Shown here one piece after another: positions 1-53,085 of a stretch of DNA of 53,085 bases (position 1 is the first letter of the stretch; each line of letters opens with the position of its first letter). Source of the stretch: Lentzea indica (GTDB lineage Bacteria > Actinomycetota > Actinomycetes > Mycobacteriales > Pseudonocardiaceae); NCBI RefSeq assembly GCF_012184385.1, contig NZ_VSRL01000040.1, forward strand, positions 1-53,085, read 5' to 3'. The notes beneath the pieces were generated by a model that did no database searches, was not told the origin of the DNA, and saw only the letters and a program-made list of their open reading frames with translations. The position numbers and the translations under genes are program-made.

Positions 1-33
1 TGACCCGCTGATCACAAGAGAGCAGGAACGACC

Positions 34-165
34 ATGTCCACCACGCACGAACTGCTGCGCCGGAGCGTCTCGGACCCGCGACGCCGCGTCCTGCTGACCC
101 GGGGCCACGTTCACGATCATGCCGCGATCGCCTGTGGTGCACGATCACCGCAGATCAGCGGCTAG
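34..165 (+). CDS. small ORF, possible amidohydrolase N-terminal remnant
   Basis: A 43-residue reading frame opens with ATG, with an AGGAA-type ribosome site a few bases upstream. The peptide contains RRVLLTRGHVHDH, which resembles the first beta-strand of amidohydrolase-superfamily proteins, but the frame stops before any metal-binding motif. It is either a chance small ORF or the start of a broken amidohydrolase. The window begins with TGA, possibly the stop of a gene upstream. Function cannot be assigned. Confidence 0.25.
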   Translation: MSTTHELLRRSVSDPRRRVLLTRGHVHDHAAIACGARSPQISG

Positions 166-506
166 TGCAGAGTCCTTGCTGCCCCGCAGGTCCTGCAGCA
201 CCACGATTACCGGCTGCTGCGGACCCCTCGGCCTGCGCCGCGGCTGCTGTCAACGGTGGCGCAGCGATCGCAGGTGTGATCAACACAGCGACGAGGATCA
301 ACGAGTTGGCCGAGCGCTGACTCAGGGGCATCCGCTCCACATCCGGTGCGGTGTCAGAGGAACCCGAGCGCGACGGCTCGTTTGGGCCTACTCGGCCTGT
401 CCGTGCCCGTCCGCGCGGTGTGGGTGTGGAACCATCGGCCATTCTGGGTGGGCCGTTGGATGCCAGTGCTGGATTCGATCAGGCCGGGAACACAACTCTT
501 CACCCC
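166..506. other. non-coding or degenerate stretch
   Basis: About 340 bases between the small ORF and the aminotransferase start. Frames are open on both strands because of high GC, but none reads like a conserved protein. No clear promoter, hairpin or RNA gene was seen. Confidence 0.3.
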
Positions 507-1678
507 ATGTCAAAAGTGTTGTCCAGTCGAACATCGCATTTCTTCCTGCCGAAGCAGTGGGCGTCGATGCGCCGCGCCGAGCATCTGGAGCGCGAAACCG
601 GCAGGCATGTCATCCACCTGGAGAAGGGAGACTTCCAGGGAGAGGAGTTCCGGCCGGCGCCGCACATCCTGGAAGCGTGCGCGAAGGCGTTGCGCGACGG
701 TCACGTGCGGTACGTGCCCGGTCCGGGACTGCCGGAGCTGCGCGACGCCATCGCCGAGGAGGTCACGGGCCGGGGCAGGCCGACCAGGAGAGAAGAGGTC
801 CTGGTCACGATGGGCGCGAAGCACGCGTTGGCGCAGAGCCTGCTCACGCTCGTCGACCAGGGCGACGAGGTGATCTTCTCGAACCCCGGCTACCCGCCGG
901 ACGAGTTCTGGATCACCTACGCCGGTGGGGTGGTGAGGTACGCGCCGCTGCTGGAGCCGGACTTCCGGTTCGACCTCGACGCGCTCGCGAGGCTGATGAC
1001 GGCGAAGACGAAGCTGCTGATCATCAACACGCCGCAGCGGCCGAACGGCATGGTCGTCGGGGAGCTGGAAAAGATCGCCGCTTTGTGCATGGAACGCGAC
1101 GTGATGGTGATCTCCGATGAGATCTTCAGCCACATGGTGTACCCGCCCGCCGTGCACAGGACGATCGCCGCGGTGGACGGCATGGCGAAACGGGCCGTGC
1201 TGGTCGACACGTTCAGCAAGACCTACATCATGACCGGATTCCGGATCGGCTGGTGCGTCGCCAACGCCGACCTGATCAAGACCATGGACATCTTCCAGCA
1301 GAACTCGGTCACGAACGTGCCGGCGTTCGTGCAGATGGCCGCGCTCGCCGCGTTGACGGGGCCCCAGGACCATGTGCTCGCCACGCGCGCACGGCTGCGG
1401 CCAAGCGGGACAAGGTGGTCGCGGCGCTCAACGCGTTGCCCGGCGTCACGTGCCCGACGCCGGAAGGATCGTTCTACGTGTTCCCCGACATCCGCGGCAC
1501 CGGCATGACCGCCCAGCAGTTCACCGACCACCTGATCGACCACTACTCGGTGGGCGTCGTGGCGGGAACGGCGTTTGGCAGTCTCGGTGAAGGACACGTG
1601 CGGATCACCTACGCGCTGCCGGACGACCTGCTCGGCGCAGGGTTGGAGCGGATCAGCCGGGCAGTGAACGACCTGTGA
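507..1678 (+). pseudogene. class I/II PLP aminotransferase, frameshifted
   Basis: This is a fold-type I PLP-dependent aminotransferase of about 390 residues if read through. The chosen ATG begins MSKVLSS; upstream codons look non-coding. The first frame carries the substrate and PLP features up to the lysine motif FSKTYIMTGFRIGW (near 1215-1256), where K is the expected Schiff-base lysine. Around 1380-1395 the coding signal moves to another frame, which supplies the C-terminal domain (FYVFPDIRGTGM ... VRITYALPDD) and the stop. The shift corresponds to one missing base or two extra. The stop overlaps the GTG of the following SDR gene (GTGA), so aminotransferase, SDR and aldehyde dehydrogenase form one transcription unit. 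The shift could be a real mutation or a sequencing error. Substrate is unknown. Confidence 0.75.
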
Positions 1679-2352
1679 CCTTCGGCGGTAAAACCGTGCT
1701 CGTGACCGGTGCGGGCGGCGGCATCGGTGCCGAGTACGTCAGCGCCTTCACCGCGCACGGGGCGGCCGTCGTGGCACTGGACCTGCCGGAGTTCGACGTC
1801 ACCTCCGAACGGGACTGGCAGCTGGCGGTGACGAAAGCGGGCTCGGTGGACGTGCTGGTCAACAACGCCGCGGTGTACGGCGACATCGGGCGCAAGCGGC
1901 CGTTGACCGAACTCACCGTCTCCGACTGGGACCGGGTGCTGACGGTCAACGTGCGCGGCACCTGGCAGGGCATCAAGGCCGTGGTGCCCGCGCTCACCGA
2001 GGGCGGCAGCATCGTCAACATCTCGTCGGTGGCGGGCCGGATCGGCGCACCGGGCTTCGCGCATTACGTCGCCTCGAAGAGCGCGATCGAAGGGCTGACG
2101 CGCGCGGCGGCGCGGGAGCTCGGTCCGCTGGGGATCCGGGTGAACACCGTCGCACCGGGGTTGGTCAGCACTGACGCCACCCGCGGCTTGAACACCCCCG
2201 ACTACATCGCGGCGGCAGCGCGGGGCCGGTCGCTGCGACGCGAGATGACACCGCACGACCTGGTGGGCGCGGTGTTGTGGCTGGCCTCGCCAGCCTCGGC
2301 GTTCGTCACCGGACAGACCCTGATCGTCGACGGCGGGCAGGTGTTCACGTGA
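1675..2352 (+). CDS. SDR-family oxidoreductase
   Basis: A 225-residue classical short-chain dehydrogenase/reductase. The N-terminal Rossmann motif TGAGGGIG binds NAD(P), followed by NNAAVYG, the catalytic serine region NISSVAG, and the YxxxK pair in HYVASKSA. The C-terminus VTGQTLIVDGG is typical of the family. The GTG start overlaps the upstream stop by four bases, and its own stop overlaps the next GTG the same way, so the three genes are probably translationally coupled. Neighbouring aminotransferase and aldehyde dehydrogenase suggest a short pathway acting on an amino or hydroxy compound, but the substrate cannot be read from sequence. Confidence 0.85.
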   Translation: MTFGGKTVLVTGAGGGIGAEYVSAFTAHGAAVVALDLPEFDVTSERDWQLAVTKAGSVDVLVNNAAVYGDIGRKRPLTELTVSDWDRVLTVNVRGTWQGIKAVVPALTEGGSIVNISSVAGRIGAPGFAHYVASKSAIEGLTRAAARELGPLGIRVNTVAPGLVSTDATRGLNTPDYIAAAARGRSLRREMTPHDLVGAVLWLASPASAFVTGQTLIVDGGQVFT

Positions 2353-3857
2353 CCGTGCGGCCGATCAACCCAACCACACTCGAACCACTCGAGACCGTTG
2401 AGTCCACGACGATCGAGCAGCTGGACGTGGCGGCGTCCCGTGCCGAGGCCGCACTCGCGGGAGCGTGGCCGGTCGACGCCAGGCGACGCGCGCGAGTGCT
2501 GCTCGACTGGGCGCCCGCGCTCGAGGCACACACCGCCGAGATCGTGCACGCGCTGGTCACCGAGACCGGCAAGCCGATCACGGAGGCACGTGTCGAAGTG
2601 CGCGCGTCCGTGGACGCCCTGCGCTACAACGCGGGCCTCGCCGCACACCTCGGCGGCCACGCGGGCACGCTGCCGGACGGGACGGTGTCGCACCTGGTGC
2701 GCGAACCCGTCGGGGTGACGACCTTCATCGTGCCGTGGAACTGGCCCGTGCTCCTGCTGTTGCGTGACCTCGCTCCCGCGTTCGCCGCCGGGGTGACCGC
2801 GTTGGTCAAGCCCGCGCCGCAGACGACACTCGTCACCGACTTGGTGCTGTCGCTGGGTTTCCAGGCCGGATTGCCCACTGACGTCGCCCACCTGATCGTC
2901 GGGCACGCCGACGTGGGACAGGTCGCGGTCGAGCATCCGCTCGTGCGTGCCGTGGCGTTCACCGGCTCCTCGACGACCGGAGCGGAGATCCTGCGGGCGT
3001 GCGCGACGGGCTTCAAGCGGCCGCTGCTGGAGATGGGCGGCAAGGGCGCGGTGGTCATCTGCGCGGATGCCGATGTCGACCTCGCCGTGAGCGCGGCGGT
3101 CCAGGCCGCGGTGGTCACGTCGGGCCAGATGTGCATGGCGTGCACCAGAATTCTCGTCGACCGATCGCTGTACCAGCCGGTGCTGGCGAAGGTGCGGGCG
3201 GAACTGGAGACCTTGCGGGTCGGCGACCCCGCCGACCCGCGCACCCGGCTCGGGCCACTCATCTCCCCGGCCGAGGGCGAACGCGTCGAGCGATATCTCG
3301 GCAGGTCGTGTCGTCTGCCCGGATTCGCCGGCTATTTCATGCGCCCGGTAGTGGTGACCGATGTGGATGTCGGCTCGCCGATCGTGCAGGAGGAGTTGTT
3401 CGGCCCGGTCGTGACCGTCGAGCCGTTCATCGACGAGGCGGACGCGGTGCGGCTGGCGAACGCGACGCCGTTCGGTCTGGCGACCGGTGTCTGGACCCGC
3501 GACATCGGCCGCGCGTGGCGACTGGCACGGGCGATCCAGGCGGGCACGGTCTGGGTGAACGGCTACAACCACTCCTATCCCGAGGTGCCCAGCGGTGGGT
3601 TCAAGTCGTCCGGACTGGGGCGCACCCGTGGCGTGGCCGGGGTGGAGCAGTTCACCGAGCTGAAGCACGTGCACTTCTCCGTGGGGCCACAGGCCAACCG
3701 ACAGGGAATGGGGTACACACCCGTACCCCTCCTTCGCGATGATCGTCCAGAATGGACAGAACTGGTGGCATGGCGGCCGAGAGGACTAGCATTGCCATCG
3801 GAATGGTCGTGCTGTTCCGGACTCACGTCTCGAGGGTGGTGCACGAACGTCCGATAA
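2349..3857 (+). CDS. aldehyde dehydrogenase family protein, atypical
   Basis: NAD(P)-dependent aldehyde dehydrogenase family. Visible landmarks in order: the NWP motif in FIVPWNWP, FTGSS of the cofactor loop, the general-base glutamate in LEMGGK, the catalytic cysteine in GQMCMA, and EELFGPV near the C-terminus. Start GTG overlaps the SDR stop. Two oddities: about 25 residues seem to be missing between VERYLGRS and the conserved GYFxxPVVVTDV segment, and the frame runs about 50 residues beyond the usual C-terminal HVHFSVG region into sequence unlike the family. The normal stop may have been lost, so activity is uncertain. Confidence 0.75.
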   Translation: MTVRPINPTTLEPLETVESTTIEQLDVAASRAEAALAGAWPVDARRRARVLLDWAPALEAHTAEIVHALVTETGKPITEARVEVRASVDALRYNAGLAAHLGGHAGTLPDGTVSHLVREPVGVTTFIVPWNWPVLLLLRDLAPAFAAGVTALVKPAPQTTLVTDLVLSLGFQAGLPTDVAHLIVGHADVGQVAVEHPLVRAVAFTGSSTTGAEILRACATGFKRPLLEMGGKGAVVICADADVDLAVSAAVQAAVVTSGQMCMACTRILVDRSLYQPVLAKVRAELETLRVGDPADPRTRLGPLISPAEGERVERYLGRSCRLPGFAGYFMRPVVVTDVDVGSPIVQEELFGPVVTVEPFIDEADAVRLANATPFGLATGVWTRDIGRAWRLARAIQAGTVWVNGYNHSYPEVPSGGFKSSGLGRTRGVAGVEQFTELKHVHFSVGPQANRQGMGYTPVPLLRDDRPEWTELVAWRPRGLALPSEWSCCSGLTSRGWCTNVR

Positions 3858-3876
3858 CGAACCTCCGCCAGGTCCG

Positions 3877-6635
3877 CTGATCGGCCGCGATCACGAGATC
3901 GGCCGGTTGCGCGGTCTGCTGGCCGCGCTGAAGACAGGCCGCGGAAGTGTCGTGTGGATCGAAGGCGAGCCCGGCGTGGGGAAGTCCGCGCTGATCGCCG
4001 CGGTGCTCACGGAGGCCGCCGAGGCCGGCTGCCGGACAGCCCTCGCGGTCGGCGACCAGCTCGTCCAGGGTCTTCCGGTGCGTGCGCTGCTCGACGGTCT
4101 CGACCGTGCCGGCGACGTGGCGGAGCTGGACCCGGACGCCGGTGCCGGGACGGCGGTGGGCGGCGATCCGGTTCCCGTCGCGGTGGAGCGGTTGCTGTCG
4201 CTGGTGGATCGCTGGTGTGCGCGGGCACCGGTCGTGCTGGCTTTCGACGACCTGCAGTGGGCTGACGAGGCGAGCCTCCTCGCCTGGCGTCAACTCGGCG
4301 AGATCGCGGATCAAAACCAGCTGTTGCTCGTCAGCGCCTGCCGGCCGGTGCCGGTGCGGCCGGTGATCGCACGTCTGCGCAGAACCACGTTGCAGCGTCG
4401 TGCCGCGCACCTGCCTTTGGGACCGCTCGACCCCACCGCGGTCGTTGCCCTGACCGCGCTGCTGACCGGAGGCCAGCCGGGGCCGAGACTGCGCGCGGTC
4501 GCGACGCAGGCCGGCGGAAATCCGCTGTACGTTCGCGAGCTGGTCGACGCCGTGCTGCGGGACGGGCTGCTGCGGATCGCCCGTGGAAGCGCGGAACTGG
4601 TGCCCGACGGCGAGTTCGCCGGGGTGTCACCGGCCGGCGCGATCACCGCCCGGATGGACTTTCTCACCCCTGAGGCGACGAACACCCTCCGGATTGCCGC
4701 GGTGCTCGGTCACGACTTCTCCGTGTCGGACCTCGCCACCGTCACCGGACGACAGGCCAGTGAGCTGTTGCCGGTGGTGGACGAAGCGATAGCGGCGGGC
4801 GTACTGGCCGAGGACGACGACCGGCTGGTCTTCCGTCACGGTCTGATCCGCACCGCCCTGTACGAGGCCGCGCCCGTCAGCGCTCGGCTGGCGATGCACC
4901 GGCAGGCGGCGCAGGCGCTCGCGGAGGCGGGGCTGCCCGTCGACCGCGTGGCGGGCCACCTGCTGTTGTCACCGGAGTCCTTCGACGGGTGGGTCCTGGA
5001 CTGGCTGGTCGATCACGCGGTCGAACTCGCCCACCGCGTGCCGCAGGCCGCCGCGGAGCTGTTGCACGTCGCCGTCGAAAGGTGCGGCGGTGAACCCCGG
5101 CAGGCCAAGTTGCTGCACGGGCTGGCCACCACGCTGCTGTTGCTGAACCAGTTGCACGACGCCGAACGGGTCGCCAGGCAAGCTCTTGCGCAGGCCGCGG
5201 AACCCGAGGCGATGGCGGAAATCGCGTGGGTTCTCGGCCGGACACTCGCCCGGCTGCGCCGCCACACCGAAGCGTTGCTGGCCTGCGAGCAGGTCGCGGC
5301 ACAACCCCGGATACCGGCGGTGTGGCGGGCCAGGCTGGATGCGTGCCGCGCCTACGCGCTGGCGATCTCGGAACATGGCGTGGCGGCGAAAGCGGCGGCC
5401 GAGCGAGCCCTGACGGAGGGCCAGCGACTGGCCGACGGGACGACCATCGGGTACGCCGCGCTGTCGTTGTACATGCTGCTCGACTACGCGAGCGGCCTCG
5501 TGTGTGTGGAGCACGCACTCGCCGACATCGGTGAGGCGCCGGAGACGATGGATCTGCGCGTGCCGCTCTTGGTGAACCGCAGCACGTGTCTCGACGAACT
5601 TGGCCGTCACGACGAAGCCGAGGTGGTCTTGGGAGAAGCGCTGGCGCTGGCTCAGCGACGGGTCACCTGGCGGTTGGCGACCGTGCGTTGTGCGGCTGGC
5701 TGGCAGTCTCTCGACATCGGCCGCTGGGACGACGCGAAGGCGGAGTTCGAGTCGCTGGCCGAGGAACTCGACGAGTACGTGCGCTGGGTGCTTATCGGTG
5801 GCTTGGCGTTCATCGCCTGCCACCGCGACGAGAAGGCTCTCACGGTGGAACTGCTGGCCGCCGCGGACCGCATGCCCCAGCCGACCGGCTACCTGCTCGG
5901 AGTCACCAGCCACCTGCGGATGGCACGTGCGGTCGACGCCGAACAACGCCGCGACATCGCGCAGGCCGCGAAGATCTTCAGCGGGACGGTCGGCATCGAC
6001 GACGGTGTCCGTTACTACGACAGGCATCTCTGGTTGCCCGATGTCGTCCGGCTCGCCCTCGCGAGCGGCGATGCCGATCTCGCACACGCTGCGGTAGCGG
6101 CCGCCGAGGCCGATGTCGCCGCGGAGCCGCTGCCGAAGCGGCACCTGGCCGCCCGCCGGGCCAGAGCCGTGCTCGACGGCGACATCGCGCGCCTGATCGA
6201 GGTGGCCGACGACTACCGCGTCGCGGGACGACCGCTCGAGCTGGGCCAGGCGTGCGAGGAGGCAGCGGTCCTGCTGGCCAGGGCGGGAGAGCGGGCATTG
6301 GCTCGTGCCCGGTTGACCGACGCGGTGTCGGCCTACCTCGAACTCGGTGCCGCGTGGGATGTTCGCCGTGCCGACGGTCGGCTGAGACAGCAGGGAGTGC
6401 GGCGCGGCCGCGGGCGATCCGGCGTCGCCCCGCAACCGGGTGGGAGGCGTTGACCCCGACCGAGGAACGAGTCGCCGAGCTCGTGACCGAGGGACTTTCC
6501 AACCCGGACATCGCCGCCGAGATGTTCCTGTCCCGGCGCACCGTGCAGACCCACGTGTCCAATGCGCTCGCGAAACTCGGTGTCGCGTCGAGAACCGAGA
6601 TCGCCCGCGAAGCGGCTCGGCGCAACCCTCGATGA
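3877..6635 (+). pseudogene. LuxR-family LAL-type ATPase regulator, frameshifted
   Basis: Large ATP-binding LuxR regulator (MalT/LAL type, about 920 residues). The protein begins with LIGRDHEIGRL, followed by Walker A GEPGVGKS and Walker B VVLAFDDLQWAD, a long helical TPR-like middle, and a C-terminal LuxR helix-turn-helix (LTPTEERVAELVTEGL ... RRTVQTHVSNALAKLG). The long frame stops at 6453; the DNA-binding domain lies in another frame from about 6400, one base missing or two extra. No ATG, GTG or TTG precedes the conserved N-terminus after the in-frame stop at 3787; the first standard start, TTG at 3907, would cut into the domain. CTG at 3877 is only a placeholder start. Probably inactive unless the shift is an error. 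Confidence 0.75.
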
Positions 6636-6780
6636 GGCTCGTCCGGGGCGCGAACTGAGACGGCGCGCAACGCAATAACTCGGCGAGGTGGCGGATACGA
6701 ACATCCTCGGCGTTCACGAAGCTCCAGGTCTACCGACAGCGTGGTCGGCCATCGGTTGGTGTGGCCGTCGAGGAGCGTGG

Positions 6781-7320
6781 ATGTCCGGTTCGTGGTCCCG
6801 CGGGCACGAGCGCGTACGGGACGAGGCGTTCATCCGCACGCTCTACCAGGAACACGGCCGCTGGCTCATGGCCTATGCGGCACGCGCTACCGGCGACCGC
6901 TGGCTGGCAGAGGACCTGGTGCAGGAGACGTTCCTGCGCGCCTGGCGACATCCGGAGTCGTTCACCGGGAACACCGAGCCACATGGCTGGCTGTACACCG
7001 TCCTGCGCAACCTGATCTTCGACCGCGCCCGCTCGCGTGCAGTGCGTCCGGCGGAGATCCCAACGGCCAGTGACTCGCCCTTCACCACGCCGGTGCAGCC
7101 GAGCCACGCACAGACCTCAGTGGACTCGATAGTGGTGTACCAAGCGGTGAGCCGGCTGTCCGAAGACCACCGCCGGGTGCTCTACGAGCTCTATTTCCAA
7201 GGAAGAACCAGCGCCGAGGCAGCTGCCGTGCTCGGTGTTCCGGAGGGAACGGTCAAGTCCCGAACCCACTCCGCACTGCGTGTTCTCCGCAGGTTGGTCG
7301 TCGAGGGGCGGACGGATTGA
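6781..7320 (+). CDS. ECF-type RNA polymerase sigma factor
   Basis: A 179-residue sigma-70 family ECF factor. Region 2 is seen in FIRTLYQEHGRWLMAYAARAT followed by AEDLVQETFLRAWRHPE; region 4 is seen in LSEDHRRVLYELYFQG and the recognition helix AAAVLGVPEGTVKSRTHSAL. The ATG at 6781 follows GAGGAG at suitable spacing; an earlier in-frame start at 6688 would add an unconserved leader. No zinc-binding anti-sigma gene follows; the next gene is a response regulator. Its regulon cannot be inferred. Confidence 0.85.
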   Translation: MSGSWSRGHERVRDEAFIRTLYQEHGRWLMAYAARATGDRWLAEDLVQETFLRAWRHPESFTGNTEPHGWLYTVLRNLIFDRARSRAVRPAEIPTASDSPFTTPVQPSHAQTSVDSIVVYQAVSRLSEDHRRVLYELYFQGRTSAEAAAVLGVPEGTVKSRTHSALRVLRRLVVEGRTD

Positions 7321-7456
7321 CGGAGCCCCATCCGCTCGCCCGCGTTCGGTGACCGATCAGCGCACGCGACGACCGCTCAGCGCGGAGACCAATCCGGCCG
7401 CCGGGTGTCCCCGTTGTTCTGTCCATTCGCAACGCCGAAACCCGGAGCAGGAGAAA

Positions 7457-8128
7457 GTGGAGCAGGACAACAGAATCACTGTCGGCATCGCTGATGACGA
7501 GACCTTGATCCGAGCCGGAGTGCGGGACGTGTTGCAACGCACCGAGGATGTCGTGGTGGTCGGGGAGGCTCGGGACGGCGCTGCTGCCGTTGAACTCGCC
7601 AGAAGGTGTCGGCCGCGGGTGCTGCTACTGGACGCGGACGTGCTGGGATTGGACGTGCTTGCGGTCATCCGCCTCGTGCGTCGCGACGTCCCCGTCACCG
7701 AGATCATCATGCTGGGCACGTCGGCGACGAGCGACCTGACCGTTCCAGCTTTGCGCGCCGGCGCGGCGGGCTTCCTGCGGAAGAGCTCGCTGCCGGATGA
7801 TTTCGTCTGCGCGGTGCGGAGTGTCGCCGCCGGTCGTGTAACGCTGTGCCCGGCCGCCACGCGCGATCTGATCGATCAACTGCTCGCGACCGGGACGGAA
7901 CCGCCGCAACGCGCGTGCGACCGGGTAGGCACGCTCACCGAACGCGAACGTGAAGTGTTGATCCACGTCGCCCATGGCATGTCCAACGCCGCTATCGCCC
8001 GCGCCCTTTGGCTGAGCCAGAGCTCCGTCAAGGCCCACGTCAGCCGTATTCTCATCAAACTTCGCTGCGACAGCCGTCTCCTTGCCGCGCTGATGGCATA
8101 CGACGCCGGACTGATCAATCGCCCGTGA
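7457..8128 (+). CDS. NarL/FixJ-type response regulator with atypical receiver
   Basis: A 223-residue response regulator. The receiver has the acidic cluster ADDE near residue 12, the phospho-acceptor aspartate in VLLLDADV and the conserved lysine in GFLRKSS; the usual MPGMDG loop is changed to VLGLDVL. The C-terminal LuxR HTH is clear: LTEREREVLIHVAHGMSNAAIA ... SSVKAHVSRILIKL. Start GTG is preceded by AGGAG; upstream frame extension is unconserved. No histidine kinase is adjacent, so it may be an orphan regulator. Confidence 0.82.
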   Translation: MEQDNRITVGIADDETLIRAGVRDVLQRTEDVVVVGEARDGAAAVELARRCRPRVLLLDADVLGLDVLAVIRLVRRDVPVTEIIMLGTSATSDLTVPALRAGAAGFLRKSSLPDDFVCAVRSVAAGRVTLCPAATRDLIDQLLATGTEPPQRACDRVGTLTEREREVLIHVAHGMSNAAIARALWLSQSSVKAHVSRILIKLRCDSRLLAALMAYDAGLINRP

Positions 8129-8259
8129 GGCTCGTCCGCGCCTTCCGCGGCAATGGTGCCCGCCAGGGCGTCCAGGCTCATCACGGGCCAGGACATCGGT
8201 GGGATTGATGTTCTTCCGGTGTCCGATCTGGATGGTGGTGCGCTGCACAGGCCGAATGC

Positions 8260-8519
8260 GGGAGGCCGAGTGAGGCAGTCAGCGAGCGCGGTCGACTTCG
8301 CGCCGGCGTCCGACACCGGGCCTGGCGGCAGCGTCGAGGTGTTCGGTGCCGAGGCGCAGGCGAAGGCCCGCGCGGAGTTCATCCAGGCGGCAGGTAGCAA
8401 GATTTCGGTGCTCGCGGAGTACGACTACGTCAAGGGCGGCGTAGTGGTGCGTGTCCAAGCAGCTGACCCGGGACGTGACCAAGGAGTACGAGACCGCGCT
8501 CACTGAGGTCCTCGGCTGA
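8260..8519 (+). pseudogene. remnant of a lipoprotein-like protein C-terminus
   Basis: A coding-like stretch carries SVEVFGAEAQAKARAEFIQ and EYDYVKGGVVVRV, then continues in a different frame from about 8453 as SKQLTRDVTKEYETAL to a TGA at 8519. This pattern matches the C-terminal part of small actinobacterial lipoproteins with a repeated EYDYV/LLRV motif, recalled from memory. The N-terminus with signal and lipobox is absent, so this is a broken fragment. Outer boundaries are approximate. Confidence 0.5.
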
Positions 8520-8590
8520 CAACGCCGTTCGCGCAACGGCCTGCCGAACGACAAGAAGTCCTGCCCACCGGCGAACCGATGAGCAGGCCT

Positions 8591-8806
8591 TCACCATCCA
8601 CGAGGTAGCGACAGCACTTGGTCGCCGTGCAGGACCACCTGCGGTGCCTTCGACTCGGCGGCATGGCCACCTTGGCTGCGCAGCATCACGAGGAACATGT
8701 CGGACAGTTCGCGGTAGACCTGTACGTCGCCGTCGTCCGGTTGTGGAATGCCGCTGAGGTTCTGAGCGAGTTGGATCTTCTCGGCGTCACTTCGCATCGG
8801 GATCAC
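8591..8806 (-). CDS. small hypothetical protein downstream of AbrB-like gene
   Basis: A 71-residue frame whose start overlaps the end of the upstream AbrB-like gene by 20 bases, suggesting co-transcription. It is polar with a short hydrophobic stretch SDMFLVML and no recognised domain. Its amino-acid composition is plausible for a real protein. Function unknown; it may be a partner of the AbrB-like protein, by position only. Confidence 0.45.
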   Translation of the reverse strand: MIPMRSDAEKIQLAQNLSGIPQPDDGDVQVYRELSDMFLVMLRSQGGHAAESKAPQVVLHGDQVLSLPRGW

Positions 8807-9122
8807 CCGCTGATTGCCGATAGAGGTTCGCGAGCAGTGACGTCACGACGTCGACAGGGTGGATGTGGAGTGTGTCTGCGCGCGCCGAGGCCACAAGTAC
8901 GACACGGTCACCTGAACGAAGTCCGAGCAATTTCCGGTTTGCCGCTGGAACGAAGACGTTGCCGCGTGAGTCGATACGGAATCTGCCCGCACGGGAGCGG
9001 TACAACTGGGCGCCGTGACGAGCTTGATGGACGTCGTGGCGGTCGCCAGGCCGCCAGCCCAACGCGGTGAACAGGGCGTGATCGCCGACCCGGCCAGAGT
9101 GATCGAGTCTTGAGACGGCCAT
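8787..9122 (-). CDS. AbrB/MazE/SpoVT-like DNA-binding protein
   Basis: A 111-residue protein. The N-terminus carries LDHSGRVGDHALFTALGW and the C-terminal half a swapped-hairpin-like pattern: IDSRGNVFVPAANRKLLGL, then GDRVVLVASARADTLHIHP. This layout resembles actinobacterial AbrB/MazE/SpoVT family proteins with a conserved GDRVxL core. It probably binds DNA as a dimer. It lies just upstream of the insertion sequence and shares an operon with the 71-residue ORF. Confidence 0.6.
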   Translation of the reverse strand: MAVSRLDHSGRVGDHALFTALGWRPGDRHDVHQARHGAQLYRSRAGRFRIDSRGNVFVPAANRKLLGLRSGDRVVLVASARADTLHIHPVDVVTSLLANLYRQSAGDPDAK

Positions 9123-9151
9123 CTGCAGGCGGCAGTGCTCGGTGCTTAGCC

Positions 9152-10344
9152 TGAGGGGTGCCAGAACTCTGCACTCACCAGCTGAACTGCGGTGATGGGT
9201 GTGTGCTGTCGCCTGACGGCATGATCGTGAATGTGGCGCTGCGACTGTTGTACTTCGTCTTCGTTCGGCTTGTCGGTTGGCTGGTTCTGCTCGGCCGGTC
9301 GTCGGCGGTCAAAGACGTGGAGTTGCTCGTTCTGCGGCACGAGGTCGCCGTGTTGCGCCGTACCCATGGTCGCCCGCGGTTGGATTGGGCTGATCGTGCG
9401 GTGCTGACCGCGTTGGTGCGGCGCCTACCGAACTGGTTGCGGGATCATCGCTTGGTGACGCCGGGCACCGTGCTGCGGTGGCATCGGCGCCTAGTGGCGA
9501 AGAAGTGGACCTACCCGAACCGGACCGGACGCCGTCCGGTCGACGGCACCGTCGTGGCGTTGATCGAGCGGATGGCGCGGGAGAATGCCGGCTGGGGTTA
9601 CCGCCGTATCCAAGGTGAGTTGCTTAAGCTCGGCCACCGGGTAGCCGCGTCGACCGTCCGTCGTGTGCGCAGGCGTCTGCGGATACCGCCCTCGCCGACT
9701 CGGGACACCGACACGTCGTGGCAGCGGTTTCTGCGTGCTCAAGCGGTGAGCATGCTGGCGTGCGACTTCTTCCACGTCGACTGCGCGGTCACTTTGAAGC
9801 GGGTGTACGTGTTCTTCGTGATTGAGGTCGGCACCCGCTATGTCCACATCCTCGGCACCACGACGAACCCCGACGGGCTGTGGACTACCCAGCAGGCTCG
9901 CAACTTCCTTATGAGGCTCGATGATCGGGCCAGCGACTTTCGATTCCTGGTTCGTGACCGGGCTGGCCAGTTCGCGGCGTCGTTCGATGCCGTTCTCGCT
10001 GACGCCGGGATCGACGTCGTGAAGATCCCGCCGCGGTGTCCGCGAGCCAACTGCTATGCCGAACGGTTCGTCGGCACCGTCAGACGAGAGCTCACTGACC
10101 GGCTGCTCGTCATCAACGAGCATCACCTGAAGTCGGTACTGAACCGCTATCTGTCCCAGTACAACCACTGTCGGCCACACAGAGCGCGCCACCACACGCC
10201 ACCGCGATCAGACCACCCGATCCCAGAGCCGGGCTGCAAGTCCATACGGCGCCGGCCAGTCCTAGGCGGCTTGATCAACGGGTACGAACCTGCAGCAGCC
10301 TGAAGCGCACGTCAGACCGTTGGGCGTAGTTTTGGCACCCCACA
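9152..10344 (+). mobile_element. insertion sequence with imperfect 17-bp TG...CA inverted repeats
   Basis: A 1193-bp element with one transposase gene. The left end (9152-9168) begins TGAGGGGTGCC and the right end (10328-10344) finishes GGCACCCCACA; read inward they match at 15 of 17 positions and show the usual 5'-TG...CA-3' termini. No target-site duplication is visible at the flanks, which suggests an old insertion or later rearrangement. The right end lies about 30 bases from the stop of the truncated MMPL gene. Confidence 0.8.
9221..10303 (+). CDS. DDE integrase-core transposase
   Basis: A 360-residue transposase. A hydrophobic N-terminal segment and HEVAVLRR precede an HTH region. The integrase core has the first aspartate in ACDFFHVD, the second in FLVRDRAGQF and the glutamate in NCYAERFVGT, followed by YNHCRPHRA. 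This is the single-ORF, rve-domain type common in actinomycetes (IS3/IS481-like). All three catalytic residues are present and the frame is intact, so it may be active. ATG at 9221 was chosen because the conserved N-terminus begins there. Confidence 0.88.
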   Translation: MIVNVALRLLYFVFVRLVGWLVLLGRSSAVKDVELLVLRHEVAVLRRTHGRPRLDWADRAVLTALVRRLPNWLRDHRLVTPGTVLRWHRRLVAKKWTYPNRTGRRPVDGTVVALIERMARENAGWGYRRIQGELLKLGHRVAASTVRRVRRRLRIPPSPTRDTDTSWQRFLRAQAVSMLACDFFHVDCAVTLKRVYVFFVIEVGTRYVHILGTTTNPDGLWTTQQARNFLMRLDDRASDFRFLVRDRAGQFAASFDAVLADAGIDVVKIPPRCPRANCYAERFVGTVRRELTDRLLVINEHHLKSVLNRYLSQYNHCRPHRARHHTPPRSDHPIPEPGCKSIRRRPVLGGLINGYEPAAA

Positions 10345-10375
10345 GGTTCTCGCAGGCCGTCATGGCGGTGATGCT

Positions 10376-11467
10376 TCAGACGCCCGCGCTCTCAGCCACC
10401 TTCGAACGCCGGCGGCCCGGCGTCCACCAGTTGAGGTCGCCGAGCACCGCCATCGTGGCCGGGACGAGCAGGCAGCGGACGACCGTCGCGTCCACGGCGA
10501 TCGCGACCGCTAGGCCGACGCCGAACATCTTGATCGTCGGGTCGTTGTTGGGCACGAACGCGAGGAAGACCCCGATCATGATCGCCGCCGCCGCGGTGAT
10601 CACCCGGCCGGTGCCGATCAGTCCCTCGCGGACCGAGCGCAGGTTGTCCCCCGTCGAGTTCCAGCGTCGTTGGACGTCGCTCAGCAGGAACACCTCGTAG
10701 TCCATCGACAGGCCGAACAACAGCGCGAAGAGCATGAGCGGCACGAAGCTCGGAATCGGCACCGGACCGGAGAGGCCGATCCACGTCACACCCCATCCCC
10801 AGGTGAACACCGCCGTCAGCGCACCGTAGGCCGCGCCGATGGAGAGGAGGTCCATCACCGCCGCCTTGATGGCCAGCAGCGGCGCCCGGAAGGACAGCAG
10901 CAGCACCGCGACCGACAACAGCAGTACGACACCGATGACGAGCGGCAGCTTGTCGGTGACCCGTTCGGCGAGGTCCGCCCTGGCGGCCGTGTTACCGCCG
11001 ACGTGCACGGTCATGCCCGGCACGGACTGGCTCCGCAGGCGATGGACGAGGTCCGCCGTCGCCGGGTCGCCGCCCGAGGTCGAGGCGATCACCTGGACCG
11101 TGACGACCCGCCCGTCCTCCTCCGACGGGGTAGCCGGCCCGACGGCGGCCACTCCCGGCTGGACTCGCACCATCGCCACGAGCGGGGACACGCGGGGATC
11201 GCCGGCATCGGCGACCGGCTCCGGCAACCGGCCGAGCACGGTGAGCGGCGTACCGGCGCCGGGACCGAACGCCGCCGAGACGGCGTCGTTCGCCTGACGG
11301 ACGGCGGTGACCTCCGGCGAGGATCCGGCGTCGAGCTGACCGAGTCGCAGATCGGCGGCCGGTGCGGCGAGCAGTGCCAGCAGCACGACCGCGAACCCGC
11401 CTGCCAGCCAGGGCTTTCGCGTCACGCGGTCAGCCTGGCGTGCCCAGAAGCCGCCGGAGCTGTCCAA
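10376..11467 (-). pseudogene. MMPL-family transporter, C-terminal half only
   Basis: A 363-residue frame matching the second half of an RND/MMPL transporter (normally about 700 residues): a first membrane helix near residues 20-40, a periplasmic loop, then a helix bundle containing GLSMDYEVFLLS, the conserved second-half motif. The usual N-terminal helix and loop are absent. An in-frame stop lies at 11483-11485, and the only start is a TTG at 11467. Homology ends where the oppositely oriented ClpN-domain coding begins. The full transporter would export lipids or drugs; this fragment is probably non-functional. Confidence 0.72.
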
Positions 11468-11504
11468 ACCGTCGACGGAGCGCTACACCCAGCGCTCACG
11501 CCGG

Positions 11505-11924
11505 GTGATCGCGCTGGCCCGGCACCACGCGCGGTTCAGCGAGCGGATCGGCACCGAGCACCTGCTGCTCGGTTTGCTCGACGAGTCGGGCGGGCTGGCG
11601 GCCAAGACCATCGCGAAGCTCGAGTCCGGCGACGGCAGCACGCGCATCGCCGTGCTGAACCGGCTCGACAACGTGCCCAAGCAGCGGCCGGAGAAGCAGC
11701 CCTACTCGACGCACTGCAAGAAGTCCCTCGAACTGGCCGTCCGCGAGGCACTGCGGATGGGGCACATGTTCATCGGCACCGAGCACATCCTGCTCGGCGT
11801 GCTGCTCGAAGAAGACGGGACCGCGGCCGACGTGCTGCACAACACCGGTGTCACGCACGCGGCCGCGGCCGCTCACATCGAGAAAGTGGTCAACGGACCG
11901 CAGCAAGTGCTTCCGGGAGCGTGA
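11505..11924 (+). CDS. Clp N-domain protein, start region disrupted
   Basis: A 139-residue protein with two Clp N-terminal repeats ([19 protein letters not shown] and [21 protein letters not shown]), the substrate or adaptor-binding domain of ClpA/ClpC. No AAA+ domain follows, so it is a stand-alone ClpN protein. Family-like sequence (STERYTQRSRR) extends upstream of the GTG at 11505 to about 11472, but no ATG, GTG or TTG is found there, so the native start seems lost at the junction with the MMPL fragment. Its 3' end overlaps the end of priA by 35 bases, tail to tail. Confidence 0.65.
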
Positions 11925-12621
11925 AAGCACCGGCGTACAGGGCCTTGCCGATGATCGTGCCTTCGACGCCGTCGCGTGACAGCTTCGACAGCGCGACGAG
12001 GTCGTCCACACTGGACACGCCGCCGGACGCGATCACCGGGGCGTCGGTGCGGGCGCAGACCTCGCTCAGGAGCTCCAGGTTCGGGCCCTTCAACGTGCCG
12101 TCCTTGGACACGTCCGTCACGACGTAGCGCGAGCAGCCGTCGCGGTCGAGCCGGTCGAGGACCTCCCAGAGGTCGCCGCCGTCCGACGTCCAGCCGCGGC
12201 CCTTGACCCGGTGGCCCAGCTCCGTGATGCGGACGTCCAGGCCCACCGCGATCTTCTCGCCGTGGGCGGCGATGGCCTTCGCGCACCACTCCGGGTCTTC
12301 CAGGGCGGCCGTGCCCAGGTTCACGCGGGCGCAGCCGGTGGCCAGGGCGGCCTCCAGCGACGCGTCGTCGCGAATGCCACCGGACAGCTCGACCTTGACG
12401 TCCAGCTCGCCGATGACGCGGGCCAGCAGCTCGCGGTTCGAGCCGCGGCCGAACGCCGCGTCGAGGTCGACGAGATGGATCCACTCCGCTCCGTCGCGCT
12501 GCCACTGCAACGCCGCGTCCAGCGGCTCGCCGTAGTTCGTCTCGGTACCGGCTTCGCCCTGCACGAGCCGGACGGCACGACCGTCGGCCACGTCAACAGC
12601 GGGGAGGAGTGTGAACGTCAC
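11890..12621 (-). CDS. priA: HisA/PriA: phosphoribosyl isomerase
   Basis: A 243-residue (beta/alpha)8 isomerase that converts ProFAR to PRFAR in histidine synthesis; in actinobacteria PriA usually also performs the TrpF reaction. Visible: [15 protein letters not shown] with the catalytic aspartate on strand 1, [38 protein letters not shown] with the second acid, and IASGGVSS for phosphate binding. The GTG start overlaps the stop of the upstream secreted-protein gene (GTGA), so translation is probably coupled. hisF, which usually follows, is absent; a ClpN gene converges instead. Confidence 0.92.
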
Positions 12622-14162
12622 CCGCTCAGCCTAGCGTCCCCCAGCACGAGCGCGGCCACGCGCTCCTGGGCGTCGGTGGCCCGCGGGAACTTCGACGGAA
12701 CCGGCGTGCCGGGACCCGTCGCGGCAGGTCCGACGCCCGTCCACGGACCGAAGACCATGATTCCGGCGAAGGCGGGGTGCTGCTGCGCCAGTGCCATGTA
12801 CAGGTACTGGGTGCTTTCGAGGTCCGCGTCCGTCCTGTCCGCGCACCCCGACTGCGGCGCGGCTTCCGGCAGCAGGAAGAGCTCCTTGCCCGCGGCGCGC
12901 TCTTCGAGCTTGGTCATGCGGGCCTCGAGGTCGTCGTAGCCGATGCAGTACTCGTCGAAGCCGACCCAGTCGACGGCGGCGGGCACTGTGAAGCTGTCGT
13001 CGATCTTGATGCCGGCCTCGATCAGCATGACCTTCTTGTCCGGGAACGTGTTCTTGATCTGCTGGGCCGAGAACTCGACGTCCGCGAAGCTCGCGCCGCG
13101 GTGGAACGGCTCGTCCTGCAGCACGAACCCGGCGACGCGGTCGAGGTACGGGCGCACCTTGTCGGCGAGAACCTGCCAGCGCGCGGCGGCGTTCGGGTAC
13201 AGCGGGCACCCGGCCGCGTCGCAGTCGAAGAACTCGTTGCCCGTGTGGACGACGCAGCCCGCCGGTGCGCAGTCGTTCAGCACCTCGGGACGGTAGGCGT
13301 CGACGTCGCTGATCTGGACCCAGTTGAGGTTGCTGCGGCCACGGACCTCCGGCAGGTGGTTGCCGCCGGCCTTGGTGAGCCGCGCCCCGAAGTAGCCGTA
13401 GTAGCGCAGGTTCGATCCCGGCCGCTTGCGCAGGTCGTCCGAGTTCAGCTGCTCGATGCGAAGATCGTCGACGAGGCTGACGGTCCTGTCGTTGTCGGAG
13501 TAGCGGCCGAGGTAGACCCACAGCCTCTCCGTCGGCACCGGCGTGCCCAGCGTGATCGCCTTGTGCTTGCCGTTGACCGTCAGGTCGAGCTGGGCACCGG
13601 AGAGCGCGAGCTTGACGTCGAACGAGCCGTCGTACTTGGCCGTGGCGAACGCCGGCAGCGTGACGGCGGGCTTGCCCGGCTGGAAGATCTGCACGCCTCC
13701 GTTGGCGCGCACCAGGAAGCCGAGATCGATGTCCTCATTGGACACATAGCCCCAGCTGTTCGCCGAGCGGGCGAGGGCGATCGACGACCAGTCGCCGGAC
13801 GTGCGATTGCCCGCGACCGGGGTCAACGTCGCCGAGATCGACGACCCGGTGGACGGCGCGTCGAGCCGCACGGCCGTCGTGCCGAGGTGCATCGACAGCT
13901 TGCCGCGGTGGTTCGGGTGGTTGACCTGCGCGAACCACGGACGTGGCACGTCACCGGTGTTCCACTTGCCGGACACCCGGCTGTACGTGACAGCGCCGGT
14001 GCCCTGACGCTGCTTGAGGTTGTCGTTCAGGCCGTACGCCGGATCGGCGTCGACGGCGTTGTCGAAGTTGTCGTGGAACGGTGCCGGTGCGGCGAGTGCG
14101 CCCCCAGGCACGGCGACGGAGGCAGCCACGATCGCGGCTACCGTCAGCAGTCGTGTGATCAC
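12618..14162 (-). CDS. secreted protein: lectin-like N-terminus plus glycosidase-like C-terminus
   Basis: A 514-residue exported protein. The GTG at 14162 gives a signal peptide of about 25 residues ([17 protein letters not shown] ... ALAA). Residues about 30-210 look beta-rich and ConA/LamG-like. The C-terminal 300 residues have barrel-like patterns: [28 protein letters not shown] and [10 protein letters not shown], with acidic residues placed as in glycoside hydrolases. The family is not recognised with certainty. Unusually, it lies inside the his operon: its start overlaps the hisH stop and its stop overlaps the priA start, each by four bases. Whether it is translated with the his enzymes is inference from these overlaps. 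Confidence 0.75.
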
Positions 14163-14794
14163 GACAACGTAGTCAACCAGTTCCGCAGCAGGTGCGCTCC
14201 GGCATCGCCGGACTTCTCCGGGTGGAACTGGGTCGCCCACAGCGGCCCGTTCTCGACGGCGGCCACGAACTCGTCGCCGGCGTGGTCGGCCCACGTGACC
14301 AGCGGCGGCTTGATGTGCTCAGCGGGCTCCAGCTCCCACTTGCGCACGCCGTAGGAGTGCACGAAGTAGAACCGGGTGTCCTTGTCGAGGCCGGCGAAGA
14401 GCCGTGAACCCTCGGGCGCGCGGACCGTGTTCCAGCCCATGTGCGGGACGATCGGGGCTTCGAGACGCTCGACCGTGCCGGGCCACTCGCCGCAGCCCTC
14501 GGTCAGCACGCCGTGCTCGATGCCGCGTTCGAACAGGATCTGCATGCCCACGCAGATGCCCAGGACCGGCCGCCCACCCGCGAGGCGCTCGCCGATGATG
14601 CGGGCACCGCGCACCGAGTTCAGACCCTCCATGCAGGCCGCGTACGCACCGACACCGGGCACGACGAGCCCGTCGGCGTCGCGCGCGGCCTTCGCGTCCG
14701 AGGTCACCTCGACATGGGCGCCGACCCGCTGAAGCGCGCGCTCGGCCGAGCGCAGGTTGCCGGAGCCATAGTCAAGTACGACGACACGTGCCAC
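14159..14794 (-). CDS. hisH: HisH: imidazole glycerol phosphate synthase glutaminase subunit
   Basis: A 211-residue class I glutamine amidotransferase that supplies ammonia to His[13 protein letters not shown] at the N-terminus, the nucleophile cysteine in [13 protein letters not shown], and the catalytic His/Glu pair in QFHPEKSG are all present. The GTG at 14794 places the conserved strand at the N-terminus; an in-frame extension to 14824 is possible. It follows the membrane-protein gene by about 10 bases and its stop overlaps the next gene. HisF itself is not in the window. Confidence 0.93.
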
Positions 14795-14804
14795 GTTGAC
14801 CAGG

Positions 14805-15617
14805 CTAGTCGGTCGGGGCGGCACCCTGCGTCACCGGGATGACCGGCAACACAGCGTTGATCGGTTTCCTGCGCACGAGCTGACGCCTGAGCATGACCAT
14901 GAGCGTGACCAGCAGCACGATGAGCAGAGCGCCGATGAGGTAGTACACGACGGCCGGGATGTTGAGCAAGACCGTCACCAACGCCGTCAGCACGATCAAC
15001 GGAAGGAACAGCGCCAGCGGCCACTTCTGCGCGTGTGGCGGCTCGAGCGTCTGCAGCACGATGTCCGCACGGCCCTCTTCGGTGAGCTCGGCGACCTGTG
15101 CGACCTCCGGCAGTCCCGCCGCGCGGAAGAAGTCCGGGATCGCCCTGGCGCCGTTCAGGAAGTCGCGAATGCGTTCGAGTGCGGCCTTGCGACCGGCCGC
15201 CGGGTGCAGCGCGGTGAGCTTGTCGATGGCGTCGAGCTGCCACTTCTCCTTCTCGCGCAGGTTGATCAGGCCCGCGGTCGAGCGGTCGAAGAGCTGCCCG
15301 GCCGGACCTGACTGCTTCGCCTGCGCGGACAGCCGCAGCACCGCCTCGGGCGACCCCCACATGGAGGCGCGGCCGAGCGTCGTGGTGAACAGGTAGAGCA
15401 GGGCGGCGTCGTCGTTCCACACGGCCAGCGCGGCACCGCCCGCGATCTTGCGCACCCTGTTCGCCATGTACGCGGCCTCGCTGAGCTTGGTGGCCGGCGG
15501 AGGCAGCAGCACCGTGCCGGACTGCACCGGGACGAGCGCCGCGGGGCCCACGTTGCCGCTGTGCATGGCCTTCTGCAGCTCGGCAGCGTTCAACGGGGTC
15601 CAGATCAGCATTCTCAC
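14805..15617 (-). CDS. conserved membrane protein upstream of hisH
   Basis: About 270 residues. The N-terminal two thirds is soluble and starts [16 protein letters not shown]; two adjacent hydrophobic helices follow near residues 185-235 ([20 protein letters not shown] and [20 protein letters not shown]), ending in a basic tail. GAGGA lies about 12 bases upstream of the GTG at 15617; ATGs at 15626 and 15611 are alternatives. No catalytic motif is recognised. It probably shares a transcript with hisH, only ten bases downstream. Function unknown. Confidence 0.65.
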
Positions 15618-15685
15618 GTGCAACATCATTCCTCGTCGGCCGCGCGGGCCGAGGAGGACATGCCAAAAACCTTCCGGGCGGGGAG

Positions 15686-15716
15686 GCGGCCGCGCGACCC
15701 TGCCTCGCGCGGCCGC
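15686..15716 (-). terminator. GC-rich hairpin, candidate terminator
   Basis: A perfect 12-bp stem, GCGGCCGCGCGA pairing with TCGCGCGGCCGC, and a 7-base loop. It lies about 65 bases past the stop of the transketolase C-subunit gene and before the hisH-side membrane protein. No T-run follows, so termination would need the hairpin alone, as often in actinobacteria. Confidence 0.45.
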
Positions 15717-15781
15717 ACCACCCCTAAACGGCGCGAGAAGGCGCGCCGGTCCAGTCATCCCCCATGACTGCGAACATTTCT

Positions 15782-16675
15782 TCACCCCCTGAAGAAACTC
15801 CGCACAGCGCTCCCCAGCCCGACGACGTCGAGGTCGTGCGCCGCATCATGATCTTCGGCAGTGCCGTAGTTGCGGAGCTCTGCGTGTCGTTTGACACCTA
15901 TAGAACGAACACGGTGCGGGATTTGTTGCAGTGTCTCGGACACAAGATGAGATGAAGTTCCCTCGAGGTACGGCTCCACCACCATGACGTCGGCGTGGTC
16001 CGTCTGCTGCACCGCCTTGCGCAGTCCGTCCGAGTCGAACGGTCGGATCGTCGCCGCGTACAACACTGTGACGTCGGCGTTCTCCGAGTCGACCGCCTTG
16101 AGCACGCGGTCGAGCATCGGCCCGACAGCGAGCACCACACCGCGTTTTCCATGACGCAGCGCGGTGAATCCCTCACCCACCGGATACGCCTGCGTGTTCT
16201 CGTGCAGCGAAAGCCTGACGTAGACCCGATTGTCCTCCTTCAACGCTTGCCGCAGCAGAGGCGTGACCTCGTCCGGATGTCCAGGCACGTGCACAGTCCA
16301 GCCGGGAAGCGTGTCGAACAACGCCACGTCGCCTGGTGACTGGTGCGTGCGACCCCACACAGGGTCGTCATAGGACGCACCGATGCTCACGAACACCGCG
16401 CCCACGTCCTGATGCCCGATGTCGAGTTTGATCTGCTCGTACGGCCGTTCGACGAGGAACGGCGCGTAGCTGTGCACCACCGGACGCAGCCCCGCCAACG
16501 CCAGGCCGCTCGCCACGCCCACCATGGTCTGCTCGCGGATCCCGACGTCCACGACGCGTTCGTTCTCCTGAGGGAAGTTGCTGCTGGAGATCACCGCGGT
16601 GACCACCGTGACCCGCGGGTCGTTCTCGATCCCCTCGTTGACCGTCTGGATGAAGGCTTCACGCATCGTCGTCAT
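15782..16675 (-). CDS. transketolase, C-terminal (pyrimidine/transketolase-C) subunit
   Basis: A 297-residue subunit of a split transketolase. It has the pyrimidine-binding domain (ERVVDVGIREQTMVGVASGLAL, with the activating glutamate) and a C-terminal transketolase domain (DVTVLYAATIRPFD ... VVVEPYLEGT). Its ATG overlaps the stop of the N-terminal subunit gene (TGATG), so the two are made together and should form a heterotetramer using thiamine diphosphate. Split enzymes of this type act in pentose-phosphate or specialised sugar metabolism; the substrate is not evident. The pair is divergent from a SoxR-like regulator. Confidence 0.88.
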   Translation of the reverse strand: MTTMREAFIQTVNEGIENDPRVTVVTAVISSSNFPQENERVVDVGIREQTMVGVASGLALAGLRPVVHSYAPFLVERPYEQIKLDIGHQDVGAVFVSIGASYDDPVWGRTHQSPGDVALFDTLPGWTVHVPGHPDEVTPLLRQALKEDNRVYVRLSLHENTQAYPVGEGFTALRHGKRGVVLAVGPMLDRVLKAVDSENADVTVLYAATIRPFDSDGLRKAVQQTDHADVMVVEPYLEGTSSHLVSETLQQIPHRVRSIGVKRHAELRNYGTAEDHDAAHDLDVVGLGSAVRSFFRG

Positions 16676-17337
16676 CAGTAGCTCTTCTCGATCTTGGCGA
16701 CAACCGCGTACGGACGGTCGTGCGGCGCGGTCAGTGCGGTGAAGATGGCCTCGTGGTCGCGGCCGTCGATCTCGGCGGTCTGCCAGCCCTCGACGGCGAA
16801 GCGCCGCGCGATGCCACCGGGCCAGCCGTACATGGCTGACTCGTTGTCGATCACGATCGCGGTCAGGTTCGCGACCTTCAGCCGTGCCGCCACCGCGATC
16901 GCCTCGTGGTTGCTGCCCTCGTCCAGCTCCCCGTCGCCGACCAGCACGAACGTGCGCCCGCTGCTCTTGCCGATCCGCTGCCCGATCGCGGTCCCCACCG
17001 CGATCGGCAGTCCGTGGCCGAGCGAGCCGCTGCTGATCTCGACGCCGCGCACCAGCATCCGGTCGGGGTGCTGGCCCAGCGGGCTGTCCCACGACGTCCA
17101 GTCGTCCAAAATGGACTCTTCGATGAACCCCTTCTCCGCGAGGACCGCGTAGTAGGCCATCGGCCCGTGCCCTTTGGAGAGCAGGAACCGGTCACGGTCT
17201 GGATCGTCTGCGGTGGCCGGCGTGACGTTGAGAACGCGGTCGTAGAGGACCCAGAGCACGTCGATCGTGGAGGCAGCGGCCCACTCGTGCTTCTCGTCCC
17301 CGGTCATCCTCGCGAAGAGCTCTGGTATCCGTTGCAT
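16675..17337 (-). CDS. transketolase, N-terminal (TPP-binding) subunit
   Basis: A 220-residue thiamine-diphosphate-binding subunit. It has the conserved FLLSKGHGPMAYYAVLA segment, the SGSLGHGLPIAVG glycine-rich region, and the metal/TPP motif GDGELDEGSNHEA. At 220 residues it is shorter than many N-subunits (about 270-280), but core motifs are present. Its ATG lies close to a MerR-type promoter-like arrangement in the intergenic region, so transcription may be nearly leaderless and controlled by the divergent SoxR-like protein. Confidence 0.88.
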   Translation of the reverse strand: MQRIPELFARMTGDEKHEWAAASTIDVLWVLYDRVLNVTPATADDPDRDRFLLSKGHGPMAYYAVLAEKGFIEESILDDWTSWDSPLGQHPDRMLVRGVEISSGSLGHGLPIAVGTAIGQRIGKSSGRTFVLVGDGELDEGSNHEAIAVAARLKVANLTAIVIDNESAMYGWPGGIARRFAVEGWQTAEIDGRDHEAIFTALTAPHDRPYAVVAKIEKSY

Positions 17338-17352
17338 GGCACCAACTGTTCA

Positions 17353-17372
17353 ACCTCGACCATGCTGGAGGT
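17353..17372. promoter_or_regulatory. SoxR/MerR-type operator between regulator and transketolase genes
   Basis: A 20-bp dyad with outer arms ACCTC and GAGGT; 8 of 10 half-site positions are symmetric. On the minus strand it sits in a stretch starting TTGACC with a following AACAGT 19 bases away, the long spacer typical of MerR-family promoters, six to ten bases before the transketolase ATG. Operator identity is inferred from position and family knowledge. Confidence 0.6.
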
Positions 17373-17392
17373 CAAGCGGTTACCATGATCCG

Positions 17393-17857
17393 GTGAGCAA
17401 GTTGCCGGAAATGCTGACCATCGGCCAGGTCGCCGAACGCAGCGGCGTCCCCCACACGGCCCTGCGCTTCTACGAGGACCGGGGCCTGATCGCCTCCGTT
17501 CGCACCGCGGGCAACCAGCGGCGCTACCAACGTTCGGTGCTGCGCCGCCTGGCCTTCATCCGCACCGCGCAACGCGTGGGCCTCACCCTGGAGGACGTCC
17601 ACGACGCCCTCGCCCAACTGCCCGACAACCGCACGCCCACGAAGTCGGACTGGGAACGCCTCTCCCGCTCGTGGAAAACGGAGCTCGACGCCCGCATCGA
17701 CGCCCTGTTCCGCCTGCGTGACCGGCTGACCGGCTGCATCGGGTGCGGCTGCCTGTCGTTGCGCAGCTGCGCCCTGCAGAACATCGACGACGAGCAGGCG
17801 TCGAACGGGCCAGGCGCTCCCCGCCTCAAGCCGGTCATGGAGGGCGGAACGCTCTGA
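17393..17857 (+). CDS. soxR: SoxR-like redox-sensitive MerR regulator
   Basis: A 154-residue MerR-family activator. The N-terminal winged helix reads LTIGQVAERSGVPHTALRFYEDRGL; a dimerisation coil follows; the C-terminal cluster CIGCGCLSLRSC (CX2CXCX5C) is the [2Fe-2S] site of SoxR. SoxR senses redox-active compounds or superoxide and remodels promoters with long spacers. The GTG start was chosen just before LPEMLTIG. The divergent split transketolase is the likely target given the operator between them, suggesting redox-responsive sugar-phosphate metabolism. Confidence 0.88.
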   Translation: MSKLPEMLTIGQVAERSGVPHTALRFYEDRGLIASVRTAGNQRRYQRSVLRRLAFIRTAQRVGLTLEDVHDALAQLPDNRTPTKSDWERLSRSWKTELDARIDALFRLRDRLTGCIGCGCLSLRSCALQNIDDEQASNGPGAPRLKPVMEGGTL

Positions 17858-17863
17858 CCCGAG

Positions 17864-18700
17864 CTAACCCGCCAGGAACTCCCGCACCGCCTCCAGATAC
17901 CCGTCGGGCTCGTCGACGTGCACCATGTGCCCCGCCTCCTCCAGCACGACGGCGCGGGCCCGTGGGATCAGCTCCAGCGTGGGCTCGACCAGGCCGACCG
18001 GAAACGTCATGTCCTGCCGCCCGTGCAACAGGAGCACGGGGATGCCGAGCTCGGCGATCCGCTGTGCGGCATCGGGAAACCGCGGTGACACCAAGGTCCC
18101 TGTCTGGAGCTGCCGTACCCACTCGGCGCCGAACCGGATCTCTCCCAGCCTCCGCAGATAGCCGGGCATCGCGGCGGCGCGGTGGACGTTGGCGGGTGCG
18201 GCCGCCAACGCTTCTGCCCGAACGCACGCCTCCAGCGACAGGTCCTCGCGCTGCCACGGGTCTTCCTGACGTGCCAGGACCTCGTCCCGCTCCACCCAGC
18301 CGGCGAAGGCGTCCGGCGGTAGCGGCAACACGCTGCTGCCCGACACGATCAGGCTGCGCACGCGCGACGGATGACTGATCGCGAACCGCTGCGCCACCAT
18401 GCCGCCGTACGAGTGTCCCAGCACGTCCGCACGCTCGACGCCGAACGCGTCCAGCACGCGCAGCAGGTCTCGCACCACGCCGTCCGGGTGGTACTCCTCG
18501 CCGGGCACGCGCCCCGACCGGCCGCATCCGCGCAGGTCCGGCATCAGCAGCCGGCAGTCCAGCCGCTCGAGCGGGTCGCGCAGGTAGCTGTGGTCCCAGT
18601 CGGGGCCGCCGTGGATCACGAGCAGCGTCCGATCGGTGGTTCCCGCCTGCCAGGCCACGAAGATCTCTGGTTCGCCCGGCACGACTCGTTCACGCAACAC
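17864..18700 (-). CDS. alpha/beta hydrolase (proline iminopeptidase-like)
   Basis: A 278-residue alpha/beta hydrolase. HGGPDWDHSYL resembles the oxyanion region of prolyl aminopeptidases; the nucleophile elbow is GHSYGG; the acid is near LLHGRQDMTFP and the histidine in EEAGHMVHVDEP. No signal peptide, so cytoplasmic. The GTG start overlaps the end of the upstream membrane-protein gene by 11 bases, implying an operon. Substrate is uncertain: small peptides, esters or epoxides are all possible. Confidence 0.82.
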   Translation of the reverse strand: MLRERVVPGEPEIFVAWQAGTTDRTLLVIHGGPDWDHSYLRDPLERLDCRLLMPDLRGCGRSGRVPGEEYHPDGVVRDLLRVLDAFGVERADVLGHSYGGMVAQRFAISHPSRVRSLIVSGSSVLPLPPDAFAGWVERDEVLARQEDPWQREDLSLEACVRAEALAAAPANVHRAAAMPGYLRRLGEIRFGAEWVRQLQTGTLVSPRFPDAAQRIAELGIPVLLLHGRQDMTFPVGLVEPTLELIPRARAVVLEEAGHMVHVDEPDGYLEAVREFLAG

Positions 18701-19643
18701 TCGACGACCGCCGTTCCTGTCGAAGCTTCAGGACGCACCAGAGCAGCAGCACCAGGGCGATGCCGCTGAACACGTAGTCGCCCGCCTCGGTGCCGCCCAG
18801 CTCGGGTTTCACCGGGAACGAGCACCACACGTACGTCAGCACGGCACCGGCGGCCAGCGCGAACCGGTGACGCTGGTCCCACCCCTCCCGCCGCGACCAG
18901 CGTGTCACCAGCACCACTCCGAGCGCCACGACCACGCACCAGATCGCCACACCGACCCACTCGAACCAGTCGGCGCCGATCAGCGTGACCGAGCCCCAGT
19001 ACGCGCTGGTCCCCGCCAGCGACAGGAAGCACACCAGCAGTGCCGGAGGCGGCGAGCCGGGCAGCTCACCGGAAGGCCTTATCCGGAACGCCAGCACGAC
19101 CAGCAGCACGATGACCACGCCCGCGTACGCAAACTGCCACCACTGGGCCATGAAGTGTTCCTCGGAGTAGTTGCCGTAGAACACGAACACCGATCCTGCC
19201 AGGAACAGCAGGCCGACCACGACCAGCCCGCGCGCCCGCAGCCACGGGCCGCGTCGTGACAGCGTCTCGACGATGGCGATCGGGACGCAGATGCTCCAGA
19301 TCGTGTGCAGCGCCAGGATCGACTGCACCACCTCGACGCTCGTGCCGAGGAACGGGACGTACGACGGCCCGGTCAGGTAGTCGTGGCCCGCGTAGGAGTG
19401 GTTCCAGATCAGCTGGTCGACCGGGCCCTCCTCGATCAGCGCGTAGGCCGCCGCGAGCAAGAACATCGACGGCCAGCCGCCTGCGCGCCTGCCCAGCTCG
19501 CGGACCAGGAGCGCGCCGCTGCCGTACAGCGGGGCGAGGAGCAGCCCGAGGCCCAGTCCCGTGATCGGGATGTTGCCCAGGAGGAACTCGCCGACGAACG
19601 GCGCGAGAAAGAACAACCCCAGTACCGGCCACACAGGAACCAT
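18690..19643 (-). CDS. multi-pass membrane protein
   Basis: A 317-residue protein with about eight hydrophobic helices. Some inter-helix residues look conserved (ALIEEGPVDQLIWNHSYAG), which may form a polar or metal-binding site within the membrane. Start ATG gives MVPVWPVLGLFFLAP. It overlaps the following hydrolase gene by 11 bases. No family was recognised; the EEG-plus-His pattern recalls membrane-bound proteases of the CPBP type, but the match is weak and is not claimed. Confidence 0.7.
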   Translation of the reverse strand: MVPVWPVLGLFFLAPFVGEFLLGNIPITGLGLGLLLAPLYGSGALLVRELGRRAGGWPSMFLLAAAYALIEEGPVDQLIWNHSYAGHDYLTGPSYVPFLGTSVEVVQSILALHTIWSICVPIAIVETLSRRGPWLRARGLVVVGLLFLAGSVFVFYGNYSEEHFMAQWWQFAYAGVVIVLLVVLAFRIRPSGELPGSPPPALLVCFLSLAGTSAYWGSVTLIGADWFEWVGVAIWCVVVALGVVLVTRWSRREGWDQRHRFALAAGAVLTYVWCSFPVKPELGGTEAGDYVFSGIALVLLLWCVLKLRQERRSSSVA

Positions 19644-19703
19644 CGAACCGCAAAACCACTGGACCCGTTGTGGTTTCCTGAAGGGCAAATGGAAGAAGAA
19701 CGA

Positions 19704-20213
19704 ATGATCCGCCTCTCGAAGCGGATGTCCAAGGCGCTCCGGCACCAGCCGGGGCGAGTCGGCCTCGCCCTCGACCCGGCCGGCTGGGTACCGGTGGCCG
19801 ACCTCCTGAACGCCCTCGGCATCTCCGAGACCGACCTGCACGAGGTCGTGGGCAGGAACGACAAGAAGCGCTTCACGATCGACGGCGACCGCATCCGCGC
19901 GAACCAGGGCCACAGCGTCGAGGTGGAACTCGGCCTGCCGACCGCGGTCCCGCCGGACGCGCTGTTCCACGGCACTGTCGCGCAGTTCCTCGACGACATC
20001 ATGCGCGACGGCCTGCGCCCCATGTCGCGCCACGACGTGCACCTCTCCCCCGACCGCGAGACCGCGCGCAGGGTGGGCGCTCGACGCGGCCGGCCGTTGA
20101 TCCTCACCGTCGACGCGAAGGCGATGCACGAGGACGGCCACGAGTTCCGGCTCAGCGCCAACGGTGTGTGGCTCACCCAGCACGTCCCGGCCCGCTACCT
20201 GGGCACCGCGTGA
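19704..20213 (+). CDS. kptA: RNA 2'-phosphotransferase (KptA/Tpt1)
   Basis: A 169-residue Tpt1/KptA enzyme that transfers an RNA 2'-phosphate to NAD, giving ADP-ribose 1'',2''-cyclic phosphate. Motifs: LRHQPGRVGLALDPAGWV, then RFTIDGDRIRANQGHS, LFHGT, and VWLTQHVPARYL at the C-terminus. ATG at 19704 follows a GGAAGAAGAA purine run; an ATG at 19689 is possible. Its stop overlaps the GTG of the next gene (GTGA). Bacterial roles are unclear, since tRNA splicing is absent; it may act in RNA repair or NAD-dependent modification. Confidence 0.92.
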   Translation: MIRLSKRMSKALRHQPGRVGLALDPAGWVPVADLLNALGISETDLHEVVGRNDKKRFTIDGDRIRANQGHSVEVELGLPTAVPPDALFHGTVAQFLDDIMRDGLRPMSRHDVHLSPDRETARRVGARRGRPLILTVDAKAMHEDGHEFRLSANGVWLTQHVPARYLGTA

Positions 20214-20812
20214 AGCGCAAGGTCGAGGCCGGCTACGACGCCATCGCGGAGCGGTACCTCACGTGGTCCGCGCAGATCGCCGACGACCCGCGCCTGCACT
20301 ACCTCGCGGAGTTCGACAGCCGGCTGTCCGATCGGGCGAAGGTCCTCGAACTCGGCTGTGGCGCGGGCGTTCCCTGCAGCAAGAAGCTGGCCGAACGCCA
20401 CGACGTCCTCGGCGTCGACCTGTCACAGCAGCAGCTCGACCTCGCCCGAGTCAACGTGCCGGACGCGCGGTTCGTGAAAGCCGACATGACAAAGCTCGAC
20501 TTCCCGGACGGCACGTTCGACGGCGTTGCCGCGTTCTACTCGATCCTGCACGTGCCGCGCGCCGAACAGCCCGCGCTCATCGCGAAGATCGCCCGCTGGC
20601 TCAAGCCCGGTGGACTGTTCCTGGCCTCGCTCGGCACCGGCACGCCGGACGTCACCGAGACCTGGCTCGGCGTGGAGATGTTCTTCGGCAGCAACACCCC
20701 GGGCAAGAACCGGGAACTGCTCGAAGAACACATGGAGATCGTCGTCGACGACCTGGTGACCATGCACGAACCGGACCCTGCCACGTTCCACTGGGTGCTC
20801 ACCCGCAGGTGA
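20210..20812 (+). CDS. class I SAM-dependent methyltransferase
   Basis: A 200-residue methyltransferase. SAM-binding motif I is VLELGCGAGVPC, then the acidic motif II LGVDLSQQQL, motif III FVKADMTKLDFP and the late LKPGGLFLASLG strand. The GTG start overlaps the kptA stop by four bases, so the two are probably co-translated. The substrate is unknown. Its 3' end overlaps the convergent TIR gene by 14 bases. Confidence 0.85.
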   Translation: MKRKVEAGYDAIAERYLTWSAQIADDPRLHYLAEFDSRLSDRAKVLELGCGAGVPCSKKLAERHDVLGVDLSQQQLDLARVNVPDARFVKADMTKLDFPDGTFDGVAAFYSILHVPRAEQPALIAKIARWLKPGGLFLASLGTGTPDVTETWLGVEMFFGSNTPGKNRELLEEHMEIVVDDLVTMHEPDPATFHWVLTRR

Positions 20813-23453
20813 GGTCGGCAGGCGGCTCGGTACCGACGTACCGCCGCCACTCGTCTGCAGTCAGGTCGCGGCCCGCGGAGGCGCAGGCCGCACGCACCCA
20901 GTTGTCCGGTGCGAAGTTCCACGAGTACAGCTTGCGGGCGGACACGGCCGTGACGAGGTTCTTGTTGCCGGTGAAGGCCATGCCGATCCGTCCGAACCGG
21001 CTTCGCTGGTCGGCCAGCCGCACCTCGCCGACGAGCTCACCCGTCGCCAGGTCGGTCAGCACCAGCACGCGGTCGACGCGCAGCTGTGCCACCAGGGCGG
21101 AATCGGGACTGGCTGCGACTCCGGCCAGGTAGCTGGGATCGCGCGGCACCGTCCGGCGCAGCGAGGTGCCGCGGGCGTCCCACACCTCGATGGACTCGTC
21201 GCGCTGGACGAGGAGGCTGTCGCCGGCGAACGTCACCGAATCCGCCCTGACCGGCACGTCTCGCACCTCGCCCGACGCGGTGTCGACGACCGCGACGGAA
21301 TCCGTGCACACGACGGCGACGAGTGCCGCGTCCGGGCTCACCGCGGCGACGTGGCTCTGCGTCGGCGTGTGCTCGCCGCGTATCTCGCGTCCCAAGGGGA
21401 TGTCACGCACGGAATCGTCCTTCAGCACCTGGACGTCACCGTTCTCGTCCACCACGACGAGCCGGTCGTCCGCTGTCGTTCCCATCCCGATCAGGACGTC
21501 CGCGGTCGCCTTCGAGCGCCACTCCCCGACCTGACGCAGGCCGCTGGGATCCCAGATCTCGACCCTGCCCTCCGGCGTCACGCGGAACAGCTTGTCGCCG
21601 CTCGCGTTCCAGGCCAGCGGGCCGACCGCCCCGTCGGGACTGACCGTCGCCACCTGGGAGCCGACGGCCAGTTCGTCCAGCACGGACACCGCGACCCGCC
21701 CGTTCGACGACGCGAGCCACGGTGCCGCGCACGCGCTGCACACCACCGGAACCCGCGTCGGCAACTCAGAACCGATGCGGGTGTCGCGCGTGAGGTCCCA
21801 CAGCACCAACCGATCGCGGCTGGCGGACACCAGGTGGTCGTTGTCGCCGAGGAACTCGACGAACGGCGTCTCGGCGTTGCCTTCGAGCCGCGCCCGTTCG
21901 CCCGCCGCCGGGCCTTTCACGTCGTGGACGAAGATCGTTCCGGCGGCCGCGACGGCCGTGCGCGTGCCGTCGCCGGTGATGGCCACTGCCACCGGATCGG
22001 GCGGGCCAGCTGGCAGCACGGCCTCGTGCGAGTCGTAGTCGAAGGCAGGCTCGGTCGTGCGCCACAGCCGGGTGCCGCCCTCGGTCGAATAGCCGAAGTG
22101 CTCGCCGTTGGCCGACAACCCCACCCAGAAGCCGTTGGCGGGCAACATGTAGCCCTTCGCCGACGACGTGACGTCGAGCGTGGCGGGTGACCGGCGGACC
22201 CAGTCGGTGTAGCCGATCTCGACGAGCGTCTCGTCGTCGGGCAGCCTCAAGCCGAGCAGGCCGAGAGTCGTGTCTTCCCGCTCGGTCACTCGACCTGATC
22301 GTCCATCGTGGACGAGGATTCTCGCTGCTGCCTCCGAGCCCGCGTACACGGCGGTGAACCGGCCCGAAGGCGACACCGCGACGTGCCCGGCCTGGGCGGA
22401 ATCCTTGCCGATGTCCTGCACAGCACCGGTTTTGGCGTCCCAGCGCAGCCTTCTGTCCTCGGCGTACGCGGCGACCACGCCACCGTCCGCGCTCGTGGCC
22501 ACCGACGACACCGGGCGCTCGCCGACCTTCTGCTCCGTGCGGCCACCAGCGAGATCCAGCCGCACGACACGTCCGTCCTTGGTTCCCGCGACCGCGATCT
22601 TGCCGTCGGCGGAGGCAGCCAGCGCGGACACCTCACCACCGACCTCCAGGTAGCGGTCGAGCTGCGGGCTCGCCGTCACCGCCTTGAACAGCGCGGCCCG
22701 CGTCTGCCCGTTCGGCTCGGTCCGGTAAGCCTGCGCCGCGAGCAGCTGGCTCAACGCGAGATCGGTGCCCAGGTTCGCGACTGCGGCCGAGGCGAGACCT
22801 CGAGCTGTGGCGGTGCGGGCCTGCGCGACCGCGTCGTTGCGTTGCCCCACCGCGATGAACGCCGCGACCAGCACGCTCACGGTCAGCACCGCCAGCGCTG
22901 TCACCGCGCCGCGCGCCAGCCGCACCGTCCGGCGATGCTGGCGGACGTGCTCACCGACGAGGTCGTCCTTCGGCACGCCTCGCACGGCACTCGCGATGTC
23001 GGCGACGCACTCACGCAGCCGCGGGTTCGAGTCGTCGACGTGCTCCGCGTCCCGCAGCCACCGCAGGTCGACCCAGCGCGGTTCCTCGCCCAGCGCCTTG
23101 CGGACCACGGCAGGGACCGACTGGGAGTACTCGCCGGAGGTCAGCACGACCAGGATCTGCTGGGCGGACCTGTGCTCCAGCCACCACTCGAGCTCGCGGG
23201 CGACCCACTTCGACGCGGCGGACTCCGGTGAGGCCATCAGGATCAGCCAGCGCGATCGGCCCAGGGCCGCCTCGATCGACGTCCACAGGCCGGGGTTCGC
23301 CGACAGGCTGGCGTCGTCGAGGAAGACCCGCAACGCGCGCAACCGGTACCAGGGCTTGGCGAACCTCTGGACACCGCGCTGCAGCATCGGGGCGAGCGCA
23401 CCGTCCAGGGCCCGGCTGTACGAGATGAACGCGTCGTACTCAGGCTCGCCCAC
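20799..23453 (-). CDS. TIR domain-transmembrane-WD40-like repeat protein
   Basis: An 884-residue protein. Residues 5-155 form a TIR domain (YDAFISYSRALDG, FLDDASLSANPGL, and a SxxSxW...E motif in AASKWVARELEWW carrying the likely catalytic glutamate E87). A single membrane helix lies at about 180-203, then a segment found before WD40 domains in STAND proteins (ARGLASAAVANLGTDLALSQ), then about 10 beta-propeller repeats to the C-terminus. TIR domains often hydrolyse NAD in immune signalling; here no STAND NTPase is present. The GTG at 23453 follows a G-rich stretch. It follows a duplicated small membrane gene by 23 bases. Confidence 0.85.
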   Translation of the reverse strand: MGEPEYDAFISYSRALDGALAPMLQRGVQRFAKPWYRLRALRVFLDDASLSANPGLWTSIEAALGRSRWLILMASPESAASKWVARELEWWLEHRSAQQILVVLTSGEYSQSVPAVVRKALGEEPRWVDLRWLRDAEHVDDSNPRLRECVADIASAVRGVPKDDLVGEHVRQHRRTVRLARGAVTALAVLTVSVLVAAFIAVGQRNDAVAQARTATARGLASAAVANLGTDLALSQLLAAQAYRTEPNGQTRAALFKAVTASPQLDRYLEVGGEVSALAASADGKIAVAGTKDGRVVRLDLAGGRTEQKVGERPVSSVATSADGGVVAAYAEDRRLRWDAKTGAVQDIGKDSAQAGHVAVSPSGRFTAVYAGSEAAARILVHDGRSGRVTEREDTTLGLLGLRLPDDETLVEIGYTDWVRRSPATLDVTSSAKGYMLPANGFWVGLSANGEHFGYSTEGGTRLWRTTEPAFDYDSHEAVLPAGPPDPVAVAITGDGTRTAVAAAGTIFVHDVKGPAAGERARLEGNAETPFVEFLGDNDHLVSASRDRLVLWDLTRDTRIGSELPTRVPVVCSACAAPWLASSNGRVAVSVLDELAVGSQVATVSPDGAVGPLAWNASGDKLFRVTPEGRVEIWDPSGLRQVGEWRSKATADVLIGMGTTADDRLVVVDENGDVQVLKDDSVRDIPLGREIRGEHTPTQSHVAAVSPDAALVAVVCTDSVAVVDTASGEVRDVPVRADSVTFAGDSLLVQRDESIEVWDARGTSLRRTVPRDPSYLAGVAASPDSALVAQLRVDRVLVLTDLATGELVGEVRLADQRSRFGRIGMAFTGNKNLVTAVSARKLYSWNFAPDNWVRAACASAGRDLTADEWRRYVGTEPPADLTCG

Positions 23454-23476
23454 ACCCCGATTCTGACGGTTCGGAG

Positions 23477-23632
23477 CTAAATGAGCCAGAGCACCGCGCC
23501 GCCGACCGCGACGACGAGCAGAACCAGCAGGATGATCGCCATGAACTTGGCGGTCTTCCACGTCGAGTAGACGCCACCGGCCAGAAAACCCGCGAGGGCC
23601 AGCAGGCCGATGACGACGACCTCCTTCGGCAT
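23477..23632 (-). CDS. 51-residue membrane protein, duplicated copy
   Basis: A two-helix small membrane protein: MPKEVVVIGLLALAGFLAGG and MAIILLVLLVVAVGGAVLWL. It is identical to the copy at 26048-26203 except the last residue (I instead of L), where the duplicated block ends. Its ATG overlaps the stop of the truncated hisB copy. Function unknown; small membrane proteins here often accompany his genes in this group, which is an impression only. Confidence 0.65.
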   Translation of the reverse strand: MPKEVVVIGLLALAGFLAGGVYSTWKTAKFMAIILLVLLVVAVGGAVLWLI

Positions 23633-23862
23633 CAGAGCACGCCCTTGGTCGACGGGATGCCGCCGACGCGCGGGTCCGGCTCCACGGCCGCACGCAGCGC
23701 CCGCGCGATCGCCTTGTACTCGGCCTCCGCGATGTGGTGCGGGTCGCGGCCGTACTCGACGCGCACGTCGACCGACGCGTGCGCGAGGGTCTCGTCCATC
23801 GGGATCCAGCAGTCGCCGAAGCGGCGGATGCCCTTCTTGTCCCCCAACGCTTCCCGCAGCGC
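23485..23862. repeat. direct repeat copy A (hisB 3' end plus small membrane gene)
   Basis: 378 bp matching 26056-26571 with no difference seen by eye except a 138-bp deletion relative to that copy. Orientation is the same. The two copies bracket a 2.2-kb DUF6879/Scr1 module. The lack of divergence suggests a recent event or an assembly artefact. Confidence 0.88.
23632..23862 (-). pseudogene. hisB: hisB partial duplicate, internally deleted
   Basis: Identical to the 3' part of the intact hisB, but with an in-frame loss of 46 residues (from [10 protein letters not shown] to QIALHV) at a 4-base ACGT microhomology, and no N-terminus. Upstream of 23862 the sequence is unrelated. Metal-binding residues in [12 protein letters not shown] remain, but the first histidine motif [10 protein letters not shown] is lost, so it is inactive as imidazoleglycerol-phosphate dehydratase. 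Confidence 0.85.
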
Positions 23863-23966
23863 ATCTCGACCTGCCGACGCAGTCCAACGCCGTCGTGCTC
23901 CAGGTGCCGGGCCACGTCCGCTGGGGTACTCCGACAATCCGGGTGAACTATGCAAGAACACGTTGA
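23863..23966 (+). other. coding-like fragment at the repeat boundary
   Basis: On the plus strand this stretch reads [17 protein letters not shown], similar in feel to DUF6959-type small actinobacterial proteins whose core is NAVVxLPGRxFPGV. It has no own start and its upstream part would be inside the duplicated hisB. Best viewed as a truncated end of an unrelated gene. Low certainty. Confidence 0.25.
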
Positions 23967-23991
23967 CTAGCGGCGACCGCAGGGCCACACT
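23948..23991 (+). promoter_or_regulatory. candidate promoter with CTATGCAA half-site
   Basis: TTGACT at 23963 and CACACT at 23986 are separated by 17 bases, 30 bases before the GTG at 24021. The octamer CTATGCAA lies just upstream at 23948-23955 and recurs as an inverted repeat at 25752-25774 before the last gene of the module. Confidence 0.45.
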
Positions 23992-24020
23992 CGCCGCTGA
24001 ACCAGCGAGAGGGGTTTCGA

Positions 24021-24347
24021 GTGAAGCTGACTTTCCTGCGCGGCGAGTGCGGCAACGAGCGCACTTGCCCCAACCTCAACGTCACCGACCGCGGCACACT
24101 GGTGGTCCAGGGATACGTCGTCACCGACTCCGTTGTGGAGATACCCCTGACGCTCGTTCCGGAAGTTGTTTCACACGAACACCCTGAGGCACATCTGAAG
24201 TTGACGGGGCACAGCACCGTCCTGGTTCGCGGACTGCCAGTCACCGACCCGGAAGCACTGCGAATCCTCAACCTGCCGCACGGTGAAGGGGCAGTGGAAG
24301 TTCCGCTCAGCGCGTTCCCACCGGAGGTCCAACTCAGTGCTCGATGA
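24021..24347 (+). CDS. hypothetical protein preceding DUF6879 gene
   Basis: A 108-residue soluble protein with [11 protein letters not shown] at the N-terminus and beta-rich repeats such as [15 protein letters not shown] and [12 protein letters not shown]. This type is regularly seen immediately upstream of DUF6879 genes in actinomycetes, as recalled. Start GTG follows AGAGG. Its end overlaps the next start by 11 bases. It contains three cysteines near the start (ECGNERTC plus others), possibly metal-related. Function unknown. Confidence 0.65.
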
Positions 24348-24891
24348 GAACGAACTCGGCGCATACATCGATCAGCACTTCACAAGCACACTGTTCCGCA
24401 TGGAAACTCTCGACCTCTACGACGTGAGCAGCAACGGCGACGACTTCCGCCGCTACCTCGACGGCGAACCCGGTCCCGACATGAGCCGCAAGGGAAAGTG
24501 GCTGGACCACATCCGCAACGAGGTCGTCCGCGGGCTGCACACGTATCGCGTGCACGTCGTCCACGGCCCACTGACCGACTACCTGCGCTACGAGTTCGAA
24601 TGGGACTACGTCCACAACGCGGCGGCCGGCGAACACATCCGCATCCTCGACCTGACCGAACAATCCAGTCCGGAAGGCCTTGTGGCCGATGACTTCTGGT
24701 TGATCGGCGAGGATCACGCGGTCGTCATGCACTACGACGACGAAGGCCGGTTTCAGCACGGGAGGATCGTGCCCGAAGGGCAACTCGTCGAGTATCGGCA
24801 AGCGCGCGACGCGGCGTGGTCTGCAGCCGTGCCGTTCACGGACTACTGGAGGGAGCATCCGCAATACTGGCGGGACTCGCCAGCCATCTGA
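24337..24891 (+). CDS. DUF6879 family protein
   Basis: A 184-residue protein of the DUF6879 type: FRMETLDLYDVSSNGDDFRRYLDG, then WLDHIRNEVVRGLHTYRVHVV, YLRYEFEWDY and DDFWLIGEDHAVVMHYDDEG. In related genomes these proteins pair with Scr1-type helix-turn-helix regulators, and the pair is proposed to work like a toxin-antitoxin or developmental switch (whiJ/abaA-like). The GTG start overlaps the upstream gene. The following HTH gene starts 14 bases downstream, so all are one operon. Confidence 0.8.
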   Translation: MLDENELGAYIDQHFTSTLFRMETLDLYDVSSNGDDFRRYLDGEPGPDMSRKGKWLDHIRNEVVRGLHTYRVHVVHGPLTDYLRYEFEWDYVHNAAAGEHIRILDLTEQSSPEGLVADDFWLIGEDHAVVMHYDDEGRFQHGRIVPEGQLVEYRQARDAAWSAAVPFTDYWREHPQYWRDSPAI

Positions 24892-24905
24892 CGCATAGGA
24901 ACCCC

Positions 24906-25724
24906 GTGAAGAACTCGAACCCGCTGTCCGACACGTTGCGTGCGCTGCGCAGCGAATCCGGGCTCTCGGGAGCCGAGGCGGCACGTCGCACCGGACTCAG
25001 TCAGTCCAAGGTCAGCCGTGCTGAAACCGGAAGCTTTCTGCCGTCCGAGGACGAGATCCTTGCGTTGTGCCAGGTGTATGGCGCACCTGCAGAAGCCGTT
25101 GAAGACCTCGTCCACATGACCCGTGAGTTGCGAGAGGAGACAACGTCCGCCCGAGTTGTGCTGCAGCGGGGCGGATGGTGGATGCAGCAGCGCATCGGCA
25201 AGCTCGAAGCGGCCGCGTCGCGCATCCTGTCGTACTCGACCAACACCATGATCGGACTGCTTCAGACGAGGTCGTACGCCGAAGCACTGTTCGGAGGCTC
25301 GCTGAGCGACGAGGATCGCGAGCGCACCGTCACCGCACGCCTGCAACGCCAGGAACTGCTGGACTCGGCACGCGAGTTCGTGTGCGTGATGACCGAAGGC
25401 GTGCTGCGCTGGAACATGGGCGGAGCAGCTGTCATGGTCGAGCAACTGGATCACCTGATCGATCAGTCTCAGCGACCCAACGTGCGCGTCGGGATCATCC
25501 CGTGGACCACTCCGGCATTCGTACCGGCGGGCAATTCATTCACGATGTACGACGCACTTGCCGTCATGCTTGGCACACAGACCGCGACGGCACTCATCAC
25601 CGACGAAGCCAACATCGCCGAGTACGCGGCTCATTGGGCCGAGATCGAGCCGCTCGTGTCGTGGGGCGACGAGGCCCGCGCCGTCATCGATCGAGTGGCG
25701 GCCGACTATCGCGGCCTGCTCTGA
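24906..25724 (+). CDS. Scr1-family (DUF5753) helix-turn-helix regulator
   Basis: A 272-residue protein: an N-terminal XRE-type HTH (LRALRSESGLSGAEAARRTG, then LSQSKVSRAETG) and a C-terminal DUF5753/Scr1 domain (RILSYSTNTMIGLLQTRSYAEAL ... RVGIIPWTTPAFVPAGNSFTMYD). This family acts in development and antibiotic control with small acidic partner proteins (DUF397) or DUF6879. No DUF397 gene is seen here. It is the likely binder of the CTATGCAA sites flanking the module, by inference. Confidence 0.88.
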   Translation: MKNSNPLSDTLRALRSESGLSGAEAARRTGLSQSKVSRAETGSFLPSEDEILALCQVYGAPAEAVEDLVHMTRELREETTSARVVLQRGGWWMQQRIGKLEAAASRILSYSTNTMIGLLQTRSYAEALFGGSLSDEDRERTVTARLQRQELLDSAREFVCVMTEGVLRWNMGGAAVMVEQLDHLIDQSQRPNVRVGIIPWTTPAFVPAGNSFTMYDALAVMLGTQTATALITDEANIAEYAAHWAEIEPLVSWGDEARAVIDRVAADYRGLL

Positions 25725-25751
25725 ACAGCATCGCCCGATCGGGACTTGACG

Positions 25752-25774
25752 CTATGCAATGTCAGGTTGCATAG
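25752..25774. promoter_or_regulatory. CTATGCAA-N7-TTGCATAG palindrome in promoter
   Basis: A perfect 8-bp inverted repeat with a 7-base spacer. It lies between TTGACG (25746-25751) and CATAGT (25770-25775), an 18-base spacing, directly before the ATG at 25782. Such placement suits repression of the downstream small gene by the adjacent HTH protein. Confidence 0.65.
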
Positions 25775-25781
25775 TTTGTTC

Positions 25782-26024
25782 ATGGGGAAGCAGACCGATT
25801 TCTGGGCAGTGGCGATGACCGCACGCACCTTGCAGGAGGTCCATGAGGTCCTGAGCAGGTTGGAGCCGCCGCCTGACGCCGCACCAGCTACGAAGCGGGA
25901 CTACCACCTGCGCAGCATCGAGGTGTACGAGCGGATCGCTGATGTTGACCGCGGGCATCACCACGAAGCGCTCTACTGGGTCGGCCGTGAACATCGAAAG
26001 GCAACGGAACACCGCATTTCCTGA
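25782..26024 (+). CDS. AMED_5909-type small protein
   Basis: An 80-residue polar protein: FWAVAMTARTLQEVHEVLSRL, then YHLRSIEVYERIADVDRGHHHEALYWVGREHRKA. It matches the small AMED_5909-type family found with Scr1 regulators in Pseudonocardiaceae, recalled from memory. Start ATG lies eight bases beyond the palindromic operator. No RBS is obvious, so the transcript may be short-leadered. Function unknown. Confidence 0.7.
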   Translation: MGKQTDFWAVAMTARTLQEVHEVLSRLEPPPDAAPATKRDYHLRSIEVYERIADVDRGHHHEALYWVGREHRKATEHRIS

Positions 26025-26047
26025 TCACCGAAGTCGGGATCAGGTGC

Positions 26048-26202
26048 TCACAGCAGCCAGAGCACCGCGCCGCCGACCGCGACGACGAGCAGAACCAGCA
26101 GGATGATCGCCATGAACTTGGCGGTCTTCCACGTCGAGTAGACGCCACCGGCCAGAAAACCCGCGAGGGCCAGCAGGCCGATGACGACGACCTCCTTCGG
26201 CA

Positions 26203-26203
<1 letters not shown>
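26048..26203 (-). CDS. 51-residue membrane protein downstream of hisB
   Basis: The copy attached to intact hisB. Two hydrophobic helices separated by STWKTAKF. ATG overlaps the hisB stop (TGATG). Only its last codon and stop differ from the copy at 23477-23632, which marks the edge of the duplication. Function unknown. Confidence 0.7.
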
Positions 26204-29236
<3,033 letters not shown>

Positions 29237-29243
29237 GCCTTAC

Positions 29244-29270
29244 AGCGTAGTTCCTGCCGAATTCTGTCAA
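29244..29270 (-). promoter_or_regulatory. hisD: candidate hisD promoter
   Basis: On the minus strand TTGACA (29270-29265) precedes TACGCT (29249-29244) by 15 bases, or TGTAAG by 19. The transcript would start close to the hisD ATG. No attenuator or T-box-like structure is seen, so regulation would be at the promoter. Confidence 0.35.
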
Positions 29271-29372
29271 CGGTCAGCCCGCTATCGGCGCTACCTCAGC
29301 CTGTGACTGCGCGGCCACGCTCGGTTGAGCACCACTCCGTCGCAAACCCCTGCTGATGATGGAGGAGGAACG

Positions 29373-30668
29373 ATGTTCAGTAAGCGCCGCGGCAAGATCG
29401 CCGCAGTGCTCGCCGTCTGTCTGCCCGTGCTGGTCGCGGGCATGGCGACGCCGAGCACAGCCGACTCCGGACGCTATCTGCTGGAAGTCACCGCGAACAC
29501 GTCGGCCGAACGCACCCAGGTCGCCCAGATCGGCGTCGACGTGCTCGGTGCGACCAAGCTCACCACGGTCTCGGTGGTCGCGGACAAGGCCCAGTACAAG
29601 GCCCTGCAGGCGACCGGTCTGCCGATCAAGTACGTCGGCGACTTCGAGCAGCAGCTCAAGAGCCTGGGCAAGGTCGAGTTCGCCGACCCGCAGCCCGGCC
29701 AGGTCGGCACGCAGGACTTCCCGTCCGGCTACACCGGCTACCACAACTTCGCGGAGATGACCGCCGAGCTGCAGCAGACGGTCCGCGACCACCCGACCCT
29801 CACCAGCATGCGCAGCATCGGCAAGAGCTTCCAGAACCGGGACATCTGGGCGCTCAAGCTCAGCGACAACGTGGCCTCAGACGAGAGTGAGCCGGAGGTG
29901 CTGTTCGTCTGCGGCCAGCACGCCCGTGAGCACCTGACCGTCGAGCAGTGCCTGCAGATCATCAAGCGCTACACCGACAACTACGCCACCCCGGCGATCA
30001 AGAACCTGGTCGACAGCCGCGAGGTCTGGATCGTCCCGATGATGAACCCGGACGGCGCCGAGTACGACATCGCCACCGGCTCGTTCCGCGGCTGGCGCAA
30101 GAACCGCCAGGGCAACGGCACCGACCTCAACCGCAACTGGGGCTACAAGTGGGGCTGCTGCGGCGGCTCCAGCGGCAGCTCGACGTCGGACACCTACCGC
30201 GGCACCGCGGCGTTCTCCGCGCCGGAGACCACCCGCATCCGCGACTTCGTGAACTCGCGCGTGGTCGGTGGCACCCAGCAGATCAAGACGTTCATCGACT
30301 TCCACTCGTTCTCGGAGCTCGTGCTGTGGCCGTACGGCTACACCAAGGCGGACACGGACACCGGTCTCAACGCGGACGAGGCGCGCGCGTTCCAGACGCT
30401 CGGCCGGCAGATGGCCGCCACCAACGGCTACACGCCGGAGCAGGCGAGCGACCTGTACATCACCGACGGCACCAGCGACGACTGGATGTGGGGCCAGCAC
30501 AAGATCTGGGCGTACACCTACGAGCTGTACCCGAGCAGCGGCGGCCTCAACGGCTTCTACCCGCGCGACACGGTCATCGCGGCGCAGACCGCACGCAACG
30601 ACCGCGCCGTCGACCTGTTCCTGAGCTACTCGGACTGCGTGAAGCGGGTCATCAACCAGACCTGCTGA
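29373..30668 (+). CDS. secreted zinc carboxypeptidase (M14)
   Basis: A 431-residue exported metallocarboxypeptidase. A signal peptide spans residues 1-30 (IAAVLAVCLPVLVAGMATPS). A propeptide-like region follows. The catalytic zinc ligands are in CGQHAREHLT (HxxE), with the third histidine in FIDFHSFSELVLWPYGY; the catalytic glutamate is in YTYELYP. NRNWGYKWG matches the substrate-binding segment. GGAGGAGG precedes the ATG at ideal spacing. Four or more cysteines suggest disulfides. It probably digests peptides outside the cell. Confidence 0.92.
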   Translation: MFSKRRGKIAAVLAVCLPVLVAGMATPSTADSGRYLLEVTANTSAERTQVAQIGVDVLGATKLTTVSVVADKAQYKALQATGLPIKYVGDFEQQLKSLGKVEFADPQPGQVGTQDFPSGYTGYHNFAEMTAELQQTVRDHPTLTSMRSIGKSFQNRDIWALKLSDNVASDESEPEVLFVCGQHAREHLTVEQCLQIIKRYTDNYATPAIKNLVDSREVWIVPMMNPDGAEYDIATGSFRGWRKNRQGNGTDLNRNWGYKWGCCGGSSGSSTSDTYRGTAAFSAPETTRIRDFVNSRVVGGTQQIKTFIDFHSFSELVLWPYGYTKADTDTGLNADEARAFQTLGRQMAATNGYTPEQASDLYITDGTSDDWMWGQHKIWAYTYELYPSSGGLNGFYPRDTVIAAQTARNDRAVDLFLSYSDCVKRVINQTC

Positions 30669-31773
30669 TCCGTTCCAGCGCCTGATCGATCTCCTCCGGC
30701 GTGACGAAGTAGTGCGGGGAGGCCCGCACTACTTCGTCCAGGCCGCGCCTGGTCATGTCGATCAACGTCGAACCGCGCTGCGACACCGTGACGGCGACCT
30801 TCTCCGCCCATAGCCGGTCTTTCAGCTCCATCGCCGGCACCCGATCCGACGTGAAAGTGACGATGCCCGACTGCCGCACACCGAGGTCCTGCACGGTGAT
30901 GCCCGGTATGGCCTTGAGGCCTTCGCGCAAACGCTTGGCACGGTCCGCGACCTCTTTTTCGATCACGTCCAGACCCTTGTCCAGCGCGTACTTCGCGGCG
31001 GCGATCAGACCCAGCCGGTCCGCGACGTTGAACTCCCACAGCTCGAACACCCGCGCGTCGTCGCGCGGCTCGTACCGGTCGGGCGCCGTCCACGCGGCGC
31101 CGTCGTGGTCCATCAGCCTGGGCCACAGCCTCTTCCGCACCTCGTTCCTGACGACCAGCGCTCCCGTGCCGCGTGGTCCGCGCAGCCACTTCCGGCCGGT
31201 GCAGACGAGCATGTCGTAGTCGTGGTCGCGCAGGTCGATCTGGCCGGTGGACTGGCACGCGTCGAGCAGCACCAGCGCGCCGACCTCGCGGGCCTTGGCG
31301 GTGACCTCGTTGACGGGGTTGATCAAACCGCCGTTCGTGGGCACGTGCACCAGTGAGATCAGCTTGACCCGCTCGTCCAGGTCCAGAGCGTCGACGTCCA
31401 GCTGTCCGTGCCGATCGGACGGCATCACCTCGATCGTCGCGCCGGTCTCCTCCACGCGGCGCAGCATCGGCACGGCGTTGCCCCCGTACTCGACCTCGGT
31501 GACCAGAATCCGGTCGCCTTCGGTGAGCGGGACGGCGTCGAACACGGTGAGCCACGAGCGTGTCGCGCTGTCGGTGAAGGCGACCTCGTCCGGGCGGCAG
31601 CCGAAGAGCTCGGCGAGCACGCCGTAGCCCGCTTCGAGGTCCTCACGGCGTTCCGCGGCTGCTCGGTAGCCGCCGATCTCGGTCTCCCGGCGGAGGTGAC
31701 CGATCACCTCGTCGACGACCGGGGCGGGCGGGATCGACGAACCGGCGCTGTCCAGGAAGATCAGGTCGCTCAC
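30652..31773 (-). CDS. class V PLP-dependent aminotransferase / desulfurase-like
   Basis: A 373-residue fold-type I enzyme. FLDSAGSSIPP at the start, ALVLLDACQSTGQIDL with the PLP-contacting aspartate, and the PLP lysine in CTGRKWLRGPRGTGAL are visible. It resembles the EgtE / isopenicillin-epimerase-like branch more than IscS, since no mobile cysteine loop is evident. No sulfur or ergothioneine genes are adjacent. Its end overlaps the M14 gene end by 17 bases, convergent. Confidence 0.82.
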   Translation of the reverse strand: MSDLIFLDSAGSSIPPAPVVDEVIGHLRRETEIGGYRAAAERREDLEAGYGVLAELFGCRPDEVAFTDSATRSWLTVFDAVPLTEGDRILVTEVEYGGNAVPMLRRVEETGATIEVMPSDRHGQLDVDALDLDERVKLISLVHVPTNGGLINPVNEVTAKAREVGALVLLDACQSTGQIDLRDHDYDMLVCTGRKWLRGPRGTGALVVRNEVRKRLWPRLMDHDGAAWTAPDRYEPRDDARVFELWEFNVADRLGLIAAAKYALDKGLDVIEKEVADRAKRLREGLKAIPGITVQDLGVRQSGIVTFTSDRVPAMELKDRLWAEKVAVTVSQRGSTLIDMTRRGLDEVVRASPHYFVTPEEIDQALERISRSG

Positions 31774-31844
31774 CGCTCCACTGTGCCACTCTCGAAGGCG
31801 CGCGTGAGTTCGAGTGCCGGATTCCGTTGGCTGCAATCGACACC

Positions 31845-31979
31845 GTGACCCACGGGCTGACCCGCCGGGCGTTGAACAAGACGCGGTCCGTTGTGGACGA
31901 CACATTGCTGCACGAGGTCACGAAGATCGAGTTCTGGGCCGACAACCCCGACGCGATGGTGCGCGTGCTGCGGAAATAG
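31845..31979 (+). pseudogene. 44-residue fragment resembling the next gene's C-terminus
   Basis: A short frame ending EVTKIEFWADNPDAMVRVLRK. The following protein ends RVERVDFWADDPARAVREINA, so the small frame looks like the C-terminal tail of a paralogue whose body has been lost. It could also be an independent small gene; the GTG has no strong RBS. Confidence 0.4.
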
Positions 31980-31989
31980 GCTCGGCCAC

Positions 31990-32481
31990 ATGGTGGAGAT
32001 CCCCTACGGCAAGCGCATGCGGCCGCGGTACTGGCGGTTCCTGATCATCACGGCGATCGGTGTCGCGCTGGTGGCGTTCGCGCTGGACATCCCGTGGCTG
32101 CTCATCACGCTGATCGTGCTGGGCGTGCTGAACACGATCGTGTGCGTGGGCGCGATCTACATCCTCCACCGCCAGCCGCACACCATCTCCGGCGACGAGC
32201 TCCGGTTGCGGCAGCTGGGGTTCTTCGACTGGCGCATCCCGACCTCGGACCTCGGCACCGCACAGGTCGCCGAACGCACCCACAAGGGTCAGCGCAGCGT
32301 CGAGGTGATCGGTGACGCGCTCGTCATCCAGTCGCTGACCAGGACGAACGTGTCCGTGCCCTTCCACGAGCCGCAGCTGGTGAACCTCGGCAAGACGGGC
32401 GTGCAGCGTGTCGAGCGAGTCGACTTCTGGGCGGACGACCCCGCCCGAGCCGTCCGCGAGATCAACGCCAGGACTACTTAG
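31990..32481 (+). CDS. two-helix membrane protein with PH-like domain
   Basis: A 163-residue protein: basic N-terminus, two membrane helices (FLIITAIGVALVAFALDI and LLITLIVLGVLNTIVCVG), then a soluble domain with SGDELRLRQLGFFDWRIP that resembles bacterial PH-like (DUF304-type) folds. No enzymatic motif. It overlaps the convergent solute-binding protein end by eight bases. Function unknown. Confidence 0.65.
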   Translation: MVEIPYGKRMRPRYWRFLIITAIGVALVAFALDIPWLLITLIVLGVLNTIVCVGAIYILHRQPHTISGDELRLRQLGFFDWRIPTSDLGTAQVAERTHKGQRSVEVIGDALVIQSLTRTNVSVPFHEPQLVNLGKTGVQRVERVDFWADDPARAVREINARTT

Positions 32482-33973
32482 GTTCCCACTTGTCGAGGTT
32501 CCACCACGGGCCCCATGCCAGCGCGCCGTAGGAGTTCGGGTCGACCACGGCCTGGTAGCCGTTCCACGAGTCGCGCATCACGTACGTGTGCTCGGGGAAG
32601 ACCAGCACCACCATCGACGGCGCGGCGACGAACGCCTGCTGGAAGAGCTTGTACGCCACCGCCCGCTGCGCCGGGTCGATGAGCTTGCGGCCGTTCTCCA
32701 GCGCCGCGTCGGCGGCAGGACTGCCCTGGCCGCGCAGGTCGTAGAGCATCAGGTCCGGGTCGAACGGCGACCCCTCGCCGTAGAGCAGTGCGTCCTGGCC
32801 CATGCGCGGGCGGATCGCCTCCCACGACAGGCCGGCGAGCTGCACGTCCACGCCGACGGCCTTGGCGTCGGCGGCGAAGGCCGTGGCCAGGTCGGCTCGC
32901 AGGTCGTCGCCGAGCGGGTACATCAGCGTGAAGCGGGCCGCCACGCCTTCGCGGACCCGGATGCCGTCCGTGCCGGGAACCCAGCCCGCCGCGTCGAGCA
33001 GCCGCGCGGCCTCGGTCTTGTCGAAGCGGAACTTCGCGGTCGGGTCGAACTCCTCCGCCAACGCGTCCGGCACCGGCGTGTAGGCGATGGTGCCCTTGCC
33101 TTCCAGCAGGCTGTCGATCATGCCCTGGCGGTTCGCTGCGTAGTTCAGCGCGAGGCGGATGGCGGCGTTGCCGGTGACCGGGTTCACCGCGGGCAGCCGC
33201 ACGGCCCGGTAGTCGGCGCTGCGGTGGTACTGCACGAGCAGGCCCGACTTGCCGGTGAACTGCGCCGCGATCTTCTGCGGCAGCACCGTGCCGTCGAACT
33301 CGCCGTCCTGCATGCGGCGTGCGCGCTGGTTGTCGTCGGTGACGAACACGACGGTCACCTTCTTGACCTTGGGCGCGCCGTCGAAGTAGCTCTCGTTGGC
33401 GTCCAGCAGCAGCCGGTCGCCCTTCTTCCACTCGGTGACCTTGTACGGGCCGGTGCCGACCGGCTGACCGTCCGGGTTCGCCTGCTCGCTGGGCAGGACG
33501 CCGAGCACGAGCAGGTGCGGGAACGCGGCGTGCTGCTGGGTGAGGGTGAAGCGGACGGTCGACGGGTCGACCTGCTCGACGCCCTTGAGCGTGCTGAACC
33601 GGTCCTTGACCGGGTTTTTCAGCGCCGCGGTGTAGGTGGCGACCACGTCCTCCGCGCCGAACGTGCTGCCGTCGGTGAACTTCACGTCGCCGCGCAGCTT
33701 CACCGTCCAGCTCAGCCCGTCCGCGGCCGGTTCCGGAAGTTCGGCAGCCAGCTGCGGCTTGAGCGAGCCGTCCTGGCGGTGCTCGACGAGCCCGTCGTAG
33801 ATCTTCGACACGCCCTGCGCGCCGTAGCCGAGCAGCGGGTTCAGCGTGGCCGGCTCGTCGCGGTCGGCGAGCACGATCGACGTGCCGTTCGAGCCACCGT
33901 CCGGGCGGGGTGTGGCGGTCTCGGTGCAGCCCGCGACGGCCAGCAACAGGACGAGCAGCAGTGGGTAACGCAC
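32474..33973 (-). CDS. ABC transporter substrate-binding lipoprotein (SBP family 5)
   Basis: A 499-residue family-5 solute-binding lipoprotein (peptide, nickel or oligosaccharide type). The signal peptide ends with lipobox LAVAGC; LADRDEPATLNPL and the WTVKLRGDVKFTDGS region are typical of the family. GTG at 33973 places the lipobox correctly; an ATG at 34000 would add a few residues and touch the divergent gene's start. No permease or ATPase genes are nearby, so it is an orphan. The ligand is unknown. Confidence 0.88.
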   Translation of the reverse strand: MRYPLLLVLLLAVAGCTETATPRPDGGSNGTSIVLADRDEPATLNPLLGYGAQGVSKIYDGLVEHRQDGSLKPQLAAELPEPAADGLSWTVKLRGDVKFTDGSTFGAEDVVATYTAALKNPVKDRFSTLKGVEQVDPSTVRFTLTQQHAAFPHLLVLGVLPSEQANPDGQPVGTGPYKVTEWKKGDRLLLDANESYFDGAPKVKKVTVVFVTDDNQRARRMQDGEFDGTVLPQKIAAQFTGKSGLLVQYHRSADYRAVRLPAVNPVTGNAAIRLALNYAANRQGMIDSLLEGKGTIAYTPVPDALAEEFDPTAKFRFDKTEAARLLDAAGWVPGTDGIRVREGVAARFTLMYPLGDDLRADLATAFAADAKAVGVDVQLAGLSWEAIRPRMGQDALLYGEGSPFDPDLMLYDLRGQGSPAADAALENGRKLIDPAQRAVAYKLFQQAFVAAPSMVVLVFPEHTYVMRDSWNGYQAVVDPNSYGALAWGPWWNLDKWEPK

Positions 33974-33998
33974 AAAGCCGGACCCTACAGTGATCCCC

Positions 33999-34775
33999 AT
34001 GCGGATCGCTGTGAGTCAGATCAGCTCGACGACCGACCCCAGGTCCAACCTGGAACTCGTCCGCGACGCGGTGCGCAGGGCCGACGGAGCACGGGTCGTC
34101 CTGCTGCCCGAGGCGACGATGTGCCGCTTCGGTGTGCCGCTGGGACCCGTTGCCGAACCGCTGGACGGACCGTGGGCGTCTGCGGTGCACGAGATCGCCG
34201 CGTCTCACGACGTCGTGGTGGTGGCGGGCATGTTCACGCCGTCCGGTGACCGCGTGACGAACACGATGCTGGTGACCGGGCCTGACATCCACGTGGGCTA
34301 CGACAAGATCCACCTGTTCGACGCGTTCGGGTTCCAGGAGTCGCGCACCGTCGCGCCTGGCTCATCGCCGATGACTTTCAAGGTGGACGGCGTGACCTTG
34401 GGAGTCGCCACCTGCTACGACATCCGCTTTCCTGAGCTGTTCCGCGCGTTGGCGGACAAGGGCGCTTCCGCCGTGCTGGTCGGGGCGTCGTGGGGTGCCG
34501 GCCCCGGCAAGAAAGAGCAGTGGGAGCTCCTGGTACGGGCACGCGCACTGGACTGCACGTCATGGGTGGTGGCGTGCGGGCAGGCCTATCCCGGCGACCT
34601 GGGCTCATCGGCGCCGACCGGGATCGGGTTCTCGACGATCGCCGATCCGTTCGGGAACGTGGCCGTGCAGCTGGACGAGAAGCCTGCCGTCTCGGTCGTC
34701 GAGATCGACACCGAGGGTGCGGTGGAACAAGCGCGGAGTGTCCTCCCTGTGCTCGCGAACCGACGGCTACGTTGA
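33999..34775 (+). CDS. carbon-nitrogen hydrolase (nitrilase/amidase)
   Basis: A 258-residue nitrilase-superfamily hydrolase. The Glu-Lys-Cys triad is visible: LLPEATM, YDKIHLFDAFG and VATCYDIRFPELF. Length and motifs fit the Nit1/omega-amidase type that removes amide groups from small metabolites. It is divergent from the lipoprotein, with starts only about 25 bases apart, and is followed six bases later by the cupin gene, so the two may be co-transcribed. Confidence 0.9.
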   Translation: MRIAVSQISSTTDPRSNLELVRDAVRRADGARVVLLPEATMCRFGVPLGPVAEPLDGPWASAVHEIAASHDVVVVAGMFTPSGDRVTNTMLVTGPDIHVGYDKIHLFDAFGFQESRTVAPGSSPMTFKVDGVTLGVATCYDIRFPELFRALADKGASAVLVGASWGAGPGKKEQWELLVRARALDCTSWVVACGQAYPGDLGSSAPTGIGFSTIADPFGNVAVQLDEKPAVSVVEIDTEGAVEQARSVLPVLANRRLR

Positions 34776-34780
34776 GATCC

Positions 34781-35188
34781 ATGCGCATCATTTCGGCTGT
34801 AGTGGCCGCTTTGCTGTTGTTCTCCGGCGTTGCCTCCGCGACGCCCTCGCGCGGCGTGACCGCTCGCGAGATCGCCAAATGGTCCGTCGACGACCGCGAC
34901 TACGTCATCCGCGAGATCACCGTCGCCGCCGGGGGCAGCACGGGCTGGCACCATCACGACGGCACGCTCTACGCCGTGGTGAAGAAGGGTGTTCTGACCC
35001 GGACCATGTCCGACTGCACCACGACTTTCGTGCATCACCGCGGTGACACGCTGATCGAGGAACCCCACCACGTGCACGTGGGCCGCAACCTCGGCACCGA
35101 GCCGATGGTGCTCCAGGTGCTGTACGTGAACCCGGCCGGCACGCCGCTGTCGCGTGACGAGCCGAATCCCGGTTGCTCGTTCGAATGA
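34781..35188 (+). CDS. secreted cupin-domain protein
   Basis: A 135-residue protein with a signal peptide (IISAVVAALLLFSGVASA) and a single cupin. Metal-binding residues are suggested by TGWHHHDGTLYAVVKKG and EEPHHVHVGRN. It ends with a cysteine (NPGCSFE) that could pair with CTTT. Exported; substrate unknown. It follows the nitrilase gene after five bases. Confidence 0.8.
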   Translation: MRIISAVVAALLLFSGVASATPSRGVTAREIAKWSVDDRDYVIREITVAAGGSTGWHHHDGTLYAVVKKGVLTRTMSDCTTTFVHHRGDTLIEEPHHVHVGRNLGTEPMVLQVLYVNPAGTPLSRDEPNPGCSFE

Positions 35189-35620
35189 GCTTGACCTCCA
35201 GTTAGGTCGAGCTCACAGGATCGGGGCATGACTCTTCCCGCGTTGCCCTCGTTCGTCCACGACCGCACGGACCTGGACGGCTTCAAGTCGATCTTCGCGA
35301 GGAGGGCAGGGCCCCGCCCTCCTCGGGGGCAGACCGGCCAACACTGTCAGCCTATTCGCGAAATCGGGCTGTCAAGCCGCCGCCGGTCGATCTGTGGACA
35401 ACTCGGCTCGCGGTTCGAGTTGTCCACAGATCGCCGAGTGGTGGCTTGACACCGCGCTTCCGCAACTAACGTCAGGTCATACGGGATCGGGTGGTCAGCC
35501 CCCAGTGGAGGGCGGGGCCCTGCCCTCGGCGCGGCGTCGGTCGGCTCGGTCACCGCTGCCTGGCGCCGGGTGCAGAACTTCCCCGGCGTCCAGCACGTCA
35601 GCGTGGAGCGGTACCAGCCG
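35189..35620. other. intergenic region holding a foldback element and flanking ORF halves
   Basis: Contains an ATG at 35228 reading MTLPALPSFVHDRTDLDGF, then a foldback repeat, then on the far side in the same frame a coding-like stretch (AWRRVQNFPGVQHVSVERYQ) that runs to a TGA at 35650 inside the nadC 3' end. These may be the halves of a small gene split by the element. Confidence 0.4.
35302..35527. mobile_element. 226-bp MITE-like foldback element with nested palindromes
   Basis: Perfect 21-bp terminal inverted repeats at 35302-35322 and 35507-35527, each itself hairpin-like (GAGGGC ... GCCCTC). A nested perfect 18-bp inverted repeat (35388-35405 and 35416-35433, 10-base spacer) sits at the centre, with an outer TGTCAAGCC/GGCTTGACA pair, so the centre forms an imperfect 36-bp stem. 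Each central arm contains TTGTCCACA, the actinobacterial DnaA-box form, in opposite orientations. No coding capacity and no clear target-site duplication. Confidence 0.8.
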
Positions 35621-36457
35621 CTAGCGAAGGTCCAGGCCGAGGTCGAGTGACGGGCTGGAGTGCGTGAGACCGCCCACCGCGAGGTAGTCCACGCCGGTCT
35701 CGGCGTACCGGCGGGCCAGGTCCAGCGTGAGCCCGCCGGACGCCTCCAGCTTCACGTTCTCCGGCCGCCGCTTGACGGCCTCGGCGCACTGCTCGGGCGT
35801 GAAGTTGTCCAGCAGCACCAGTTCCGCGCCTTCGGCGATCGCCTCGTCGAGCTGCTGCAGGCTGTCGACCTCGACCTCCATCAGCAGTTCGGGCGCGTGC
35901 GCGCGGGCCGCACGGATCGCGGCGCTCACCGAACCCGCGGCGGCGACGTGGTTGTCCTTGATGAGGATCGCGTCGCCGAGGCCCATCCGGTGGTTCACGC
36001 CGCCACCGCACCTGACCGCGTACTTCTGCAGAAGCCTCAGTCCCGGCAACGTCTTGCGTGAGTCACGGACCGCGGCGCCGGTGCCCTCGATCGCGTCGAC
36101 CCAGCGCGCGGTCTGGGTGGCGATGCCGGACAGGTGGCAGACCAGGTTCAAAGCCGTGCGTTCTACCGTGAGCAGACCACGGGTCGGGCCGGTCAGCACC
36201 AGCGCGGGCTCACCGGGCACGGCCTTGTCGCCGTCCTGCGCCTCGGTGAGCACCTCGACCTCGGGCAGATAACGCTGGAAGGCCGCGCGTGCAATGGAAA
36301 CGCCGCACAGCACACCGGCCGCCCGCGGGGTGATCTCCGCGGTTGCGACGGCCTTCTCCGGCACGGTCGCCAGTGTGGTGGCGTCCAGGCCGTAGCGGAG
36401 GTCTTCCTCCAGGGCGAGCTGGATGACCCGGTTCGCGTCGTCCCAGTCGATGGTCAT
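35621..36457 (-). CDS. nadC: NadC: quinolinate phosphoribosyltransferase
   Basis: A 278-residue enzyme forming nicotinate mononucleotide from quinolinate and PRPP. NLVCHLSGIATQTARWV, DSRKTLPGLRLLQKYAVRCGG and HRMGLGDAILIKDNH are signature regions. The ATG overlaps the nadB stop by four bases (ATGA). The C-terminus abuts the foldback-element region. Last gene of the nadABC operon. Confidence 0.95.
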   Translation of the reverse strand: MTIDWDDANRVIQLALEEDLRYGLDATTLATVPEKAVATAEITPRAAGVLCGVSIARAAFQRYLPEVEVLTEAQDGDKAVPGEPALVLTGPTRGLLTVERTALNLVCHLSGIATQTARWVDAIEGTGAAVRDSRKTLPGLRLLQKYAVRCGGGVNHRMGLGDAILIKDNHVAAAGSVSAAIRAARAHAPELLMEVEVDSLQQLDEAIAEGAELVLLDNFTPEQCAEAVKRRPENVKLEASGGLTLDLARRYAETGVDYLAVGGLTHSSPSLDLGLDLR

Positions 36458-38070
36458 GCGACACCTTCTGCGAGAACGGGATCGGCCAGCACAGGCTGGC
36501 CGGTCGGAGTGAGCCGGACGAGCTGGCTGCGTTGCCACGCCTCGGAGCGCGAAGTGTGGTCGGTGCGGACGTGGCAGCCGCGCGACTCGGTGCGTTCCTG
36601 CGCGGCGGCGATCAGGGCGCGGGCGGCCAAGGTCAGGGCAGCGTCCTCGACCAGTTCGCGCGACTCGAGCTGCTTGTCCACAGTGGACACGTCGAGCACA
36701 GAGCCGACGACGTCGAGGCCTTCCGCGTCACGGCCGATCGCGGCGTAACGGGACATCACGCGCTGGAGCAGGTCGCGGTCCGCGACCGGAGCCGTGGGAA
36801 GAACCGGATCCACGGCGCGAGCGGGTGCGATCAACCCGACAGCCAGATCGGCAGCCACGGCCTCGGCGGCACGGGTGCCGCAGACCAGGCCTTCGAGCAG
36901 GCTGTTGGAGGCCAGGCGGTTCGCGCCGTGCAGGCCCGTGCGGGCCACCTCACCGATGGCGTACAGGCCGGTCACGCCGGTGCGGCCGTCGACGGTGGAA
37001 ACCACGCCACCGCAGGCGAAATGTGCCGCCGGGGCAACGGGAATCGGGTCCACAGCCGGATCGATCCCCACAGAAACGCAGGCCGAATACACGGTCGGGA
37101 AGCGAGAAGCCATGTCGTGCAACGCGGTCGCGTCCAGGAAGACGTGGTCGTCGACGCCGCCGGGCTCCGCTGCCATGTGCCGGGTGATCGCGGCCGCCAC
37201 GACGTCGCGCGGGGCGAGATCTTCCAGCGGGTGCACGCCCTTCATCACGCGGGCGCCGGTCGCGTCGATCAGCACGGCACCCTCGCCGCGCACGGCTTCC
37301 GTGACGAGCGGGCACCTGCCTCGGGCACCGCGCCCGGTGTAGAGGACGGTCGGGTGGAACTGGATGAACTCGACGTCCGCGGCCAGCGCCCCGGCCCTGA
37401 GTGCCAGCGCCAGGCCGTCACCCGTTGCGACAGAGGGGTTCGAGGTCGCCTGGTACATCTGACCGATGCCACCGGTCGCGAGCAGCACGGCGGGAGCCGT
37501 GAGCACGCCGGGCACGCCGTTGCCGTCGAGCACCAGCAGGCCGCCGACTGCACCGAGTGGCGTCTTGACCGCGTCGACCGCAACGTGGTTCTCCAGCAGG
37601 GGAACCCGTCCGTCCACAGTGGCCTTGAGCAGCGCTCGTTCGACCTCGGCGCCGGTCGCGTCGCCGCCGGCGTGCACGACGCGGAACGCGCTGTGGCCGC
37701 CCTCGCGGGTCCGTTCCAGCAGGCCGTCGGGCTTCGCGTCGAACACGGCGCCGCGCTCGCGCAGCCTCGCGACGGCCTGGGGGCCGTCCGTGATGATCGT
37801 GGTGACCGCGACGTCGTCGCAGAGGCCCGCGCCTGCCGTCAGCGTGTCCTCGATGTGCCGCGCGACCGAGTCGCCGGGGTCGTGCTGGTCCTCCATGACC
37901 ACCGCGACGCCGCCCTGCGCCCAGCGGGTGTTGCCGTCGTCGCCCGCGGCCTTGGTGACGACGAGGACGCGAAGTCCCAGCTCACGGGCCCGCAGCGCGG
38001 CCGTGAGGCCCGCTACGCCCGTACCGACCACGATCAGGTCGGCCCGCGCCTCCCAGCGCGCGGCCATCAC
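36454..38070 (-). CDS. nadB: NadB: L-aspartate oxidase
   Basis: A 538-residue FAD flavoprotein oxidising aspartate to iminoaspartate. The FAD motif [15 protein letters not shown] is at the start; [26 protein letters not shown], the substrate region EFIQFHPT and [20 protein letters not shown] follow. GTG at 38070 or ATG at 38067 both fit; the GTG overlaps the nadA stop. Works with NadA. Confidence 0.95.
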
Positions 38071-39086
38071 TCACCGCCGCCGGGCTTGCCGATCTCGATC
38101 ATCCGCTGCACGGCGCCCTGCGCGCGCTTCGCGGTCTCCAGGTCCACGTGCACCTCGTCCAGACCCTCGCGCACGCAACGCAGCAGCGCGGCCGGCGTGA
38201 TCATCTTCATGTAGGTGCAGGACGCGCGGTCGTTGACGGCGCGGAAGTCGATCTCCGGGGCGGCCTTGCGCAGCTGGTGCAGCATGCCGACCTCGGTCGC
38301 GACGAGCACCTTGCGCGCGTTCGTACTGCGGGCGGCGGTGATCATGTCGCCGGTCGAGAGGATCTTGACCTTCTCCGCCGGCACGATGCCCTCGCCGCTC
38401 AGGTAGAGCGCCGACGTCGCGCAGCCGCACTCCGGGTGGATGAACAGGTCGGCGTCCGGGTTCGCGGCGGCGCGTTCGGCCAGCTCCGGGCCGTTGATGC
38501 CGGCGTGGACGTGGCACTCGCCGGCCCAGATGTGCAGGTTCTCGCGGCCGGTCTCGCGCTTGACGTGCGCGCCCAGGAACTGGTCCGGGCAGAAGAGCAC
38601 CTCGCGGTCGGCGGGGATCGAACGCACCACGTCGACGGCGTTCGAGGACGTGCAGCAGATGTCCGTCTCCGCCTTCACCTCGGCGGTCGTGTTCACATAG
38701 GACACGACGACCGCGCCGGGGTGCTCCGCCTTCCACTCACGCAGCTGCGCGCCGGTGATGGAGTCGGCGAGCGAGCAGCCAGCGCGCTCGTCCGGGATCA
38801 GCACCGTCTTCTCCGGCGCGAGGATCTTCGCCGTCTCGGCCATGAAGTGCACGCCGCAGAAGATGATGGTCTGCGCGTCCGACTGCGCGGCGATCCTGCT
38901 CAGGGCGAGGGAGTCGCCGGTGTGGTGGGCGATGTCCTGGATCTCGGGCAGCTGGTAGTTGTGCGCCAGGATGACGGCGTCCCGCTCCTTCGCAAGCCGC
39001 AACACCTCGTCCCGCCACGCGGCGTCCGGCTCCACTCCACCGAATACACCTGACGCGGTTCGCTCCACAACTGCGGTAGCGACCAT
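38067..39086 (-). CDS. nadA: NadA: quinolinate synthase
   Basis: A 339-residue [4Fe-4S] enzyme condensing iminoaspartate with [37 protein letters not shown], the cysteine regions [10 protein letters not shown] and [12 protein letters not shown], and EVGMLHQL are visible. ATG at 39086 follows GAGGAGG. First gene of the operon, divergent from the NrtR-like regulator with about 60 bases between starts. Confidence 0.95.
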
Positions 39087-39105
39087 GACTGCCTCCTCGG
39101 TCCAG

Positions 39106-39128
39106 GTTTTCGCCTGGTGGTCGAAAAC
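39106..39128. promoter_or_regulatory. GTTTTCG-N9-CGAAAAC inverted repeat between nadA and nrtR
   Basis: A perfect 7-bp inverted repeat in the nadA-nrtR intergenic region, a plausible NrtR operator. A second dyad follows at 39135-39143. Which one is bound cannot be decided from sequence. Confidence 0.5.
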
Positions 39129-39134
39129 GTCGCC

Positions 39135-39143
39135 GATAGTATC
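39135..39143. promoter_or_regulatory. GATAGTATC palindrome upstream of nrtR
   Basis: A perfect 9-bp palindrome ending seven bases before the nrtR GTG. Could be an operator or part of the -10 region of either divergent promoter. Confidence 0.4.
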
Positions 39144-39149
39144 AGCCGA

Positions 39150-39854
39150 GTGGCGGGCGTGGGACATGAAGTTCTGGCAGCTGTGCTGCGGGTGAGAGGT
39201 GCGTCACTCCAGGTCATGCTGTGGGAGCGCGCACGGGATCCACACGCTCACCGCTGGTCGCTGCCGGGTGGCGAGCTGCGGGTGGACGAGGACGTGGAGA
39301 CCTCCATCCGCCGTCAGCTCGCGGAAAAAGTCGATGTGCGACAACTGTCACACGTCGAGCAGCTGGCTGTTTTCAGCGCGCCCGACCGCGTCCCCGGCCC
39401 TCGCGTCGTGGCGACGGCGTTCCTCGGACTGGTCCCTTCGGACGTCGATCCGGAGAGGCCGTCTGACACCGAGTGGCACTGCGTGGACACACTCCCCCCG
39501 ATGGCGTTCGACCACGCCTCGATCGTGCATCGAGCACGGCACAGGCTGGGCTCGAAGCTGTCGTACACCAACGTCGGCTTCGCCTTGGCGCCACCGGAGT
39601 TCACGATCTCCTTGTTGCGCGACCACTACTCGGCCGCGCTGGGCTACCGGGTGTCCGCGACGAACCTCCAGCGGGTGCTGTCGCGCCGGCTGTTGCTGGA
39701 GCCGACAGGTGGCACCGCTCCCCCAGGCCCGTCAGGAGGCCGCCCGGCCGCCCTGTTCCGGTTCAGCGCCAAGGGAATCAAGGTCACCGATCCGTTCGCC
39801 GTGCTGAGGCCACCGGGATCCGGCCGTCCGGCGGGCGGGAGTGGTACCCCGTAA
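39150..39854 (+). CDS. nrtR: NrtR-like Nudix transcriptional regulator of NAD synthesis
   Basis: A 234-residue protein: an N-terminal Nudix-like domain and a C-terminal winged-helix ([14 protein letters not shown] segment [17 protein letters not shown] ... [14 protein letters not shown]). The Nudix box is degenerate: [21 protein letters not shown] lacks the REx2EE catalytic acids, as in NrtR repressors that bind ADP-ribose rather than hydrolyse it. Adjacency to nadABC in divergent orientation supports this role. GTG at 39150 was chosen over upstream starts. Confidence 0.82.
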
Positions 39855-39863
39855 CGTGGACGC

Positions 39864-40544
39864 GTGGCCGAGACGCTCCCGCTCTTCCCCCTGGGCACAG
39901 TGCTGTTGCCCGGGGCGTCTTTGCCGCTGCACATCTTCGAGCCCCGCTACCGCCAGCTGGTCGTGGACCTGATGACCGGCTCGCTGTTCGGCCGCACCTT
40001 CGGCGTCGTGTGCATCAAGGAGGGCTGGGAGGTGGGCTCCGACAACGTCCACTCCCTGCAGGACGTCGGCTGCTCGGCCGACCTCCTCGACGCCCGCCCG
40101 CTGCCGGAGGGCCGCTTCGACATCGTCACGCGCGGAGTGCGCCGCTTCCGGCTGCTGGACGTCGACTCGACGACCGCGCCCTACCTGCTGGCGCACGTCG
40201 ACTACATCGAGGACGCCCCCGTGCCCGAGGCGGCACAGGAGGTCGTGCCGATCCTGGAACGCGGGGCGCGCGCGGCCCACGAACGGTACTGCGGCGCGGC
40301 CTGGCACCGTGAGGACTGGTCACCACCCGGCGATGACGTCTCACTGGGTTCGCTGTCATACCTGCTCGCGGCCGACTGCCTGCTGCCGGTGGAGGATCGG
40401 CAGCGGTTGCTGGAGGAGAGATCGCCGGCGCGGCGGTTGCGGCTCGTTCGGCGGATGCTGCACCGGGAGACCGGGATTCTCAGCGCTTTGAAGGCGGTGC
40501 CGGTGCCTTTGACCGAGTTCGGGCACGTGCCGAACCCGAACTAG
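39864..40544 (+). CDS. LON peptidase N-terminal (substrate-binding) domain protein
   Basis: A 226-residue stand-alone LON substrate-binding domain protein. TLPLFPLGTVLLPGASLPLHIFEPRYRQL is the conserved opening; GVVCIKEGWEVG and the later helices fit. No ATPase or protease domain. Probably an accessory for protein turnover; function is unproven. It follows nrtR by nine bases, likely same transcript. Confidence 0.85.
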   Translation: MAETLPLFPLGTVLLPGASLPLHIFEPRYRQLVVDLMTGSLFGRTFGVVCIKEGWEVGSDNVHSLQDVGCSADLLDARPLPEGRFDIVTRGVRRFRLLDVDSTTAPYLLAHVDYIEDAPVPEAAQEVVPILERGARAAHERYCGAAWHREDWSPPGDDVSLGSLSYLLAADCLLPVEDRQRLLEERSPARRLRLVRRMLHRETGILSALKAVPVPLTEFGHVPNPN

Positions 40545-41048
40545 CTCGCCGTTGCGCTTTTGAGCGTGGGCGTGGCGGGTTCGGGACGCTCCGCTTGGGA
40601 GTTGTGGATCGGGTCCGCGAACCTGGGTTTTCGGCGTTGGGGAGCAGGTCCACTGGGCCGGGACTAAGACTGGCCGAACCGCAAGTAGACCCGCCCGCCG
40701 GGCAGGCCGTCCGAGCCGGGAGCAAGTCGGGCCGAGCCGGGAGAAGGCTGGTCTTGCTGGGACATCTGCAAGCACCGCCGGCCTGGCCATTGCCCGCGAC
40801 CCACCGCCGCGAACGCCCGCCCAGCCACTCGCTGATACCAGCAACCCGCCGCCCCGCCATCGCCAAATACCTCACCCCCACCTGCTCCTCACGGACCGTT
40901 GAGCCGCACAAGCCAGCGCCATCAAGCCCAGCCCACCCACGCCGATCGTCGGATCGTTGGATTGTGGCCTTGTGGGATTGTTGAACAATCCTTACTCTGA
41001 GGGCCACATCACACTCAATCACTCCTCCACCACGCTGCGAGGTGTCCC
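40545..41048. other. non-coding region before the MFS gene
   Basis: About 500 bases with no convincing gene; frames present are low-complexity. It contains CCGAGCCGGGAG twice 23 bases apart and, near its 3' end, a 17-bp GntR-type palindrome. Confidence 0.5.
40975..40991. promoter_or_regulatory. GntR/FadR-type operator (GGATTGTT-G-AACAATCC)
   Basis: A perfect 17-bp palindrome. Its core TTGTTGAACAA fits the TNGTNNNACNA consensus of FadR-subfamily GntR regulators. It lies about 58 bases before the MFS ATG. No GntR gene is in the window. Confidence 0.6.
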
Positions 41049-42293
41049 ATGAGCACGACCACGACCGAGGACACAGGCCGAGGTGCCTGGTTCCGCAGTC
41101 TCGGCCAGAAGGGCAAGCGCGCGTTCATAGGCGCGTTCGGCGGTTATGGCCTGGACTCGTACGACTACTGGGTCCTGCCGCTGAGCCTGGTCGCGATCAC
41201 CGGCTACTTCGGCCTCACCAAGGCGGAAGCCGGCCTGCTGGGCACGAGCACCCTGCTGATGAGCGCCATCGGCGGCGCGGTGGCGGGAATCATGGCCGAC
41301 CGGTTCGGCCGTTCCAAAACGCTGATAATCACGGTCGCGGCGTACGCGTTCTTCACCGTCCTGTGCGGCTTCGCGACGAGCTACGAGACGCTGCTGGTCT
41401 TCCGCGCCCTGCAGGGACTGGGTTTCGGCGGCGAGTGGGCGGCCGGCGCGATCCTCGTGGCCGAGTACTGCAAGCCGAAGTACCGCGGCCGCACGGTGGC
41501 GTTCATCCAGAGCGCGTGGGCGGTCGGCTGGGGGCTCGCGGTCATCATCAACACCCTGGTCGCCTCGCTGGCGGACCCGGCGTGGTCGTGGCGGATCATG
41601 TTCTGGACGGGCGCGCTGCCCGCGATCCTCATCTTCTACGTGCGCCGCAACGTAGACGACGCACCCGAGGCGAAGGCGCAGACCAACCAGAAGGGCACGT
41701 TCCCGAAGATCTTCCAGGGTCCGATGCTCAAGACGACGCTCTTCGCGGCGCTGCTCGCCACCGGTGTCCAGGGCGGCTACTACACGCTCGCGCAGTGGCT
41801 GCCGTTGTTCCTGCAGACCGGTCGCGGGTTGACGATCATCGGCACCGGCGGCTACCTCGCGTTCCTCATCACCGGAGCGTGGATCGGGTACGTCAGCGGC
41901 GGCTATCTCACGGACTACCTGGGGCGCAAGAAGACCTTCGTGCTGTTCGCGATCGCGAGCGCGCTGCTGATCGTGGCGTACACGCAGATTCCCAACGGTG
42001 CCAACACTTTGGTGATGTTCCTCGGTTTCCCGCTCGGGTTCTGCATGAGTGCGATCTTCAGCGGGTTCGGCAGTTACCTCAGCGAGCTCTACCCCACCCA
42101 CCTGCGGGGAACCGGGCAGGGCTTCACGTACAACCTCGGGCGCGCCTTCGGTGCGGTGTTCCCCGGCGTCGTCGGGTTCATGGCCGACAAACTGGGTATC
42201 GGCGGTGCGATGCTGTTCGGGGCGGCGGCGTACGGGATCGCGGTCATCGCGCTGCTCTGGCTGCCGGAGACCGTGAACAAGGAGCTGGAATGA
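41049..42293 (+). CDS. MFS transporter (metabolite:H+ symporter-like)
   Basis: A 414-residue major facilitator with 12 predicted helices. GLDSYDYWVLPLSL in helix 1, the loop 2-3 motif GIMADRFGRSKTL, GFGGEWAAGAILVAEY and the second-half motif GGYLTDYLGRKKTF are clear. It resembles the SHS/aromatic-acid symporter group. Its stop overlaps the next gene's ATG (ATGA), coupling it to the DUF1445 enzyme, whose substrate it may import. A GntR-type operator lies upstream. Confidence 0.88.
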   Translation: MSTTTTEDTGRGAWFRSLGQKGKRAFIGAFGGYGLDSYDYWVLPLSLVAITGYFGLTKAEAGLLGTSTLLMSAIGGAVAGIMADRFGRSKTLIITVAAYAFFTVLCGFATSYETLLVFRALQGLGFGGEWAAGAILVAEYCKPKYRGRTVAFIQSAWAVGWGLAVIINTLVASLADPAWSWRIMFWTGALPAILIFYVRRNVDDAPEAKAQTNQKGTFPKIFQGPMLKTTLFAALLATGVQGGYYTLAQWLPLFLQTGRGLTIIGTGGYLAFLITGAWIGYVSGGYLTDYLGRKKTFVLFAIASALLIVAYTQIPNGANTLVMFLGFPLGFCMSAIFSGFGSYLSELYPTHLRGTGQGFTYNLGRAFGAVFPGVVGFMADKLGIGGAMLFGAAAYGIAVIALLWLPETVNKELE

Positions 42294-43012
42294 CGACAGC
42301 GGGCAAGGCACCGGGACAGGCCCAGGCCAACCTCATCGCCATCCCCAAGGACTGGGCGTACGACTTCCTCCTCTTCACGCACCGCAACCCCAAGCCGTGC
42401 CCGGTGCTCGACGTGCTGGACGCCGGCGAGACGGTCAGCGCGCTCAAGCAGGACGCGGACGTGCGCACCCACGCGCCGCGCTACCGGATCTGGGAACACG
42501 GCGAACTGACAGCAGAACCGGAGAACGCCACGGACCACTGGCGCGACGACCTGGTGACGTTCCTGATCGGCTGCAGCTTCACGTTCGAGACCGCACTGGA
42601 AAACGCCGGAGTGCCGCTGCGGCACGTGGACCAGAAGAAGAACGTCTCCATGTTCGTCACGGACATCCAGTGCCGGCCGGCAGGACGGCTGCACGGGCCG
42701 ATGGTCGTGTCGATGCGGTGGATTCCGGAGTCCCTTGTGGACATCGCGCACAAGGTCACGGCGCTGATGCCGTCGGTGCACGGGGCTCCGGTCGGCGCGG
42801 GCGATCCGCGGATGCTCGGCATCAACGACATCCACCAGCCGGACTTCGGTGACGCCGTCACGCCGGAACCCGGTGACGTGCCGGTGTTCTGGGCGTGCGG
42901 TGTGACTCCGCAGGCGGTGCTCATGAAGTCCAAGCCGCCGTTCGCGATCACGCACGCGCCGGGTCAGATGTTCGTGACCGACATGCCCGACTTCGCCTAC
43001 CGAGTGGGGTAG
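42290..43012 (+). CDS. DUF1445 putative hydro-lyase / D-glutamate cyclase-like
   Basis: A 240-residue protein of the DUF1445 (YcsI) family. QANLIAIPKDWAYDFLLF, IGCSFTFETAL, GPMVVSMRWIP and VPVFWACGVTPQAVL are typical. Related proteins act as D-glutamate cyclase or as hydro-lyases on small acids. Co-translated with the MFS transporter; together they look like a catabolic module for an organic acid, regulated by an outside GntR protein. Confidence 0.85.
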   Translation: MTTAGKAPGQAQANLIAIPKDWAYDFLLFTHRNPKPCPVLDVLDAGETVSALKQDADVRTHAPRYRIWEHGELTAEPENATDHWRDDLVTFLIGCSFTFETALENAGVPLRHVDQKKNVSMFVTDIQCRPAGRLHGPMVVSMRWIPESLVDIAHKVTALMPSVHGAPVGAGDPRMLGINDIHQPDFGDAVTPEPGDVPVFWACGVTPQAVLMKSKPPFAITHAPGQMFVTDMPDFAYRVG

Positions 43013-43031
43013 GTCGCTCGAGGGCGGTGCC

Positions 43032-43622
43032 TCACCCGAGGCGCCGCCCCAGGTCGTCCAGGCCGTTCCACGCCACACAGCAACCGTAGGACAGCGCGGC
43101 GGCGAGCGGCCACGCCAGAATTCCCCACGACGTTTCCAGGGCCGGAGCGACCAGCAACGTGTCGTTCGGCTTGATCGTCGAGGGCATCGGGTACGCGCCG
43201 GCGGCGAGCGATCCGCCCAGGTACTGCGCGAACCACGCCGCCGCGAACGAGCCCGCCGTCATCCCCAGCATCACGACAGGCCCGCGCCGCTGCCGCAGCA
43301 GCCACACCGCGATGCCGGTGATCGCGCCCGCGCCGAGACCGATCAGCACGAACACCATCAGCGCGTCGAGCCGGTGATAGCTCTCCACCCCGATCGGGTA
43401 GAACTTGTTGTCCTGCGCCGAGACGATCTTGAGCTGTGCCGGGGCGAGCCACGACCACAGGTACGCGGCGGGCAGCCCGAACGCGAACGTCGTCAGCAGC
43501 ACCACCAGGCCCGGCAGCAGATCCCGCTTCACCACGACCTTCGGCCGCGGCCGGACGTAGTGGTAGACGTACGGCGGCTCCGGTACGGGTTCGATGCGGA
43601 CCGGTGCTGCTTTCTCGTCCAT
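43032..43622 (-). CDS. DUF2567 membrane protein near bioB
   Basis: A 196-residue membrane protein with about four helices (LLPGLVVLLTTFAFGLPAAY, MVFVLIGLGAGAITGIAVWL, a third near VVMLGMTAGSFAAAWFAQY, and a C-terminal one). A proline-rich tail at the N-terminus. It matches the DUF2567 family that follows bioB and bsaP in mycobacteria (Rv1591). A role in biotin metabolism is suggested only by this position. Confidence 0.75.
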   Translation of the reverse strand: MDEKAAPVRIEPVPEPPYVYHYVRPRPKVVVKRDLLPGLVVLLTTFAFGLPAAYLWSWLAPAQLKIVSAQDNKFYPIGVESYHRLDALMVFVLIGLGAGAITGIAVWLLRQRRGPVVMLGMTAGSFAAAWFAQYLGGSLAAGAYPMPSTIKPNDTLLVAPALETSWGILAWPLAAALSYGCCVAWNGLDDLGRRLG

Positions 43623-43647
43623 TCGCGAGAGGTTACTACCGCATCCA

Positions 43648-43836
43648 TCAGGGGCATGAAGTGATCAGGCCGTGACGGCTGCAGCGCGCCGCCCAGCCGT
43701 CCGGGGTCACCTGGACGACCATGCGGCGCGCACACTCCGAGCAGTACCGCGGCGGGTCGATCATGGACAACCGCTGACGGCAGAACGCGTGGTCGCCGTC
43801 AGCTTCCTCTTTGCCGCAAAAAGAGCAGTAAGTCAT
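43648..43836 (-). CDS. bsaP: BsaP: biotin synthase auxiliary protein
   Basis: A 62-residue cysteine-rich protein. MTYCSFCG, then [19 protein letters not shown] and CSRHG are the signature. It corresponds to the small protein after bioB in mycobacteria (Rv1590), reported to support BioB by binding an iron-sulfur cluster. The ATG overlaps the bioB stop; a GTG one codon earlier is possible. BsaP is required by actinobacterial-type BioB, so the pairing is expected. Confidence 0.82.
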
Positions 43837-44852
43837 CACAGGGTCTGGCTCAGCGCCTTGATCGGCATGGACAGCTCTTCCAGCATGTCGAGGTCCTGCT
43901 GGGCAGGGCGGCCGAGGTTTGTCAGGTAGTTGCCGACGATGATCGCGTTGATGCCGCCGAGCATGCCCTGCTTCGCGCCCAGGTCGCCGAACGTCAGCTC
44001 ACGGCCGCCGGCGAACCGCAGGATCGTGCGCGGCAGTGCCAGCCGGAACGCGCCGACCGTGCGCAGCGCCTCCGTGCCCTCGACGACCGGGTAGTTCTCG
44101 TAGGGCGTGCCGGGGTTCGGGATGAGGAAGTTCAGCGGCACCTCGTCCGGCTCCAGCTCGGCCAGCTGCACGGCGAACTCCGCGCGCTGCGCCAGCGACT
44201 CGCCCATGCCGATGATGCCGCCGCAGCAGACCTCCATGCCGGCGTCGCGGATCATCCTCAACGTGTCCCAGCGCTCCTCCCAGGAGTGCGTGGTGACGAC
44301 GTTCGGGAAGTGCGAGCGAGCCGTCTCGAGGTTGTGGTTGTAGCGGTGCACGCCCATCGCCACGAGCTCGTCGACCTGCTCCTGCGTGAGCATGCCGAGC
44401 GAGCAGGCGATCTGGATGTCGTTGCCGTCCTCGCGGATGGCCTTGATGCCGTCGCGCACCTGCGAGAGCAGCCGCTTGTCCGGGCCGCGCACGGCCGCGA
44501 CGATGCAGAACTCGGTCGCGCCGGTGTCACGGGTCTGCCGTGCCGCGCGGACCAGGCCGGGGATGTCCAGCCACGCCGACCGCACCGGCGACGGGAACTG
44601 GCCCGACTGCGAGCAGAAGTGGCAGTCCTCCGGGCAGCCGCCGGTCTTCAGCGAGACGATGCCCTCGACCTCGACCTCCGGGCCGCACCAGCGCTCTCGC
44701 ACCTCGTGGGCGAGGGCGAGCAGCTCGGGGATCCGGTCTTCCGGAAGCTCGAGCACCTTCAGCACCTGAGCCTCGGTGAGCCCAACGCCTCGTTCGAGCA
44801 CCTGCTCACGAGCCTCGTTGAGCACGTCGATCTGTTCCGGTGCTGCGGTCAC
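43836..44852 (-). CDS. bioB: BioB: biotin synthase
   Basis: A 338-residue radical SAM enzyme inserting sulfur into dethiobiotin. The CxxxCxxC cluster is in [15 protein letters not shown]; further conserved segments are [35 protein letters not shown] and [12 protein letters not shown] at 44852 follows GAGGAGGAG; an earlier ATG is not needed. Overlaps bsaP. Confidence 0.95.
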
Positions 44853-44922
44853 GGTGTCTCCTCCTCTGTGGCCTGGCGAGCCAGTGTGCCTCACTGAATC
44901 CTTCATCGTGGAGCGACGTAGG

Positions 44923-45642
44923 TCACTGGACCGCGAACTGAGCCGCGAACGTCTCCGGGTCGAACTCGCCGCCGAACCACGGTGAAAACGATCTCTTGGC
45001 GACCGCCAGGAAATCCACAGAACCGAGCTTCGTCACACCCTGGGGCAGCGCGCCGAGCAGCGGACCGCCCGCCGCCTCCGGCAGGTCTGCCAGGTTCGTG
45101 AGCGAAGCGAGGTCCGGGTGCAACGGCCAGCTGCCGACCACGACCCCCAGCGACTCGATGCCACGCCGCTGCAACGCCTCGGCCGTCAGCGCCGTCGCGT
45201 TCAACGTGCCGAGCCCGGCCTGGGCCACGACCAGCACGGGCGCGTTCACCGCCCACGCGATGTCGGCCAGGGTGGATCCGCTCTCGTCGAACCGCACCAG
45301 CAACCCGCCCGCGCCCTCGACCAGCACCAGGTCGTGGGTGGCGTCGAGCTCGACGACCGCGGAGGCGACGTCCGCGGGGTGCACGGTGGCCATGCCCGCC
45401 CTCCGGGCGGCCGTGACAGGCGCCAGCGGATCGGGGTATCTGGCCAGCTCACGGGTCGTCACGTCACCCGCCAGCCGCGCCACCTCCGCCACGTCACCCG
45501 GCTCGCCGGGCAGCAGGCCGGTCTGCGCGGGCTTCAGCACCGCGACTCGCCTGCCTTCTGCCCTGGCCAGCGCCGCGATGCCCGCGGTGACGGCGGTCTT
45601 GCCGACCTCGGTCCCAGTTCCCGTGATCACCAGCACGCTCAC
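44923..45642 (-). CDS. bioD: BioD: dethiobiotin synthetase
   Basis: A 239-residue ATP-dependent carboxylase forming dethiobiotin from DAPA. The P-loop is [10 protein letters not shown] at the very start, then LKPAQTG, and [15 protein letters not shown] at 45642 was chosen so that the protein begins [11 protein letters not shown] at 45648 would add two residues. The stop lies about 70 bases before the bioB start. Confidence 0.93.
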
Positions 45643-45678
45643 AGGCACTCACCCTAGGCCGTCACCTACGGTGACAGC

Positions 45679-45921
45679 ATGAGTGACGAGCCGATCGTGA
45701 TGTACGGCGCCGAATGGTGTGGCGACTGCCGCCGCGCCAAGTCGTGGCTGACCCGCAACAACGTGCCGTTCACCTACCTCGACGTCGAGAACGACGACGA
45801 GGCGCGGGACAAGGCGATCGAGATCTCCGGCCGCAAGCAGATCCCCGTCGTCGTGCTCCCGAACGGCGAGTTCCTGGTCGAGCCGACCGACACTCAGCTC
45901 GCCGCCGCGATCACACCCTGA
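45679..45921 (+). CDS. mycoredoxin/glutaredoxin-like protein
   Basis: An 80-residue thioredoxin-fold protein with the active-site CGDC in [14 protein letters not shown] and the cis-proline in [12 protein letters not shown]. CxDC glutaredoxins in actinobacteria are mycoredoxins that reduce mycothiol mixed disulfides. It lies between bioD and bioA on the opposite strand and overlaps the end of bioA by 28 bases. Confidence 0.85.
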
Positions 45922-47150
45922 CAGATCGTCGCGACGTCGTCGTCGGTACTGACGAACGGCGGCATCGTGTAGATCAGGTCGCGGAACGGCCGCAGCCACA
46001 CACCCGCATCCACGGCCGCCTTGGTGGCTCGTGTCATGTCCACGGGCTGATGGAGCTGCACAACGCCGATAGCGCCCAGCACGCGCACGTCCTTCACTCC
46101 GGGCAACGCGCGTGCGGGCGCGAGTCCCGCCGACAGCCCGGCCGAGATGCGCGCGACCTCGCGCTTCCAGTCCTGGGACAGCAGCAGGTCGATCGACGCC
46201 AGCGACACCGCCGACGCGAGCGGATTCCCCATGAACGTCGGCCCGTGCGCGAGCACCGGCACCTCGCCCTTGCTGATCCCGTCCGCCACCCGTGACGTGC
46301 ACAGCGTGGCTGCCATCGACAGATAGCCGCCGGTCAGCGACTTGCCGACGCACATCACGTCCGGGCTGACGTTCGCGTGATCAGCGGCGAACAGCTCGCC
46401 GGTGCGCCCGAATCCCGTGGCGATCTCATCGAATACAAGCAGTACGTCGTTCGTATACGCGAGCTCACGCAGCACGTGCAGGTAGCGCGGATCGTGAAAT
46501 CGCATACCGCCGGCACCCTGCACGACCGGCTCGACGATGATCGCGGCGAGTTCGTGCGCGTGTTCCTCGACGAGGTCCGCGAGGTGCTGAACGTATGCAG
46601 TATCCAATTCAGCGGGTGGACTGTCTGCAAAAACCTGCACCGGCAGAATTCCACGCCACAGCGAATGCATACCGCCATCGGGATCGCACACCGACATCGG
46701 GTTGAACGTGTCCCCGTGGTAGCCGCCGCGCCAGGTCAGCAGCCGGCGCTTCTCCGGCCGGTTCTGCGAACGCCAATACTGCATACACATCTTGATGGCG
46801 ACCTCGACCGACACCGAGCCCGAGTCGCACAGGAAGACGTGCTGCAGCGGCTCAGGTGTGATCTCGACGAGCTTCGAGCAGAGCCTGATGGCGGGCTCGT
46901 GCGTGAGCCCGCCGAACATCACGTGACTCATCCTGCCGAGCTGCTCGGTGACCGCCGCGTCCAGCACCGGGTGCCGGTAGCCGTGGATGGCCGCCCACCA
47001 CGACGACATGCCGTCGACGAGCTCCCGGCCGTCCGCGAGCGTGAGCCGGACACCCTCCGCCGACTCTACGAGCAACGGCTCCTGGGTGCCCGGCATCGGG
47101 CCGTACGGGTGCCAGACGTGCGCCTGGTCGAGCTTCAGCAGGTCGTCCAC
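45894..47150 (-). CDS. bioA: BioA: adenosylmethionine-8-amino-7-oxononanoate aminotransferase
   Basis: A 418-residue class III aminotransferase making DAPA from KAPA with SAM as amino donor. [50 protein letters not shown] and the PLP lysine in [13 protein letters not shown] are conserved. GTG start at 47150. Codons between about 46425 and 46790 are unusually A/T-ending for this genome, while the protein stays conserved. bioF, usually adjacent, is absent. Confidence 0.93.
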
Positions 47151-47174
47151 CCGCCGAACATTACGAGAGGCGCC

Positions 47175-48380
47175 CTAGGAAAGACGGACCGGCAGCGTGA
47201 GCAGACCGCGGATCAGCGTGCTGTCCCGCCACGCCAGCGTCTCCGGTTCGGCCGCGAGCTCGATGCCGGGGAAGCGCTTCAGCAACGCCGTGAGCGCCAC
47301 GTCGAACTCCAACCGCGCCAGCGGTGCGCCGAGGCAGAAGTGGATGCCGTGACCGAACGCGACGTGGCCCCGTGCGTCGCGGGTGACGTCGAGTTTGTCG
47401 GCGTCCGCGTAGCGCTCCGGATCCCGGTTCGCCGCGATCAGCGACACCATCACGAGCTCCTCGGCCGGGATCGTGACGCCGCCCAGCTCCACCGGCTCGG
47501 TCGTGTAACGGAAGGTCGCGATGTTCACCGGTCCTTCCAGCCGCAGGAACTCCTCGGCCGACGCCGCGATCAGCTCGGGCCGGTCCTTGAGGATCTGCAG
47601 CTGGTCGGTGTTGCGCAGCAACGCCAGCACCGCGTTCCCGATCAGGTTCACGGTCGTCTCGTGGCCGGCGACGAGCAGCAGGAACGCCATCGACACCAGC
47701 TCGTTGCGGTCGAGGCGATCACCGGAGTCGTCGGCGTGCACCAGCGCCGAGAAGAAGTCGTCGGTCGGCTCGGCCGCCGCGATCCGGTCGACGTGTTCGA
47801 ACAGGAACTGCGCCATCGCGGCACCGGCGTGCGCGATCTGCTCCTGCGTGCCGTAGGAGAGCAGCGTGTTCGACCACGCGCGGAACTCGTCGCGGTTGTC
47901 GATCGGGATGCCGAGCAGCTCGCAGATCACCGTGATCGGCAGCGGGAACGCGAAGTCCTCCAGCAGGTCGACCTCGGTGCCGTCGGCCATCTTCGCGATC
48001 AGGTCGGCGGCGATCTCCTCGACGCGCGGCCGCATCAGCTCGATCCGGCGGGCGGTGAACGCCTTGGTCACGAGCTTGCGCAGGCGGGTGTGACCGGGCG
48101 GGTCCATGTTGAGCATGTGCACGGTCAGCGCCTGGTCGAACATGCGCCGGTCGGCGTCGGGGGGTGAGTGCCGTTCGAAGACGTGGCTGCCGGCGAGGAT
48201 GTTCTTGCTGATCCTCGGGTCCGTGAGCGCGACCTTGGCCTCTTCGTAACGAGTCACGAGCCAGACCTTGAGCCCACGCGGCAGGTGGACTTCCTGCACG
48301 GGCCCCTCGGCACGCAACATGTCGTGCACTTCGTGTGGGTTCTGGACGTAGTCGGCGGGTAACTGGGTGATGGTCGTCAC
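47175..48380 (-). CDS. cytochrome P450
   Basis: A 401-residue bacterial class I P450. I-helix oxygen-binding motif AGHETT, the ExxR of helix K in EEFLRLEG, and the heme-cysteine loop FGHGIHFCLGAPLAR are intact. It resembles the CYP107 type that hydroxylates antibiotics or steroids. No ferredoxin is adjacent. GTG at 48380 starts MTTITQLP; a GTTAAC palindrome lies just upstream. It follows bioA by 24 bases on the same strand but reads as a separate unit. Confidence 0.9.
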   Translation of the reverse strand: MTTITQLPADYVQNPHEVHDMLRAEGPVQEVHLPRGLKVWLVTRYEEAKVALTDPRISKNILAGSHVFERHSPPDADRRMFDQALTVHMLNMDPPGHTRLRKLVTKAFTARRIELMRPRVEEIAADLIAKMADGTEVDLLEDFAFPLPITVICELLGIPIDNRDEFRAWSNTLLSYGTQEQIAHAGAAMAQFLFEHVDRIAAAEPTDDFFSALVHADDSGDRLDRNELVSMAFLLLVAGHETTVNLIGNAVLALLRNTDQLQILKDRPELIAASAEEFLRLEGPVNIATFRYTTEPVELGGVTIPAEELVMVSLIAANRDPERYADADKLDVTRDARGHVAFGHGIHFCLGAPLARLEFDVALTALLKRFPGIELAAEPETLAWRDSTLIRGLLTLPVRLS

Positions 48381-48387
48381 CTCACCC

Positions 48388-48404
48388 AGTTAACCCCGTT
48401 AACT
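48388..48404. promoter_or_regulatory. AGTTAAC-CCC-GTTAACT palindrome before P450
   Basis: A perfect 7-bp inverted repeat with a 3-base spacer, seven bases upstream of the P450 start, in the short gap after dnaE. A TetR- or MarR-like operator is plausible; no such regulator is in the window. Confidence 0.5.
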
Positions 48405-48427
48405 CATTGCCCGCCAGTAATTCTCAG

Positions 48428-51400
48428 CTAACCGAGACATCCCGGTCCGAGCAGCGCCTTCAGGTCGCCCATCAACGACGGCGTCGGCGCCACCCGCAGC
48501 GCGTCGTCCAGCTTCAACACGGTGTTACGGGAACCGTTGATGATCAGGTTGAGGTGGACCTCCGTCGTGCCGGGGTGCGCCCGCAGCACGTCCTTGAGCT
48601 GCGTGACGATCTCCGGCCGGCACTTGGTGGCCATCATCTTCAGCCGCATCGCCCGCGACCCGATCTCGCTCAGGTCCGGCACCACCAGGTCGTTCGCGAT
48701 CAGCGAGATGCGGTCGTCCCGCTTGGCCACGCGGGCCTTGACCAGCACGATCGCGTCCTCGACCACCGACATGCCGTGCACCATGAAGCTCTTCGGGAAG
48801 AACAGCACCTCGATGCCACCGGCGAGGTCCTCGAGCTGGGCGGAGGCCCACGACTCGCCGTTCTTGTTCACCCGGCGCGTGACCGAGGCGAGGATGCCGC
48901 CGATGGTGACCTGGGTGCCGTCAGGAACGTCACCTTCCAGGATCCGCGCGATGGAGGCGTCGGAGTAGGACTCCAGCACGTGCTCGACGCCGTTGAGCGG
49001 GTGGCCGGAGACGTAGAGGCCGAGCATCTCCCGTTCGAGGGCGAGCTGGTGCTTGGACTCCCACTGCTCCGGCGGGATCTTGACGTCGAACACGCCCGCG
49101 ATGTCCTCGTCGGCCGCGTCGCCGCCGCCGAAGAGGTCGAACTGGCCCTTGGCCTCTTCCTTCTTCGTGATCATCACGGCGTCGACCGCGTCGACGTGGA
49201 CCATGTGCAGGCCCTTGCGCGGGTGGCCGAGCGAGTCGAAGGCGCCGGCCTTGATCAGCGACTCGACGACCTTCTTGTTGCAGGCCGTGGCGTCGATCTT
49301 GCGCAGGAAGTCGGAGAAGTCGGCGAACTTCCCCTTCTCCTTGCGCGCCTTGATGATCGAGTCGACGACGTTCGCGCCGACGTTGCGGATCGCGCCGAGG
49401 CCGAAGCGGATGTCGGTGCCGACCGGGGCGAACTCGCGCTCGGACTCGTTGACGTCCGGCGGGAGCACCGTGATGCCCATGCGGCGGCACTCGGCGAGGT
49501 AGATCGCCGACTTGTCCTTGTTGTCCGAGTTCGTGGTGAGCAGCGCGGCCATGTACTCGGCCGGGTAGTTCGCCTTGAGGTACGCGGTCCAGTACGCGAT
49601 GACGCCGTAGGTCGCGGAGTGCGCCTTGTTGAACGCGTAGTCGGCGAACGGGACCAGGATGTCCCAGAGGGTCTTGATCGCCTCTTTCGAGTACCCGTTG
49701 TCGAGCATGCCCTTCTCGAAGCCCTCGAACTCCTTGTCGAGGATCTCCTTCTTCTTCTTGCCCATCGCGCGGCGGAGCAGGTCCGCTTGGGCCAGCGTGT
49801 AGCCCGCGACCTTTCGCGCGATCGCCATGACCTGCTCCTGATAGACGATCAGGCCGTAGGTCGTGTCGAGGATGTCCGCGAGCGACTCCCGCAGCTCCTC
49901 GTGGATCGGGGTGATCTCCTGCTGCTTGTTCTTGCGCAGCGCGTAGTTGATGTGCGAGTTCGCGCCCATCGGGCCCGGCCGGTACAGGGCGATGACGGCG
50001 GAGACGTCCTCGAAGTTGTCCGGCTTCATCAGCCGCAGCAGGTCGCGCAGCGCCGAACCGTCGAGCTGGAACACGCCCAGCGTGTCGCCACGGCCGAGCA
50101 GCTCGTAGGTCTTCTTGTCGTTCAACGGCACCTGCGCGCCGTCGGTGATCTCGATCTTGCCCTTGCCGTTGAGCTCGATGTTGCGCAGCGCGTCGTCGAT
50201 GGTCGTGAGGTTCGAGAGCCCCAGGAAGTCCATCTTGAGCAGGCCGAGCGTCTCGCAGGTCGGGTAGTCGAACTGCGTGATGATCGAGCCGTCCTGCGGT
50301 CGCATCCAGACCGGGATGTGGTCCATCAGCGGTTCCGCGGACATGATGACCGCGCAGGCGTGCACACCCGCGTTGCGGATCAGGCCCTCGAGCCCGCGAC
50401 CGGTGTCGATGATCTCCTTGACCTGCGGGTCCGTGTCGTAGAGCCCGCGGACCTCGGTGGCCTCGTTGTACCGCTTGTGCGACGAGTCGAAGATGCCGGA
50501 CAGCGGGATGTCCTTGCCCATGACAGCGGGCGGCATCGCCTTGGAGATGCGGTCGGCCACGGCGTAACCGGGCTGGCCGTAGAGGACCCTGGCCGAGTCC
50601 TTGATGGCGGCCTTCGCCTTGATGGTGCCGAACGTGATGACCTGGGCGACGTTGGCCGAGCCCCACTTCTCCGTGACGTACCGGATGACGTCGCCGCGCC
50701 GGCGCTCGTCGAAGTCGATGTCGATGTCGGGGGGCGAGACGCGGTCGGGGTTCAGGAACCGCTCGAAGATCAGGCCGTGCGGCAGCGGGTCGAGGTCGGT
50801 GATGCCGAGCGCGTACGCGATCAGCGCTCCAGGGGCCGAACCACGGCCGGGACCGACGCGGATGCCGTTGGCCTTGGCCCAGTTGATGAAGTCCGCGACG
50901 ACGAGGAAGTACGACGGGAACCCCATCTGCAGGATGACGCCGATCTCGAACTCGACCTGCTTGGTGTGCTCCTCGTCGACCCCGTCGGGGAACCGGCGGT
51001 GCATGCCGCGCCAGACCTCGTCGCGGAAGTACTGGTCCTCGGTCAGCCCCTCCGGCACCGGGAACCTCGGCATCAGGTTCTTGAAGTCGAACATGCCGGT
51101 CGTGTCGACCTTCTCGGCGATCACCAGGGTGTTGCGGCACCCCTCCTGCCACGCGTCGCTCGAGTCGACCGCCCGCATCTCGTCCGGCGACTTCAGGTAG
51201 TAGCCGGTGCCGTCGAACTTGAACCTGGTCGGGTCCTGCAGCGTCTTACCGGTCTGGATGCACAGCAGGGCTTCGTGCGTTTCCTTGTCGGTCGGGTACG
51301 TGTAGTGCGAGTCGTTCGTGACCACGAACGGGATGTCGAGCTTCTTCTGGATCTCCAGCAACCCACCGCGGACCCGGCTCTCGATCTCGATGCCGTGGTC

Positions 51401-51976
51401 CATGATCTCCATGTAGAAGTTCTCTTTGCCGTAGATCTCCTGCCACTTGGCGGCGGCTTCGAGCGCCTCCTTCTCGTGGCCGAGCCGCAGCCGCGTCTGC
51501 ACCTCACCGGACGGGCAGCCGGTGGTCGCCATGAGCCCCGCGGAGTGCTCCGCGATGAGCTCGGCGTCCATCCGAGGCCACTTGCCCAGCTGCCCCTCGG
51601 TGGAGGCGAGGCTGGAGAGCTTCATGAGGTTGTGCAGGCCCTCGGCGTTGCGCGCCCAGATCGTCTGGTGGGTGTAGGCACCACTGGCCGAGACGTCGTC
51701 GGACTTCTGACCGGGGTCACCCCACAGCACGCGCTTCTTGTTGAACCGGGACTCCGGCGCCATGTACGCCTCGATGCCGATGATCGGCTTGACCCCGGCA
51801 CCCTGCGCCTGCTTGAAGAAGTCGTAGGCGCCGTACATGTTGCCGTGGTCGGTGATCGCGGCGGCGGGCATGCCCATGCGCTCGCACTCGGCGAACATGT
51901 CCTTGAGCTTCGCCGCACCGTCGAGCATCGAGTACTCGGTGTGCACGTGCAGATGCACAAACGAGTCCGACACCAT
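48428..51976 (-). CDS. dnaE: DnaE: DNA polymerase III alpha subunit
   Basis: A 1182-residue replicative polymerase. The N-terminal PHP domain opens [15 protein letters not shown]; the catalytic aspartates are in [13 protein letters not shown], with [18 protein letters not shown] before it and the third acid region downstream; helix-hairpin-helix and OB-fold parts follow ([22 protein letters not shown]). Length fits DnaE1. ATG at 51976 follows GGAGG. Essential housekeeping gene. Confidence 0.96.
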
Positions 51977-52144
51977 GCCTCCAGGAAGATCGAACGGGCG
52001 CGCGGGAAGGGCGCGGATCGGGGATCTCCAACCCTATCTCGCCTCGAAGATCACCTCACGGAGGCTCGGGGGGTTTTGTCGCCGTGATCTCCAACCGGCC
52101 AGGCGGTGACGCGCGGATCTTGAGCGCGAGGTAGCGTTCAAATC

Positions 52145-52984
52145 GTGGTGGCCCCCGATCCCGTAGACGCTCGCCTGCTCGCCGTTCTCGCCGAGTCAGG
52201 CCGTGCGGCCGTGCACGAGATCGCCCAGCGCCTGGGCATGGACCCACGCGAAGCCGCCATGCGCCTGATCACATTGTCGGGCAGCGGCCTCCCGCTCCTG
52301 GTGGGCGTCGAGTGCGACCCGAACGGCCTGCGCCGGGCTCTGGCCAATGCCGCCGCGTACGGCAGCTACACCGGCCCGCCCCCGTCGGGCCCGTACTCCG
52401 TGCACCAAAGCGGCCCTCACCACGTCAGCGGCCCGCACCAGGTTCCTTACGGCCCGCAGAACCCGGCCAGTCAGCCGTTTCCCGCCCAGCCCCAGGCCAC
52501 GTGGGGCCCGCCCCAGTCGGCCGGCTGGGTCAGGGCGGACCAGCCCCAGCCCAGGCCCGTCTCGCGCACCGGCAAGATCGGCTCCGCCCTGGAGGCCGAA
52601 AGCCTGGAGGGCGCCCAGCTCTCGATCCAGCTGGTCGAGGTGGTGGACCCGGCGGACTTCCTCTTCACCGCGGCCGGCTACAAGCTCGCCGAGGGCGAAC
52701 GCGCCGTCGTCGTGCACACCGAGGTGATGAACACCTCGCAGGTTCCGTACACCTCACTGCCCGACATGTACCTCGTCCTGGTCACCAAGACCGGCGAGAC
52801 CGTGACGAAGGCCCCGGTGTCGCTGTCGTCACGCCCCGCGCACAAGCTGGGCGTCCAGCCGGGCGAAACCGCCGGTGGGCACACGGTGTTCGTGCTGCCG
52901 GACACCACCGACGTCATCCAGGTGCGGTGGAGCGTCCGCCCGGAGGTCGACCTCAACACTCTGGTGTGGACGGTCGAGGACTAG
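52145..52984 (+). CDS. conserved protein: AsnC-like HTH, Pro/Gln-rich linker, beta domain
   Basis: A 279-residue protein. Residues 5-70 read like an AsnC-type HTH (DARLLAVLAESGRAAVHEIA, RLGMDPREAAMRL). A proline/glutamine/histidine-rich linker (about 75-140) follows, then a beta-sandwich-like domain with FLFTAAGYKLAEGERAVVVH and FVLPDTTDVIQVRWSV, reminiscent of DUF4352. Function unknown; perhaps a regulator with an extended sensory domain. GTG at 52145 or 52148. Confidence 0.75.
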   Translation: MVAPDPVDARLLAVLAESGRAAVHEIAQRLGMDPREAAMRLITLSGSGLPLLVGVECDPNGLRRALANAAAYGSYTGPPPSGPYSVHQSGPHHVSGPHQVPYGPQNPASQPFPAQPQATWGPPQSAGWVRADQPQPRPVSRTGKIGSALEAESLEGAQLSIQLVEVVDPADFLFTAAGYKLAEGERAVVVHTEVMNTSQVPYTSLPDMYLVLVTKTGETVTKAPVSLSSRPAHKLGVQPGETAGGHTVFVLPDTTDVIQVRWSVRPEVDLNTLVWTVED

Positions 52985-53085
52985 GCAGCAAGGCCGCGGT
53001 CAGCGAGTCCGACACGAAGGCACCGAACCGGTCGGCCGACCACCCGCGACCGTGCGGCCCGCGGCGCCCCGGCACGTGCCGCCAC
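52953..53085 (-). CDS. partial gene running off the window end
   Basis: A frame open to the right edge reads GRGWSADRFGAFVSDSL, then TAALLP, and stops at 52953. It looks coding in composition and would be the C-terminus of a minus-strand gene overlapping the end of the preceding gene by 32 bases. The product cannot be identified from 44 residues. Confidence 0.35.
   Translation of the reverse strand, partial: WRHVPGRRGPHGRGWSADRFGAFVSDSLTAALLPSPRPSTPEC

Follow-up and report, generated by a model that had tools for sequence, protein, structure and literature searches.

A foldback repeat family of Lentzea that very probably enters genes in place of segments of about its own length

A foldback element of about 210-230 bp that carries paired DnaA-box motifs is found inside broken genes of Lentzea, and very probably it entered them by substitution, displacing a part of the gene roughly as long as the element itself. 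The copy described first lies in the window, by which we mean the whole analysed stretch of 53,085 nucleotides from Lentzea indica (contig NZ_VSRL01000040.1), part of a draft genome of 9.97 Mb in 634 contigs. Mobile elements, small mobile repeats included, are generally taken to add DNA, and a gene knock-out at nearly unchanged length would be missed when insertions and empty sites are searched for. If true, the family would provide a case of heterologous replacement that recurs in nature, with a mechanism open to experiment in a soil genus.

The element in the window and its family

The window copy separates two remnants of a host gene. Its features are as follows:

35228..35287, plus strand: what is left of the host gene at its 5' end, the start codon plus about 20 codons, from alignment to the intact orthologue; flank matches to the loci of 11 relatives stop at 35282-35287
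35302..35322, plus strand: left terminal inverted repeat, 21 bp, within the hairpin 35298-35325 (repeat match)
35309..35520, no strand: core of the foldback element common to 14 copies, 212 bp in the window copy (multi-copy alignment)
35349..35375, minus strand: outward promoter-like pair TTGACA-15 bp-TAGGCT (sequence pattern)
35388..35405, plus strand: left arm of the central inverted repeat, with TTGTCCACA on the minus strand at 35393-35401; conservation 0.97 over 35388-35403
35416..35433, minus strand: right arm of the central inverted repeat, with TTGTCCACA on the plus strand at 35420-35428; conservation 0.96 over 35418-35433
35446..35472, plus strand: outward promoter-like pair TTGACA-15 bp-TAACGT (sequence pattern)
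35507..35527, minus strand: right terminal inverted repeat, 21/21 bp (repeat match)
35540..35650, plus strand: 3' remnant of the host gene, to the stop codon (77-94% matches to relatives, from about base 341 of the query onward)

The first-pass annotation had described perfect 21-bp inverted ends, a perfect 18-bp central inverted repeat with two opposed copies of TTGTCCACA, and a capacity of most of the element to fold on itself. The ends match at 21 of 21 positions, the central arms at 18 of 18, and both boxes are present in opposite orientations. As a single strand, 35298-35532 folds at -90.2 kcal/mol, against -49.9 +/- 3.8 in 200 shuffles (z = -10.5), and the imperfect arms exceed the earlier description (53 nt at 79% and 34 nt at 88% complementarity). 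An Rfam search of the element gave no credible family; its four matches, all to microRNA models and far below the gathering scores, were read as chance hairpins. The paired-box palindrome occurs once in the window (0.00 expected), and TTGTCCACA occurs three times (0.22 expected), a count reached in 0 of 100 shuffles. The third TTGTCCACA lies outside the element, at 36674-36682, within a 538-aa ORF (36454-38070) that we take to be nadB-like.

Copies with common ends were found as well, and 10 of the 24 Lentzea genomes together have at least 14 full ones. Five are in the window's own genome (the window, C532, C198, C605 and C293; BLAST), and G004, G007, G009, G010, G011, G012, G014, G016 and G022 have one each, that of G011 with one end incomplete. 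The survey covered 59 other genomes, 23 of them Lentzea, and about 10 candidates were scored per genome, so that 14 is a lower bound. The core measures 201-229 bp across the 14 copies. These sequence comparisons support a real, multi-copy, dispersed family in Lentzea.

The blocks that hold the boxes are the most conserved part of the family. In the 14-copy alignment, mean conservation of the two 16-bp blocks is 0.97 and 0.96, against 0.77 for the core (219 columns). The claim that TTGTCCACA is the DnaA-box form of high-GC actinobacteria agrees with PMC4285127, where it is listed as a high-affinity DnaA box for two of them, Mycobacterium tuberculosis and Streptomyces coelicolor. The binder may nevertheless be a protein other than DnaA, since the conserved block outruns the 9-mer: 27 of 28 arms have an exact TGTCCACAGATC, against 23 of 28 with an exact TTGTCCACA. 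Outside the boxes, TTGAC[AG] is found in 26 of 28 arms, the exceptions being the left arms of L007 and L067; the outward arrangement TTGAC[AG]-15 bp-TANNNT is found in 24 of 28. Sigma-70-type promoters usually have a spacing of 16-18, and no promoter-like pair at 16-18 bp was found in the element; because 15 bp is shorter than usual, we call the hexamer pair promoter-like at most.

Besides full copies, half units of about 105 bp with a single arm also occur. Those in L074, L076, L077 and L206 immediately precede one and the same start codon, of what is presumably a transporter gene, and point outward toward it; from their position, they look as if they had been taken over as promoter. L077 (G004:C11) has two half units about 1 kb apart, at about 1030-1145 and 2090-2208, and L068 (G014) is a partial arm.

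Gene segments at the element loci

For each locus, the differing segment was bounded by the BLAST flanks, and the net change is the relative's segment minus the element-bearing segment. Lengths (bp) are given for the element-bearing segment and the chosen relative, followed by the net change and its values among relatives:

Window locus: 257 and 260, net +3; 11 genomes, +1 to +10
C532 locus: 253 and 256, net +3; three relatives, all +3
C198 locus: 223 and 210, net -13; eight loci from six genomes, all -13
L060 locus: 247 and 251, net +4; ten loci from nine genomes, +4 or +5
L061 locus: 248 and 263, net +15; nine genomes, +15
L063 locus: 225 and 229, net +4; one genome (G018) twice, +4
L064 locus: 262 and 267, net +5; four loci from three genomes, +5
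L065 locus: 295 and 266, net -29; five genomes, -29 to -35
L029 (C293) locus: 297 and 313, net +16; seven relatives, +16 to +18
L007 (C605) locus: 319 and 319, net 0; eight relatives, 0 four times, -3, +6, +15 and +18

Six of the ten loci are within 5 bp of the chosen relative's length, and all ten within 29 bp. Among the relatives compared, those with an intact gene are few at two of the loci (3 of 23 for C532, only G018 for L063). L258, a further relative at the L064 locus, lacks the element; its alignment runs through the site without a break, and the net change is -2; the comparison of L061 with L150 (net 1169 bp) was left out as mis-anchored on a tandem paralogue. The empty sites that the first-pass annotation expected in sister strains did not appear in simple form: at 10 of 11 events hardly any length was added, and there is neither a simple empty site nor a target duplication. 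With so small a net length change, insertion that adds the element to an empty site was rejected at the ten loci.

Host DNA missing at the ten loci amounts to 188-237 bp, with cores of 201-229 bp. Raw lengths of element-bearing and relative's segments correlate at r = 0.92, a value inflated by diverged flank counted on both sides, and an eight-locus length correlation (p = 0.002) was discarded for the same inflation. Between lost length and core length the correlation is r = 0.35 (permutation p = 0.09 and 0.16). What is lost thus comes to roughly the length of one element; these lengths do not distinguish a loss truly matched to each element from one that is always close to 215 bp.

The lost piece resembles the element no better than random segments do (p of 0.05 or more) in 14 of 18 comparisons at eight loci; similarity above chance was seen in the other four, at L060 and L064. 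Homology between element and lost piece was rejected as the cause of the length match, being at chance in those 14 comparisons. We found no excess of microhomology at 20 junctions (4.7 against 4.9 nt, p = 0.83); the comparison begins only at the point where similarity stops, which biases it against detecting microhomology. The copies are old, and because of this age (mean identity between loci, 66%) the junctions are blurred by later indels.

At all ten loci the displaced part lies in an open frame of the relative, and at L065 the missing piece extends 12 bp past the gene start. Pfam names seven of the ten intact products (DUF3626, methyltransferase, GNAT, Macro, DJ-1/PfpI, PF00144 serine hydrolase and RlaP), and has no match for the product of the window's gene (141 aa) or for proteins of 126 and 297 aa, which we take to be a membrane protein and kinase-like, respectively. 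The window's disrupted gene presumably adjoins nadC. We see no common function among the disrupted genes. In the alignments the host genes are decayed in the element-bearing genomes. A frame of more than 60 aa spans the element at three of the ten loci (L064, L029 and L007), and it is seen to be the host gene's own frame only at L007. There, at 1183-1827, the DJ-1/PfpI frame of C605 is open through the element, with a predicted product of 214 aa; a chimeric DJ-1/PfpI protein is possible.

In the tree of element cores, three pairs group, each at one locus: L007 with L067 (0.999), L065 with L069 (0.96) and L002 with L062 (0.91). L066 (G011) lies in the same gene as L065 and L069, reversed, and falls apart from that pair in the tree, with 62.7% and 66.5% identity to its members; copies at unrelated loci have a mean identity of 66.4%. 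Since same-locus pairs group and L066 stands apart, the 14 copies correspond to about 11 events at 10 loci; L062, L067 and L069 were taken as same-event copies, and the G011 copy was left out of the ten loci. The Macro-domain gene thus carries two unrelated copies in opposite orientation, L285/L286 (G010, G016) and L295 (G011), and their right-hand junctions, judged by eye, almost coincide, which hints at target choice.

Several sites depart from this pattern or fit it less clearly. At the Macro locus, about 1.4 kb lies between the flank matches in G011, against about 260 bp in the G010 copy, thus about 1.2 kb extra. The copy that G007 has in common with C532 has about 800 bp of other DNA next to it. 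Added length is seen for the half unit L071: in G002, a single-contig genome, 382-392 bp separate the flanking genes, against 10-17 bp in five relatives. This comparison covered the loci of 15 of 23 relatives, nine of which gave one flank only; in it, L320 has 1252 bp against 952. L398 (G016, about 1106-1229) is an internally deleted copy that has both ends, about 124 bp between them, and lacks the opposed central boxes; the spacer that holds it measures 289-320 bp in G016, whereas G019 has 45 bp there and G003 has 363 bp. This copy may therefore be additive, and, although it is the one short variant seen, so variable a spacer does not discriminate between matching and constant loss.

Candidate routes of replacement

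Taken whole, the reading that we prefer, a non-autonomous foldback family that enters by length-preserving substitution through a replication-linked route, we regard as evenly balanced; the replication-linked route by itself is doubtful. A hairpin-forming single-stranded copy of the element would be built into the nascent strand, replacing about 210-230 nt; alternatively, the replisome would copy the element for about 210-230 nt and resume where the fork has advanced. The conserved block with the DnaA box might serve to load a replication protein of the host, or to open the duplex, and so provide single strands. Three considerations, all of them inferential, make us favour such a replication-linked patch: length could be preserved in the absence of homology by strand exchange or by coupled template switching, the element has a strong fold, and a box for the replication initiator lies in its best-conserved part. 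That the family is mobile and propagates by length-matched substitution without homology, possibly fed by a single-stranded copy opened by DnaA, we put forward only tentatively; we know of no element that transposes by length-matched substitution.

The main rival is a transposase with fixed target loss, that is, an ordinary MITE whose putative transposase deletes target DNA, the loss of about 190-240 bp being set by the geometry of the transposition complex. We consider it rather unlikely. Sharp inverted ends and many copies are what it would produce, the replaced lengths of 188-237 bp are as compatible with a constant loss as with matching, and the Macro gene was struck by two unrelated copies near one right junction, as by a site-choosing enzyme. 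However, no length was added, and so no target duplication, at ten events, and no bacterial MITE family with a constant target loss of about 215 bp is known to us.

Allele exchange instead of mobility, with a single replacement per locus that then spread between species by homologous recombination in the flanks, is improbable as a full account, although the distribution of copies within loci has features of it. In a tree built on the alignment of seven flanking loci, with 15,037 columns, G014 stands beside G020, G010 beside G005, and G016 next to G012, G020 and G014. The L007 replacement is present in G000 and G014, and G020, the near-sister of G014, keeps the gene segment; the L065 replacement is present in G010 and G016, whereas G012 keeps the segment and G005, the sister of G010, is without the element. 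The copies of these two loci group by locus in the core tree, yet G020, G012 and G005 are without the replacement. Exchange of short tracts with unsampled species, or repeated restoration, would explain this patchy pattern. Such exchange covers the spread within a locus only, and the same element in ten unrelated genes needs an origin.

Similarly improbable is a DnaA-binding or promoter module kept for regulation, with half units as promoters and full units in genes as relics. The strong conservation of block and spacing and the half units upstream of one start codon in four loci are in its favour, but the full units lie in broken accessory genes without a common function, and their arrival in genes would go unexplained. 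Chance, in the form of an insertion that added length to a gene which then decayed in the ordinary way, gains some colour from the decayed host genes but is very improbable given six of ten loci within 5 bp of the relative's length and all ten within 29.

Known systems and related repeats

The Lentzea element resembles MITEs in being short, dispersed and foldback with inverted ends, but it replaces about its own length of target without target duplication. Of the MITE-like character given to it by the first-pass annotation, the foldback structure, terminal repeats and many copies stand; additive insertion does not, as at 10 of 11 events a gene piece of about equal length is missing. The family is no textbook MITE. 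In SPDIR, a heterologous segment replaces genomic DNA via two joint illegitimate events at microhomology, and no dedicated repeat family is known to take part. Heterologous DNA likewise replaces the target in Lentzea; unlike in SPDIR, a dedicated repeat family is involved. Microhomology showed no excess at the Lentzea junctions in the test biased against it. The sites datA and DARS are DnaA-box sites outside oriC, and the Lentzea boxes also lie away from the origin, but in a dispersed palindromic repeat inside broken genes.

Rickettsia palindromic elements are described in the accessible part of PMC10969869 as in-frame integrations inside unrelated protein-coding genes. The Lentzea repeats are also palindromic and inside unrelated protein-coding genes; in contrast to those in-frame elements, the host loses a gene segment and the gene's frame is seen to stay open only at L007. 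In the accessible main text of the same MITE review there is no word starting with "replac", "deletion" or "DnaA". A search of the open PMC literature (subscription papers lying outside its scope) gave no paper joining Lentzea with miniature inverted-repeat, or miniature inverted-repeat transposable with DnaA box, and nothing useful in the broad foldback-element literature.

No match to the element was found in plasmid and phage records, and viral contigs gave 0 matches to the box-hexamer pattern. In the genome contig collection, the pattern of TTGTCCACAGATC, 12-14 bases and TTGACA has 25 matching stretches, 21 of them in Lentzea and one each in Streptoalloteichus, a Pseudonocardiaceae bacterium, Qaidamihabitans and a Bacteroidetes MAG. 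Near 1003 of L216 (Pseudonocardiaceae bacterium) there is, by eye, a similarly built unit, also with 15-bp spacing. L211, from other Pseudonocardiaceae, has two opposed boxes near 4307, one as TTATCCACA, together with an outer CAAGATC that several Lentzea copies also have at their ends. In G016, a short inverted repeat of another kind (GGGCGTGTCCCGT ... ACGGGACACGCCC) lies beside the orthologue of the window's gene, at about 1428-1501 of L042. Finally, a stretch of about 90 bp near the end of C293 (L029, about 2156-2249) recurs at the first bases of three G017 contigs and is probably the edge of a larger repeat.
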